NCBI GenBank assembly: GCA_016932475.1
Contig: JAFGCU010000010.1
Coordinates: 1 to 47,163 of the forward strand
Source: Anaerolineales bacterium
GTDB taxonomy: Bacteria > Chloroflexota > Anaerolineae > Anaerolineales > RBG-16-64-43
Direction of reading: 5' to 3'
Length of the DNA: 47,163 nucleotides
The number at the start of each line of letters is the position of its first letter. Within the stretch, counting starts at the first letter, position 1. The notes under the pieces are model-generated. The model saw nothing but the letters and a program-made list of their open reading frames with translations. It was not told where the DNA came from and made no database searches. This document shows positions 1 through 47,163 of this stretch, piece by piece. The translations under genes and the position numbers were made by a program.

Positions 1-1
1 C

Positions 2-79
2 GAGTACGCCGGGGTGACGGACAACACCAAAAACGCCTGTGACGCTACGTTGAAAATAACTGTGAAAAAAACGGCCTGA
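2..79 (+). CDS. C-terminal tail of an unidentified protein (cut by window edge)
   Basis: An open frame enters from the left edge and ends in TGA at 77-79. It gives 25 residues ending in LKITVKKTA. Alternating hydrophobic residues (TLKITV) suggest a final beta strand, but the fragment is too short to name. The following sequence turns AT-rich, which fits the end of a gene. It could also be a chance frame. Confidence 0.4.
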   Translation, partial: EYAGVTDNTKNACDATLKITVKKTA

Positions 80-468
80 GCAAATACGTTTTTTCTCTTC
101 AATCTAAAAAATTTTAGTAATTGCTCAGGCTTCCTACGATACACTATCCTAACCTCCTCTCCCCCAACCCCTCTCCCCCTTCTCCTTTCGCTCCGCTCAG
201 GGACAGGCCCATAAGGGGAAGGGGGAGAGGGGTGCCTGAACCTCGGTGATCTTCGAGGTGAAGGCGGGGAGAGGGGGTTAGGACAGCAAAGGCTGAGCAG
301 ATACAATTTTTATTGCATTGCGAAAAGATGAAAAATTTTTTCAAAAATATTAAAAATAAATCTTGTTAAATCCTATAAATCCTGTCCATTCTATTTTCCA
401 TGCGTAATAATTAATCGCCTCTTTATCCAAAGAATGCGGGTTTTTGATACGCCGCATGTTGTTCCCCC
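80..468. other. Intergenic region holding one palindromic repeat
   Basis: No convincing gene is seen here. The segment is AT-rich apart from the GC-rich palindromic element at 148-282. The minus-strand open frame over the repeat has the composition of the repeat and is not taken as a gene. The stretch ends at the promoter of the SOS-type operon. Confidence 0.6.
148..282. repeat. Composite palindromic repeat, family A
   Basis: The outer arms CCTAACCTCCTCTCCCC and GGGGAGAGGGGGTTAGG are inverted copies with one mismatch. Inside them lies a second inverted pair (CCCCTCTCCCCCTTCTCC with GGGGAAGGGGGAGAGGGG), followed by a small hairpin CCTCG...CGAGG at 241-258. The right half (GGGGTGCC, hairpin, GAAGGCGGGGAGA, GGGGTT) recurs at 1225-1276, so this is a dispersed family with no coding capacity of its own. 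Confidence 0.75.
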
Positions 469-497
469 TTGACACTAGAACAAATGTTCTGCATACT
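469..497 (+). promoter_or_regulatory. Promoter with a LexA (SOS) box
   Basis: TTGACA (469-474) is followed after 17 bases by CATACT (492-497). The perfect palindrome AGAACAAATGTTCT (477-490) fills the spacer and matches the Gram-positive SOS box GAAC-N4-GTTC. That box type has been reported for LexA of the Chloroflexi member Dehalococcoides. Its position between -35 and -10 is that of a repressor site. The ATG at 504 is 7 bases after the -10, so the transcript is probably leaderless; no Shine-Dalgarno is visible. Confidence 0.8.
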
Positions 498-503
498 GTG
501 GGC

Positions 504-1178
504 ATGGATAATGAACGCGCGCTGGATGTTTCGCAGCAGGCGCCGGCCGGGCTGGCCGCGCTCTACGGGCCGGATTCGGTCCCCTTGGCGCTCGCGCTGA
601 CCGCGCAGATCGCGCTGCGGCGGCCGGTGTGGGTGATAGACGGCGGCAACCGGTTCGACGCGCTGTGGCTGGCGGAGTACGTCGCCCGCAGCGGGCAGGC
701 GCCCGAGCCGGTCCTCGCGCGCATCAACATCTCGCGCGCCTTCACCTGCCACCAGATGGCCGAGCGCATTCTCTCGCTGCCCGCGGAGGCCGCGCCACTG
801 GTGATCCTGCACCTCCTGGATACGTTCTACGACGAGAACGTGCCGATTACCGAGGCGCGCCGGCTGCTCAACGCGCTCTGGCCGGTGTTGCGCCGCCGCA
901 GCCGCAACGTCCCGGTCGCGCTCACCGTGCACCCGCCGCGCTCCGAACGCGTCGCGGACCGGGAATCTTTCTACGACGGGATCCTGCGCCGGGCCGACCG
1001 GCGCGTGGGGCCGGAGCAGGAGGCGGCCGCCCCGCCGCCCCCGACGGCGCTTCCCGGTTTTGACAATCCCCTCCGGGCGAATCTCCCGGCACGGGAGCGG
1101 GATTTCCGGCATCCGCTTCCGCCGCTTGCGGACCGAAATCCATCGCCCGAATCCACCCCACCTCTCCATTTGGGGTAG
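504..1178 (+). CDS. RecA-superfamily-like ATPase with degenerate P-loop (ImuA/Rad55-like), SOS-controlled
   Basis: The protein has 224 residues. Its layout follows a RecA/KaiC-type core: LYGPDSVPLALALTA where the P-loop helix should be, VWVIDGGNRFD like the strand after it, and LVILHLLDTFYDE as a Walker B-like strand. The P-loop lacks the GKT/S lysine, so ATP hydrolysis is doubtful and a structural, ImuA-like or Rad55-like role is more likely. ATG 504 is chosen because the promoter and LexA box lie directly upstream; the in-frame codon at 444 would overlap them. The last residues and the TAG stop fall in an inserted repeat, so the C-terminus may be altered. It is first in a three-gene operon with the small protein and PolB. 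Family assignment is by pattern only. Confidence 0.65.
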   Translation: MDNERALDVSQQAPAGLAALYGPDSVPLALALTAQIALRRPVWVIDGGNRFDALWLAEYVARSGQAPEPVLARINISRAFTCHQMAERILSLPAEAAPLVILHLLDTFYDENVPITEARRLLNALWPVLRRRSRNVPVALTVHPPRSERVADRESFYDGILRRADRRVGPEQEAAAPPPPTALPGFDNPLRANLPARERDFRHPLPPLADRNPSPESTPPLHLG

Positions 1179-1276
1179 TAGGGGCGCAGCATTGCTGCGC
1201 CCCTACGGGAAGGGGAGGAGGGGTGCCTTCCGCCCCGGCGGTCTTTCGGGGCGAAGGCGGGGAGATGGGGTTGGGG
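1154..1276. repeat. Composite palindromic repeat (family A with a nested GTAGGGGCG palindrome)
   Basis: The outer arms CCACCCCACCTCTCC and GGGGAGATGGGGTTGGGG are imperfect inverted copies. Inside is a perfect 29-base palindrome at 1178-1206 (GTAGGGGCGCAGC, centre ATT, then its complement) and a hairpin GCCCCG...CGGGGC. The right half matches the element at 148-282, and the 29-base palindrome has a sister at 11735-11763. It separates genes 1 and 2 of the SOS operon and supplies the stop codon of gene 1. Confidence 0.75.
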
Positions 1277-1290
1277 CAGGAGGTTGAATC

Positions 1291-1575
1291 ATGGGACGGA
1301 CCCTGGTTTCGATCACCCAACAGTTGGCGCAGGCCGAGGAACGCCTCGGCCGCTACCGCCGCGCGCTCACCCGCGCCGACCAGAAAATCTTCGACGACCT
1401 GTTTGCCCTGGCCCGCCGCCGGCTGGCCGCCTCCTCGATGGCCGCCGACCCCCTGCCGATGCAGATCATCCTGCTGGGGATGCTGATCGGCACCGCCTCG
1501 GCCGTGGCCGGCCTCGCGGCGCGCGTGGAGGCGCTCGAACATGAACGCCCGCTCCCTCCCCGCCTGGATCCTTGA
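1291..1575 (+). CDS. Small helical protein of the RecA-like/PolB operon
   Basis: This 94-residue protein starts MGRTLVS and has a strong Shine-Dalgarno (CAGGAGG) 6-7 bases upstream. It is mostly helical, with RYRRALTRADQKIFDDLF as its most characteristic segment, then a hydrophobic stretch (PLPMQIILLGMLIG) and a short coil-like end (ARVEALEHE). It resembles, from memory, short 'MGRT' proteins of haloarchaea, which also carry a YRRAL-x2-xDQ-x3-F-x-x-L pattern; this is unverified. Its last 35 bases overlap the polymerase start in another frame, which suggests translational coupling. A role as partner or adaptor of the polymerase is inferred from position only. Confidence 0.7.
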   Translation: MGRTLVSITQQLAQAEERLGRYRRALTRADQKIFDDLFALARRRLAASSMAADPLPMQIILLGMLIGTASAVAGLAARVEALEHERPLPPRLDP

Positions 1576-4048
1576 CCTCTACCCCGCTCCGGAAGGCATG
1601 GTCCTGTGGCTGAAGACGGACGACGGCCGCGCGCTGCGCGCGGTCGACGAATTGCCGATGAGCTTCTTCATCGCCGCGGAGCCTTCCATTCTGCGCGCCG
1701 CGTGGAAGGAAATCTCCGGGTGGAAAAAAGGGCTGCTTCTCGCGCGCGAGCGCCGCTTCGAGATCCACCGCGGCGAGGAGATCGATCTTTTGAGCGTCAC
1801 CGCGCCGGGGCCGCTCCCCTACCGCGCCGCGGTGCGCGAGGCGCTCGCGCGCTGGCCGGACCTCGCCTTCTACAACGCCGACCTCGACCCGGCCCTGGTC
1901 TACGCGGTCGAGCGCAACGTGTTCCCCCTCGCCGAGTGCCAGGTCACCCTGGAAGGGGCGCGGGTGCGGGCGATTACGACCGGTCGGACCCGCTGGGACC
2001 TGGCCGCCGAGCCGCCGCCGTTCCGCATCCTCACCCTGCGCCTGACCGGCGAACTGCGCGACCCCTCCCACGGGTACCGCGCGCCGCTCGAGATCACCGC
2101 ACCGGGGATGCCCGCCCAAACCTGCGCGTGGGATGACCCGCGCGAACTGGTCGAGGCGGTCCGCAGCGCGATCCTCGCTTACGATCCCGACATCCTGCTC
2201 ACCGCCTGGGGCGATTCGTTCCTGCTGCCCGAACTGATCGCGCTCGCGCGCCGGTCCGGCATCGACCTGCCGCTCAACCGCGACGCGCGCCGGAGCGTGC
2301 TGCGCAAGGGCGAGCGCTCCTACTTCTCCTATGGAAGAATCGTCCACCGTCCCTCCTCGGTCTGGCTTTTCGGCCGTCTGCACATCGACCGCCAGACCGC
2401 CTTCCTGGCCGACGAGTACGGGCTGGACGGATTGGTGGAGCTCGCGCGCACCACGCTCCAGCCGCTGCAGCAGGTGGCGCGCACCTCCTCCGGCACCGGG
2501 ATCAGCGCGATGCAGACGGCCGAAGCCTACCGGCGCGGATGGCTGATCCCCTACCGCAAGCGGACGCCTGAGGATTTCAAGACCGCGCTCGAACTCGTGC
2601 GCGGCGACAAGGGCGGGCTGACCTTCCAGCCCGAGCCGGGGCTTTACGAACACGTGCTCGAACTGGATTTCGCCTCGATGTACCCGAGCCTGATGGTGAA
2701 GTTCAACCTCTCGGCCGAGACGGTCGGGCGGACGTGCCCGAAGTGTGAATCCCGAGGGCCGATAGGCCCGAGGGATCGGCCGCAAGTCGCGCCCTCATCC
2801 CCTCACTCCCCTTCTCCCAGCGCCTGCCCCCCGAGCGATGAGCATCGGTGGACTGCCGATGCGAAGACTTCGCGAGTGGGGGTATGCTGGGAGAAAGGGA
2901 AGGGGGATGAGAGAGGAGAGAAAGGGGAGCGAGGGGATGAGGAAGGAAGAACGAACGATGCTGCGGAGTTGGGCGCCCCGCCGAGAATCATCCCCGAGAT
3001 CGGCTACCCGGTGTGCCAGTGCCGCAAGGGGATCGTCCCGCTCACGCTCGCGCCGCTCCTGGAGAAGCGCCTTGCCCTGAAAAAGGCCGCGCGCGCGCTG
3101 CCCGAGGGGCCGGAGCGCGAAGTGCTGCGCCGCCGGCAGGTGGCGCTCAAGTGGCTGCTGGTGACCTGCTTCGGGTACCTCGGCTACAAGAACGCGCGCT
3201 TCGGGCGGATCGAGGCCCACGAATCCACGACCGCCTGCGGGCGAGATACGCTCCTGCGCGCCAAGGAGATCGCCGAGGAGCGCGGCTACCTCTTCCTGCA
3301 CGCGCTCACCGACGCGCTGTGGATCTACAAGGAGGGTTCGACCGACGCCGACCACCAGGCGCTGGTGGAGGAGATCGGGCGCGATACGGGTGTGCGGATC
3401 GACATCGAGGGGCTCTACCGCTGGCTGGCGTTCCCGCCCTCGCGCCAGTACGCCGGCAACCCGGTAGCCAACCGCTACTTCGGCGCGTTCGAGGACGGCA
3501 AGATCAAGATGCGCGGGATCGAAGCCCGGCGCCACGACACGATCCGCTGGATCCGCGAGGCGCAGGCCGAGATGCTCGAGGTCCTCGCCCGCGCCCGGAA
3601 CGCGGCGGAATACCGCGCGCGCATGGCGGAGGTGTTTGCGATCGCGCGCGGGAAGCTCGCCGACCTGCAGCGCGGCGCGGTTCCGCCGCGCATGCTCGCC
3701 ATCCTGCACCGGCTCTCGCAGCCGCCGGAGGAGTACCGCGCCAATTTGCCGGTGGCGCTCGCGGCGCGCGCGCTGGCGGCGAGCGGGGTGCATCTGGCGC
3801 CGGGCGAATCGGTTGAGTTCGTGCTGACGCTGGGGGGCGGGGCGCGGCCCTACGACATCTGGCGCGCCACCGACCGGGTGGATGCCGCCCGCTACCGCGA
3901 GCTCTTCCTGCGCATGCTCGAAAGCCTGGCCGTCCCGGCCGGATACGACCGCGCCGCGATCCTCGCCCGGCTCGACGGCATCTGGCAGGACCCGCTCCCG
4001 GGGATGGAGCGGGTCGCGACCGGCGGGTTGCTGCCGGCGGCGGCGTAA
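1541..4048 (+). CDS. B-family DNA polymerase, exonuclease motifs absent (PolB2-like)
   Basis: The protein has 835 residues, about 75 of them from an inserted repeat. Motif A is intact (LELDFASMYPS, Asp376). Motif B is partly kept (Lys537 in VALKWLLVTCFGYLGY). Motif C, normally YxDTDS, reads HALTDALW: the first Asp is lost and the second, the metal ligand, is kept as Asp591. No proofreading triad is visible: Exo I reads LTLRLTG (164-170) instead of an xDIEx motif, and the Exo II and III regions (222-232, 281-300) are also degenerate. Polymerase activity without proofreading is plausible. It resembles the archaeal PolB2/Dpo2 group and its few bacterial relatives. The Cys pairs CPKC (399-402) and CQC (492-494) flank the insert and may form a metal site. 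Last gene of the SOS-type operon. Confidence 0.88.
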   Translation: MNARSLPAWILDLYPAPEGMVLWLKTDDGRALRAVDELPMSFFIAAEPSILRAAWKEISGWKKGLLLARERRFEIHRGEEIDLLSVTAPGPLPYRAAVREALARWPDLAFYNADLDPALVYAVERNVFPLAECQVTLEGARVRAITTGRTRWDLAAEPPPFRILTLRLTGELRDPSHGYRAPLEITAPGMPAQTCAWDDPRELVEAVRSAILAYDPDILLTAWGDSFLLPELIALARRSGIDLPLNRDARRSVLRKGERSYFSYGRIVHRPSSVWLFGRLHIDRQTAFLADEYGLDGLVELARTTLQPLQQVARTSSGTGISAMQTAEAYRRGWLIPYRKRTPEDFKTALELVRGDKGGLTFQPEPGLYEHVLELDFASMYPSLMVKFNLSAETVGRTCPKCESRGPIGPRDRPQVAPSSPHSPSPSACPPSDEHRWTADAKTSRVGVCWEKGKGDERGEKGERGDEEGRTNDAAELGAPPRIIPEIGYPVCQCRKGIVPLTLAPLLEKRLALKKAARALPEGPEREVLRRRQVALKWLLVTCFGYLGYKNARFGRIEAHESTTACGRDTLLRAKEIAEERGYLFLHALTDALWIYKEGSTDADHQALVEEIGRDTGVRIDIEGLYRWLAFPPSRQYAGNPVANRYFGAFEDGKIKMRGIEARRHDTIRWIREAQAEMLEVLARARNAAEYRARMAEVFAIARGKLADLQRGAVPPRMLAILHRLSQPPEEYRANLPVALAARALAASGVHLAPGESVEFVLTLGGGARPYDIWRATDRVDAARYRELFLRMLESLAVPAGYDRAAILARLDGIWQDPLPGMERVATGGLLPAAA
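2792..2942. repeat. Palindromic repeat inserted in frame within the polymerase gene
   Basis: The outer arms CCTCATCCCC (2793-2802) and GGGGATGAGG (2933-2942) are inverted copies, as are TTCTCCCAGC (2812-2821) and GCTGGGAGAA (2886-2895). A third hairpin, GCATCGG/CCGATGC, sits at 2842-2862. The same CTCATCCC / TTCTCCCAGC / GCTGGGAGAA / GGGATGAG layout occurs between khpA and rimM (45464-45535). The frame stays open and adds about 75 low-complexity residues (Pro/Ser-rich, then Gly/Glu/Lys-rich) between motif A and the Cys-containing loop. Confidence 0.85.
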
Positions 4049-4509
4049 ACCCCGAAGGACACGAAGAAAACCCGAAAGAGCACGAAGAAAATTATCATCC
4101 ATGGGACGGGGCGGCGCAGTGAGAGACGGGCGGAAACGCCGGGTTAGGTGCCGGCTCGGGAAGCCTGGATCGTCCGCCTTTTTCCCCGGCCGCCGCGACC
4201 ACGGCGGATACGATCCGCAACGGTTCCACGAACTTGTTTTGCGGCATCAATCGTTCCATAATATATCCTTGCCGGAGGCGGATATGCCGGTTGATGCAGT
4301 CCGGAGATCGGGTGATTCCCGAAAGACGGGAGCGGAAAAAACAGGGTAGATTAAAATAGACCGGAGAAAAGCCGAATAGATAATCAAATGAAGGGGTAAT
4401 TCGCGAATTGACGGACGGCCGCCGGAGGAATGCTTGACCGGTGCGGATCGCGACGGGCGATCCTATCCAGCGGCCGGCGGATCATCCTTCATTAAACCCG
4501 GAGGGCGGT
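4049..4509. other. Gene-free stretch after the polymerase
   Basis: No gene is recognised. The first 50 bases hold two near-copies of a short GA-rich phrase (GGACACGAAGAAAACCCGAAA then GAGCACGAAGAAAA), a kind of degenerate direct repeat. The rest has no clear palindrome. An AT-richer segment (4340-4400) may carry the promoter for the DUF3352 gene, but no convincing -35/-10 pair stands out. Confidence 0.5.
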
Positions 4510-6228
4510 ATGAACTCTAAAAAATGGATCGTGGCGGGTGCGGCGGTGCTCGTCGTCGGCTGTCTTTGCCTTTGCTGCGGAGGTTCCGTCATCGTGATCG
4601 CCGATCCCTTCCAGATACACTTGCTGGATCTGATTTTCGGACGGGCCGATCCGCTCGTGCAATCCGTGCCGGATACGGTTCCGGTGATCGCCTCAATCGA
4701 TCTGAAAAGCCTGGCCTCGGCCGATACCCTGGACGTGATAAACGCCTTTGCCGGCGCGTCGGGCGGCGAAGAAACCGAGGACATGCAGGATTACCGGAAA
4801 GAGAAAATCGACCCTTGGATGGAAGAAAACCTTGGGGTAAACATCGAGGAGGATATCCTGCCGTGGCTGGGGCAATTCGTCGATCTGGCCGTCTTTTCCG
4901 TCAACCCCCCTCAGCCGCAGCAGACCCTCCCGCTTGTCGAGCGGATGGTCTTGCTGGCCGAGATCCGTGACCGCGAGAAAGCGGATTCCTTTATTGGAAA
5001 GCTGATCGATTCGACTGCCCGAAAGCTGGGGATTGATTGGGCGGAGGATTCGTACGGCGGAGTCACGGTCCATCGGGGTCTGCTCCAGGGGTACGGCCAG
5101 TCCATGATGTACTTGGCCCGGTCCGGGAACATTTTGCTGTGGACGACGGATGAGCTTTCACTTCGCAAGGTGATCGATACACAATCCGGCAGCGAAACAC
5201 CGATATCGAAGGCGGAATGGTATCGGAAAACGATTGCACAACTGCCGGGTGAAAAGGCTGTGACCTTCCTGGCGTCCGGAAACGCGTTCCAGGATCTCTC
5301 CGGAATGGCGAATTCCACAGTCGGCGGCGTGAACGCCGGAGCCTTCTCGATGCTCAATTACCAGAATGCCGTTCAAGGGGTCGGATTCTCCCTGACCGCC
5401 GTTCCTCAAGGCCTGCGGATGTATACGGTCGCCAATTACGACACGGACCGGTTGACGACTGACCAGCAAGCGGCGTTGTTTTCAGCCGGGGCGTTGAACG
5501 ACACCGAGCGTTTGCCGGATGCCACGCTGGCTTTCCTCTGCGGGCAAAACCTGGGATTAAGCTGGAAAAACGCCAAAGATCTGTTATTGGCCGAGTTGCC
5601 CGGCGGGGATTTCGATGAAACGATGCAATCCCTGGAAAAACAAATCGGGTTCAATCCGGACGAGGACTTATTCCCCTACCTCACCGGCGACTGGTCCATC
5701 GCCCTGCTGCCGAACGCAGAACAAGGATCCGCGGATCCGGAGGGGGCGGACCTCGGGTATGTCGTTTCGGTCGATACCTCCGACGAGGACGATCTGCGGC
5801 GGACTGTCGGAAAATTCAACGATGCCCTGGAGCATGAGCGCGGCGTCACGGTGGAACCGCGTTCTATCGCCGGGATCGACGCGTATCGGCTCATTTCCGG
5901 TCCGGATCATGAGACGCTCGCGGTGTACGGGGTGGGGAAGGATCATCTGACGATCGCCTCCTCGGATTATATTTTTATGGATGTGAACAACGGAGGATCG
6001 TCCATTACTAGCGCGGCGGTGTATGAGGAGGCTTGGTCCGGGATCCCAACCGGGTTCGCGCCGGTATTGTATTTCGATTTGCGCGGAATCATGGACTATG
6101 TGACAGATCGTGAACTCACGGATCAATTTAAGGGGATCCTGGATCCGGTATTGACGGTGGTATTCGGCACGAAGAACGCAGGGCAAGGAACAATCGTAAA
6201 CGTGGTTCAGGTAAACATCGAAAAGTAA
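4510..6228 (+). CDS. Membrane-anchored DUF3352-family protein
   Basis: A 572-residue protein. The ATG at 4510 is preferred because GGAGGGCGG lies just upstream; the frame extends to 4441 without a better signal. Residues about 7-30 form a hydrophobic anchor with a Cys cluster (GCLCLCCGG), so the remainder is probably outside the membrane. The phrase PDTVPVIASIDLKSL soon after the anchor, later repeats of LPDATLAFLCGQNL type, and LGYVVSVDTSDEDDL fit the DUF3352 family, whose biochemical role is unknown. It lies 243 bases upstream of an FHA-winged-helix regulator in the same direction, close to a Ser/Thr kinase, so a link to cell-envelope signalling is possible but unproven. Confidence 0.7.
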   Translation: MNSKKWIVAGAAVLVVGCLCLCCGGSVIVIADPFQIHLLDLIFGRADPLVQSVPDTVPVIASIDLKSLASADTLDVINAFAGASGGEETEDMQDYRKEKIDPWMEENLGVNIEEDILPWLGQFVDLAVFSVNPPQPQQTLPLVERMVLLAEIRDREKADSFIGKLIDSTARKLGIDWAEDSYGGVTVHRGLLQGYGQSMMYLARSGNILLWTTDELSLRKVIDTQSGSETPISKAEWYRKTIAQLPGEKAVTFLASGNAFQDLSGMANSTVGGVNAGAFSMLNYQNAVQGVGFSLTAVPQGLRMYTVANYDTDRLTTDQQAALFSAGALNDTERLPDATLAFLCGQNLGLSWKNAKDLLLAELPGGDFDETMQSLEKQIGFNPDEDLFPYLTGDWSIALLPNAEQGSADPEGADLGYVVSVDTSDEDDLRRTVGKFNDALEHERGVTVEPRSIAGIDAYRLISGPDHETLAVYGVGKDHLTIASSDYIFMDVNNGGSSITSAAVYEEAWSGIPTGFAPVLYFDLRGIMDYVTDRELTDQFKGILDPVLTVVFGTKNAGQGTIVNVVQVNIEK

Positions 6229-6471
6229 TCCCGGGAAACCCGGTGAACCGTGCCGCCCCGGACGGCGTTTCTCTGCCGGTTCGATTGTTGGCTTGCGGCG
6301 GAGGCGTGAGAGGGCATCCCGGGCCGATGGCAGCCTGTCCCGAGCGCAGTGAGGGAAGGGATTGGTCAATTCACATAGTCCGCGATTTCTCGGGGCCGGC
6401 GCCCCTCGGAACGACTTTGCTGGGTTGTCCTGAGGCCAAAGCCGGGATCGGTTAAAATTATTCCAATTCTC

Positions 6472-7080
6472 ATGGCCGATCCGAACGACTCCCCCCGCCT
6501 GACCGATCCCACCGGGCGCGAGCATGTGCTCGCCGAACCGGCCACCTCCATCGGGCGCGGCGTGGAAAACGATATTGTCATCACCAGCAAACGCGTTTCG
6601 CGCGAACACGCCCGGCTTTTGCGCCAGAACCAGGTGACCGTGCTGGAGGATGCCGGGAGCACCAACGGCACTTTTCTGAACGACGAGCGGATCCGCGAGT
6701 CGGCGGAGCTCACCGACGGCGACCGCATCTCCATCGGCGACGTCACATTCGTCTTTCACGATCCGGAAACCACCCTGCGCGACACCTCCGCCTTCGAATT
6801 GGAGATCGACCGTTCGTCGGGGATCGTTCGGATCAACCGCAGGGTGGTCGCGCTCTCCCCGAAGGAATTCCTCCTGCTGGCCTACCTGAACGATCGCCGC
6901 GGCCAGGTCTGCGCCAAGGACGAGATCGGCCGGGCGGTCTGGCCGGAATACCGCGAGGGCGTTTACGATTATCAGATCGAGAACCTCGTCCGCCGCCTGC
7001 GCAACCGGCTGGAGCCGGACCCGGAAAACGTCCGCCTGCTTCTGAATTTGCGCGGGCTTGGGTACAAGCTGGTCGTCTAG
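6472..7080 (+). CDS. FHA domain fused to an OmpR-type winged-helix DNA-binding domain
   Basis: 202 residues in two domains. The N-terminal FHA fold (about 15-95) has the expected phosphothreonine-site motifs: SIGRG, RVSREHARL and STNGTFLN. The C-terminal domain (about 105-202) is an OmpR/PhoB-like winged helix: VVALSPKEFLLLAYL, then ENLVRRLRNRLEP as recognition helix and the wing GLGYKLVV. FHA domains bind phosphothreonine, so this is probably a regulator recruited by a Ser/Thr kinase; one is encoded 1 kb downstream. The order FHA then winged helix is reversed compared with EmbR. No Shine-Dalgarno is seen, but TAAAAT lies 14-19 bases before the ATG, which suggests a very short leader. Confidence 0.9.
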   Translation: MADPNDSPRLTDPTGREHVLAEPATSIGRGVENDIVITSKRVSREHARLLRQNQVTVLEDAGSTNGTFLNDERIRESAELTDGDRISIGDVTFVFHDPETTLRDTSAFELEIDRSSGIVRINRRVVALSPKEFLLLAYLNDRRGQVCAKDEIGRAVWPEYREGVYDYQIENLVRRLRNRLEPDPENVRLLLNLRGLGYKLVV

Positions 7081-7095
7081 AAGAATTTTACGAAA

Positions 7096-7237
7096 GCTGG
7101 TCGAGTAGCCTCGGTAGTCTCCAGGGGTTTTGGAATAGCCGGTCGAGTAGCCCCGGAGGTCTACCGGGGCGTATCGAGACCTCCGTATATTTATCACGGT
7201 CTCGATACGCCTGCAAAGAGCGCAGGCTACTCGACCG
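7096..7237. repeat. Nested palindromic repeat (GGTCGAGTAGCC type)
   Basis: Outer arms CGGTCGAGTAGCC (7140-7152) and GGCTACTCGACCG (7225-7237) enclose inner arms CGTATCGAGACC and GGTCTCGATACG. A partial extra copy of the outer arm starts at 7097 (TGGTCGAGTAGCCTCGG). No reading frame is conserved. It lies between the FHA regulator and the next gene and could form a strong stem-loop in the transcript. Confidence 0.8.
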
Positions 7238-7341
7238 ACTTTTTTCGTCCTTTTGATGGCACGTTGTTAGCGAATTGTTAGCTTGTGGTTAGGCTTCGGC
7301 CCGCCTTGCCGGGGTATCCTTTTCCGCAAGGAAGGTGACCG

Positions 7342-8040
7342 ATGGTGAATTCAACCGTCCGCAATCCGCGTCTGATAATTTCCCGGATAATCCCTGTGGC
7401 GACCGGGCTGATGCTGCTCTCCGTGGGAGCTATCCTTGTCCTGGTTCCGTTGACCTATTGGTGGTCGCTGTTTATCCTTTTTCCGGGATTGATTTTTCTG
7501 GTAACCGGCGCGGTTCTGGGGGTTGCCCTCGGTTGGCGGAATCCCCTGCCGCTGGCATTAACCGGAATTGGATTCGTCGTGGCCACCGTGGGGGCGATGT
7601 TCCTTTTGGGGGCGGATTGGGAGGTCTGGTGGCCGCTGATGCTGATCGTCCCCGGCGCGGCGCACGGTTTGCTCGGGATGATCAAGGTCGAGTCACCGTC
7701 TGTCCGCCCCTGGGTGCGGATGCACCTCTGGCTGGGCGTGGATGTCCTGCTGCTCGGCCTGGTATTCCTCCTGAATAATTTCAGCCGGAACGCCATATTA
7801 ACCGCGTGGTATCCCTTCCACTGGTGGGGGATTTTCATCCTGATGCCGGGGCTGGGAGCGTTCTATAATGCTGCCAACGCGGTGCGATCGGGATTCGACG
7901 GGCGGCATCTGGTCGTCCGTTCGCTGGCGGCGTTCGGCCTGGCCGCCTGCGCGGTGACGCTGGCGACTTTCCTGAACGCGGGATGGGCGCTTCAGACCGC
8001 CGCCGGGTTGGCGGCAGCCGGAATCCTCTTTCTCTTTTGA
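7342..8040 (+). CDS. Polytopic membrane protein of the kinase cluster
   Basis: 232 residues with six to seven hydrophobic segments and short loops. Recurrent WWSLFILFPGLIFL, VWWPLMLIVPGA and HWWGIFILMPGL segments show an internal repeat of Trp-rich helices, like those in LiaF/DUF5668-type proteins. The start ATG 7342 has AAGGTGA upstream. The kinase gene begins 30 bases after its stop, and a second protein with the same Trp-rich segments follows the kinase, so the three are probably one operon. A sensory or envelope-stress role is guessed from this context. No enzyme motif is seen. Confidence 0.75.
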   Translation: MVNSTVRNPRLIISRIIPVATGLMLLSVGAILVLVPLTYWWSLFILFPGLIFLVTGAVLGVALGWRNPLPLALTGIGFVVATVGAMFLLGADWEVWWPLMLIVPGAAHGLLGMIKVESPSVRPWVRMHLWLGVDVLLLGLVFLLNNFSRNAILTAWYPFHWWGIFILMPGLGAFYNAANAVRSGFDGRHLVVRSLAAFGLAACAVTLATFLNAGWALQTAAGLAAAGILFLF

Positions 8041-8070
8041 TCGCGCCGGATTCTTCCTGGGAGCAATGAA

Positions 8071-9555
8071 ATGAGCGACGGATCGTTGGAAGGTAAGACG
8101 TTGGGTAAATACCGGGTACTTCAACCTCTCGGACAGGGCGGGATGGCGCGGGTATACCGCGCCTATCACCCCCAGCTGGACCGCTACGTGGCGGTTAAAG
8201 TTCTCCGTCAGGATGTGGCCGGCGAGGCGGAGATGACCGCCCGCTTCAAGCGCGAGGCGAAAGCCGTCGCCGCGCTGCGCCATCCGCACATCGTGCAGGT
8301 GTTCGATTTCGACACCCAGGACGACCTGTGCTACATGGTGATGGAGCTTGTCGAGGGCGACTCGCTCAAGACGCGCCTGACCGATTACCGGACCCGCGGA
8401 AGCCGCATCCCCAACGGCGAGGCGGTGCGGATCGTGCTCGACGCGCTGGGCGGCTTGGAATACGCGCACCACGCCGGGATCGTGCACCGCGATATCAAGC
8501 CGGCCAATATCCTGCTCACCGGCGACGGCGCCGCGGTCTTATCCGATTTCGGCATCGCCCAAGTGGCGGGTGGCACGCAATACACCTCGAGCGGCGCAAT
8601 GATGGGGACCCTGCAGTACATGGCGCCGGAACAGGGGCTGGCCCGCGGCGACGCGCGCAGCGATATTTATTCCATGGGAATCGTGCTGTACGAGATGCTG
8701 GTGGGCGAGCCGCCGTTCGACGCGGATACGCCCCTCGCGATTCTGCTCAAACACATGAACGACCCGTTGCCCATCCCACGCGAGAAGAATCCGGAAATCC
8801 CGGAGCCGCTGGAACGGATCCTGCTGAAAGCCCTCTCCAAGCAACCGGAGGGCCGGTATGCCTCCGCGAAAGAGATGGCGCGGGCGCTCGCGGAAGCGGC
8901 CGCCGGGGCCGGGATCGGCGTTCCGGAAAGAATCTCGCGCCCGCTTTCCTTCACGACCGCCGCTTCCGACGCCGATACGGTGTCCATCTACACATCGGCC
9001 GAGCGCGCCAAACTGGCGGATGCCGCGTTCTCCAAGGACCGGACGGATGCGAATCTGCCCCGGACCCTCGCGAGAAAGAATCCACCAGCGGAGGGATCCG
9101 CCCGGACCGTCCGCATTCTCCGGACGGTTTTTATCTCCCTCTCGCTCATTCTGCTCTACTTCATGTTCAGCCTGACGGCGGCCGCCGCCCTGAACCGGGC
9201 GGAGATTATGGAAAAGACATGGCCGGTGGTCATCCTGCTGCCGGTTTTTCTCCTTGGGGGATTGGGGGAGGATTTGAACAATCCCTGGATGGCCGTTCCC
9301 ATGCCGCTCCTGATGCTCACCGCGGTCCTGCTGGCATTTTTTGTCGGGACGGGGCGTTGGGAGTTATGGCCGGCCTGGCTGCTCGAGCCGATCGCGCTGT
9401 TCGCGGGCATAGCCGTCCCTGTCGGCGAAGCAACCGACCCGCGGCACGGGGATTTTCAGGCGACGCGCGGCTTGCGCCGGATCGTCACGGGAGCCGGACT
9501 GGTGTTCTTCATCGGCTGGCCGCTCTTCATCTTTGTGAGTATCCTCGCACAATAG
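8071..9555 (+). CDS. PknB-like Ser/Thr protein kinase with C-terminal membrane domain
   Basis: 494 residues. The kinase domain (about 10-280) has the Gly-rich loop LGQGGMARVY, the VAIK-type lysine in YVAVKVL, HRDIKPANILL (HRD at 139-141), DFGIAQ (from residue 159), the GTLQYMAPEQ activation/APE segment and SDIYSMGIVLYEML. All catalytic residues are present, so it should be active and cytoplasmic. A linker of about 70 residues leads to four or five hydrophobic helices at the C-terminus, with no PASTA or other sensor domain. Unlike standard PknB, which has one helix followed by an extracellular sensor, this one ends in the membrane. Its targets may include the FHA proteins encoded at 6472 and 41481. 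Confidence 0.95.
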   Translation: MSDGSLEGKTLGKYRVLQPLGQGGMARVYRAYHPQLDRYVAVKVLRQDVAGEAEMTARFKREAKAVAALRHPHIVQVFDFDTQDDLCYMVMELVEGDSLKTRLTDYRTRGSRIPNGEAVRIVLDALGGLEYAHHAGIVHRDIKPANILLTGDGAAVLSDFGIAQVAGGTQYTSSGAMMGTLQYMAPEQGLARGDARSDIYSMGIVLYEMLVGEPPFDADTPLAILLKHMNDPLPIPREKNPEIPEPLERILLKALSKQPEGRYASAKEMARALAEAAAGAGIGVPERISRPLSFTTAASDADTVSIYTSAERAKLADAAFSKDRTDANLPRTLARKNPPAEGSARTVRILRTVFISLSLILLYFMFSLTAAAALNRAEIMEKTWPVVILLPVFLLGGLGEDLNNPWMAVPMPLLMLTAVLLAFFVGTGRWELWPAWLLEPIALFAGIAVPVGEATDPRHGDFQATRGLRRIVTGAGLVFFIGWPLFIFVSILAQ

Positions 9556-9580
9556 GCGGGGAAAATTAAAGGAGGCAACA

Positions 9581-10294
9581 ATGAATCAGAAAGTTTCCGC
9601 AATGATCGGTACGATGTTGATCCTGCTGGGCGGGCTTTTCCTGCTGGTCAACATGGCGTTCCAGGCCGCCGGGGTATGGGTCTGGCAAACCTGGCCGCTG
9701 TTCATCGTCGCGGGCGGGGTCATCTTCATGCTCGTTCCCGTCTTCTACCGGGCGCAGAAATGGGCGGGTGTTTTCTTCATCCCCGGAATGCCGATCCTCA
9801 CGACCGGCCTATTGCTCTTGGTATCCAGTACCGGCAATAGCTGGAATATTTGGGGGTGGGGTTGGGCGCTGGTGATCCTGGCCGTAGCGGCCGGCCTGGC
9901 TCTGGCCGGGTTTGCGACACGGATCCTTTGGATGGCCGTACCGGCGATCCTTCTCGGCGCGACCGCATTGATCCTGGCCTACTGCGCCGTCACCGGCAAC
10001 TGGAGCGATTGGGTCTGGCTGTGGGGCCTTGAAGTGGCGGCGATCGGCCTCATGATCCTCTCCGTGGGGTACCTGGCGAAGAACATGGTGGTGCGAACGG
10101 TGGGCTGGTCGTTCATCGGTTTCGGCGCATTTGCCGCCACCGTGATGATGGCGCTGGCCGGACAGAATGCGCGCACGATGACATTCGTATCGGCCGCCAT
10201 ACTGATCCTGGGCGGGATCGCCCTGATCGTTGGAGGATATCTATCCGGGAAAAGGATGCCCGCGCCTTCCGGACCAACCGCTGCGAATCAATAA
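9581..10294 (+). CDS. Polytopic membrane protein, LiaF/DUF5668-like
   Basis: 237 residues with about seven hydrophobic helices. The first two (MIGTMLILLGGLFLLVNMAF and WQTWPLFIVAGGVIF) match the pattern of LiaF N-terminal and DUF5668 membrane units. It has an excellent Shine-Dalgarno (AAAGGAGG) and begins 25 bases after the kinase stop, so the two are co-transcribed. It is similar in style to the protein encoded just before the kinase. A role in sensing for, or being modified by, the kinase is an inference from the arrangement. Confidence 0.75.
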   Translation: MNQKVSAMIGTMLILLGGLFLLVNMAFQAAGVWVWQTWPLFIVAGGVIFMLVPVFYRAQKWAGVFFIPGMPILTTGLLLLVSSTGNSWNIWGWGWALVILAVAAGLALAGFATRILWMAVPAILLGATALILAYCAVTGNWSDWVWLWGLEVAAIGLMILSVGYLAKNMVVRTVGWSFIGFGAFAATVMMALAGQNARTMTFVSAAILILGGIALIVGGYLSGKRMPAPSGPTAANQ

Positions 10295-10323
10295 TCCTTC
10301 GAAGGTAATATCGGTAGGGAAAC

Positions 10324-10435
10324 TGATCGAGGCGATCCCCGCGCCCACCCTCGCGGAGTAATGTTGCCCGCTCTTGATCTTTGGGGAATATTGTGAACGA
10401 AGCGAGGGTGTTCTGGCGGGGACCGCCTCGATTCA
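10324..10435. repeat. Long imperfect inverted repeat between convergent genes
   Basis: Left arm TGATCGAGGCGATCCCCGC...ACCCTCGC (10324-10354) faces right arm GCGAGGGT...GCGGGGACCGCCTCGATTCA (10402-10435). The pairing has small bulges. It fills almost the whole gap between the stop codons of two convergent genes and may act as a two-way stop or be another mobile palindrome. I see no T-run typical of an intrinsic terminator. Confidence 0.65.
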
Positions 10436-10437
10436 GA

Positions 10438-10839
10438 TCAGGGTGAAGACCGGGATCCGAGGTACGCCGAGAGATAAAGGACTGCCAGGAAAACCTGGAT
10501 CGCAAGCATCGGGATGACGCGCGCCGGCGCCGCCAATCCGCTTCCCGCGATGTAGAGACTCGCCCCGATCATCCCGAGGATCACGGGAATTATTGTCAGG
10601 AGAATTACACCCCTTCGTTCGACCGGTTTGTGATCCGCCCATATCAATAGCGCGGTCCAACCCGCCATGAGCGACGCGCCGACGTACATGGCATACCGGT
10701 ATTCCGGACCAGGATGGAAATCAGTCAAGCCGAACATCGCGGCGCCAGCCGGAGGAAAAAGCATCGGCACCAGCATCACGGCATCCATTGCCGCGCCGGT
10801 CCAATACGCCAGGCGGAGTAAGCCCACCCGTCTGTTCAC
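10438..10839 (-). CDS. Four-helix membrane protein
   Basis: 133 residues starting at a GTG codon with AGGAGG 8 bases upstream. Four hydrophobic segments are visible: the MDAVMLVPMLFPPAGAAM region, YAMYVGASLMAGWTALLIW, GVILLTIIPVILGMIGASLYI, and MLAIQVFLAVLYLSAYL. No catalytic motif is seen and the function is unknown. It follows a 39-residue membrane ORF in the same direction and lies next to a divergent TetR-type repressor gene, so it is probably part of that repressor's regulon. Confidence 0.7.
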   Translation of the reverse strand: MNRRVGLLRLAYWTGAAMDAVMLVPMLFPPAGAAMFGLTDFHPGPEYRYAMYVGASLMAGWTALLIWADHKPVERRGVILLTIIPVILGMIGASLYIAGSGLAAPARVIPMLAIQVFLAVLYLSAYLGSRSSP

Positions 10840-10902
10840 GACTTTTACCTCCTTCGATCCATTGGGGATTCTCGATACGCCGGACGGATTCCCCGACGCG
10901 AA

Positions 10903-11022
10903 TTAAAAAACAAAGTGGTGAAGCAAATCGAGTAGAACCTTTCCGCCTGCCGCGAGTATTGTCACGACGATCAACGCAATAGCGGCGAAGGCGGCATGAT
11001 GTACCGTTCTTTTCCTTGACAT
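10903..11022 (-). CDS. 39-residue single-helix membrane peptide
   Basis: On the minus strand an ATG at 11022 is preceded by GAGGTGG and opens a 39-codon frame to TAA. The peptide starts MSRKRTVHH, has one hydrophobic helix (AAFAAIALIVVTILAAGG) and ends KVLLDLLHHFVF. The basic N-terminus before the helix suggests an N-in orientation. It is first in a small operon with the membrane protein ending at 10438 and is divergent from the TetR gene. The Shine-Dalgarno, the membrane-helix composition and the position support it as real; no homolog is known to me. Confidence 0.6.
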   Translation of the reverse strand: MSRKRTVHHAAFAAIALIVVTILAAGGKVLLDLLHHFVF

Positions 11023-11059
11023 AGTGATTTCCACCTCAAATATGTATACTATGTATGAT

Positions 11060-11078
11060 ACGGAACACGATGTTCCGT
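11060..11078. promoter_or_regulatory. Candidate TetR operator (ACGGAAC-N5-GTTCCGT)
   Basis: A perfect inverted repeat with 7-base arms and a 5-base spacer lies 48 bases upstream of the TetR start and 37 bases upstream of the divergent small ORF. Placement between the two divergent genes is typical of an autoregulated TetR operator. An AT-rich stretch with two TATGTAT copies (11041-11056) beside it may hold overlapping promoters. Confidence 0.65.
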
Positions 11079-11126
11079 TACATCTTATCCGGGTTTTTCC
11101 GGTTGTCCATATTCAGGAGGGGCGGA

Positions 11127-11738
11127 ATGTCCGATACCGAACAAAAACCGAAAAGTGTCCCGAAACCCGGCCCGGAGACCGTGGACCGGCGCGCGGCGCG
11201 CACCCGGCGGATGATCAAGCAGGCGTTGACGGAACTGATGCATACGATGCGTTTTGAAGATATCACGGTCCAGCACATCATCGAACGGGCGGACGTCGGC
11301 CGCTCCACTTTTTATGCACACTATTCCGATAAGGATGAGGTGGCGAAGGAGCTGCTCGAAGGAATGATGGAATCCATTACGCGCGGGGTGAAACACGGAG
11401 CGGAGGAGGACAGCGCGGCCTTCCCGATCGCCGAGATGTTCCGTCACCTCCAGAGCCAGCAGTTATCCGCTCACGGGGTATGGCAGAGCAACCGCGGACG
11501 GGATTATTTATTTTCCGTCGGGCAGGCGTACTGGAACCGGAGGATCGAGCGGGAACTCCGGGCGCGCCTGGGAAAGCGCGGAGCGCTCCGGGTCCCCATC
11601 CCGGTCGCCGCCCAGATGGTGACCGGCGCGGCGACGGCGCTGATCAATTGGTGGCTCAAGAACAAGATGCCGTACTCGCCCGAGGAGATGCAGGAGATGT
11701 TCGACCAGGTGATGATGCCCGGGATCCGGGATTTGTAG
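11127..11738 (+). CDS. TetR/AcrR-family transcriptional regulator
   Basis: 203 residues from ATG 11127, which has AGGAGGGGCGG upstream; the longer frame from 11055 would run through the operator and is not preferred. The N-terminal helix-turn-helix is typical: TRRMIKQALTELM, FEDITVQHIIERADVGRSTFYAHYSDKDEVAKELL. The C-terminal part (WWLKNKMPYSPEEMQEMFDQVM) is a ligand and dimer domain of TetR_C type. It probably represses the divergent membrane-protein operon and itself through the palindrome at 11060-11078. The ligand is unknown. The stop codon lies in a 29-base palindromic repeat. Confidence 0.92.
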   Translation: MSDTEQKPKSVPKPGPETVDRRAARTRRMIKQALTELMHTMRFEDITVQHIIERADVGRSTFYAHYSDKDEVAKELLEGMMESITRGVKHGAEEDSAAFPIAEMFRHLQSQQLSAHGVWQSNRGRDYLFSVGQAYWNRRIERELRARLGKRGALRVPIPVAAQMVTGAATALINWWLKNKMPYSPEEMQEMFDQVMMPGIRDL

Positions 11739-11763
11739 GGGCGATCCATTGGATCGCCCCTAC
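11735..11763. repeat. 29-base perfect palindrome (GTAGGGGCG family)
   Basis: GTAGGGGCGATCC and its complement GGATCGCCCCTAC flank a 3-base centre. The outer bases GTAGGGGCG/CGCCCCTAC and the ATT centre match the palindrome at 1178-1206, while the inner bases differ with compensating changes, so the stem is conserved. It holds the stop codon of the TetR gene and may stop transcription. Confidence 0.8.
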
Positions 11764-11940
11764 GACCGCCTCGGTCCCTATGACCGCCTCGGTCCCCACG
11801 ACCGCCTCGGTCCCTACGACCGCGTCGGTCCCTATGACCGCCTCGGTCCCCATGACCGCCTCGGTCCCTACGACCGCTTCGGTCCCTATGACCGCGTCGG
11901 TCCCCAAAACCGCCTCGGGTCCCCATGACCGCGTCGGTTG
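11761..11940. repeat. 18-base tandem repeat, about ten units
   Basis: Units of the form TACGACCGCCTCGGTCCC repeat about ten times with single-base changes (TAC/TAT/CAC/CAT starts; CCT/CGT/CTT centres). Unit 9 is degenerate and one base longer. Each unit contains GACCG-N3-CGGTC, a mini-hairpin, so the array could fold into a row of stem-loops. It lies between convergent genes. There are no unique spacers, so it is a minisatellite, not a CRISPR. Frames on both strands stay open only because the period is a multiple of three. Confidence 0.9.
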
Positions 11941-11962
11941 ATCCCACCGCGCCAGCCTGGTT

Positions 11963-13234
11963 TCAATACGCCAACCCGATCCACAAATCGTTGACGTTGG
12001 TTCCGGTCGGGCCGGTGAGGATGAGGTCTTCCAGCATGGAGAAAAACGGATACGAGTTGTTTTTCTCGAGAAATTGATTCGGATCCAATCCCAAACGACG
12101 CGCGCGTTCGATCGTCCGGCCGGTGACGAACGCGCCGGTGGCATCGGTCGGGCCGTCCACGCCGTCGGTGGCCAGTGTGGCGAGCGCGGTTTCCGATTTG
12201 CCGTCCAGGGCGATTGCCGCCGCGAGCGCCGCCTCCAAATTCCGCCCGCCAATACCGGCGCCGCGGACTGTCACGGTGGTTTCTCCGCCGGCGATGCAGC
12301 AGGCCGGCCCGCGGCCGCTTTTCCGGATCAATAGACCGGCGAATCGTTTTCCGGCTTCCCTGGCTTCGCCCTCCCAATCGTCGGCCAGAAATTCCACCCG
12401 AAATCCAAGCCGCTCGGCGGCCGCTCCCGCGGCTTCTCCCGCCAGCCTGTTCGATGCGATGATGCGGTTTTCGATGCGGGAGTTTGGGAGGGTGAAATCC
12501 GGAGCATCCCTTGTGTATTGATCCAGGCTGCATACGATCGAGTGGGGAAGGCTCTCGCGCAGCTTATATTTATCAAGCACGCCGTTTATCTCCTGCGGGG
12601 TGTACCTTCGAAAGACCGTCGGACCGGATGCGATCGTTTCCAGTGAGTTGCCGACCACGTCCGACAGGATCAAACACAGAACGCGGGCGGGGTATGCCAG
12701 CCGGGCCAGGCCGCCTGCTTTCAGCAGCGAAAGCGGACTGCGCAGGCGGTTGATTTCCCGGATCGAGGCGCCGGATTCCAGAAGAAGGCGATTGACCGAT
12801 CGAAGATCTTCCAGAGGGATCCCCGGCCGTGATAATTCGACCAGCGCGGATCCTCCACCCGAAATCAGTACCAACACCAGGTCGGTTTCGGTTGTTTGGT
12901 CGAGCAACCGGGAAATGGCCTTGCCTGCGGCCAAACTCCCCGGAGTGGGAAGGGGATGGCCGCCCTGGATGAATTCCACGTTTTTTACAGTCTGCGCCGG
13001 GAGATCCGGCACGCTCACAACGCCGGCCGCAATCCGATCTCCCAGCATTTCCTCCGCCGCCCGTGCCATCGCGACACCCGCTTTCCCCGCGCCGACAATA
13101 AAAACCCTCCCGGAAGATGCCAAATCCTCGCGGATAAGGGAGCGCCCTACGGCCGCGGCGGGATCCGCCGCGCGCAATACAGCCTCGTGCAGGATCGAGA
13201 GATGAGACCGATACTCGAAAAAAGAGGGTTTCAT
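11963..13234 (-). CDS. Glycerate 2-kinase (MOFRL/DUF4147 family)
   Basis: 423 residues from the ATG at 13234. It is predicted to phosphorylate D-glycerate to 2-phosphoglycerate using ATP in the cytoplasm. Visible family marks are VFIVGAGKAGVAMARAAEEML near the N-terminus, GGHPLPTPGSL, LVLVLISGGGSALVELSRPGIPLEDL, the LSDVVGNSLETIASGPT segment, and in the C-terminal MOFRL part CIAGGETTVTVRGAGIGGRN and TDGVDGPTDATGAFV. The length is normal for the family. The frame extends upstream to 13354 but homology-like sequence begins at MKPSFF; the Shine-Dalgarno is weak. It is divergent from a nucleotidyltransferase gene and convergent with the TetR gene across the 18-base tandem array. Confidence 0.92.
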   Translation of the reverse strand: MKPSFFEYRSHLSILHEAVLRAADPAAAVGRSLIREDLASSGRVFIVGAGKAGVAMARAAEEMLGDRIAAGVVSVPDLPAQTVKNVEFIQGGHPLPTPGSLAAGKAISRLLDQTTETDLVLVLISGGGSALVELSRPGIPLEDLRSVNRLLLESGASIREINRLRSPLSLLKAGGLARLAYPARVLCLILSDVVGNSLETIASGPTVFRRYTPQEINGVLDKYKLRESLPHSIVCSLDQYTRDAPDFTLPNSRIENRIIASNRLAGEAAGAAAERLGFRVEFLADDWEGEAREAGKRFAGLLIRKSGRGPACCIAGGETTVTVRGAGIGGRNLEAALAAAIALDGKSETALATLATDGVDGPTDATGAFVTGRTIERARRLGLDPNQFLEKNNSYPFFSMLEDLILTGPTGTNVNDLWIGLAY

Positions 13235-13370
13235 AGGAGCAAGTCTTTCGCGGGAGAAAACACGGCGGTAAGATTGTATCATCGGAGCAGGATGCTTCGC
13301 GGTTTGCCCGCCCGTTGCCGGAGGAATCTCCCGAACACGATCCCGGGAATACATCCTGGAGAATAATCGG

Positions 13371-13871
13371 ATGATCGATCAGAAATATGCGCAAGCGATC
13401 GAAACCATTTGCCGCCGTCTTTCCCGGGAACCGTCCCCCATCTGGGCGTTCACCGGGAGCCTGGGTTTTGCCCTGCAGGGCATGGAGGTGGCTGTGCATG
13501 ATGTGGATATCCAAACCGACGCAATCGGCGCTTACGAGATCGAACGCCGTCTTTCCAAATACAGCATCCGGCCGGTCATCCGCGCGGAAACCGAGCGCAT
13601 CCGTTCCCATTTCGGCGCGTTGGCAATTGAAGGCGTCAAGGTGGAGATCATGGGAGACCTTCAAAAGCGGCTGCCGGACGGACGGTGGGAGGATCCTGTG
13701 GACGTGACGCCCCACCGACGCTGGGTGGACTGGAACGGGATGCGTCTTCCGGTCCTTTCGATAGAGTATGAATGTCGGGCGTACGAGATCATGGGAAGGT
13801 TCGAAAAGGCGGAGATGCTGAGGCAATGGCTCAAGGACAGATCGAACGGCCGGCATGGAGCGCCCCCGTAG
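13371..13871 (+). CDS. Nucleotidyltransferase-fold protein
   Basis: 166 residues. The segment GSLGFALQG followed by HDVDIQTD has the GS-x10-12-DxD pattern of the Pol-beta-like nucleotidyltransferase superfamily (LinB/AbiEii/GrpB-like small members). A third acidic residue may be in VKVEIMGD. The C-terminus (SIEYECRAYEIMGRFEKAEMLRQWL) is helical. Such proteins transfer a nucleotide to small molecules, RNA or protein; the substrate here is unknown. GGAG lies 9-12 bases before the ATG. No toxin or antitoxin partner is next to it: the neighbours are glycerate kinase, divergent, and a glycosidase-like gene, downstream. Confidence 0.7.
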   Translation: MIDQKYAQAIETICRRLSREPSPIWAFTGSLGFALQGMEVAVHDVDIQTDAIGAYEIERRLSKYSIRPVIRAETERIRSHFGALAIEGVKVEIMGDLQKRLPDGRWEDPVDVTPHRRWVDWNGMRLPVLSIEYECRAYEIMGRFEKAEMLRQWLKDRSNGRHGAPP

Positions 13872-13916
13872 CCTTCCGTCTTCGAAATGAAAAGGACGGC
13901 TGCACGATCCGAATGC

Positions 13917-13922
13917 TATAAT
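13917..13922 (+). promoter_or_regulatory. Perfect -10 element upstream of the glycosidase-like gene
   Basis: TATAAT stands 14 bases before the ATG at 13937. No good -35 is seen at 16-18 bases upstream. No Shine-Dalgarno precedes the ATG, so a very short leader is likely. Confidence 0.5.
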
Positions 13923-13936
13923 CCCCGTCATCTGCG

Positions 13937-15181
13937 ATGAGAAAAAAAGCCGCTGCAATCCCCGGAAGAAGGATTGTCGTCCGTCCCGGCGTTCTTCTTA
14001 AGGGTCTGCTTGTGGCAATACCTGCAGCCTGCCTTGCGGTTTACCTCGCCGCGACGGTTTGGCCGTCCATCGGCGCGCAAGGAGCGGATGTCCTGAGGGA
14101 TTTGGTCGGAGACCCGGCCGTGGCCTGGCTGGAAGGCAGGGTCTTTCAGGTGCAGGACGCGTTGCTGCAAATGGAATACCGGTTGGGCGCCAAGCCGGAT
14201 GCGCCGTGGGCCGTCGGATCCATGACGGCTACTCCACAAAAAAAAAACCCCGTTCCAAATACGCCTTTCGTGATTTCAACACCGGCGGTTAAGGCAGAAA
14301 TCCCAAGCGCTCCTTCGCAGAGCGCCATTCCGATCCGCTGGCCTCCGCTTCCCGTTCCAGCCTTGGGATCGCTTGAGGGCGAGGGAGAATGGGCGTCGTA
14401 TTTTTCCAACGGGCGAGGGGAGACGGCCGCCTACCGAACCTTTTTACAGCCCGATCCGGACCGTCCGTATGCCATCGCCGCCGTCGTGGCGGCCGACTTG
14501 GAAAAAATCCGATTGCACTACGTTCTCGGATTCGAGGAACCATTCTTTACGGAAGCCGTGGATGTGCAGCGGACAGGAATCATCCCCAAAGCGGATAAAC
14601 AGCCCGGGATTCTGCTGGCCGCGTTCAATGGCGGATTCCTGACCCGGCATGGATTATTTGGAGTGGTTATCGACGGAAAAATTCTGGTGCCGATGATCGA
14701 CGGGCTGGGAACGCTGGCTATCTATCCGGACGGCCGCGTGCAAATCGGCGTGTGGGGCGGTGATCTCACTTCCCTCGAAGGGATTTCGACCATCCGGCAA
14801 AACGGTCCCATCGTAATCCACGGCGGCAAGATTAATCCGAGGGCTTTTGAAGATTCATTGGAGTTATGGGGAGCGTCCTTGGGCGGGGATATGGCGACCT
14901 GGCGGTCCGCCGTCGGGGTCAGTGCGGACGGACGGACTTTATACTACGCGGCTGGCGGGAGCCTGAACATGCCCGCCTTGGCGCATGCCCTCCAGGCCGC
15001 CGGCGCATACTCCGCCATCCAGTTGGATATCAATCATTTCTGGGTCTTGTTCACGCGGTTTGTTTTCGAGCCGGACGGCCCCAAAGCGTTTCCTCTGCTG
15101 GATGAAATGAGGGAAAACGTCGACCGGTATTTGTATGCCTGCTCCCGCGATTATTTCTATCTCGCGTCGAAAACCCCGTAG
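13937..15181 (+). CDS. Phosphodiester glycosidase (NAGPA)-domain protein, membrane-anchored
   Basis: 414 residues. A basic N-terminus and one hydrophobic helix (about 21-48, LLKGLLVAIPAACLAVYLAA) anchor it, with the rest outside. A Pro/Ser-rich linker (about 95-140) leads to the C-terminal domain, which has NGGF (LLAAFNGGFLTRHGLFGVV), GTLAIYPDGRVQIGVWGGD, then RSAVGVSADGRTLYYAAGG and AGAYSAIQLDINHFW. That order matches the NAGPA (phosphodiester glycosidase) domain, found in proteins acting on envelope polysaccharides. In typical members the last motif reads LDGGGS; here it is LDINHFW, so the substrate or activity may differ. It is followed by a convergent DUF362 gene. Confidence 0.8.
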   Translation: MRKKAAAIPGRRIVVRPGVLLKGLLVAIPAACLAVYLAATVWPSIGAQGADVLRDLVGDPAVAWLEGRVFQVQDALLQMEYRLGAKPDAPWAVGSMTATPQKKNPVPNTPFVISTPAVKAEIPSAPSQSAIPIRWPPLPVPALGSLEGEGEWASYFSNGRGETAAYRTFLQPDPDRPYAIAAVVAADLEKIRLHYVLGFEEPFFTEAVDVQRTGIIPKADKQPGILLAAFNGGFLTRHGLFGVVIDGKILVPMIDGLGTLAIYPDGRVQIGVWGGDLTSLEGISTIRQNGPIVIHGGKINPRAFEDSLELWGASLGGDMATWRSAVGVSADGRTLYYAAGGSLNMPALAHALQAAGAYSAIQLDINHFWVLFTRFVFEPDGPKAFPLLDEMRENVDRYLYACSRDYFYLASKTP

Positions 15182-15186
15182 TTCCA

Positions 15187-16278
15187 CTACCCGCCCAGCG
15201 CGATTTCTTGAATTCGAATAGACGACAAATCGCGTGTTCCCAAACCCGCTTCCGCGCCCTTGACGATGCAGCCGATGTCCTCGGGAGTCAGCCCGAAGAG
15301 GGAAGTGGCGTAGGCGTCGGCGGCGACGATGTCGGAACTGGCGATCACCGTGTCGGTTTTCTTCACGTCGTTCCTGTTTCCGCCGCGCGGACCGTTGGCG
15401 GTGAGGATCCGCACCGCGTCCACGACGGTCAGCGCCGGGCGGAGATACGCCACGAGTTCGGAGAGCTTCTCGGCGATCCAGGAATGGACTGCGGGCCGGT
15501 CATGCAGCGTTCCCATCAGATTCTTCATCCCCAGGGTCAGGCGGGTCAGGTCGTGATTCTTGGCGACCGGTACGTTGATCAGCACGTCGGCATTAAGGAT
15601 TTCATCGATCATCTGGACGGTCTTCAACCGTTTGGCATCCGGCAGCGTCACATCGGCCCATTTTCCGTAATCCACCCAGTTGTAGGCGCCGTTGGAATCC
15701 AGAAAAAACGTTGAGGTCAGGTGCATCGTGCCGCCGGCGGCTTCGACCTGTTCCTGGATTCCGCTGTCGACGTACGCCTCCCGGGAGGATTTGTAGAAAG
15801 GATAATCCAATACGAGGACTTGCCCGGCGTTTGCTTCGCGGCACAACCGGACCAGCGCCCCGACCACCCACGGATTGGTCGTCGCGGCTTGATCGAAGGT
15901 TCTGCCGGCGCTGCAGATATTCGGTTTAATCACAACCTTGGCGCCGGATGGAACGAAACGGCCCATGCCGCCAAGCGCGGAGATCGCGCTCCGCACCAAT
16001 GCCTCCGGATCGTCCCCTCCATGCGCCACCGCGAGGTATGCGGGATCGGAAGCGGTGGGCGTGCCGGTTGGGAGGGAGGTCGCGGATGCGGCAAACGGAG
16101 CCGGTATGTCGGTGACGATGAAGGAGGTCGTCGGAGTGGATGCGGCCGCCGACGGTCCGGCCGCCGGGCCGGCGTGGGGCGCCCGCCCGCAGGCGGAAAG
16201 AAACCGGCCGGCAAGGATCGATCCGAAACCGGTAGCGGCAAGACGCAGGAACTTCCTTCGATTCACCCGGGTCTTCAT
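15187..16278 (-). CDS. DUF362-domain protein with Tat signal and lipobox
   Basis: 363 residues. The N-terminus has a twin-arginine motif (NRRKFLRLAA) and then LSAC, a probable lipobox, so it is likely exported folded and lipid-anchored. A Ser/Thr/Pro-rich linker (about 35-75) precedes the domain. GAKVVIKPNICS, VLVLDYPFYKSS, INVPVAKNHDLTRLTLGMKNLMGTLHDR and DIVAADAYATSLFGL are marks of the DUF362 family, some members of which carry iron-sulfur clusters. No 4Cys ferredoxin motif is seen. Function unknown. GGAGGAGG lies just upstream of the start. Confidence 0.85.
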   Translation of the reverse strand: MKTRVNRRKFLRLAATGFGSILAGRFLSACGRAPHAGPAAGPSAAASTPTTSFIVTDIPAPFAASATSLPTGTPTASDPAYLAVAHGGDDPEALVRSAISALGGMGRFVPSGAKVVIKPNICSAGRTFDQAATTNPWVVGALVRLCREANAGQVLVLDYPFYKSSREAYVDSGIQEQVEAAGGTMHLTSTFFLDSNGAYNWVDYGKWADVTLPDAKRLKTVQMIDEILNADVLINVPVAKNHDLTRLTLGMKNLMGTLHDRPAVHSWIAEKLSELVAYLRPALTVVDAVRILTANGPRGGNRNDVKKTDTVIASSDIVAADAYATSLFGLTPEDIGCIVKGAEAGLGTRDLSSIRIQEIALGG

Positions 16279-16583
16279 CGCTTGAACCTCCTCCGGAAAT
16301 TCATTTCACCAAACCCAACTCCCATACTCCGGAACTCCGGCCGGTTCCCGTGAGATTTTCCCAAACGGCCGGGAGATCTCATTTGGGTCGTCGAGATCTT
16401 CCCATTTCCCAGGGTGAGAAATTGCTTGGCCCGCGGAGCTTGCCCAGAGCGCAGCGAAAGGGTCGCTCGCACCGGCGCCTGTGTATTCCTTTTTTATCAT
16501 CTGTCATGGTAAACCATAGAATGGTTGCGCTTCGGCGGCGCCGCGGGGATCGACGTTGACAAGTGAGTTATCCGCGGACGGAA
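16279..16583. other. Gene-free stretch between DUF362 and BASS transporter genes
   Basis: No gene is supported; the short open frames on both strands have no start signal or recognisable protein. Around 16436-16470 the sequence contains GAGCTTGCCCAGAGCGCAGCG, which resembles the edge of a degenerate dispersed repeat. It holds the promoter region of the DUF362 gene, but I cannot point to clear hexamers. Confidence 0.45.
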
Positions 16584-17555
16584 TCACAAGGCTCCGGACG
16601 AGTCCGCTTTCTCCCCTTTGAGCGTTGCCTCGCGTTCGGCCGTGTACAATTGCAAACCGTTATACAGGTTGTGATACAGAACGTAGAAAGTCGGCCCGAG
16701 CGCCGCCAAAGGATGTAGATACGTCAGCGCGATCCAAACCGTAAAGGAATTGTTCTTCTGCCCGAGCACCTGGGAGCCTTCGCGGCGGAAATCGCGGCCG
16801 CCGATCAGCGCACCCGCCCCGAAGTTCGCCACACATATCAACAGGGAAATAAACCCGATCCAGAGCAGTTGGCTGGCGGAGAATTCAGCGCTGGATTGCA
16901 GGAAGGCGGAAGCGCGGGATGTGACAATGAAGAGCATGGCCAGCCAGATTGGAAACGAAAGGACCTTTCCTGGGAGGAGGAATCGCTGCGCGGCGGGGAA
17001 GCATTTCCGCAGAAGAAACGCCAGCCCGAGCGGGACGAACATGACTTCCAGAACCGGGGGAAGAATTTCGCCGGTGGTGATGCGGACGGTCGTGCCCGCG
17101 ACCCAGGGCAGGAGAAAGGGCAGGATGAGCGCGATCCCGATATTGGTCAGGAGGACGCAGGGCAGCACATAGTCGACCCTCCCGCGCAAATACGAGACGA
17201 TCACCGGAGTGGCGGTGGCGGTCGGGGCGATTGCGGTGAGGAATCCGATCAGCGCCACGACCGGGTCGATCGGGCGAAGGAGGAAAAAAAACGCCAGCGG
17301 GATGGCCAGGTTGGCGAGGAAGATCAACAGCATGCTGGCATGAAAAGACTCTCGGGTGACGGTGATATCCAAAAAGGCGAAGAACAGCATCCCCATCAGC
17401 AGGTAGGGGAGCAACCCCGCCGCTGACTGCGCTTCCGGGACCAGCGCCCCGGCGATCATGGCGAGAATCAGGGCGAAGGTCCGGCCGTAAAGGCGCCAGA
17501 TTTTCCGCAGGAGGGAAGGTCTGGGTGCGGGGATGTTCGGCGGGTGGATTTTCAT
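16584..17555 (-). CDS. BASS-family (SBF-like) membrane transporter
   Basis: 323 residues with nine or ten hydrophobic helices. GFLTAIAPTATATPVIVSYLRGRVDY in the first half and GQKNNSFTVWIALTYLHPLAALGPTFYVLYHNLYNG in the second match the two crossover regions of the bile acid:sodium symporter / arsenite exporter superfamily. It probably moves an organic anion with sodium across the cytoplasmic membrane; the substrate cannot be told. The ATG at 17555 is 7 bases after the stop of the upstream gene, so the two are translationally linked. A frame extension upstream overlaps that gene and is not used. Confidence 0.8.
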   Translation of the reverse strand: MKIHPPNIPAPRPSLLRKIWRLYGRTFALILAMIAGALVPEAQSAAGLLPYLLMGMLFFAFLDITVTRESFHASMLLIFLANLAIPLAFFFLLRPIDPVVALIGFLTAIAPTATATPVIVSYLRGRVDYVLPCVLLTNIGIALILPFLLPWVAGTTVRITTGEILPPVLEVMFVPLGLAFLLRKCFPAAQRFLLPGKVLSFPIWLAMLFIVTSRASAFLQSSAEFSASQLLWIGFISLLICVANFGAGALIGGRDFRREGSQVLGQKNNSFTVWIALTYLHPLAALGPTFYVLYHNLYNGLQLYTAEREATLKGEKADSSGAL

Positions 17556-17562
17556 CCGGCTA

Positions 17563-18504
17563 TTATATGCCCTCGGGCGATGCGTCCGCGGAATTCGCGG
17601 AATAGGGCTGCTGTGCACGGCGGAACGCCTCAAGCAAATCGGCGGGATCCGTGTGAAAACTGATCAGGTAAAAAACCTCCGGCCCGCGCAGGAGCACTTT
17701 TTGCCCGAACGGGTTCTTCGCGGTCGAGTAGTGGGCGGTGGGGCGGGCGATCTTTCCGGTGCGCCACTGGTACACTTCGCGGACCTCCCGGGCAACCAAT
17801 TCAAGGTTCGGGCCGACGATGTAATTCATGTATGTCAGGGTTTCGGCATAGGTCAGCCCCCGGACCTCTTGGATTTCGTCGAACCGGATGGTGAACCGGC
17901 TAGGGCCGCGTTTCCCGATTTGCATGAAGTAATTCAGATCGATCTCCACGCCTCCGTCGACAAGATGGTATTTTGCGAGACCAAGGCTGTACCCCCGGGA
18001 TGCGCTTTTTCCCGCCGCCCGCCAGAAAATCCACAGGATGATCCGGATACAGGCGTACATGGCCAGGATGAACGCCATGATCGTAAACGGCCGGATCAGG
18101 GACGCGGGATCCTGGGATAACACGACACCCAGAACGGTGAATTCGAAGGCCAGTATTGCCAGGACCCCAAGGATCAGGAGACTCGAGACGGTCAAAACGA
18201 TCGCCAGGAGGATCCGGCCGATCCAGGACCAGATGTTCCCGGTCGGGTAACTGCCCTGGGTGCCGCCCATCCGCCAGCCATTTCGAACCCAGTAAATTCC
18301 AATCTCCAGGAAGAAAATCGGTACGAGGACGAAGGTGGAAGCGATGGCAAACCCCACACTCCATTGTCCCCAAAGGTCCGCGCCGATGGCGGAAAAAAAC
18401 AAATCGGAAAGCGGAAGCGCGAGCAGGAGCCCCAGGCCGCCGCTTAGCCCGAGCAGGAGACAAGTGAATCCGCCGAGGACGACGGCGATATTCGTCAATT
18501 TCAT
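17563..18504 (-). CDS. Membrane protein with C-terminal soluble domain
   Basis: 313 residues from the ATG at 18504, which has GGAGGAG 4 bases upstream; a TTG further up gives four more residues and is less likely. Four hydrophobic segments occupy about residues 6-160 (for example IAVVLGGFTCLLLGLSGGLG and IMAFILAMYACIRIILWIF). Residues about 175-313 are soluble, with many beta-strand-like stretches (GVEIDLNYFMQIG, RFTIRFDEIQEVRGL, GPEVFYLISFHTDPADLLEAF) that recall a PH-like fold. The pattern is common in uncharacterised bacterial proteins. It is probably in one operon with the transporter that follows. Confidence 0.65.
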   Translation of the reverse strand: MKLTNIAVVLGGFTCLLLGLSGGLGLLLALPLSDLFFSAIGADLWGQWSVGFAIASTFVLVPIFFLEIGIYWVRNGWRMGGTQGSYPTGNIWSWIGRILLAIVLTVSSLLILGVLAILAFEFTVLGVVLSQDPASLIRPFTIMAFILAMYACIRIILWIFWRAAGKSASRGYSLGLAKYHLVDGGVEIDLNYFMQIGKRGPSRFTIRFDEIQEVRGLTYAETLTYMNYIVGPNLELVAREVREVYQWRTGKIARPTAHYSTAKNPFGQKVLLRGPEVFYLISFHTDPADLLEAFRRAQQPYSANSADASPEGI

Positions 18505-18566
18505 TTTCTCCTCCAAGATAGGTTTTTTGGATTAATTGGATGATCAACCGGGGCTGACCCAATTCC

Positions 18567-18992
18567 CTACGGGATACCGGTTCCCGGGTTGCCAGATTCC
18601 ACACGGCCGGCTGTTCCATCGATGCGCAGGAAATCTCCGGGGCGAATCCGATCGAGCGGGAGCCGGTCCACGCATGGAATCCCGGCCAGGATACAGCCGA
18701 CCGCGGTGATCGGTTCGCATTCCTCGTTCAGAATGGCGGCCGGCGCCGTGCCGGTTTTCTTCATCCGGTACAGGGTATAGGAGCCGACCGTTGAGCCTTT
18801 GCCGGTGGGAAACACCAGAACCTTTCCGGAGATACGCTGGCCCTCCAGATCGTGGCCCTTTTCCACGACGGTCCCCGTCTCGGGATCCACGCCGCCGAAA
18901 AAGGATATCCCCATCCGGCTGACGAGCGCTTCCCCCTGCGCGGATCCGGGATGGATGCTCCGCCCCTGAAGGACAACTGCGCCGGGGGTCAT
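18567..18992 (-). CDS. Aconitase X small subunit (DUF126 swivel domain), candidate phosphomevalonate dehydratase small subunit
   Basis: 141 residues of the AcnX swivelling domain. Key motifs are SAQGEALVSRMGISFFGGVDPETGTVV, SGKVLVFPTGKGSTVGSY, AILNEECEPITAVGCILAGIPCVDRL and RPGDFLRIDGTAGRV; the GKGS loop is typical. With the large subunit it should form a [Fe-S] dehydratase. Its ATG overlaps the TGA of the large-subunit gene by four bases, so the two are coupled. In archaea this heterodimer dehydrates mevalonate 5-phosphate to trans-anhydromevalonate 5-phosphate; other AcnX enzymes act on hydroxyproline. The ubiD/ubiX neighbours favour the first. Confidence 0.85.
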   Translation of the reverse strand: MTPGAVVLQGRSIHPGSAQGEALVSRMGISFFGGVDPETGTVVEKGHDLEGQRISGKVLVFPTGKGSTVGSYTLYRMKKTGTAPAAILNEECEPITAVGCILAGIPCVDRLPLDRIRPGDFLRIDGTAGRVESGNPGTGIP

Positions 18993-20191
18993 TTTTCCAA
19001 TGCCTCATTCACGACCGCGTCGAAATCGAGCAGCCGCGTTTTGAATTTATTCTTCGAGGAAGCGTAATAGCATGCCTTGGCGCTGTCGGTCGCCATCGCG
19101 CGGAACCGCCCGCGGATCGGGGCGACGACGCAGCAGGTATCCACCGCGAACTTCGCCCCGCTAGCCTCGATGGCTTCCGTGTATCCCAACCGATCGGCCT
19201 CGAGCTTGACCGGCCGCGAGGTGGTAATCCAGAATTCCTTCGCCACCCGCTTCCCGCGCAGGAGTCCGGCGATCCGCGCCACTTCTGGAAGGGTAAGGTG
19301 CGGGCAGCCGAGCGAGAAGAAATCCGCTTCCCCGGCGTTTGCGTCTGTGAGTGAGGCTTTTGCGGTTCGCAGATCATCCGCCGTCACGGTGAAGGATTCG
19401 CGGGGTGGCGTCTGCCCCGCGGCTTCCGGTGTGACACCTGGGATATAAAACATCGCCAATCCGCCGTATGTGGCGATGCTGGCGCACAGGGATTTCCACT
19501 GCTCCAGGGTGGCCTCACGCACACCGGCGATCCAGGGGATCGCTTTGCGTCCCGCGGCTTCCAACCGCTCGCCGATGTTTTTCCCGAGTGCTCCGTAATC
19601 CGACGTATCGACAAGCGGCGCCGTCACAATCACGGTGATGCCCGGTCGGCGGTTTTGATCCAGGAGCATCCCGTATTCCGGCGTCCGGCCGGTCAGCGCG
19701 GCGGCCAGCGCGCTCGGGCCGCCCTCCCGGTTGGTCCGCGCGCCAAGCAGCGAATTGGCGTAGCACACCGCGCTGCTTTCCGCCCATGCGAGCGTTTCTC
19801 CCGCCTGAGGCAGGTTGCATGCCAGGTACGGTGTGCAGGTGCAGGTCGGGGTTACGCCCATGCGGGTGAACGCCTCGATCACCCGCAGCTGCTTTTCGGC
19901 AAAATCCGCCGGGATACCCAGCGCCTGCCAGTTTTCCAAATCCATCCCGGCCGGGTTGAGCGTGGCCGGCACGCGCACCTTCCCGCCGCCGTCGGCCATC
20001 TCCGTCAGCCACTCCAGCCCGGCCTCTCCGAGGTTGTCGTAGCTCACCCCCGCGATTTGCACCGATCGCACCGGGAGCATGCGACGGGCCCCGTAGATTT
20101 TTCCCAATGCGGCCAGGATCCGCATGGCCGTCTGCGCGGCCCGGCCGTGATCGCCGGCGAGCATGGATTGTTCTTCGGGAGTGAGGATCAT
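18989..20191 (-). CDS. Aconitase X large subunit (DUF521), candidate phosphomevalonate dehydratase large subunit
   Basis: 400 residues, the usual length for the catalytic AcnX subunit. Conserved Cys segments that can hold an iron-sulfur cluster are present: TCTCTPYLACNLP (Cys117, 119, 125), FSLGCPHLTLPEV (Cys296) and VDTCCVVAPIRG (Cys353/354). Other family marks are WAESSAVCYANSLLGARTNREGG and EFWITTSRP. It would remove water from a hydroxy acid in the cytoplasm. It follows the ubiD homolog on the same strand, with a palindromic repeat in the 110-base gap, and overlaps the small-subunit gene. I favour phosphomevalonate dehydratase, but cis-3-hydroxyproline dehydratase is the alternative if only this pair is considered. 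Confidence 0.87.
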   Translation of the reverse strand: MILTPEEQSMLAGDHGRAAQTAMRILAALGKIYGARRMLPVRSVQIAGVSYDNLGEAGLEWLTEMADGGGKVRVPATLNPAGMDLENWQALGIPADFAEKQLRVIEAFTRMGVTPTCTCTPYLACNLPQAGETLAWAESSAVCYANSLLGARTNREGGPSALAAALTGRTPEYGMLLDQNRRPGITVIVTAPLVDTSDYGALGKNIGERLEAAGRKAIPWIAGVREATLEQWKSLCASIATYGGLAMFYIPGVTPEAAGQTPPRESFTVTADDLRTAKASLTDANAGEADFFSLGCPHLTLPEVARIAGLLRGKRVAKEFWITTSRPVKLEADRLGYTEAIEASGAKFAVDTCCVVAPIRGRFRAMATDSAKACYYASSKNKFKTRLLDFDAVVNEALEK

Positions 20192-20223
20192 ATCTGTATC
20201 ACCGCCTCACCCCCGTCCTCCGT

Positions 20224-20267
20224 CCCCTTCCCCCTCTCCCGGCATAATCCGGGAGAGGGGGAAGGGG
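20224..20267. repeat. Perfect 19-base-pair hairpin repeat in the ubiD-acnX gap
   Basis: CCCCTTCCCCCTCTCCCGG pairs perfectly with its complement across a 6-base loop (CATAAT). Outer bases (CTCACCCCCGTCCTC and GGGGTAGGGGATGAGG) extend the palindrome imperfectly. The same style of C-rich/G-rich arms occurs at 148-282, 2792-2942, 45464-45535 and 46953-46988. It may attenuate transcription between the two halves of the operon. Confidence 0.85.
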
Positions 20268-20301
20268 TGCAGGGGTAGGGGATGAGGATGGAAATGCCGG
20301 T

Positions 20302-21609
20302 CTACCATCCAAAGCGATTCAAATCCACATCCGGGAACGGCGTCTTTTCGAATTTCTTGCCTTTGGTTTCCAGTGGTTGGGTAAGGTCGTATCCGACCCG
20401 GCAGGTGTTGTGGGTCCCCGGTTCGCTGGATGGGTCGAGCGAGGATCCGGGCGCGCGCGGCATCACCACCAGGTCTTTATCGCCCTGGAAGCGGGTGGCC
20501 ATCGCCCATTCGATTGCCAACGGATCGTAGATGTCGATGTCGCGGTCGACGACGAACACGTGCTTGCACGAACGGTGGCCCGCGAAAGCCGCCGCGATCG
20601 CTTTCTTTCCGTCATCCTCGTGTTGTTTTTCGATTTGTACGATGGCATGCAGCCACGAGCACCCGCCCGGATTGACGTGCACGTCGAGGCACTTAACCAC
20701 GCGGCTGACTTCGCGGAAGATGGTCGGCTCGCGCGGCATGCCCATCAGCAATTTATGCTCGAGCGCGCCGGGCAGCAGCGCCTGCCAGATCGCATCGCGC
20801 CGGTGGGTGACGGCTTTGACTTCAAACACCGGTTCATCGCGGATGATATCCTGCGTTTCGGTCAGGTCGACGAACGGGCCTTCCGCGTGCCGGCGGCCGT
20901 AATGGACGGTGCCCTCCAGCACGAATTCCGATTCGGACGGAACGAGGAGGTCGATTGTCTTGGCCGGCGCAACGGTGAAGGGTTCGAGCGCGTTGGCGAT
21001 TGTCAGTTCATCAAACCCGAGTGCGACCGAGGTGGCCGCCGCGGCGAGGATGTTGGGCGGCAGGCCGATGCACACCGCCACGTCGAGGGATTTCCGGTCC
21101 GAAAGGTATGTGTCGAAGTGGCGGCCCTGAACGACCCGGACGGCCATTTCGGTTTTTGAAAATTGCATTGCCCGGTGGAAATCGGCGTTCCGGCCGTGCT
21201 CCGGATGCTTCGCCAGGAAGACGCCCGAGCTGATGTAGTTCCCGCCGTCTCCTTCGCAATGGAGGAGGATCGGCAGTGAATCAAGATCCGGCTGGAGGTT
21301 CACCGCCTCCTGGCAGGGCGGGGTGCCCGCGTTCCAGAGCGTCGGCGCGATCGGATGCGCGATCGCGCCGGTCATTGCGGCGATGATCTGCGGAGGAGCA
21401 ATCCGGAGGTACTCCGCAAACGGCTCTTTGCCGCAAAAAAGGTTTCCGATCACCCGTAACTTCGATTCGTTTACATTCTCGAAAAGAACGGGTCTGGGTT
21501 CGAGCTTCTTGAGAATGCCGGCTATTTCGTACGCCTTCGAAACCGGCTCGCGGACGACGGCCAGTTTTCCGCGGCGCTCCAGATCGGCGATGTAATCTCT
21601 CAGCGTCAT
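20302..21609 (-). CDS. UbiD-family decarboxylase, candidate anhydromevalonate phosphate decarboxylase
   Basis: 435 residues of the UbiD superfamily, which decarboxylates unsaturated acids using prenylated FMN. Family segments are LFENV, FHRAMQFSKTEMAVRVVQGRHFDTYL (prFMN/metal region), VCIGLPPNILAAAATS, EFVLEGTVHYGRRHAEGPFVDLTE (the acidic residues of the active-site E-R-E set should lie here), HVNPGGCSWLHAIVQIEKQ and DIYDPLAIEWAMATRFQ. The compact size suits the archaeal anhydromevalonate phosphate decarboxylase group better than the longer UbiD of ubiquinone synthesis. The cofactor synthase UbiX is encoded 3 bases upstream and the AcnX dehydratase downstream. An aromatic-acid decarboxylase remains possible. 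Confidence 0.87.
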   Translation of the reverse strand: MTLRDYIADLERRGKLAVVREPVSKAYEIAGILKKLEPRPVLFENVNESKLRVIGNLFCGKEPFAEYLRIAPPQIIAAMTGAIAHPIAPTLWNAGTPPCQEAVNLQPDLDSLPILLHCEGDGGNYISSGVFLAKHPEHGRNADFHRAMQFSKTEMAVRVVQGRHFDTYLSDRKSLDVAVCIGLPPNILAAAATSVALGFDELTIANALEPFTVAPAKTIDLLVPSESEFVLEGTVHYGRRHAEGPFVDLTETQDIIRDEPVFEVKAVTHRRDAIWQALLPGALEHKLLMGMPREPTIFREVSRVVKCLDVHVNPGGCSWLHAIVQIEKQHEDDGKKAIAAAFAGHRSCKHVFVVDRDIDIYDPLAIEWAMATRFQGDKDLVVMPRAPGSSLDPSSEPGTHNTCRVGYDLTQPLETKGKKFEKTPFPDVDLNRFGW

Positions 21610-21612
21610 GGA

Positions 21613-22209
21613 TCAGCCTTTGGGAGGATTTTCCGCAGAGGATGGTTCCGGCCCGTGCCAACGCGGATAAAAATCGTTTTCGATCCCCATTCGCGCCAGC
21701 GCCCGGCCGACCGAAGCATCCACAATTTCGGCGACGGTTTGCGGATTTCCATAGAAGACGGGGATAGGCGGGAAAATGACCGCGCCGGCCTGGGCGGCTT
21801 CCTGCATCCGCCGCAGGTGCCCGGCATGCAGCGGTGATTCGCGCACCAGAAGGACGAGCGGGCGGCCTTCTTTGAGGCAGACATCCGCCGCCCGGGGGAT
21901 CAGATCCGGTGTATACGAGTTCGCGACGGCGGAAAGCGTTTTCATCGAGCAGGGCGCGATGATCATCCCGTCGACAGGGAAGGAACCCGATGCGATCGGG
22001 GCCTGGATTTCATCCGGGGGATATACCGTCGACGCCAGCTTTTCCACCCCGGCCGCGGACCGCCCGATCTCCTGCTCGATGACTCGGCGGGCGGCGGCGC
22101 TGACGACGAGATGGGTTTCGACTGAAAGCGATCGAAGGATCTCCAGCGCCCGGATCCCGTACACGGCGCCGGAAGCGCCGGTAATGGCGACAATGATGCG
22201 GCGGTTCAT
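21613..22209 (-). CDS. ubiX: Flavin prenyltransferase UbiX
   Basis: 198 residues. UbiX joins a dimethylallyl group to FMN to make the prenylated FMN that UbiD enzymes need. Typical motifs are IIVAITGASGAVYGIRALEIL (FMN phosphate loop), ASGSFPVDGMIIAPCSMKTLSAVANSYTPDLIPRAADVCLKEGRPLVLLVRESPLHAGHL and MQEAAQAGAVIFPPIPVFY. Length and order are standard. It is first in the operon ubiX-ubiD-acnX large-acnX small and has its own strong promoter (22216-22244) whose predicted start coincides with the ATG. Its place beside a single ubiD homolog indicates that it serves that enzyme. Confidence 0.94.
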   Translation of the reverse strand: MNRRIIVAITGASGAVYGIRALEILRSLSVETHLVVSAAARRVIEQEIGRSAAGVEKLASTVYPPDEIQAPIASGSFPVDGMIIAPCSMKTLSAVANSYTPDLIPRAADVCLKEGRPLVLLVRESPLHAGHLRRMQEAAQAGAVIFPPIPVFYGNPQTVAEIVDASVGRALARMGIENDFYPRWHGPEPSSAENPPKG

Positions 22210-22215
22210 GGGATG

Positions 22216-22244
22216 ATTGTAACGTTTCGGCAGGGAGTTGTCAC
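22216..22244 (-). promoter_or_regulatory. Promoter of the ubiX-ubiD-acnX operon
   Basis: On the minus strand GTGACA (22244-22239) and TACAAT (22221-22216) are separated by exactly 17 bases, each one base off consensus. The ATG of ubiX starts 7 bases after the -10, at the expected transcription start, and no Shine-Dalgarno is seen. The mRNA is therefore probably leaderless. Confidence 0.7.
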
Positions 22245-22262
22245 GGATCGAAAAACCGCTTA

Positions 22263-22332
22263 ACCGCAGAGACGCAGAGAACGCAGAGAAATATATAGTA
22301 AAAAACCTCTGCGACCTCTGCGTCTCTGCGGT
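22263..22332. repeat. Palindromic repeat (CCGCAGAGACGCAGAG type)
   Basis: ACCGCAGAGACGCAGAG (22263-22279) and its exact complement CTCTGCGTCTCTGCGGT (22316-22332) enclose an AT-rich centre with a second, weaker AACGCAGAGAA/CCTCTGCG pairing. This repeat type is familiar from many environmental genomes. It sits between divergent genes, upstream of ubiX. Confidence 0.85.
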
Positions 22333-22435
22333 GAGATATTTCCGCGGGGGTTAATCAGAAAGGTGGCGCATGTGCACAAATCCCCCTTTACGAATTGGAC
22401 CGAATGGGAGAACATATTACCGTTCAGGAGGTGCA

Positions 22436-22795
22436 ATGTCCATCATCGCCTATTGCGGCCTCAATTGTTCCGAATGCCCGACATTCACCGCCACAAAAAC
22501 CGGCGACCGGGTGCTGCAGGAAAAGACCGCCCGCGAGTGATCGGAACAGTTATCGGCGTACACCGGCCGAAACGATCTGCGCGCGGACGAGATGGTATGC
22601 GACGGCTGCCGCGCCGAGGACGGGCGGGTTTTCCTCGGCTGCCGGGTGTGCCCGATGCGAACATGCGCCCGGGAGCGGAAATTAACCACCTGCGCCGAAT
22701 GCGGGCGGTTCGATAGCTGCGAACAGATCAACGGGTTCTTCACCCAGGCCGCGGACGCCAAACAGCGATTAGTGGAACTTCGACGAAAGGAATAG
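22436..22795 (+). pseudogene. DUF3795-family Cys-rich protein interrupted by an in-frame TGA
   Basis: From ATG 22436 (AGGAGGTG upstream) a 120-codon frame runs to TAG at 22793-22795, broken only by TGA at 22538-22540 (codon 35). Both halves fit the DUF3795 family: AYCGLNCSECPTF, then after the TGA VCDGCRAEDGRVFLGCRVCPMRTCARE and CAECGRFDSCEQINGFF. The family has many Cys in pairs, likely for metal binding. In relatives I recall a Trp at the TGA site (context TARE-x-SEQ), so TGG to TGA is a one-base change. It may be a recent pseudogene, a sequencing error or readthrough. The rest of the frame is undamaged, which argues the change is recent. Confidence 0.75.
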
Positions 22796-22865
22796 ACAGG
22801 ATTTACAGGATGATTAAGGATGGGAAGTTAATTTTTAGAAAGGTATTGAAAAAGGAATAAACAGA

Positions 22866-22955
22866 TGTCATTGCGGGCAATCGGAGGGGGCGAAACAATC
22901 TCCCCCTTCGGGAAAATCGGGAGATTGCTTCGTCGCTTCGCTTCCCGCAATGACA
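22866..22955. repeat. Palindromic repeat (TGTCATTGCGGG type)
   Basis: TGTCATTGCGGG (22866-22877) and CCCGCAATGACA (22944-22955) are exact inverted copies. Inside, CAATCTCCC and GGGAGATTG pair as well. The element is 90 bases long with no coding capacity. This family is widespread in environmental bacterial genomes. Confidence 0.85.
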
Positions 22956-23046
22956 TCCTCAGCCATTTTTCAACAACTTGTTGGGGACGAAATCCTGTTC
23001 ATCCTGTCTATTATCATTTCAATCTCCTCACAAAACCGGACGGTAC

Positions 23047-23544
23047 ATGAACCTTTCCTTTGAAGTGATCACCGAAGCCGATATTCCCGAACTGCCCCGG
23101 GTGATGACGCGGGCGTTCGACGATGACTCGCGGAGACACCTGGGGGTGGATCGGGGCGGGCCGGAGGGCTACGACAACGGGGATTTCTTCCGGAAGTGGC
23201 TGTTCGGGCAAACCGTGACCGAAGGCTTCAAAGTATTATTCGAAGGCGCCGCCATCGGCGGATGTATCGTCTGGATTTTCCCGACGGGCGACAATATTCT
23301 TGGGACGATCTTCATCGATCCGGATTTCCAGGACAGCGGGGCGGGGAGCGCGGTGTGGAAGTTCATCGAAGGCAGGTATCCGCACACGAAAAGCTGGCGG
23401 CTGGCGACTCCGAAGTTCGCTACGAAGAACCACCATTTTTACGAAATAAAATGCGGTTTCCAGCGGGTACGGTCGGATCGGATTCTCGGGAAGCCGGCGG
23501 ATGAGTTTGTTTATCGGAAGGTGATGAAGGCAAAGAAAAGATAA
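23047..23544 (+). CDS. GNAT-family N-acetyltransferase
   Basis: 165 residues from ATG 23047; the frame extends upstream into sequence without a start signal. The GNAT fold is suggested by an N-terminal FEVITEADIPELPRVMTRAF, central strands VLFEGAAIGGCIVWIF and ILGTIFIDPDFQDSGAGSAVWKFIE (equivalent of the acetyl-CoA loop; the usual RGxGxG/A reads QDSGAGS), and a C-terminal KNHHFYEIKCGFQRVRSDRIL. It should transfer an acetyl group from acetyl-CoA to an amine, target unknown. It stands alone between repeats and a convergent DUF72 gene. Confidence 0.85.
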   Translation: MNLSFEVITEADIPELPRVMTRAFDDDSRRHLGVDRGGPEGYDNGDFFRKWLFGQTVTEGFKVLFEGAAIGGCIVWIFPTGDNILGTIFIDPDFQDSGAGSAVWKFIEGRYPHTKSWRLATPKFATKNHHFYEIKCGFQRVRSDRILGKPADEFVYRKVMKAKKR

Positions 23545-23637
23545 CCCGGGGCCAATTTCTTTCCCACATCCGGCCCCACGGGGAAGCCGCCTTCGTTCGG
23601 CTTATACCGGGAAATGGCCGGGTTGAGGGGGCGAGAT

Positions 23638-24417
23638 TTACTCCTCCCGCCGTTGGATGTTGAGGAGTCTCCCGAGCACTTTTGCGCCGGCCACGCCGTG
23701 CCCGTGCGGGTGGTTGTTAAAGTAGACGTATGTTTCCTCGGAATCCTTCTCCACCTCACGGATCTTCGGCAGCCACTCTTCGAGTTCTTCCGCCGTGTAC
23801 AGATAATCGTACCGCTCCGCCGGATCTGTATGCTCATACCAGTGCGCGGCGTTCCGCCCGTGGAAACGGATGTATCCCACCGGCGAGGTGGCTGCCGCCG
23901 CGGGAGGCATCAGCCCGCGCAGCTGCGGTTCATCGACGCAGCAATAGCCCATGGAAAGCCCGCGCAACAGTTCGAGCGTTTCCGGGCGGGCCCAGGCGGC
24001 GTGGCGGAACTCCGCCACCAGGGGGTGGTTCTCCAATCCGGCGTGAAGGCGTTTCAGATATTCTTTGTTTTCCGGAATCGGATGGAAGGAATTCGGAAAT
24101 TGGGCGAGCACACAGCCGAGTTTCCCCGCTTCGGCAAGCGGCCGGATGGAATCGGCGAACGCCGCGAAATCCGGATTCTCCCGCTCGTGGGTTAACCCGC
24201 GAAAGGCTTTTACGGTGAACAGAAAATCATCCGGCGTTTTCCGCAGCCAGGCGTCGATGTTGCGGGTCGAGGGCAAACGGTAAAACGTGACGTTCAATTC
24301 GACCGTGGAGAAAAGCGACGCGTAGAAGGACAGCCAATCCTTCTCGGGCATCTTTTCCGGGTAGACCGGACCGACCCAATCCTTGTAGGAAAAACCGGAT
24401 GTACCGATGCGGATCAT
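23638..24417 (-). CDS. DUF72 (YecE-like) family protein
   Basis: 259 residues. DUF72 proteins are TIM-barrel-like with an unknown reaction. Typical parts are the start MIRIGTSGFSYKDWVGPVYP, then FYASLFSTVELNVTFYRLPS, FTVKAFRGLTHE, LGCVLAQFPNSF, VAEFRHAAWARPETLELL, GYIRFHGRNAAHWY and ETYVYFNNHPHGHGVAGAKVL. Length is standard. It stands alone, convergent with the GNAT gene, and upstream there is a gap of about 190 bases with no recognisable gene. No Shine-Dalgarno close to the ATG. Confidence 0.93.
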   Translation of the reverse strand: MIRIGTSGFSYKDWVGPVYPEKMPEKDWLSFYASLFSTVELNVTFYRLPSTRNIDAWLRKTPDDFLFTVKAFRGLTHERENPDFAAFADSIRPLAEAGKLGCVLAQFPNSFHPIPENKEYLKRLHAGLENHPLVAEFRHAAWARPETLELLRGLSMGYCCVDEPQLRGLMPPAAAATSPVGYIRFHGRNAAHWYEHTDPAERYDYLYTAEELEEWLPKIREVEKDSEETYVYFNNHPHGHGVAGAKVLGRLLNIQRREE

Positions 24418-24603
24418 CTTGGTCCGATTTGATTCTCCAATTCGGCACCCGTGGGGCGCTTTTCCATACCCTTGGGGGCCATGAATTTCCCCAGTCTACA
24501 ACTTTTTTCCCCCAATGCGGAGGGTGATTCCTTTTTCATCCCATTTATATCCCCCCACGTATCGGTAATCTTAACGACCGTCGGCAACAAAAGCGGATTT
24601 CGC

Positions 24604-25599
24604 TCAGGGCACCAGAACCGCCGCGCCGTCCAGTTCCGATGCTTTGAGAAGTTGAAGAGCATGGTTCGCTTCATTCAAGGCGAAGGTTTGGGTGGTGACT
24701 CGAATGGGGATTCGAGACGCCAAATCCAGGAATTCCACCGCATCCCGCCGCGTGGCGTTGGCGACGCTGCGGATGGTCCGTTCGCCATACAGCTTATCGT
24801 AGGACAAGGCGGGGATATCCGACATGGAGATGGCGTTAATCGCGAGCGTGCCGCCGGGCCGGAGCCGTTCCAGGGCAGCGGGAACCAGCGCGCCGGACGG
24901 GGCGAAAATGACGGCGCGATCGAGGAGGGCGGGCGGCGAATCGGATGCGGCGCCCGCCCATTCGGCGCCGAGCGACCGTGCATGCTCGCGGTGTGCTGAA
25001 CTTCGTGTGAACACAAACGCGCGGCAATCCCAATGCCTGGCCACCTGGATGGTTAGATGGGCGCTGGCGCCGAACCCGAACAGGCCGACGGTTTCTCCCG
25101 GTTGCACCTCCGCCCTGTGCAGCGAGCGGTATCCGATGATCCCGGCGCACAGGAGAGGCGCGGCATGCACATCGTCGAACGCTTCCGGAATCCGGAGGGC
25201 GAAATCCGCCTGCGCCAGGATGTACTCCGCGTATCCGCCGTTCCGGTGCAAGCCCGTGAATTCGGCGTTTGGGCACAGGTTCTCTTCGCCGCGCCCGCAA
25301 AACGCGCATTGGCCGCAGGCACCGTGCAGCCAGAAAACGCCGGCGCGATCCCCAACCGACCAGCCGGCGGCATCCGTCCCCAGGGCGGCGACCGACCCGA
25401 CGACCTGATGGCCCGGGACGACCGGAAGCCGCGGAATGGTCAGTTCTCCCTCGACCGTATGCAGATCGGTATGGCAAACAGCGCAGGCGGAGACGCGAAT
25501 CGCGATCCGTCCGGGTCCGGGCTGCGGATCGGCTAATTCGGTCCACTCCAGCGGAGAAGCGGCGACCGGGGCGGGGGTGCGGAGCAGCTGGGCGTGCAT
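24604..25599 (-). CDS. Zinc-dependent alcohol dehydrogenase (MDR family)
   Basis: 331 residues. Catalytic zinc ligands fit CAVCHTDLHTVEGE (Cys38-region), GHQVVG (His) and LLCAGIIGYRSL (Cys). The structural-zinc lobe has four Cys in CGQCAFCGRGEENLC. The nucleotide-binding fold has GLFGFGASAHLTIQVA, in place of the common GxGxxG; the pattern is close to a subgroup of zinc-binding alcohol dehydrogenases active with NAD(P) on primary alcohols and aldehydes. The substrate is not predictable. It lies downstream of fabI on the same strand after a 126-base gap and may be separately transcribed. Confidence 0.92.
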   Translation of the reverse strand: MHAQLLRTPAPVAASPLEWTELADPQPGPGRIAIRVSACAVCHTDLHTVEGELTIPRLPVVPGHQVVGSVAALGTDAAGWSVGDRAGVFWLHGACGQCAFCGRGEENLCPNAEFTGLHRNGGYAEYILAQADFALRIPEAFDDVHAAPLLCAGIIGYRSLHRAEVQPGETVGLFGFGASAHLTIQVARHWDCRAFVFTRSSAHREHARSLGAEWAGAASDSPPALLDRAVIFAPSGALVPAALERLRPGGTLAINAISMSDIPALSYDKLYGERTIRSVANATRRDAVEFLDLASRIPIRVTTQTFALNEANHALQLLKASELDGAAVLVP

Positions 25600-25725
25600 G
25601 GCTCAGGGGTTCCTGGATCCGGCGGTGAAGAAGCCGGTGAGCGTCGGAGTTTTAATTATTCTGCTTGACGGCGGCGGGGATCGGCCGGCGCAGGCGAATA
25701 ATGTTTCGCAAACGCGCGCGTGACG

Positions 25726-26520
25726 CTACCCGCCTTCCGCGTCTTCGGGCGAAGGAACGCCGAGGATATTAAAGCCCGAATCCACATACATCACCTCGCC
25801 GGTGACCGCCGCGGACAGATCCGAGCACAGAAAGACGGCGGCGTTGCCGACATCTTCGATGGTGACATGCCGCCGCAGGGGCGCCGCATCGCGGAACCGG
25901 GAGCGCATGAGCTTGAATCCGCTCACCCCCGCCGCGGCCAGGGTGCGGATCGGCCCGGCGCTGATGGCGTTTACCCGGATCCGCCGCGGACCCAGGTCGT
26001 TGGCCAGGTAACGGACGGATGATTCCAGCGCGGCCTTGGCTACGCCCATGACGTTATAGTTGGCGGTGACTTTTTCTGCTCCGTAGTAGGTAAGGGTCAG
26101 GAGCGCGCCGCCCGGATTAAGGACCGGAAGCGCGGCCCGGGCGAGTGCGGTGAAGGAATATACGCTGATATCCATCGCCAGGTGGAATCCCTCGCGGGTG
26201 GTGTTGTAGTACGGCCCCGCGAGTTCCTCCTTGCGCGCATATCCGATCGAATGAATGAGGATATCGACCCCGCCGAAGTATTCGCCGGCTTTTTTCATCA
26301 CGGCTGAGATCTGCGCATCGTCCCCCACGTCGCATGGCTCCACAAACCGCGACCGCAGGGATTCCGCCAGCGGGCGCACGCGTTTTTCCAGGACCGGGCC
26401 GGCGTAGGAAAATCCCAGCTTCGCTCCTTCGCGGGCGAACGCCTGGGCGATCCCCCAGGCGATGCTGTGATCGTTGGCCACTCCGAAAATGAGCGCGGTT
26501 TTACCGGATAATAGACCCAT
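25726..26520 (-). CDS. fabI: Enoyl-[acyl-carrier-protein] reductase FabI
   Basis: 264 residues, a short-chain dehydrogenase fold. FabI reduces trans-2-enoyl-ACP with NADH in the last step of fatty-acid elongation. Marks are the N-terminal [30 protein letters not shown] (the divergent Rossmann motif of enoyl reductases), HSIGYA, the active-site Tyr-x6-Lys region [23 protein letters not shown], and [23 protein letters not shown] is 5 bases before the ATG. The upstream acyl-CoA dehydrogenase operon ends at a terminator and a repeat lies in the gap, so fabI is probably on its own promoter. Confidence 0.96.
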
Positions 26521-26554
26521 CTATTCCTCCTGCCTGTGTTCGGCCACGATGACA

Positions 26555-26683
26555 TGTCATGCTGAGCGCCCGCCCTCGCGGAGCATTCATGCGTGGACTT
26601 GATCGAAAAGCATGGATGACTGCGGAGCAAGCGAAGCGAAGCATCTGTTTCCATATTCTTGAGACCCTTCGCTCAGGGTGACA
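26555..26683. repeat. Imperfect palindromic repeat (TGTCATGCTGAGCG type)
   Basis: TGTCATGCTGAGCG (26555-26568) faces CGCTCAGGGTGACA (26670-26683). Between them lie further degenerate units such as GCGAAGCGAAGCATCTG. It appears to be two or more decayed copies of a common environmental repeat. It occupies the gap between the acyl-CoA dehydrogenase terminator and fabI. Confidence 0.7.
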
Positions 26684-26716
26684 TCTCACAAGGTTTCCGA
26701 TTATTTCTCACACTTA

Positions 26717-26747
26717 TCAAAACTCCCGCATCTTTGGATGCGGGAGT
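26717..26747 (-). terminator. Intrinsic terminator of the etf/acyl-CoA dehydrogenase operon
   Basis: On the minus strand ACTCCCGCATC and GATGCGGGAGT form a perfect 11-base-pair stem with a 4-base loop, followed by TTTTGATA. It begins 7 bases after the acyl-CoA dehydrogenase stop. Confidence 0.85.
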
Positions 26748-26753
26748 GGCCCG

Positions 26754-28472
26754 TCAGCCGAGCAGGGTCTTTTTCGCATCCAGGACCGCGGTGCTGCTCT
26801 TCATCACGACCTCGCCGGCGACGCGGATTTTCGGGAGCACATCGGCCAGGTAGGCGCGGAACAGGTCCTTTTTATGCGGGAGGATTTGGGCATCCCGCAG
26901 GATCAACCAGGAACAGATGATCCAGGCCGCCATATCGACCAGGTCGCCGGCATAAAAATCGATGACCGCCCGGTCCTGCCCTTTGAGATGATCGACCGCT
27001 TTCTGGAACTGGCCGGTCGATTCCTCGAGAGCGGCTTTTTCTCCAGCCAGGTCGGAATCCACCGCGAGGTCCATCCATGCGTGCAGGAGCGGGTCGAGCG
27101 AGTGGCCGAGCAGTTTGCCGGTGGCGGCGACCACCTGCAGCTGGCTGGTGCCTTCGTAAATGTTGGTCACGCGCTGGTCGCGCATCAGGCGTTCGACCTG
27201 GAACTCGCGCATGTACCCGACGCCGCCGTGGATCTGCACAGCCTGGAAGCAGACCCGGTTGCCCATCTCGGTCGAATAATATTTGACGATCGGGGTGAGG
27301 GTTTCGGACATTGTGGATGTGGTCTTGAGGCGCTCGCGGGCTGTGTCCGGATCGGCAGGCGTTCCTTCGGCGGCGGCGCGTTCGTAGGCCTTGAGCAGAT
27401 CCACCCAGCGGCCGGTCTCGCCGAGGAGCGCCCGGGTGGCTTCGATCTCGCCGCGCATCGCGACCAGCATCCGCGCGACCGGCTGGAGTTCGCGGATCGG
27501 TTTGCCGAATTGAATCCGCTGGCGGGAATATTTATCGGCCTCGCGGTAGGCGGCTTCGGCGATCCCGAGCGCCTGGGCGGCGACGGCTAGGCGGGCGCCG
27601 TTCATCAGGGCCATCGAGTAGCGCAGCAGGCCGAAGCGCCGCTTGCCGATCAGCTCGGCGGGGGTGTTGGTGTACTGCAATTCGCAGGTGGGCGAGGCGT
27701 GCAGGCCCATCTTGTTTTCGATGCGGCGGATCTTGACCGACGGATCCCGTTCGACCAGGAACAGCGAAAGCCCGCGGCCGTCGTGCGATCCCTCCTCGCT
27801 GCGGGCCAGGACGAGCGCCACGTCCGCGTTTCCGTTGGTGATGAACCGCTTGACCCCGGTCAGCCGCCAGACCTTGGCGGCCTCGTCGTACACGGCGCGG
27901 GTCTGGACCCCGCCCAGGTCTGAGCCGGCATCCGCCTCGGTCAGGATCATCGCGCCGGAGACTTCCCCGCGCGAGAATTTCGGCAGCACGCGCTGCTTGG
28001 CCTCCTCGCTGCCGTACTCCTCGATCGAGGAGGCGATCTCCTGCAGGCCGAAGATCGTCATCAGGCCGCTTTCCGCGCGCGAGACGATCTCGACCATCAT
28101 CTGGTAGACGCTTTCCGGCAGGAACAGCCCGCCGTATTTGCGGGGCAGCATCGAACCGAACAGCTCCGCCTGCCGCAGGGCTTCGATCGCGTCGCGGGTG
28201 GCTTTGGCGTATTCCACCTGCCCGTTGGCGAAGTGAACTCCTTCCTCGTCGGCCTCGGCCGCGCGCGGCGCCACCCGCGTGGCGCACAGTTCGCCCAGCA
28301 CCTCGAGGATCATGCGGTAGTTATCCTTCGCGTCGGCGTAATGGCGCGGCGCGGTGGGATACTGCCCCGCCTCGGCGTAGTTCCTCTCTTTAAGCTCCAG
28401 CACTTCGCGCAGGTCCAGCTGCTCGAGCCGGAACTGCAGGTCGGGGTTATCCAGGAAAAAATTATCGATCAT
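26754..28472 (-). CDS. Acyl-CoA dehydrogenase family protein with C-terminal extension
   Basis: 572 residues from the ATG at 28472 (GGGAG upstream); the frame extends to 28520 without a signal. It oxidises acyl-CoA to enoyl-CoA with FAD, passing electrons to ETF. Visible parts are MLPRKYGGLFLPE, MILTEADAGSDLGGVQTRA (flavin/substrate region), KRFITNGNADVALVLARS, YSRQRIQFGKPI, VQIHGGVGYMREFQVERLMRDQRVTNIYEGTSQLQ. About 130 residues follow the usual end of the fold, as in long acyl-CoA dehydrogenases and AidB-like members. The catalytic Glu would be in IYEGTS. It is the last gene of the operon after etfB and etfA, so the ETF pair is its likely partner. Chain-length preference cannot be read. Confidence 0.94.
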   Translation of the reverse strand: MIDNFFLDNPDLQFRLEQLDLREVLELKERNYAEAGQYPTAPRHYADAKDNYRMILEVLGELCATRVAPRAAEADEEGVHFANGQVEYAKATRDAIEALRQAELFGSMLPRKYGGLFLPESVYQMMVEIVSRAESGLMTIFGLQEIASSIEEYGSEEAKQRVLPKFSRGEVSGAMILTEADAGSDLGGVQTRAVYDEAAKVWRLTGVKRFITNGNADVALVLARSEEGSHDGRGLSLFLVERDPSVKIRRIENKMGLHASPTCELQYTNTPAELIGKRRFGLLRYSMALMNGARLAVAAQALGIAEAAYREADKYSRQRIQFGKPIRELQPVARMLVAMRGEIEATRALLGETGRWVDLLKAYERAAAEGTPADPDTARERLKTTSTMSETLTPIVKYYSTEMGNRVCFQAVQIHGGVGYMREFQVERLMRDQRVTNIYEGTSQLQVVAATGKLLGHSLDPLLHAWMDLAVDSDLAGEKAALEESTGQFQKAVDHLKGQDRAVIDFYAGDLVDMAAWIICSWLILRDAQILPHKKDLFRAYLADVLPKIRVAGEVVMKSSTAVLDAKKTLLG

Positions 28473-28581
28473 CGACGGCTCCCTGTCATCCCGCCTTCGC
28501 GGGATTGCCAACACTTCCACCCTCGGTGGGAATAATCGCGGTCTGGAATGAAGAAGGCGAATCGCCCAATCGCAACAAGGT

Positions 28582-29604
28582 TCACTTGGCCTTTTCGCGG
28601 AGAGATTGAATGATGAGCGGCAGCACCTCGGCCATATCGCCGACGATCTTGTAATGGGCGACCTGGAAAATGGGCGCGTCCGGATCGGTGTTGATGGCGA
28701 TGATCTTCGAGGATTGATCCATCCCGGCCCGGTGCTGGATGGCGCCGGAAATCCCCGCGGCGACGTACAGCCGCGGCCGTACGGTGACGCCCGTCTGGCC
28801 GATCTGGTGCTCGGAAGAGATCAATCCGGCGTCCACCGCGGCGCGCGATGCGCCCACTTCGCCGCCCAAAAGGTTGGCCAGGTCGCGCAACATCTGGAAA
28901 TCCGCCGCTTCGTCCGCGCCGCCGCCGCCCGCCACGATCACGGGTGAATCCTTCAGGTGGACGGTCGACGGCTTCACCGAGCGGCTGAGAATCGTGAGCG
29001 CCAGATCGCCTTTTTCCAGATCCGGTTTGATCTCCTCGATCACGCCCTTGCGCTTCGGGTCGGCGGCGGGTTTGTGCATCACGCCCTCGCGCACGGTCGC
29101 CATTTGGGGCCGCGTGCGCGGGTTGACGATCGTCGCGATCAAATTCCCGCCGAACGCCGGCCGGATTTGATACAGGAGTCCCGGATAGGTTTTATTCTCC
29201 CGCTTGTCGGTGTACTCGCCGATCTGCAGGTCGGTGCAATCCGCCGTCAGACCGCAGCGCAGGGCGCTGGCGATCCGCGGGGCCAGGTCGCGCCCGTTGG
29301 AAGTCGCCCCGATCAGGAAGATCTCCGGTTTGCGGCTGCGGGCCAGGTGCAGGATCACGCGCGCGAAGGGCAGCGTGCGGTACAGCTCGAGTTCCGGATG
29401 ATCCGCCAGCAGCACGCGGTCCGCGCCGTGCGCGATCACCGTTTGCGCGAGCTCCTTCACGCGGTGGCCGCACAACACCCCCGTCAGCTCGTGATGCAGC
29501 GCATCCGCCAGTTCGCGCGCCTTGCCGAGGAGCTCCAGGCTGACGTCGGCGATTTTTCCTTCGTTTTGTTCTATAAAAACCCAGACGCTTTGAGTATCCG
29601 GCAT
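28582..29604 (-). CDS. etfA: Electron transfer flavoprotein alpha subunit
   Basis: 340 residues. The C-terminal FAD domain is clear: GGEVGASRAAVDAGLISSEHQIGQTGVTVRPRLYVAAGISGAIQHRAGMDQSSKIIAINTDPDAPIFQVAHYKIVGD. The N-terminal domain has ATSNGRDLAPRIASALRCGLTADCTDL. With EtfB it accepts electrons from the acyl-CoA dehydrogenase encoded downstream. It starts 7 bases after the etfB stop and is in one operon. It is slightly longer than classical EtfA, as in ETFs that work with butyryl-CoA or caffeyl-CoA type complexes. Confidence 0.95.
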   Translation of the reverse strand: MPDTQSVWVFIEQNEGKIADVSLELLGKARELADALHHELTGVLCGHRVKELAQTVIAHGADRVLLADHPELELYRTLPFARVILHLARSRKPEIFLIGATSNGRDLAPRIASALRCGLTADCTDLQIGEYTDKRENKTYPGLLYQIRPAFGGNLIATIVNPRTRPQMATVREGVMHKPAADPKRKGVIEEIKPDLEKGDLALTILSRSVKPSTVHLKDSPVIVAGGGGADEAADFQMLRDLANLLGGEVGASRAAVDAGLISSEHQIGQTGVTVRPRLYVAAGISGAIQHRAGMDQSSKIIAINTDPDAPIFQVAHYKIVGDMAEVLPLIIQSLREKAK

Positions 29605-29611
29605 GATTACC

Positions 29612-30514
29612 TCAACCCACGATGTATTCCTTCACCAATTCCTCGATCATGGCCGCAATGCCTTCCCGGGTGGGGGCGATATCCTTGCTGGCGGCCGATT
29701 CGAGGACGACAAAGTTGATTTTATGGACCTGGGTCGGCGATCCGGCCAGGCCGATTTTCTCCGGCTCCGCGCCGATATCCGCCGCCGCCCAGATCGGGAT
29801 TAATTGGTTGCGTTCGGACAGGTGTTTCTGCAAACCGGCCTCGGTTTTAAACTCGGGCCACTTGGCGAGCAGCGCGGCGAGTTCAAGCGGTGTGGCGGCC
29901 AGTTTGTATTCGATCCGTTTGCGGGCCGAGGGCGGGCGGGGCGTGTTGGCCGAAGCCACCACGGTGATCAGGCAGGGCAGGGTGCAGCGGACGATTTCGG
30001 TTCCGAGGTCCAGCGTGCGCTGGACGGTGATCTCGCGCCCCTTGAGCTCGAGTATGGATTCGGCGTAGGTGATTTGCGGGATGCCGAGTTTTTCCGCGAC
30101 CTGCGGTCCGACCTGGGCCGTATCTCCGTCGATCGCCTGCCGGCCGCAGAAAACGAGATCGAACGCGCCGCTTTTCTCGACGGCGCACTTCAGCGCATAC
30201 GAGGTGGCAAGCGTATCGGCGGCGGCGAAAGCGCGGTCCGTCAGGAGTATGACGCGGTCCGCGCCGCGATACAGGCAATCCCGCAGGACATCCGCGGCCT
30301 TGGGCGGCCCCATCGTGATCACCGTCACCGTCCCGCCGTGCTTGTCGCGCACCTGGAGCGCCATCTCGAGCGCGTTGCGGTCTTCCGGGTTGAAGATCGC
30401 CGGAAGCGCGCTGCGGTTCATCGTGCCGTCCTTGGTCATCACGTCGCCGGTCACGTTATGGGTATCCGGGACCTGCTTGACCAGGACCACCGACCGATAG
30501 GATTCAGAAGTCAT
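29612..30514 (-). CDS. etfB: Electron transfer flavoprotein beta subunit, bifurcating-type signature
   Basis: 300 residues, longer than the roughly 255 of classical EtfB. It contains FNPEDRNALEMALQVRDKHGGTVTVITMGP, RVILLTDRAFAAADTLATSYAL and FCGRQAIDGDTAQVGPQVAEKLGIPQITYAES. The GRQAIDGDTAQVGP form is that of ETFs that bind a second FAD in EtfB and bifurcate electrons, whereas classical EtfB (with AMP) reads differently there. This is my recollection of the family, so bifurcation is an inference. The ATG overlaps the stop of the DNA glycosylase gene by four bases (ATGA), indicating coupled translation. Confidence 0.94.
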   Translation of the reverse strand: MTSESYRSVVLVKQVPDTHNVTGDVMTKDGTMNRSALPAIFNPEDRNALEMALQVRDKHGGTVTVITMGPPKAADVLRDCLYRGADRVILLTDRAFAAADTLATSYALKCAVEKSGAFDLVFCGRQAIDGDTAQVGPQVAEKLGIPQITYAESILELKGREITVQRTLDLGTEIVRCTLPCLITVVASANTPRPPSARKRIEYKLAATPLELAALLAKWPEFKTEAGLQKHLSERNQLIPIWAAADIGAEPEKIGLAGSPTQVHKINFVVLESAASKDIAPTREGIAAMIEELVKEYIVG

Positions 30515-31185
30515 CGTGCGTTCCTCCCGCGATCGCCCGGGCTGGGCCGGGCGCGGATTTCATCCAGAGCCTGTTCGAGGGCTTCGACCAATTCAGGACC
30601 GGCACGGAATCTCCAGGGAATGCTTTTCCAGGGTTCCGGCACGGTATATAACCCCACACGAGGCCCGGTCGTCACACCCTCTTCCGGAAGCGAAAATGCG
30701 CGTTCCAGGAAGAGTTGCGACTTATTTTCACAAAGATCGTGCCCGTTGAAGCGGCTGTCGATCTGAATTGCCTGGCTCACCATGGCCGGACCGCCCGCCA
30801 CCGGATTGCGCCCGCCGCGCCGGCGCCCCATCACCGCCCGGCCTTCGGCCGGTATCATAGCACGAACGAGGACGGCTGCGGGAAAATCCTCCGCCTCCGT
30901 CACAAGATTCAACATCCAGTGCATCCCGTAGGTGAAGTATACATACGCGTGCCCGGGCGGCCCGAACATCACGGTATTGCGCCGGGTGCGTCCGCCGCGG
31001 CTGGCGTGACAGCCGAGATCGTTGCGGCCGATATAGGCTTCGGTTTCGATGATGATCCCGGAAAGCCTGCGGCCGCGTTCGAGTTTAACCAGCCGCGCAC
31101 CCAGCAGAGCGCGGGCGGCCTCAAGCGTGGGCCGCCGGAAAAAAGCGCGGGGGAAGCGGGCGGGTATGAGGCGGCGAATTCTCAT
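30511..31185 (-). CDS. DNA-3-methyladenine glycosylase (AAG/Mpg family)
   Basis: 224 residues from the ATG at 31185; the frame upstream lacks a start signal. The AAG fold is shown by FFRRPTLEAARALLGARLVKL, GIIIETEAYIGRNDLGCHASRGGRTRRNTVMFGPPGHAYVYFTYGMHWMLNLV (catalytic Glu in ETEAY; Tyr and His in the damaged-base pocket), AVLVRAMIP, and a C-terminal GPRVGLY. It cuts out alkylated and deaminated purines in double-stranded DNA. It is unusual that it shares a 4-base ATGA overlap with etfB, so a repair enzyme leads an acyl-CoA electron-transfer operon. Confidence 0.94.
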   Translation of the reverse strand: MRIRRLIPARFPRAFFRRPTLEAARALLGARLVKLERGRRLSGIIIETEAYIGRNDLGCHASRGGRTRRNTVMFGPPGHAYVYFTYGMHWMLNLVTEAEDFPAAVLVRAMIPAEGRAVMGRRRGGRNPVAGGPAMVSQAIQIDSRFNGHDLCENKSQLFLERAFSLPEEGVTTGPRVGLYTVPEPWKSIPWRFRAGPELVEALEQALDEIRARPSPGDRGRNAR

Positions 31186-31317
31186 CGGATGAGCGTGGAT
31201 TCCAAGGAAGCTTTTTTTTACCCGGCGCCGACCGGCCGGCGGCATCCGGATTGAGGATTGCACCCCGGTTGATTGGACCGCTGGCTCCGCGTGGCGGCGA
31301 TTGGCCAATTATAAAAG

Positions 31318-31345
31318 GAAAGGCCGGCATCGGGGGATGTCGGCC
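31318..31345 (-). terminator. Candidate terminator after the epimerase gene
   Basis: On the minus strand GGCCGACAT and ATGCCGGCC form a stem (one mismatch) followed by TTTCCTTTTAT. It lies 35 bases after the epimerase stop. A second weaker hairpin (CCTGAG/CTCAGG) sits between. Confidence 0.55.
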
Positions 31346-31379
31346 GCAGGAGAATTACGAGGTTCCCTGAGGAAAAGGC

Positions 31380-32315
31380 TCAGGGGACAGGGACGAGTTG
31401 AAACCGGGGATCGCGTTCGTACGTCAGCCGCAATCCCTCCGCCAGCGAATACTTCGGGCGATAGCGGAGCAGTTCGCGGGCCAGTGTGAGATCGGCGCAC
31501 ATCCGCGAGAGGCCGCCTTCTTCATAGGGTGTTTTCAGAACCTCGCCCTGTCTGACCAGGCGGATAATTTGCGCCGCGAGCGAGTCGACGGATGTTTCCA
31601 CGCCGCTGCCGACATTGATAATCATCCGGTCCACGCCCGGCGCGGTGGCCGCCGCGGAAAGGCATTCGACGGCGTCGTCGAGATAGACGTAATCCCGAGT
31701 CTGATGGCCGCCATTGTGCACCACCAGCGAACCTCCGCCGGAAGCCTGGCGCAGGAAGCGGGCGACGACGGGTGCGTGCGCGGCGGGCAGCGGCTGGCCC
31801 GGTCCGTAAGCGTTGAACACGCGCAGGATGACCGTTTCAATCTCCCACAGCGCGCCGATCGTCCGCACATAATACTCCGCCGATAATTTTGAAACCGCGT
31901 ACGGGGAGCCCGGATTGGGGGTGGCGCTTTCCTTGACCGGCTGATTTTGCTGCTCGCCGTACACCGCGCCGGAGGAGACGAACACCACCCGGCGCACGCC
32001 CACGTCGCGCATGGCTTCCATCAGGCTGACCGTGCCACCGACGTTGGTGGCGTTGTATTCGCGGGGGTAGAGAATGGATTCCTGGACGGATACGCGCGCA
32101 GCCAGATGGTAGACGCATTCCACATCCTGGAGCAGGGTCCAGAGTTTGGGCCGGTCCTGGACGTCTCCGCGAGTGAAGAGGACGGCCGGATTAAGCCGGG
32201 CGGGATCGCCGGTGGATAAATCATCCAAGCCGCGCACCTGATGCCCGGCTTTCACGAGCGTATTGGCTAAAGCGGATCCCAGAAAACCGGCCGCACCCGT
32301 TACAAGAAAGTTCAC
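31380..32315 (-). CDS. NAD-dependent epimerase/dehydratase (extended SDR)
   Basis: 311 residues from a GTG at 32315 with GGAGA 7 bases before it; the protein begins VNFLVTGAAGFLGSAL, the Rossmann GxxGxxG. The dehydratase/epimerase active site has Tyr-x3-Lys in GSPYAVSKLSAEYY and Ser in VFVSSGAVYGEQ. Other marks are VYHLAARVSVQESI, RVFNAYGPGQP, TRDYVYLDDAVECL. It resembles UDP-glucose/galactose 4-epimerases and related sugar-nucleotide enzymes used for envelope glycans. The exact sugar is not readable. A TATAAT lies about 60 bases upstream on its strand. Confidence 0.93.
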   Translation of the reverse strand: MNFLVTGAAGFLGSALANTLVKAGHQVRGLDDLSTGDPARLNPAVLFTRGDVQDRPKLWTLLQDVECVYHLAARVSVQESILYPREYNATNVGGTVSLMEAMRDVGVRRVVFVSSGAVYGEQQNQPVKESATPNPGSPYAVSKLSAEYYVRTIGALWEIETVILRVFNAYGPGQPLPAAHAPVVARFLRQASGGGSLVVHNGGHQTRDYVYLDDAVECLSAAATAPGVDRMIINVGSGVETSVDSLAAQIIRLVRQGEVLKTPYEEGGLSRMCADLTLARELLRYRPKYSLAEGLRLTYERDPRFQLVPVP

Positions 32316-32375
32316 TATCGTCTCCAGAACAAAAGTGCGGGTTGGAAGATCACTTCCCCGCACTCGCTGATTGGG

Positions 32376-32381
32376 ATTATA
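32376..32381 (-). promoter_or_regulatory. Consensus -10 for the epimerase gene
   Basis: TATAAT on the minus strand lies 61 bases upstream of the GTG start, giving a leader of about 54 bases. No good -35 is seen at the usual distance. Confidence 0.4.
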
Positions 32382-32468
32382 GCATGTGGGGTATGCCTCT
32401 TCCTGACGGTTGCCATACGATAAGGCGACGGCAAAGACCGCGGAATTCGGCTGTATTTCAGTGTTTTT

Positions 32469-33272
32469 CTATTTATGGGGCGCTTTTTCGACCGTACTTC
32501 CGCATTCGGAGCATTGGGGTTTTTTTCGGATCTTAATGGGCGTAAATTCACCCGAGAGCCCATCGAAGGTCATCAAACGCTCATAAAGCGAATCGCCAAT
32601 CTCCAGAATAATCTTCATCGCGGCAAGCGCTTGCAGCGTGCCGATGATCCCCGGGAGCGGTCCGAACACGCCCGTACCGGAGGGGGATCCGGCGGCCCCG
32701 GGATCGGCGGGATCGGAGAAAATGCAGCGAAAGCACGGACCGCGGCGCGCGTCAAAAACACCGACAACCCCCTCGAACCGTTGCGCGCTTCCATACACCA
32801 TCGGCTTACCCTGGCGGACGCAAACCCGGTTGATCACCTTGCGGGCGGCGAGGTTATCGGATCCGTCCACGATAATCTGGTACGGGCGCGCCAGATCATC
32901 GGCGTTGACCGCGTCGAATGTCACGGGATGCATGTCGAGAATGGTTTGGGGATTGATCCCGACCAGCCGGCCGCGCGCGCTTTGCACTTTGGGATGCCCC
33001 ACATCCGGCATCGCATACAGGATCTGACGGTGCAGGTTATCGATGTGGACGGTATCCGGATCGACGATTCCGATCCGGCCGACTCCGGAAGCGGCCAGGT
33101 GGAGCAGGGCCGAGGAGCCGAGACCGCCGGCGCCGACAACGAGCACGCTTGCCGCGCGAAGCCGGGCCTGCCCGGCTTCGCCGACCTCCGGCAGGCGCAG
33201 GTGACGGGCGAAGCGCGAGCGGTCATCGGGGGAAAGCATGGGCGGATCGGGCGGATCGGATAACCGGCTCAC
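32469..33272 (-). CDS. MoeB/ThiF-type sulfur-carrier adenylyltransferase
   Basis: 267 residues. MoeB/ThiF proteins adenylate the C-terminal Gly of a small sulfur carrier (MoaD or ThiS). The ATP-binding VLVVGAGGLGSSALLHLAASGVGRIGIVDPDTVHIDNLHRQILY, VDGSDNLAARKVINRVC and the zinc-binding pairs CFRC and CSEC (near 185 and 255) are all present. There is no C-terminal rhodanese domain. The GTG at 33272 has AAGGTG 4 bases upstream; an ATG at 33239 (MLSPDD) is an alternative. No moaD or thiS is nearby, so whether it serves molybdopterin or thiamine synthesis is open. Confidence 0.93.
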   Translation of the reverse strand: MSRLSDPPDPPMLSPDDRSRFARHLRLPEVGEAGQARLRAASVLVVGAGGLGSSALLHLAASGVGRIGIVDPDTVHIDNLHRQILYAMPDVGHPKVQSARGRLVGINPQTILDMHPVTFDAVNADDLARPYQIIVDGSDNLAARKVINRVCVRQGKPMVYGSAQRFEGVVGVFDARRGPCFRCIFSDPADPGAAGSPSGTGVFGPLPGIIGTLQALAAMKIILEIGDSLYERLMTFDGLSGEFTPIKIRKKPQCSECGSTVEKAPHK

Positions 33273-33317
33273 GGCGCACCTTGTCGGCCAGCGGGATGAA
33301 GAAGATTATACAGGATG

Positions 33318-33375
33318 AGGGGGGAACCCTTTGGAACCCTTAGGGTCGGGGGGAACCTTTCGGAACCCTTAGGGT
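33318..33375. repeat. GGAACCCTTAGGGT repeats, right of the transposase gene
   Basis: Two units of about 30 bases, each GGGGGGAACC then CTTTGG or TTTCGG then AACCCTTAGGGT, stand 64 bases beyond the 3' end of the transposase gene. The core AACCCTTAGGGTT is a near-palindrome. The same units lie on the other side of the gene (34127-34237) and at 43188-43275. Confidence 0.85.
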
Positions 33376-33438
33376 TGCATTAATCATCAAGAATCCGATG
33401 AGTCGAAAACCCGAACTATTGGGATCCAGGAATTGCCG

Positions 33439-34059
33439 TTATATGAAGTCGCCGGCCACCAGAATCCCCAGCATGTGCAAATCGGAGTTTTTTATCGGGG
33501 ATTCCGATCGTCGTCCAATTGGATCAATTGGCGTAATCGGAATGGCGGCTGACGAAACATCATTGTTTCCAGATTGAAGTATATGATGTGAGGAGAACGG
33601 CCAGTCGCGAAAATCTTTTACAAACCCGTGATGCTGCGGATTTTGATGGATATACCGCACCAGGCTGATCGCTTGCTCCGGATGGGATACGGGGATGCGG
33701 CGAAAGGGATGCTGAAAAAGACTTCCCGTCCGATGGTAAGCGAAGTTGATGGACTTGGCATAGGCATTGAGAAAGTTGCCGATCCTCTGACCGGGCGGGA
33801 TCCAAGCGGTTGCTTCCTTTTTTGTCTCGCCGGATGATCCTTCGAGTATCTCGACTTTCTTTTTAATCCTTACGAAAAAGTGAAAATGGTTGCGAAGAAG
33901 ACAATACGCATAAGTATCCGAATATGGAAAGACATGCAGAAGATACAATTCCATAAAATGGTGGTAATCACGCTCTTCCACAAAGATGTTCTCGCGGTTG
34001 TTGCCGCGGGAAAAAATGTGATACCGGATTCCATATTGAACGGCAGTTGGACTGGTCAT
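33439..34059 (-). CDS. REP-associated tyrosine transposase (RAYT, Y1/HUH family)
   Basis: 206 residues from the ATG at 34059 (GGGGAG upstream). The HUH metal motif is in YCLLRNHFHFFVRIKKK (His58, His60). A catalytic Tyr candidate is at 100 or 108 in NAYAKSINFAYHRTGSLFQHPF. The pattern RYHIFSRGNNRENIF near the N-terminus and the C-terminal ISLVRYIHQNPQHHGFV are typical of RAYT (TnpA-REP) proteins, single-copy domesticated relatives of IS200/IS605 transposases that mobilise REP palindromes. Both flanks carry the AACCCTTAGGGT repeats, so these are the probable cognate REPs. The frame is complete and undamaged. AT content is higher than its neighbours, a sign of transfer. Confidence 0.92.
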   Translation of the reverse strand: MTSPTAVQYGIRYHIFSRGNNRENIFVEERDYHHFMELYLLHVFPYSDTYAYCLLRNHFHFFVRIKKKVEILEGSSGETKKEATAWIPPGQRIGNFLNAYAKSINFAYHRTGSLFQHPFRRIPVSHPEQAISLVRYIHQNPQHHGFVKDFRDWPFSSHHILQSGNNDVSSAAIPITPIDPIGRRSESPIKNSDLHMLGILVAGDFI

Positions 34060-34126
34060 ATCTCCCCCTGTAGGAAATGATGTCGGATCAATGATGCTAT
34101 AGATATTGTTTTTTGGCAAGCAACGA

Positions 34127-34237
34127 CGAACCTTTCGGGACCCTTAGGGTCGGGGGAACCTTTCGGAACCCTTTGGAACCCTTCGCAACCCTAAGGGTCG
34201 GGGGAACCCTTTGGAACCTTTCGGAACCCTTAGGGTC
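34127..34237. repeat. GGAACCCTTAGGGT repeat cluster, left of the transposase gene
   Basis: Four to five partial units of GGGGGAACCTTTCGGAACCC type, with centres AACCCTTAGGGTC and, once in the opposite sense, AACCCTAAGGGTC (34188-34200). The cluster begins 68 bases before the start of the transposase gene and ends upstream of cinA. Order and spacing of the units vary, as expected for REP/REPIN-like arrays. Confidence 0.85.
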
Positions 34238-34343
34238 CCTTTTTGATCCCCTTGACGGCCTCCCCGCAACCGATTTCCTTTTTCAATGGTTTTTTATTGT
34301 CTCCGATCACTTTTTCCTCTATACTGGCCTCACGGGTGATTAT

Positions 34344-34829
34344 ATGGAACCATTGGCGGAAATCCGGATTGGGAAGAAAATGGCGCGGTTGGGCTTGACG
34401 GTCGCCGTCGCCGAATCTGTGACCGGCGGGTTGATCGGATCCCGTCTGACCGACGTCGCGGGATCGTCGCTGTACTTCCTCGGAGGCGTGGTCGCCTACT
34501 CGAATGATGCCAAAGTAAAACTGCTGGATGTCCGGCGCGAGACGCTCACCCGGCACGGTGCCGTCAGCGAACCGACGGCGCGGGAGATGGCGGAAGGAGT
34601 CCGCAGGTGCTTCGGCACGGATATCGGCCTGGCGGTTAGCGGCATCGCCGGCCCGGGCGGCGCCACCAAGGATAAGCCGGTCGGTTTGATGTGGCTGGGT
34701 TTGTGCGCCGGGGATGGCACGCGCTCCCGTTCGATACGCCTGTCCGGAAACAGATTGAAGAATAAAATCGAAGCGGCCGAGGAAGTCCTCAGGCTGCTGG
34801 AGGAATACCTGGATTCCCTCACCCCGTGA
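34344..34829 (+). CDS. CinA C-terminal domain protein (nicotinamide-nucleotide amidohydrolase, PncC-type)
   Basis: 161 residues. The domain deamidates nicotinamide mononucleotide to nicotinic acid mononucleotide for pyridine nucleotide salvage. Typical parts are LTVAVAESVTGGLIGSRLTDVAGSSLYFLGGVVAYSNDAKVKLL (catalytic Ser in AESVTGG), THGAVSEPTAREMAEGVR, DIGLAVSGIAGPGGATKDKPVGLMWLGL and a C-terminal NRLKNKIEAAEEVLRLL. ATG 34344 is selected because the upstream frame runs through the repeats. TATACT lies about 20 bases upstream. It stands alone without the CinA N-terminal domain, as many such proteins do. Confidence 0.94.
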   Translation: MEPLAEIRIGKKMARLGLTVAVAESVTGGLIGSRLTDVAGSSLYFLGGVVAYSNDAKVKLLDVRRETLTRHGAVSEPTAREMAEGVRRCFGTDIGLAVSGIAGPGGATKDKPVGLMWLGLCAGDGTRSRSIRLSGNRLKNKIEAAEEVLRLLEEYLDSLTP

Positions 34830-35012
34830 TGGCACCCCTTCCCGGAGAATTTGAGACCGGCGTACTCCAGGAGAGCCCGCCCTCGTTCCGGATCAATCCA
34901 CGCATTTTGGAAAAGTGATTATGATGTGTGGTTATTCCGCACTTTGCGGCGCTGTGCGGAGCGCGGAATAATCGGATGCCGGACCGATCGGCAAATCCAA
35001 GGAGAACTTCAA

Positions 35013-36326
35013 ATGCCCGTTCGCACACTGATCATGGGCGCCGCGGGGCGCGATTTCCATAATTTCAATGTTTTCTTCCGCGACAACCCGGATTACGAAG
35101 TGGTGGCGTTCACCGCCACCCAGATCCCCGATATTGACAATCGCGCGTACCCGGCATGCCTGGCGGGGAAGCTGTATCCGGAGGGAATCCCGATCCGCGC
35201 CGAGAGTGAACTCCTGGATTTGATTCGCGACCGGCGGGTGGATCAGGTCATCTTCGCCTACAGCGACGTGCCGCACGAGTACGTCATGCACAAAGCCTCG
35301 ATGGTGCTGGCCGCCGGCGCCGACTTCCGCCTGATGGGGGAAAAATCGACCCAGGTCAAATCCCGCAAGCCGGTGGTGTCGGTGTGCGCGGTGCGGACCG
35401 GAGCCGGAAAAAGCCAGACCACCCGGCGGGTGTCGCTCATCCTGCGCGGGATGGGGTTCAAGGTGGCGGCGATCCGCCACCCGATGCCCTACGGCGACCT
35501 GGCGAAACAGGCGGTGCAGCGCTTCGCCGATTATTCCGACCTCGATACGCACGAGTGCACGATCGAGGAGCGCGAGGAGTATGAACCGCATATCGACAAC
35601 GGTGTGATCGTGTTTGCCGGCGTGGATTACGAGAAGATCCTCCGTCAGGCGGAGCAGGAGGTGGACATCGTTCTGTGGGACGGCGGAAACAATGATTTTT
35701 CTTTTTACGTGTCCGACCTCAAGATCGTGGTGGCGGATCCGCACCGCCCCGGACACGAATCCCGCTACCACCCCGGTGAAACCAACATCCGGGGTGCGGA
35801 CGTGGTCGTGGTAAACAAAGTGGATACCGCCGACCCGCAGGCAGTGGCGAAGGTGATCGAAAACGTGCACGCCCTGAACCCCGCCGCGACCGTCCTCCAG
35901 GCCGCCTCCCCGCTGATTGTCGAGAAACCGGAATTGATTAAAGGCAAGCGGGTATTGGTGATCGAAGACGGCCCGACCCTCACCCACGGGGAGATGGCCT
36001 ATGGCGCCGGATTTGTCGCCGCCGAGCGCTTCGGAGCGTCCCTGATCGTGGATCCGAGGCCGTTCGCGGTGGGATCCATCCAAGCCACGTTCGAGAAGTA
36101 TCCGAAGACCGGCCCCATCCTTCCGGCGATGGGATACGGCGAGGCGCAAATGCGGGATCTCGAAGCGACGATCGAGAAGGCGGATGTGGATATGGTGATC
36201 GTCGCCACGCCGATCGATCTGACGCGCGTGCTCTCTATCCGCAGGCCTTTCCAGCGCGTCCGTTACGAACTTGAGGAGATCGGGAAACCTACGCTGGAGG
36301 ATATTCTACAATCCAAATTCGGATAG
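35013..36326 (+). CDS. COG2403-type GTPase (cyclic 2,3-diphosphoglycerate synthetase-like)
   Basis: 437 residues from ATG 35013 with AAGGAGA 7 bases before it. An N-terminal Rossmann-like part (RTLIMGAAGRDFHNFNVFFRD, DQVIFAYSDVPHEYVM) is followed by a P-loop domain: AVRTGAGKSQTTRRVSLIL (Lys133), WDGGNNDF, and DVVVVNKVDTAD, an NKxD-type guanine motif. The C-terminus has VVIVATPIDLTRVLSIRRPFQRVRYELEEI. This order matches COG2403 proteins, of which archaeal cyclic 2,3-diphosphoglycerate synthetase is the characterised member; bacterial members are of unknown role. A promiscuous annotation as cDPGS should not be taken as proof of that reaction. Confidence 0.8.
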   Translation: MPVRTLIMGAAGRDFHNFNVFFRDNPDYEVVAFTATQIPDIDNRAYPACLAGKLYPEGIPIRAESELLDLIRDRRVDQVIFAYSDVPHEYVMHKASMVLAAGADFRLMGEKSTQVKSRKPVVSVCAVRTGAGKSQTTRRVSLILRGMGFKVAAIRHPMPYGDLAKQAVQRFADYSDLDTHECTIEEREEYEPHIDNGVIVFAGVDYEKILRQAEQEVDIVLWDGGNNDFSFYVSDLKIVVADPHRPGHESRYHPGETNIRGADVVVVNKVDTADPQAVAKVIENVHALNPAATVLQAASPLIVEKPELIKGKRVLVIEDGPTLTHGEMAYGAGFVAAERFGASLIVDPRPFAVGSIQATFEKYPKTGPILPAMGYGEAQMRDLEATIEKADVDMVIVATPIDLTRVLSIRRPFQRVRYELEEIGKPTLEDILQSKFG

Positions 36327-36346
36327 GCATGCCGGCTGGGGAAAAT

Positions 36347-36379
36347 AAAAAACCGGCCGCGGATGCAGGCCGGTTTTTT
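36347..36379. terminator. Bidirectional intrinsic terminator
   Basis: AAAAAACCGGCC (36347-36358) and GGCCGGTTTTTT (36368-36379) form a perfect stem with a 9-base loop. It has an A-run on one side and a T-run on the other, so it can stop transcription in both directions between the convergent GTPase and glyA-gcvT genes. Confidence 0.9.
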
Positions 36380-36395
36380 ATTACGGGGACGGCAA

Positions 36396-39300
36396 TTACT
36401 TCTTTTTCGGGAACCGGCTGAGCACGGTCGCCGGCTCTTTGTCCGCTTCGCCGCCTTCCGATCCGCCCAGTTGCACGAGAATCTTTTTTCCTTCCACGGT
36501 GAAGGCATTCTCCAGATACGCCTGCCCAAGCAGGAAGCGTTCGCTGTCGATCGCGCAGGAGGTGACAATGCCGATGGCGCGGCCGGTCTCGTCCGTCACG
36601 GCGTCGCCCGGGTGCGCCATGCGCACGCCCTTGCGGTTGAACCGGAATCGCGTCACTTCGCTCTGGCGCGAGCGTTCCTGCTCGAGGAACGCCTTGCGTC
36701 CGATGAACCACGGCTTGTGCGGCTTTACGTAGGATTCGAATCCGCCGTCGCCCACGCCCAGGTTCCTGGGTCCCGCGAACTCGTGACCGTAGAGCGGCAG
36801 GCCGGCTTCGGTCCGCAGGCTGTCGCGCGCGCCGAGGCCCACGGGTTTCAATCCCAAAGGCTCCCCCGCTTTCATCAGCGCCTTCCATAGGTCCGCCGCG
36901 CGGTCCGGATGGACGAATAATTCGTACGCGACGGATTCTCCGGTATACCCGGTGCGCGCCACGACCAGGTCGAAACCCCCCAGGCGGGCGTCGCACAGTC
37001 CGGTGCGCGCCAGGCGGGTGATTTTTTCCTGTATGGCCGCATCGGCGCCGAGGGCAAGCAGGATCTCGCGCGCTTTCGGTCCCTGCAGCGCGATGTCGAC
37101 CCGCCGATCGGCGCCGCTGGCGCGGTCGCGCAGATTCCGCAGAACCACCCCGCCGCGCCCGGGCGCTTTGGCGCCGGGCCTTTCCCGGTCGACGCAGACC
37201 TTTCCTTCGCGGACGGCGTTGACCCACGCCCAGTCCTTGTCGTCGTTGGAGGCGTTCACCACGATCAGGTAATTATCCGCGCTGCGGCGGTAGATCATGA
37301 GATCATCGATGACCTTTCCGTCGGGATCCAGAAGGTGGGTATACAGGGATTCTCCCGGCGCCAGCGCGGCGACCTCGTTGGCGCACACCGCATCGAGGAA
37401 GGCGCAGGCATCCGGACCGCTCGCATCCCATACGCCCATGTGCGCCACGTCGAACAAGCCGGCCGTGTTCCGCACCGCCAGATGCTCATCCATCACGCTC
37501 GAATACCAGACCGGCATATCCCAGCCTGCGAACGGGACCATCTTCGCGCCGAGCGCTTGATGCGTTTCGTGCAGCGGGGTGAGCCGCAGCGGCGGTTCCG
37601 CCGGTTCCTTCCAGGAGAAGTCGGGGAGTGGCGCGCCAATTTCTGCCTGGAAGGGCGGGATGAAGTACGGACGGGTGGCGTCGGCTGAAGAGGCGGGGGC
37701 TTTGGGCATTGCCGCGGCCCCGCCCCGGAGTTCGATCTTCACCGGCCCGGGCAGCTTGCGCTTCAGGTCTTCATCAAAGCGGACGTATCCGTCCGACAGG
37801 GCGCGCAGCCAGGCCAGGGCGAGCGGGGCGCGGGTGGAGGGAACCGTCAGAACGAATCCATCCTTGTCGCGTTCGAGCGACGCCTCGGTCACGCCGCCAT
37901 GCAGCGGCAATTGGGTGGATTGCGCTTTGCCGGCTTTGAGGGAATACACGTCGTTGGTCGTCGCCCAGTACAAAAATGCCTGCGCGGATTCTCCGCTGAC
38001 GGCGATGCGCGAAAATTTCTTCTTCGACGCCGGATCGTCCCGGTAATAAAAGTGCGGATATCCGTGCTTGTCGGCATTAAAATCGATCCCGGCTTTTTCG
38101 GCAAGGACCCGCACGCGGATGCGGGCATCTTCCATGGCGTCGAAATCGATCCGCGCCCGCAGCAACGACCCCTTCTTGCCGCTGTAGGAAAATGGATGAC
38201 AGGCCGTGAGCACCTGGGCGATTACCGCCGCCAGTTTGTCCATCTCCGGTTCGCCCAAGCCCCGCTGCGTCACCCACGGCGTGCCCATGCGGATCCCGGT
38301 GGGTTTGCCGGCCGAAGGATCTCCGGGGATGGTGTTGCGGTTCAGCACGATCCCGGCCAGGTCGAGGACGCGCGCGGCGATGTCGCCCGAAAGGGGCGTG
38401 CCATCCGGCGCGCGGACGCTCTTGCAATCCACGTTCAGGAGGTGGGTGTCGGTTCCGCCGTAGGCGATTTTCAATCCCCGCGCCGCCAGCGAATCCGAGA
38501 GCCGTTTGGCGTTCCGGACGGTCTGATGTTGCAGTTTGCGGAATTTCTCCGTGCGCGCGAGTTGGAACGCCACCGCCAGCGCGGCGAAGACGTTGACGTG
38601 CGGGCCGCCCTGTTCGCCGGGGAAGACTCCGCGGTCGATCTTGCGCGAAAGAACCGGATCGGTGGTGAGGATGCAGGCGCCGCGCGGGCCGCACAGGGTT
38701 TTGTGCGTGGTGAAGGTGATGACGTGCGCGTGTCCGAGGGGCGAGGGGTACACGCCGCCCGCCACCAGGCCGGCGACGTGAGCTATGTCGGCCAGAAGGT
38801 ATGCGCCGACCGAATCGGCGATCTGCCGGAAGCGTTTCCAATCCGCCGCCCACGGGTAGGAGGTGTAGCCGGCGATGATCATCTTCGGCTTGTGCTCGCG
38901 CGCCAGCGCCTCGATCGCCGCGTAATCGAGTTTTTCGGTGGCGGGGTCGATCGTGTAGCCGATGATCTTGTACCAGCGGCCGGAACGGTTGGCCGGGGAT
39001 CCGTGGGTCAGGTGGCCGCCGTGCAGGAGATTGAGCCCCATGACCGTGTCGCCGGGTGTGACGAGCGCGTCGTACACGGCGGTGTTGGCCGGCGCGCCGG
39101 AAAGCGGCTGCACGTTGGCGTAAATCTCATCGGCCGGTATTTCGGCGGTGGCGAACGCCTCGGCGCAGCGGCGCCGGGCGAGCGCTTCGATGACGTTGGC
39201 GTATTCCGTGCCCTTGTAGTAGCGCGGATCGGAGTAACGCCGGAAATGGCCCAGGCGCGCGGGGTAGTCGAGGATTTCCGCCTCGCTCATCCGGCGGGTG

Positions 39301-39494
39301 TCTTCGTCCGGATATCCTTCGGCATAAATGTTCTGCAACCGGCTGCCGAGCGCCTCCAGCACGGCCCGCGGGGCGGTGCTGGAGGACGGGATCAGGATCA
39401 GTTTCCGGTACTGCCGCTCGGAATCGAGACGGATTAATTCCTCGACGTCCGGATCGATTTTGGCAAGCGTGCCGCGCACGAGGAAATCGCCCAT
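36396..39494 (-). CDS. Fused serine hydroxymethyltransferase and GcvT-like aminomethyltransferase
   Basis: 1032 residues. The N-terminal part (about 1-490) is serine hydroxymethyltransferase: YAEGYPDEDTRRMSEAE, LNLLHGGHLTHGS, DIAHVAGLVAGG, the PLP lysine in FTTHKTLCGPRGA (Lys265) and TIPGDPSAGKPTGIRMGTPWVTQRGL. A connecting region (about 490-650) has no known fold that I can name. The C-terminal part (about 655-1025) is GcvT-like: TPLHETHQALGAKMVPFAGWDMPVWY, GLFDVAHMG, VARTGYTGESVAYELFV, GLGARDSLRTEAGLPLYGHE. Both act on tetrahydrofolate one-carbon units, so the fusion could channel methylene-THF between glycine cleavage and serine synthesis. No gcvH or gcvP lies in the window. The fusion is known, as far as I recall, in Anaerolineae. 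Confidence 0.94.
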   Translation of the reverse strand: MGDFLVRGTLAKIDPDVEELIRLDSERQYRKLILIPSSSTAPRAVLEALGSRLQNIYAEGYPDEDTRRMSEAEILDYPARLGHFRRYSDPRYYKGTEYANVIEALARRRCAEAFATAEIPADEIYANVQPLSGAPANTAVYDALVTPGDTVMGLNLLHGGHLTHGSPANRSGRWYKIIGYTIDPATEKLDYAAIEALAREHKPKMIIAGYTSYPWAADWKRFRQIADSVGAYLLADIAHVAGLVAGGVYPSPLGHAHVITFTTHKTLCGPRGACILTTDPVLSRKIDRGVFPGEQGGPHVNVFAALAVAFQLARTEKFRKLQHQTVRNAKRLSDSLAARGLKIAYGGTDTHLLNVDCKSVRAPDGTPLSGDIAARVLDLAGIVLNRNTIPGDPSAGKPTGIRMGTPWVTQRGLGEPEMDKLAAVIAQVLTACHPFSYSGKKGSLLRARIDFDAMEDARIRVRVLAEKAGIDFNADKHGYPHFYYRDDPASKKKFSRIAVSGESAQAFLYWATTNDVYSLKAGKAQSTQLPLHGGVTEASLERDKDGFVLTVPSTRAPLALAWLRALSDGYVRFDEDLKRKLPGPVKIELRGGAAAMPKAPASSADATRPYFIPPFQAEIGAPLPDFSWKEPAEPPLRLTPLHETHQALGAKMVPFAGWDMPVWYSSVMDEHLAVRNTAGLFDVAHMGVWDASGPDACAFLDAVCANEVAALAPGESLYTHLLDPDGKVIDDLMIYRRSADNYLIVVNASNDDKDWAWVNAVREGKVCVDRERPGAKAPGRGGVVLRNLRDRASGADRRVDIALQGPKAREILLALGADAAIQEKITRLARTGLCDARLGGFDLVVARTGYTGESVAYELFVHPDRAADLWKALMKAGEPLGLKPVGLGARDSLRTEAGLPLYGHEFAGPRNLGVGDGGFESYVKPHKPWFIGRKAFLEQERSRQSEVTRFRFNRKGVRMAHPGDAVTDETGRAIGIVTSCAIDSERFLLGQAYLENAFTVEGKKILVQLGGSEGGEADKEPATVLSRFPKKK

Positions 39495-39627
39495 GGGTTG
39501 CTCCTGTATTTTTGGATGTGCCGGTTGCGGAGAGGAGGGGAAGCCGCGCGATCGGCCGGAGCGCTCCGGTTTGGGGACCGGCTGCTCCGGTGGGCAGGCT
39601 CCAACCGCCCGCGGTCGGACCGGGTAG

Positions 39628-39701
39628 TGGGCGAAACAGGGTTCGAACCTGCGACCTCATCTGTGTAAGAGATGCGCTCTAACCAGCTGAGCTATTCGCC
39701 C
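39628..39701 (-). tRNA. tRNA-Val (anticodon TAC)
   Basis: On the minus strand the 74-base sequence folds as a standard cloverleaf: acceptor GGGCGAA pairing with TTCGCCC, D arm GCTC...GAGC, anticodon stem CATCT/AGATG around loop CTTACAC (anticodon TAC), and T arm with GTTCGAACC. The discriminator base is A and no CCA is encoded. It lies 130 bases upstream of the glyA-gcvT start on the same strand. Confidence 0.96.
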
Positions 39702-39728
39702 GCCGGGGATATTATACCAGCGGAGCCT

Positions 39729-39763
39729 GTCATTCCGAGGGGTCTTTAGACCCCGAGAAATCG
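39729..39763. repeat. 35-base repeat, left copy flanking the GIY-YIG gene
   Basis: GTCATTCCGAGGGGTCTTTA then GACCCCGAGAAATCG. The middle GGGGTC-N4-GACCCC is a perfect hairpin. The copy at 40189-40223 matches it at 33 of 35 positions in the same orientation. Confidence 0.85.
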
Positions 39764-39824
39764 AAGACTTTTTAATTGTATTAGAATTAATTGTGGAATT
39801 AACCTGTCTCCAAGGGGGAATCTC

Positions 39825-40127
39825 ATGCGCCGTACTTTCTACGTTTATATCCTGGATAACCGGAACCGTAGATTATTTATTGGTATTACCAATAATCTTG
39901 TCCGGCGCTTATTCGAATATCGAACCGGGATAAATAAGGGATTTGCGCATCGTTACAATATCCAGCGTTTGGTCTACTGGGAATCCACAAACGATCCCGG
40001 AACTGCGATTGCGCGGGAGAAGCAGCTCAAAGGGTGGAGAAGGGAGAAGAAAATCCATCTCATCGAATCCATGAACCCGGATTGGGAGGATCTTTCCATC
40101 GGATGGGAAATTAAGGTTGAACAGTAA
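39825..40127 (+). CDS. GIY-YIG family nuclease-like small protein
   Basis: 100 residues. The N-terminus FYVYILDNRNRRLFIGITNNLVRRLFEYR matches the GIY-YIG fold, with the two signature triplets replaced by YVY and FIG; the Arg-x-x-x-x-x-E region and AIAREKQLKGWRREKKIHLIESMNPDW are typical of the short, single-domain group near YhbQ and UvrC-like nucleases. Single-strand or flap cleavage is the general activity of such folds; the substrate is unknown. It lies next to tRNA-Val and between two direct copies of a 35-base palindrome. AT-richer than its neighbours, so possibly transferred. Confidence 0.85.
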   Translation: MRRTFYVYILDNRNRRLFIGITNNLVRRLFEYRTGINKGFAHRYNIQRLVYWESTNDPGTAIAREKQLKGWRREKKIHLIESMNPDWEDLSIGWEIKVEQ

Positions 40128-40188
40128 GTAAACATTCACAACCGATCCCTCCGCCGCTGAAGCGGCCTCGGGATGACGCCCGGCGAAG

Positions 40189-40223
40189 GTCATTCCGAGG
40201 GGTTTTTAGACCCCGAGGAATCG
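40189..40223. repeat. 35-base repeat, right copy flanking the GIY-YIG gene
   Basis: GTCATTCCGAGGGGTTTTTA then GACCCCGAGGAATCG, a near-identical direct copy of 39729-39763. A related but divergent palindromic unit (ATCCCTCCGCCGCTGAAGCG and onward to GGGATGAC) sits just to its left at 40145-40176. Confidence 0.85.
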
Positions 40224-40296
40224 GCAGATTATGGAATCGGACCAGTTCACGTGTAGAAGGATTCACCGATCCCTCGTGGGTAGTAAAATTCCCATT

Positions 40297-41136
40297 ATGT
40301 CCGATGCATTGCATTTCCGCTGGCTTGGCACGGCCGGGATCGAATTGGAATACCGCGGCGAACGGATTCTGATCGACCCCTACCTCTCCCGGTTTCCTAT
40401 TTGGAACACCATCCTCGGCCGGCCGGTCCCGAACCGGGATCTGGTGACGCGCCACCTTTCGCCGGCGCGCGCCGTGCTGGTTTCCCATGCCCATTTCGAT
40501 CATCTGGCGGATGTTCCAAACATCTGCCGGGAATTTGGCGCGGTGGCGTATGGCTCTGCCAACGCGAGCGCCATCCTCCGCGCGCACGGCCTGCCGGCGG
40601 AACAGGCGAAAACCGTACGCGTGGGGGATGCTTTTAGGGTCGGACCATTCGATATCCGGATCCTGCCCGGACGGCACGGACGAATGCTGGGGATGCTGCC
40701 CTTTACCGGAAGGCTTCCGGCGCGTCTACAACCGCCGCTCCGGCTTTCCGACTACCGGATGGATGAAATATTCTCCTTCCTCGTAAAGGCCGCTGGCAGG
40801 TCTGTCCTTTTCTGGAATGGCCCGGAGTCAGAAGACATTCCCCGCGCGGATGTGCTGTTCTATTGCCCGCTGTGGGGCGTGCGGGAATGTGCTGCCGTCG
40901 CACAGGCGGCCAAGGCAAGCGCCGTTATTCCGGTCCATTGGGATGATTTTTTCTGCCCATTGGACGGGGCTTACCGTCCGCTTGTGGTTCCGCCCGGTTG
41001 GAGTTCCCCATGGATCCGGCGGATGGAGCCAAATGTATTTGCCCGGAGTGTTGAGAAATTGCTACCGGGAACGCGGGTATTTATTCCCGAGATCCTTCAA
41101 TCGATCGCTTTAGAACTTGCTGCAGTCAGTGCATGA
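40297..41136 (+). CDS. MBL-fold metal-dependent hydrolase
   Basis: 279 residues. The metallo-beta-lactamase motif is SHAHFDHLAD (HxHxDH). Further ligands could be GRHGRM and the C-terminal VIPVHWDDFF. The opening FRWLGTAGIELEYRGERILIDPYL is that of the beta-lactamase-like L-ascorbate lactonase/UlaG and lipid phosphodiesterase (NAPE-PLD-like) group. It probably cleaves a phosphodiester, lactone or thioester bond in the cytoplasm. ATG 40297 is used; the frame upstream runs into the repeat. TAAAAT lies 8-13 bases before the ATG, which suggests a very short leader. Confidence 0.88.
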   Translation: MSDALHFRWLGTAGIELEYRGERILIDPYLSRFPIWNTILGRPVPNRDLVTRHLSPARAVLVSHAHFDHLADVPNICREFGAVAYGSANASAILRAHGLPAEQAKTVRVGDAFRVGPFDIRILPGRHGRMLGMLPFTGRLPARLQPPLRLSDYRMDEIFSFLVKAAGRSVLFWNGPESEDIPRADVLFYCPLWGVRECAAVAQAAKASAVIPVHWDDFFCPLDGAYRPLVVPPGWSSPWIRRMEPNVFARSVEKLLPGTRVFIPEILQSIALELAAVSA

Positions 41137-41343
41137 CAGGTGCGGGTCTTCGCGAAAAAACGTTCCTTGTTGGTTCGTTTATGTGCGCCAAGGTTTTTTG
41201 GCGCGAGGCCGGGTCGAAGATTGACTTAACCGCAGATTAACCGGAACCTCCCCGATCCCTTCGCATCGCATACGCTACTCCTCTGACCGGCCCACTCCTC
41301 TTGATCTTCCGTTTTGACGCTCTTATGATGGATTTAATACTGC
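41137..41343. other. Intergenic region with promoter of a small RNA
   Basis: No coding sequence is seen. The right end carries the promoter of the candidate RNA: TTGACG (41314-41319) and, after 16 bases, AATACT (41336-41341). Confidence 0.6.
41314..41341 (+). promoter_or_regulatory. Promoter of the candidate small RNA
   Basis: TTGACG (41314-41319), a 16-base spacer, and AATACT (41336-41341). The expected start is near 41347, close to the first base of a stable hairpin. Confidence 0.6.
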
Positions 41344-41450
41344 GCGGAGATATCTGAAAGGAGATCTCCGCCTTGAGAGGAGGCGATGCGGGGGCACCCT
41401 TTCGGGGTGAAATAACCGGGGCGGTCGCAAGATGACCGCCCCATTTTTTT
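41344..41450 (+). ncRNA. Candidate free-standing structured small RNA, about 105 nt
   Basis: Hairpin 1: GCGGAGAT (41344-41351) with ATCTCCGC (41364-41371), a perfect 8-base-pair stem with a 12-base loop. Hairpin 2: CGCCT/AGGCG (41369-41373 with 41381-41385), which shares bases with hairpin 1 and so may be an alternative fold. Hairpin 3: CACCC/GGGTG (41395-41399 with 41405-41409). It then ends in an intrinsic terminator. A promoter precedes it and no ORF is present. The neighbour on the right is convergent, so it is not a leader of any gene. It does not match tRNA, tmRNA, SRP or 6S features that I know. Confidence 0.6.
41418..41450 (+). terminator. Terminator of the candidate small RNA
   Basis: GGGGCGGTC (41418-41426) and GACCGCCCC (41434-41442) form a perfect 9-base-pair stem with a 7-base loop followed by ATTTTTTT. 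The minus-strand reading lacks a T-run, so it belongs to the plus-strand RNA. Confidence 0.9.
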
Positions 41451-41480
41451 CACGGATGCTTTTCTTGATCGGATGACGAC

Positions 41481-43025
41481 TTATGCCGGAATGGCATCGG
41501 TCACGATGCGCGCCAGGTTGATCGGGCGGATTTCACTGATTTTACCGGTCACCTCGGTATCCACGGCCGCCATGGTGGGGATCCCGATCAATTCCCCTTT
41601 GGCATTGATCGCCATGCCGCCCGAATTTCCACGGTTGACCTCCGCGTCGGTTTTTATCCAGCCGCGGTCCTGGTCGATGGAATTATCCGCAAGGAAACCG
41701 GAAACTGTGCCCCGGGTAAACGTCGGGGTATTTCCGCCGAGTCCCGGATATCCAAGGATGGAAATTGGATCGCCGATCCGCAGCGTGTCGGAATCGCCGA
41801 TCGGAATGGTGGGGAAAACCAAATCGGACGGCAGGGGATCTCCGTTGGATTTGGATACGGCCTTCAGCAAAGCCAGGTCGTAATCTTCGTCGAATTCCAC
41901 GATTTCACAATTGTAGAATGTATCCGGTTCCTGATCGGGATGCTCCCAGTTCAAACCGATCCGGATGCGTTCGTCTTTGTCATAGAGTTTGCCGGTCTCC
42001 ACATCTCCCAGGACGTGGAAGTTGGTCAGCACATATCCGCGGGAATCCAGCAGGCTGCCGGATCCGCCGAACGTGCCGTCGTCGGTCCGCACGATGACGT
42101 GGACCAATGCGCGCAAGGCCACATTTTCCGCCAGTGCCTGCTGGGTCGCCGCCAGCCCGGGATTAACCGTCGGCTCCTGGGTGGACGTGGGCTCGGGTGT
42201 GGCGGTGACGGTCGCGGTGGGGGTGGGCATGGCGAAGAGTTGCGGCAGCAATGAGGCGCCTCCCAGCCCAATGGCCAGGACCATCCCAAGCGCGAGGAGG
42301 GAGCCGCAGCCGATCAGCCAGCAACCGCGTCCCTGGCCATGGTGTTCGGCGGCCGGGAGCGGTTTTTCCCCTTCCCGAAGACGAAAAACGGTATCCCCGA
42401 TCCGGAATTTATCTCCGTGAGTCAGATACACCGGAGTGGTGATGCGGACCCCGTTCACCCAGGTGCCGTTGCTGCTGCCCAGGTCCGTCAGGACGACCTG
42501 TCCCTTGAGCATTTCGAGTTTGGCATGCGCCTGCGAGGCGCTGGTATCTTTCGGGAGGGGAACTTCGTTGTTTTCGGCCCGGCCGATTTTCATGCTCCGG
42601 CCGACTCCGATCTCCGCTCCGTTGTCGCCGCGGATGATCGAATACAGTTGGAGCGATTGATAACTCACGGTTTTGGGGCCATCCTCGGCGGGAGCGCTTT
42701 CGAACACGGCGGTCGGATTAACGCCGGCCGGATCCGCGGGTTTTACGGTGAAGGGAACATCATGGAACCGGATCCGGTCATCGGCTTTGATCTCGGTGGA
42801 GGTTTCAATGCGCACGTCATTGACAAAGGTTCCATTCCGGCTGCCCAGATCCTTGAGCATCGTCCGGCCCTCGACGAATTCCACCTGGGCATGGTGCCGG
42901 GAAATACCGGTCTCATCGATAACGATATTGCATTCGGGCGCGCGGCCGATCAGCATGGCGCACGTCACGGGGTATTCCTTTCCGTCCCGGCCGATTAATC
43001 GAAGCGCGTTGGAAGGTTGGTTCAT
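41481..43025 (-). CDS. Membrane-anchored trypsin-like protease with two cytoplasmic FHA domains
   Basis: 514 residues. FHA 1 (about 20-95): LIGRAPECNIVI, ISRHHAQVEF, SRNGTFVND. FHA 2 (about 140-215): IGRAENNEVPL, ASQAHAKLE, SSNGTWVNG. A hydrophobic helix at about 236-260 is followed by a Thr/Pro-rich linker (265-290). The protease domain (about 300-514) has the triad His337 (YVLTNFHVLG), Asp383 (DYDLALLK) and Ser468 (NRGNSGG). So phosphothreonine-binding domains probably face the cytoplasm and the DegP-like protease lies outside. This would connect kinase signalling to extracytoplasmic proteolysis. There is no PDZ domain. A kinase is encoded 32 kb away at 8071. Standing alone, convergent with the small RNA. 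Confidence 0.93.
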   Translation of the reverse strand: MNQPSNALRLIGRDGKEYPVTCAMLIGRAPECNIVIDETGISRHHAQVEFVEGRTMLKDLGSRNGTFVNDVRIETSTEIKADDRIRFHDVPFTVKPADPAGVNPTAVFESAPAEDGPKTVSYQSLQLYSIIRGDNGAEIGVGRSMKIGRAENNEVPLPKDTSASQAHAKLEMLKGQVVLTDLGSSNGTWVNGVRITTPVYLTHGDKFRIGDTVFRLREGEKPLPAAEHHGQGRGCWLIGCGSLLALGMVLAIGLGGASLLPQLFAMPTPTATVTATPEPTSTQEPTVNPGLAATQQALAENVALRALVHVIVRTDDGTFGGSGSLLDSRGYVLTNFHVLGDVETGKLYDKDERIRIGLNWEHPDQEPDTFYNCEIVEFDEDYDLALLKAVSKSNGDPLPSDLVFPTIPIGDSDTLRIGDPISILGYPGLGGNTPTFTRGTVSGFLADNSIDQDRGWIKTDAEVNRGNSGGMAINAKGELIGIPTMAAVDTEVTGKISEIRPINLARIVTDAIPA

Positions 43026-43386
43026 GGTCTGGTCCTTTTTTTAATGGGTCGGCGTTTTTACGAGAATGGATGGGGAATCCGGCGGGGGAATTGCCCCAGG
43101 CCGATCTCCTTCAGGACGGGATTGTACTTAGTAGGGGAAGAATATGCAATTACCAGGTTGGGGAGCCTGTGCTCCGGGGTTGGATGAACCTTTCGGAACC
43201 CTTAGGGTTGGATGAACCCTTCGGAACCCTTCAGAACCCTTAGGGTCGGGGGGAACCCTTCAGAACCCTTAGGGTGCGGAGCATCCCCCGCTTGACCCTC
43301 CCCGCCCTCCCCGATACAATCACGGCAAATCCATACATTTTTCCGCCGCTCCGGAGGCATCGCGGGCGGCGGTTTCGTGAGCCGAC
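43026..43386. other. Intergenic region upstream of ffh
   Basis: It holds the AACCCTTAGGGT repeats (43188-43275) and, at 43314-43319, TACAAT, a possible -10 for ffh. No gene is recognised. The space is shared by divergent promoters of the FHA-protease and ffh. Confidence 0.5.
43188..43275. repeat. Distant AACCCTTAGGGT repeat cluster
   Basis: Three to four units, each TGAACC or GGAACCC then TTTCGG, TTCGG or TTCAG then AACCCTTAGGGT. The sequence is clearly the same family as the clusters flanking the transposase gene about 9 kb away (33318-33375, 34127-34237), which supports mobilisation in trans. Confidence 0.85.
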
Positions 43387-44709
43387 ATGCTCGAAGCCCT
43401 TACCGACCGCTTGCAGCAAATCTTCAAAAACCTCTCGCGCCATGGCGTCCTTGGCGAAGCGGATGTGGATTCCGCGCTGCGCGAGGTCCGCCTGGCGCTT
43501 TTGGAGGCGGATGTCCACTTCACGGTCGTGAAGGATTTCCTCGCCCGGGTGCGCGCACGCGCGGTCGGCAGCGAAGTCTCGCGGGCGCTCAACCCGGCTC
43601 AGCAGGTGATGAAAATCGTCCATGAGGAACTGGCCGCCACGCTCGGGCCGGCCGCGCCGTGGTCGCCCACCGGCCCGAAGCCGCGCGTGGTGATGCTTCT
43701 CGGGTTGCAGGGGTCCGGAAAGACGACAACGGCCGGGAAGCTGGCGAAGCTTTTCCGCGCGGATGGCGAGCGGGTGCTGCTGGTCGCCGCAGACGTCCAG
43801 CGTCCGGCGGCCGTCCGCCAGCTGCAAATTCTCGGGGAACAGGCCGGGGTCTCGGTCTACGCCGTCGGCGGCGGAACCCCGCCGCAGATCTGCGCCGCCG
43901 CCCTCGAACAGGCGCGGCGGGAATCGGATACCCTGGTTTTTCTGGATACCGCCGGGCGCCAGCAGATCGACGAGGCGCTGATGGCCGAACTGGTCTCCAT
44001 TAAGAAGGAAACCTCTCCGGTCGAGTGCCTTCTGGTGGCGGATGCCACGACCGGCCAGGAAGCCGTCCACATCGCCGCGAGTTTCCACAAGGCGATCGGC
44101 CTGACCGGGCTGATCCTGACCAAGATGGACGGCGATGCGCGCGGCGGGGCGGCGATCTCGATCCGGGCGGTGACCGGCGTTCCGATCCGCTGGATCGGAA
44201 CCGGCGAGGGGCCCGGCGCGCTGGAGGCGTTCGATCCGGAACGGATCGCCGGGCGGATTCTCGGCCAGGGCGACATGATCGGATTGATCCGCCGCGCGGA
44301 GGAAGCCTTCTCGGCGGAGGAGACCCGGAAGCAGGCCGGTCAGATCCTCGGCGGCGAGTTCACCCTCGAGGATTTGCTCGCGCAAATCCGCCAGATCCGC
44401 AAGCTCGGGCCGCTGGGGCAGATCCTGGATATGCTCCCCGGGGCGGGTGCGGGTAAGATCACCCCCCAAGAACAGCGCGACGCCGAGCAGGATATGAAGC
44501 GCAAGGAGGCCATCCTCTGCTCGATGACCTCCCAGGAGCGCCGGCAGCCCGGGCTCCTCGATGCAAGCCGCAGAAAACGGATCGCCCGCGGCTCGGGGAC
44601 CGAGGTCCAGGAGATCAACCGCCTTATCCAGCAGTACCGCCAGGCGCGAAAAATGATGAAGATGCTCGGGAAAAACGGGGGTAGGGGCATTCCCGGGATT
44701 TTCGGGTAA
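43387..44709 (+). CDS. ffh: Signal recognition particle protein Ffh
   Basis: 440 residues. Ffh (SRP54) binds signal peptides and SRP RNA and guides ribosomes to FtsY at the membrane. The N domain (LEALTDRLQQIFKNLSRHG) is followed by the G domain with GLQGSGKTTTAGKLAKLF (P-loop), DVQRPAAVRQL, DTAGRQQ (G3), TKMDGDARGGAAISI (G4 and insertion) and GTGEGPGALEAFDPERIAGRILGQGDM. The M domain is GEFTLEDLLAQIRQIRKLGPLGQILDML with the RNA-binding SMTSQERRQPGLLDASRRKRIARGSGT. First of the run ffh-rpsP-khpA-rimM. Confidence 0.98.
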   Translation: MLEALTDRLQQIFKNLSRHGVLGEADVDSALREVRLALLEADVHFTVVKDFLARVRARAVGSEVSRALNPAQQVMKIVHEELAATLGPAAPWSPTGPKPRVVMLLGLQGSGKTTTAGKLAKLFRADGERVLLVAADVQRPAAVRQLQILGEQAGVSVYAVGGGTPPQICAAALEQARRESDTLVFLDTAGRQQIDEALMAELVSIKKETSPVECLLVADATTGQEAVHIAASFHKAIGLTGLILTKMDGDARGGAAISIRAVTGVPIRWIGTGEGPGALEAFDPERIAGRILGQGDMIGLIRRAEEAFSAEETRKQAGQILGGEFTLEDLLAQIRQIRKLGPLGQILDMLPGAGAGKITPQEQRDAEQDMKRKEAILCSMTSQERRQPGLLDASRRKRIARGSGTEVQEINRLIQQYRQARKMMKMLGKNGGRGIPGIFG

Positions 44710-44812
44710 AATAGGGGTTCCAGGAGTTCGGCGGCGGAACCGTGCCTGTCCCACGTCCTCTACGCTGCAACGAGCGCCGGAATCCATTCATCTTAAGCAA
44801 GGAGTAGGTTCT

Positions 44813-45208
44813 ATGGTTCGTATTCGTTTGCGCAAAATAGGCTTGAAGCATCAGCCGTATTACCGGATCGTGGTGGCGGACCGCGAAAGCCCCCGCGATG
44901 GGCGCTTCCTTGAGGTCGTGGGCACCTACAACCCCCGGACGGAGCCGTCCACCATCCTGGTGGAGGAGGAACGGGTTTACTACTGGATGGGCAAGGGCGC
45001 GCAACCGTCGGAATCGGTCGCCCGACTCTTCACCCAAGTTGGGCTGAAGGATCGCTTCGACCGGCTGGCGAAGGGTGAAAAAGCGGAAACGCTGCTGGCG
45101 GAAGCCGAAGCGGCCAAGCAGGCCCGCCCGGTCGTGGTCAAGACCCGGCGCGATGTCACCAGCGCCAGCAAGAAGAAGTCCAAGAAGAAGAAGGAAGAGA
45201 AAGCGTAA
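44813..45208 (+). CDS. rpsP: 30S ribosomal protein S16 with lysine-rich tail
   Basis: 131 residues. The start MVRIRLRKIGLKHQPYYRIVVADRESPRDGRFLEVVGTYNPR is typical of S16. The core ends near residue 85; the remaining 45 residues are an extension rich in Ala/Glu/Lys ending in KKKSKKKKEEKA. Such long tails occur in some phyla and probably lie on the ribosome surface. AAGGAGTAGG lies just upstream. The khpA start is 16 bases after the stop. Confidence 0.97.
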   Translation: MVRIRLRKIGLKHQPYYRIVVADRESPRDGRFLEVVGTYNPRTEPSTILVEEERVYYWMGKGAQPSESVARLFTQVGLKDRFDRLAKGEKAETLLAEAEAAKQARPVVVKTRRDVTSASKKKSKKKKEEKA

Positions 45209-45224
45209 CCCGAGGGAAAAGCAC

Positions 45225-45458
45225 ATGGCGATGAAAGAACTGGTCGAGTACATTGCCAAGGCGCTGGTCGAAGATCCGGCGCAGGTGCATATCTCCGAAG
45301 TAGTCACCGGCGCGAACGTGCACCTGGAACTGATGGTGGCGCCGGACGACCGGGGACGGGTCATCGGCCAGAACGGACGGATCGCCAACGCGATCCGCTC
45401 GCTTCTGTGGGTCGCCGCCGCCCAGGAAGGCCACCGGGTTACGTTCGACATCGTGTAA
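45225..45458 (+). CDS. khpA: KhpA-type KH-domain RNA-binding protein
   Basis: 77 residues. The KH motif GRVIGQNGRIANAIR (GxxG) and the flanking VHLELMVAPDD are typical of the small KhpA proteins that bind many RNAs and affect cell division. Its place between rpsP and rimM is the standard one. ATG 45225 has GAGGGA 7 bases before it; the longer frame in front of it overlaps rpsP and is not used. Confidence 0.95.
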   Translation: MAMKELVEYIAKALVEDPAQVHISEVVTGANVHLELMVAPDDRGRVIGQNGRIANAIRSLLWVAAAQEGHRVTFDIV

Positions 45459-45463
45459 ATAGA

Positions 45464-45535
45464 CCCTCATCCCGCCGGAAGATCACCGGCTTCCCTTCTC
45501 CCAGCTTATGCTGGGAGAAGGGTTAGGGATGAGGG
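45464..45535. repeat. Palindromic repeat between khpA and rimM
   Basis: Outer arms CCCTCATCCC (45464-45473) and GGGATGAGGG (45526-45535), inner arms CCCTTCTCCCAGC (45493-45505) and GCTGGGAGAAGGG (45510-45522) with loop TTAT; also GCCGG/CCGGC at 45474-45490. It is the same family as the insert within the polymerase gene. It splits an otherwise tight housekeeping operon. Confidence 0.9.
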
Positions 45536-45546
45536 AGAGAGCAAGA

Positions 45547-46107
45547 ATGGTTCCCAATAATAAACGGGACTCTAAAAAAAAAGGCTTAGGCCCGTCTCCT
45601 CAGGACAACGGGCCTTCTTTTTTGGCCGTGGCCCGCGTCCGGCGGCCCTTCGGCGTGAAGGGCGAGCTGCTGCTGGAAGTCCTCTCCGATTTTCCCGGCC
45701 GGCTGACCCGGAACGAACAGCTGTATGCCGGCGACGAACAACACCCGCTCGTCGTGGAAAATGTCCGGCGGCATGGCACGGATATGCTGCTTCAATTGCA
45801 GGCGGTCCGCGATCGCGATGCCGCCGAGAAACTGCGCGGGATGGTGCTTTCCATCCGCGTCGACGACCTGCCTCCGCTACCCGCCGGCGTGTATTATTTG
45901 CACCAGATCGAAGGGCTCGAGGTTGTCACCGAGCAGGGCGAACGCCTGGGGCGGGTGAAGGAAATCCTTAAAACCGGCGCGAACGACGTGTATGTGGTGC
46001 AGGGGGGCGAACGTGAAATACTCCTTCCGGCCATCCCGCAGGTGATCCGCGAGGTGCGGCTGGAGGAGGGGAAGATTATTATTCGGATGATGGAAGGCCT
46101 TGTGTAG
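45547..46107 (+). CDS. rimM: Ribosome maturation factor RimM
   Basis: 186 residues from ATG 45547; a longer frame (45508) starts inside the palindromic repeat and is rejected. An N-terminal tail of about 24 residues precedes FLAVARVRRPFGVKGELLLEVLSDFPGRL. The PRC-like C-terminal domain has HQIEGLEVVTEQGERLGRVKEILKTGANDVYVVQGGEREILLPAIPQVIREVRLEEGKIIIRMMEGL. RimM assists 30S assembly by binding S19. trmD, the usual next gene, is missing; a minus-strand gene follows instead. Confidence 0.96.
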   Translation: MVPNNKRDSKKKGLGPSPQDNGPSFLAVARVRRPFGVKGELLLEVLSDFPGRLTRNEQLYAGDEQHPLVVENVRRHGTDMLLQLQAVRDRDAAEKLRGMVLSIRVDDLPPLPAGVYYLHQIEGLEVVTEQGERLGRVKEILKTGANDVYVVQGGEREILLPAIPQVIREVRLEEGKIIIRMMEGLV

Positions 46108-46193
46108 AAAAAAGAGCGGCGCGGTCCTTCATGCCCGCGCGATCTTGGCGGGTGCCGCACCGGGCTGATGGTTGCGGGTCCGGCGCCGGAAAA

Positions 46194-46820
46194 TTACAGC
46201 ATTTCTCCCCTTCGTAGAATGGTGTTGATGAATTTTACGAACGGCGCCATCAGCGCCGTCTCCCAATCCTCCGCCTGCAGCGGCGCTTTCCCGATCAGAT
46301 AATCCGGCCCCGCCATTTTCTGGATCAATTGTTGCGCCTTTTTTAGGTCTTCCCGGGTGGGGTTATCCGGCATGGAGGCCAGCAGCTGCTCATCGCCCGT
46401 CAGGGGGGTGCCGGATAATTCCGTGCGCAATTTAAAGCCAATCCGCCAGGCCGAGTATTCGCCTTCCACCGAACATCGTTCGCGGATGGATTGCCGCATG
46501 TGATGCGCCTCATGACCGATCAAGATCAGCGAATGCGTAAACCCGATGCTGTGGTCGATCGAGATCCAGCGTTCCCCGGCGAAGTTTTCGTGCCACCCGG
46601 CGCCGACCCCCTTCAATTCCTGCGTATTGTAGAGCGCGATATCCTCCCGGATCAAATACGAGGCCGCTTCCCGGAAGATCGGCCCGGTTTTCGCCATCGT
46701 GGAGAGAATCTCAAGCGCCTTCGGCCCCCAATTCCGGGGATCGATCTCCAATTCCGGCAGATTTTCCCATAGCAACGCATAGCTTCGAGCGATCGTATCG
46801 ATGGATTGTTTGAGGGGCAT
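46194..46820 (-). CDS. Protein of unknown function with an HEAHH motif
   Basis: 208 residues from the ATG at 46820, with AGGAGG 4 bases upstream; the frame upstream has no start signal. The motif LILIGHEAHHMRQS contains HExxH, so a zinc-peptidase-like site is possible. SIDHSIGFTHS and WRIGFKLRTEL precede and follow it. There is no signal peptide and the N-terminal part is helical (TIARSYALLWENLPELEI). I do not recognise the family. It ends close to rimM, tail to tail. Confidence 0.7.
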   Translation of the reverse strand: MPLKQSIDTIARSYALLWENLPELEIDPRNWGPKALEILSTMAKTGPIFREAASYLIREDIALYNTQELKGVGAGWHENFAGERWISIDHSIGFTHSLILIGHEAHHMRQSIRERCSVEGEYSAWRIGFKLRTELSGTPLTGDEQLLASMPDNPTREDLKKAQQLIQKMAGPDYLIGKAPLQAEDWETALMAPFVKFINTILRRGEML

Positions 46821-46952
46821 GGAGCCTCCTGAATGGAATACCGTTTCTATTATATACAGGCGAGCTTCTGGATTCCATTCCATCCATTTATCTCAGATCG
46901 ACTATTTCCTCGCGCCGGTATTATATTGGCTAATATGGTGGATGTTTTTTCT

Positions 46953-46988
46953 CCTCTCCCCCTCCCCGATCTCGGGGAGGGGGAGAGG
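46953..46988. repeat. Perfect 17-base-pair inverted repeat
   Basis: CCTCTCCCCCTCCCCGA and TCGGGGAGGGGGAGAGG separated by two bases (TC). A second G-rich stretch (GGGAGAGGGGGAGAGG) follows directly, so the right side is a decayed duplicate. It belongs with the other C-rich/G-rich palindromes in the window. Confidence 0.85.
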
Positions 46989-47086
46989 GCAGGGAGAGGG
47001 GGAGAGGACAGGCGCGCACCGGCGGCCGGGGAGTTGCATGGTTGGGATGGATGGAATGACGTGCGCGATCTCGGGGAGGACATACT

Positions 47087-47163
47087 ATGTCAATAGGGAA
47101 ACCGGGAAGGAGGAATAATTCCCTCTCGGATCAAAACGGGAGTTTTGACCGATGGCAGTGGAG
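47087..47163 (+). CDS. Possible start of a gene cut by the window edge
   Basis: An ATG at 47087 with GGGGAGGA 7-8 bases before it opens a frame to the end of the window (25 complete codons, beginning MSIGKPGRR). It may be the start of a real gene, but the Shine-Dalgarno is also part of a G-rich repeat and the sequence is too short to identify. Confidence 0.35.
   Translation, partial: MSIGKPGRRNNSLSDQNGSFDRWQW

Follow-up and report, generated by a model that had tools for sequence, protein, structure and literature searches.

Judged from sequence, a locus near the start of the 47,163-nt window (the whole stretch of DNA analyzed here) is very probably an SOS-controlled, i.e., LexA-repressed, iRadA-PPB2-polB2 mutasome operon of Anaerolineae-type Chloroflexota. 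Its parts, their order, the promoter layout, their conservation, the common LexA box and the PolB2 ancestry of the polymerase can all be read from the DNA and its orthologs. The three-gene system as such is known already, and the locus is a well-documented further example of it. New are the conservation of the LexA box among Chloroflexota of the Anaerolineae type, the LuxR-type gene that comes first in 16 relatives, a dispersed repeat lying in frame within PolB2 and the lack of any detected Y-family polymerase in the host. The features of the locus are listed in Table 1.

Table 1. Features of the predicted mutasome operon (positions in the window)
Feature	Position	Strand	Basis or remark
Sigma-70-like promoter	469-497	+	-35 TTGACA 469-474, 17-nt spacer, -10 CATACT 492-497
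Putative LexA box GAACAAATGTTC	478-489		within the 17-nt spacer of the promoter
iRadA, 224 aa, RadA/Rad51-like, no P-loop lysine, C-terminal extension	504-1178	+	profile, model
Dispersed C-rich genomic repeat, intergenic copy	1179-1290		between iRadA and PPB2
PPB2 (arCOG07300 type), 94 aa, N-terminal MGRT motif	1291-1575	+	ORF, ortholog alignment
PolB2 catalytic subunit, 835 aa	1541-4048	+	PF00136; overlaps PPB2 gene by 35 nt
In-frame insertion in PolB2, residues ~405-478	2745-2990	+	core of dispersed repeat; predicted disordered

The box and the operon in the window and its relatives

The sequence-only reading had started from a perfect GAAC-N4-GTTC box between the -35 and -10 elements of a three-gene operon, and box, promoter and open reading frames were found as it described them. 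The box is the sole perfect match in the window. Since about 0.9 matches to this 12-mer with eight fixed bases are expected there by chance, its presence is by itself no proof, and its weight comes from its place and its conservation. The promoter recurs with near-identical sequence and the same layout in G001 and G003, two members of the host's family, and across the orthologous operons the palindrome extends to the consensus TAGAAC-N4-GTTCTA. Six bases separate the end of the -10 element from the ATG of iRadA; transcription is therefore predicted to start approximately at the ATG, and the iRadA mRNA may be leaderless.

A scan of the orthologous promoters revealed that the boxes are concentrated upstream of the operon, as had been anticipated. 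Perfect boxes numbered 27 in 35.6 kb upstream of iRadA (up to 1 kb before the gene), compared to 1 in the remaining 228 kb of these loci and to 0.16 expected upstream at the background rate; the boxed loci are related and hence not independent events, although their spacers and flanks vary. A reversed control pattern in the same regions occurred 0 times upstream of iRadA and once elsewhere. At least one perfect box was present in 25 of 38 loci, the window counted. No perfect box was found within 1 kb upstream in the other 13, one of which is truncated by a contig end, while a one-mismatch box lies within 100 nt in four others of these 13. In a second collection, restricted to loci with enough upstream sequence, 15 of 24 Chloroflexota PolB2 loci carried the box versus 2 of 37 archaeal ones.

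The same box occurs at lexA itself. The lexA promoter of the host, on contig C6, reads TTGACA-CAGAACGATTGTTCGTG-TACGAT, with the layout of the operon promoter, and 28 of 30 lexA loci of relatives have a perfect box, mostly 70 to 110 nt before the lexA match; GAAC-N4-GTTC is thus taken to be the LexA motif of the lineage. A box with one mismatch, GAACAGAATTTC, lies shortly before the start of host recA. A literature search returned nothing direct on a published LexA motif of Chloroflexi. With an operator that is common to the lexA promoter and conserved in the orthologous promoters, as in a LexA regulon, control of the operon by LexA is very likely.

Could the box be a chance match or the site of another regulator? 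The expectation given above for the window would allow it, and a genome-wide scan (a pattern search plus selected genome stretches) yielded 59 matches in the host, most of them probably unrelated. However, the box is conserved both upstream of the operon and upstream of lexA, and the lexA promoter has the common layout, which makes this explanation very improbable. We did not take the 59-site list for a regulon, as several entries look accidental, like those at the mraZ start codon, which the match overlaps, and in the region downstream of dnaA.

PolB2 was searched for in 101 genomes, that of the host and those of 100 relatives from its order, and is encoded in 43 of them (42 without one marginal match). 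Of the 39 relatives' loci examined, 37 have a recognizable iRadA gene ahead of polB2, and PPB2 was recognized automatically in 37. The order iRadA-PPB2-PolB2 on one strand, found in the window, is kept in relatives, so that the proposed conservation of gene order holds. Exceptions are L087, a contig-end fragment, L084, a divergent locus in which iRadA was not recognized, and L082, which has an MGR start but no significant match to PPB2; in L081, iRadA and PPB2 are fused. Lack of co-occurrence, lack of boxes in orthologous promoters or a polymerase grouping with proofreading PolB would each have spoken against the sequence-only reading, and none of these was observed.

In relatives, a co-directional gene for a protein of ~135 to 150 aa with a GerE/LuxR-type helix-turn-helix (HTH; PF00196, E ~5e-15) was found upstream of iRadA, at 16 loci in the order set and 8 in the second set. 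At 13 of the 16 loci a perfect box lies no farther than 1 kb away, mostly ahead of the LuxR-type gene, with which the SOS operon would begin in such loci; in L072 and L075, a perfect box lies between the LuxR-type gene and iRadA. An ordinary part of the window's operon it is not, being absent there and in the window's family, and the nearest matches in the host genome lie elsewhere and cover mostly the HTH. A lexA gene beside the operon was not found in the loci of the order; such a neighbor is seen at L197, L201 and L202, which are from Nitrospirae and Bacteroidetes.

The three proteins and the state of this copy

The first protein, iRadA, had no match in Pfam or NCBIfam. Its family profile matches RadA in the PDB (E 3e-6), and its model (pLDDT 85) aligns with RadA, Rad51 and Dmc1 at Z ~17 over 153 to 165 residues. 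The RadA alignment begins past the Walker A region, and the corresponding stretch of iRadA, ALYGPDSVPLALAL, has no lysine; an N-terminal domain is missing as well. The protein is therefore well described as RecA-superfamily-like and devoid of the P-loop lysine, as proposed earlier. The stretch RAFT (residues 78 to 81) is invariant and DGGN (46 to 49) conserved. A C-terminal beta-clamp-like motif, present in 27 of 38 orthologous iRadA proteins, is absent from that of the window. Clamp-binding motifs at the C terminus of iRadA or PolB2 are optional, only some of the published PolB2 mutasome members having one.

PPB2, initially noticed as a 94-residue MGRT protein, starts with MG in 38 of 38 aligned proteins, the window included, and with MGRT in nearly all. 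The repeat copy between its gene and iRadA shows 79% identity over 73 nt to the copy at 216-286; the repeats before the promoter lie at ~150-290.

PolB2 matches PF00136 (E 2.4e-29), and its AlphaFold model (pLDDT 83) matches archaeal PolB with Z 27 over ~650 residues. In an alignment with proofreading PolB enzymes, PolB2 lacks ExoI DxE, ExoII ND and ExoIII YxxxD. It retains an intact motif A (DFASMYPSL), with KWLLVTCFG in place of KILMNSFYG as motif B and LTD in place of DTD as motif C, where the first Asp is lost, in agreement with the initial description of a PolB without exonuclease motifs and with a reduced motif C. The DK motif is D356-K357, with D356 invariant in 14 sequences; in the PolB2 mutasome, the D(K/R) motif contacts PPB2 (PMC11791011). 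In a tree of 37 sequences, obtained by a quick search and with the bacterial outgroup on a very long branch, PolB2 was split from proofreading PolB with an SH-aLRT support of 99%, the window's polymerase was placed with Chloroflexota PolB2 (96%), and archaeal PolB2 received 88%. Chloroflexota PolB2 adjoins other bacterial and archaeal PolB2, apart from archaeal PolB3-like and bacterial proofreading PolB, so that the polymerase groups with PolB2 and not with proofreading enzymes.

An older reading of PolB2 regards the polymerase as catalytically dead, in which case the complex would act at stalled forks in a structural or regulatory role and not as a translesion enzyme. The loss of the first Asp of motif C and of the motif B Asn would fit, and PolB2 was called inactivated by Makarova in 2014 (PMC4104785). 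Nevertheless, we consider this unlikely, since the window's PolB2 retains the Asp of motif A along with the second Asp of motif C, and since Sulfolobus islandicus Dpo2, whose motif C is IID, has polymerase activity and is required for targeted mutagenesis (reported in PMC11791011).

The sequence-only reading did not record the insert in PolB2 with its dispersed repeat. In G000 (the host) and G001, a loop of PolB2 that lies between motifs A and B, with CPKC and CQC on its two sides, is enlarged by an in-frame insert; in G003 this loop has just 12 residues. The insert of the window (~70 residues, 408 to 477) is lineage-specific, with pLDDT <50, and the repeat whose core it contains has ~40 other copies in the host genome. 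It might impair PolB2. Together with the repeats before the promoter and in the iRadA/PPB2 gap and the lost clamp-like motif of iRadA, it could be taken as a mark of function loss, this copy decaying while the family as such is functional. Yet all three frames are open, promoter and box are intact, and the insert sits in a variable-length loop predicted to be disordered, with the remaining fold confident; the sister species G001, 80% identical, has an in-frame insert of its own that is different. Decay of this copy is thus improbable, and the operon is probably fully functional, a judgment held less firmly than that on its identity because of the insert and the missing clamp motif.

Proposed function and comparison with known systems

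From what is known of the protein families, regulation, assembly and translesion activity would proceed as follows. In the undamaged cell, LexA bound to the box between -35 and -10 would block RNA polymerase; upon DNA damage, activated RecA would trigger self-cleavage of LexA, and the three proteins would be produced together. By the published model, the holoenzyme would consist of PolB2, one iRadA and a PPB2 trimer, with a PolB2-iRadA contact resembling the subunit-subunit contact of Rad51 and the MGRT arm of one PPB2 predicted to enter the PolB2/iRadA cleft close to the active site. PolB2, without proofreading, would then extend mispaired or lesion-containing primer ends, providing damage tolerance at the cost of mutation.

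No Y-family (PF00817) gene was detected in the host genome, nor was such a polymerase detected in G001, G003 and G004, i.e., three of the four family members. Across the order, replacement of Y-family polymerases by PolB2 was ruled out: a Y-family gene is present in 31 of 42 PolB2-bearing genomes versus 35 of 59 others (Fisher p 0.14), without mutual exclusion. We tentatively suggest, as a possibility somewhat short of even, that this Chloroflexota lineage relies mainly or solely on the PolB2 mutasome as its dedicated polymerase for SOS mutagenesis, with LexA acting directly on the operon's own promoter and with the LuxR-type regulator gene leading a four-gene, SOS-controlled operon in sister families. 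A lineage apparently without Y-family polymerase would be a clean test ground for the question whether PolB2 alone is behind damage-induced mutation in bacteria.

That a three-part PolB mutasome had gone undescribed, as was first supposed, is incorrect. Makarova 2014 (PMC4104785) linked PolB2, arCOG07300 and an inactive RadA, found the same trio in bacteria and noted that in Leptospirillum the cluster includes lexA. Timinskas, Timinskas and Venclovas 2025 (PMC11791011) named PPB2 and iRadA, modeled the heteropentamer, described MGRT and called the complex the PolB2 mutasome; they found iRadA-PPB2-PolB2 as the sole order in bacteria and lexA enriched near bacterial polB2. A 2026 survey (PMC12926913) repeats the mutasome prediction.

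The window's operon shares with the mutasome of PMC11791011 the three genes and their order, the inactive RadA, the MGRT of PPB2, a PolB2 that has neither an exonuclease nor the first Asp of DxD and the association with lexA reported in bacteria. It differs in that LexA boxes are seen here in the promoters themselves, that the operon of many relatives begins with a LuxR-type gene, that iRadA has no C-terminal clamp motif and that PolB2 bears a repeat-containing insert; the main text of that paper mentions neither promoter boxes nor Chloroflexi nor LuxR. In the literature consulted, the link between the bacterial PolB2 mutasome and SOS rests on nearby lexA genes; with the conserved operator, direct control by LexA becomes a concrete proposal that can be tested throughout the order.

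The Dpo2 operon of S. islandicus (PolB2, arCOG07300, RadA-like; PMC8764526, PMC7390963) has homologous components and is damage-inducible, but it is archaeal and regulated without LexA (by a link to Orc1/Cdc6, according to PMC11791011). The notion of a bacterial, SOS-regulated parallel to PolB2/Dpo2 stands as to the LexA control and PolB2 affinity suggested by our data, but not as to independence: by our tree and the published one, both belong to the same family by descent. An archaeal-type repair machine would have been placed under a bacterial damage switch. Leptospirillum ferriphilum LFML04_0990-0993 (PMC4104785) likewise has bacterial genes for an inactivated PolB, arCOG07300 and RadA under likely SOS control, with lexA inside the cluster, whereas in the window's host lexA lies elsewhere.

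The ImuA-ImuB-DnaE2 mutasome shows the same SOS-linked operon logic, with a RecA-like protein, an accessory protein and an error-prone polymerase, but is built from C-family and Y-family proteins. The analogy drawn in the sequence-only reading therefore holds for the logic, which the sequence supports, and not for homology, as the three proteins matched none of the ImuA, ImuB and DnaE2 families in Pfam/NCBIfam and only PolB families were matched. Escherichia coli Pol V (UmuD'2-UmuC-RecA) also combines a polymerase with a RecA-family protein and a small accessory subunit, a comparison already published; in contrast, its polymerase is of the Y family, it uses active RecA, and UmuD is a LexA-like protease.

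Polymerases and the iRadA C-terminus

Y-family polymerases (PF00817) were not detected in the window's genome, its sister species or two further members of the family (G000, G001, G003 and G004), in contrast to 66 of the 101 genomes of the order set. In most relatives, iRadA ends in a beta-clamp-like motif (e.g., QLPLF); in the window's family this motif is absent from the C-terminus, and a long proline-rich tail stands in its place.

Insert in PolB2 and downstream neighbour

A dispersed C-rich repeat, whose core occurs in about 40 copies in the genome, has inserted into the polB2 gene without breaking its reading frame. The same loop of the sister species' PolB2 holds a different in-frame insert. 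The next gene downstream of the operon encodes a DUF3352 protein (PF11832) and has no evident link to it.

Features in the window
Feature	Position	Remark
Dispersed C-rich repeat	~150-290	further copy
-10 element to iRadA ATG	492-506	
iRadA C-terminus	1026-1178	residues ~175-224
Dispersed C-rich repeat	1179-1290	further copy
Dispersed C-rich repeat	2745-2990	within PolB2
DUF3352 protein gene (PF11832)	4441-6228	start probably 4510

Promoter, and a likely first gene of the operon in relatives

In the window, and also at two relatives' loci (L050 and L051), 6 nt separate the end of the -10 element from the ATG of iRadA, a spacing that suggests a leaderless iRadA message. Many relatives carry a small LuxR/GerE-type HTH gene (~135 to 150 amino acids) upstream of iRadA (L059, L061, L063-L067, L071, L072, L074, L075, L077-L079, L084 and L085; in the second collection L139, L146, L147, L191, L198, L199, L207 and L211), usually with the LexA box ahead of it and iRadA following. 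This LuxR/GerE-type gene, on which the 2025 mutasome paper (PMC11791011) is silent in its main text, is likely the first gene of the SOS operon in those relatives.
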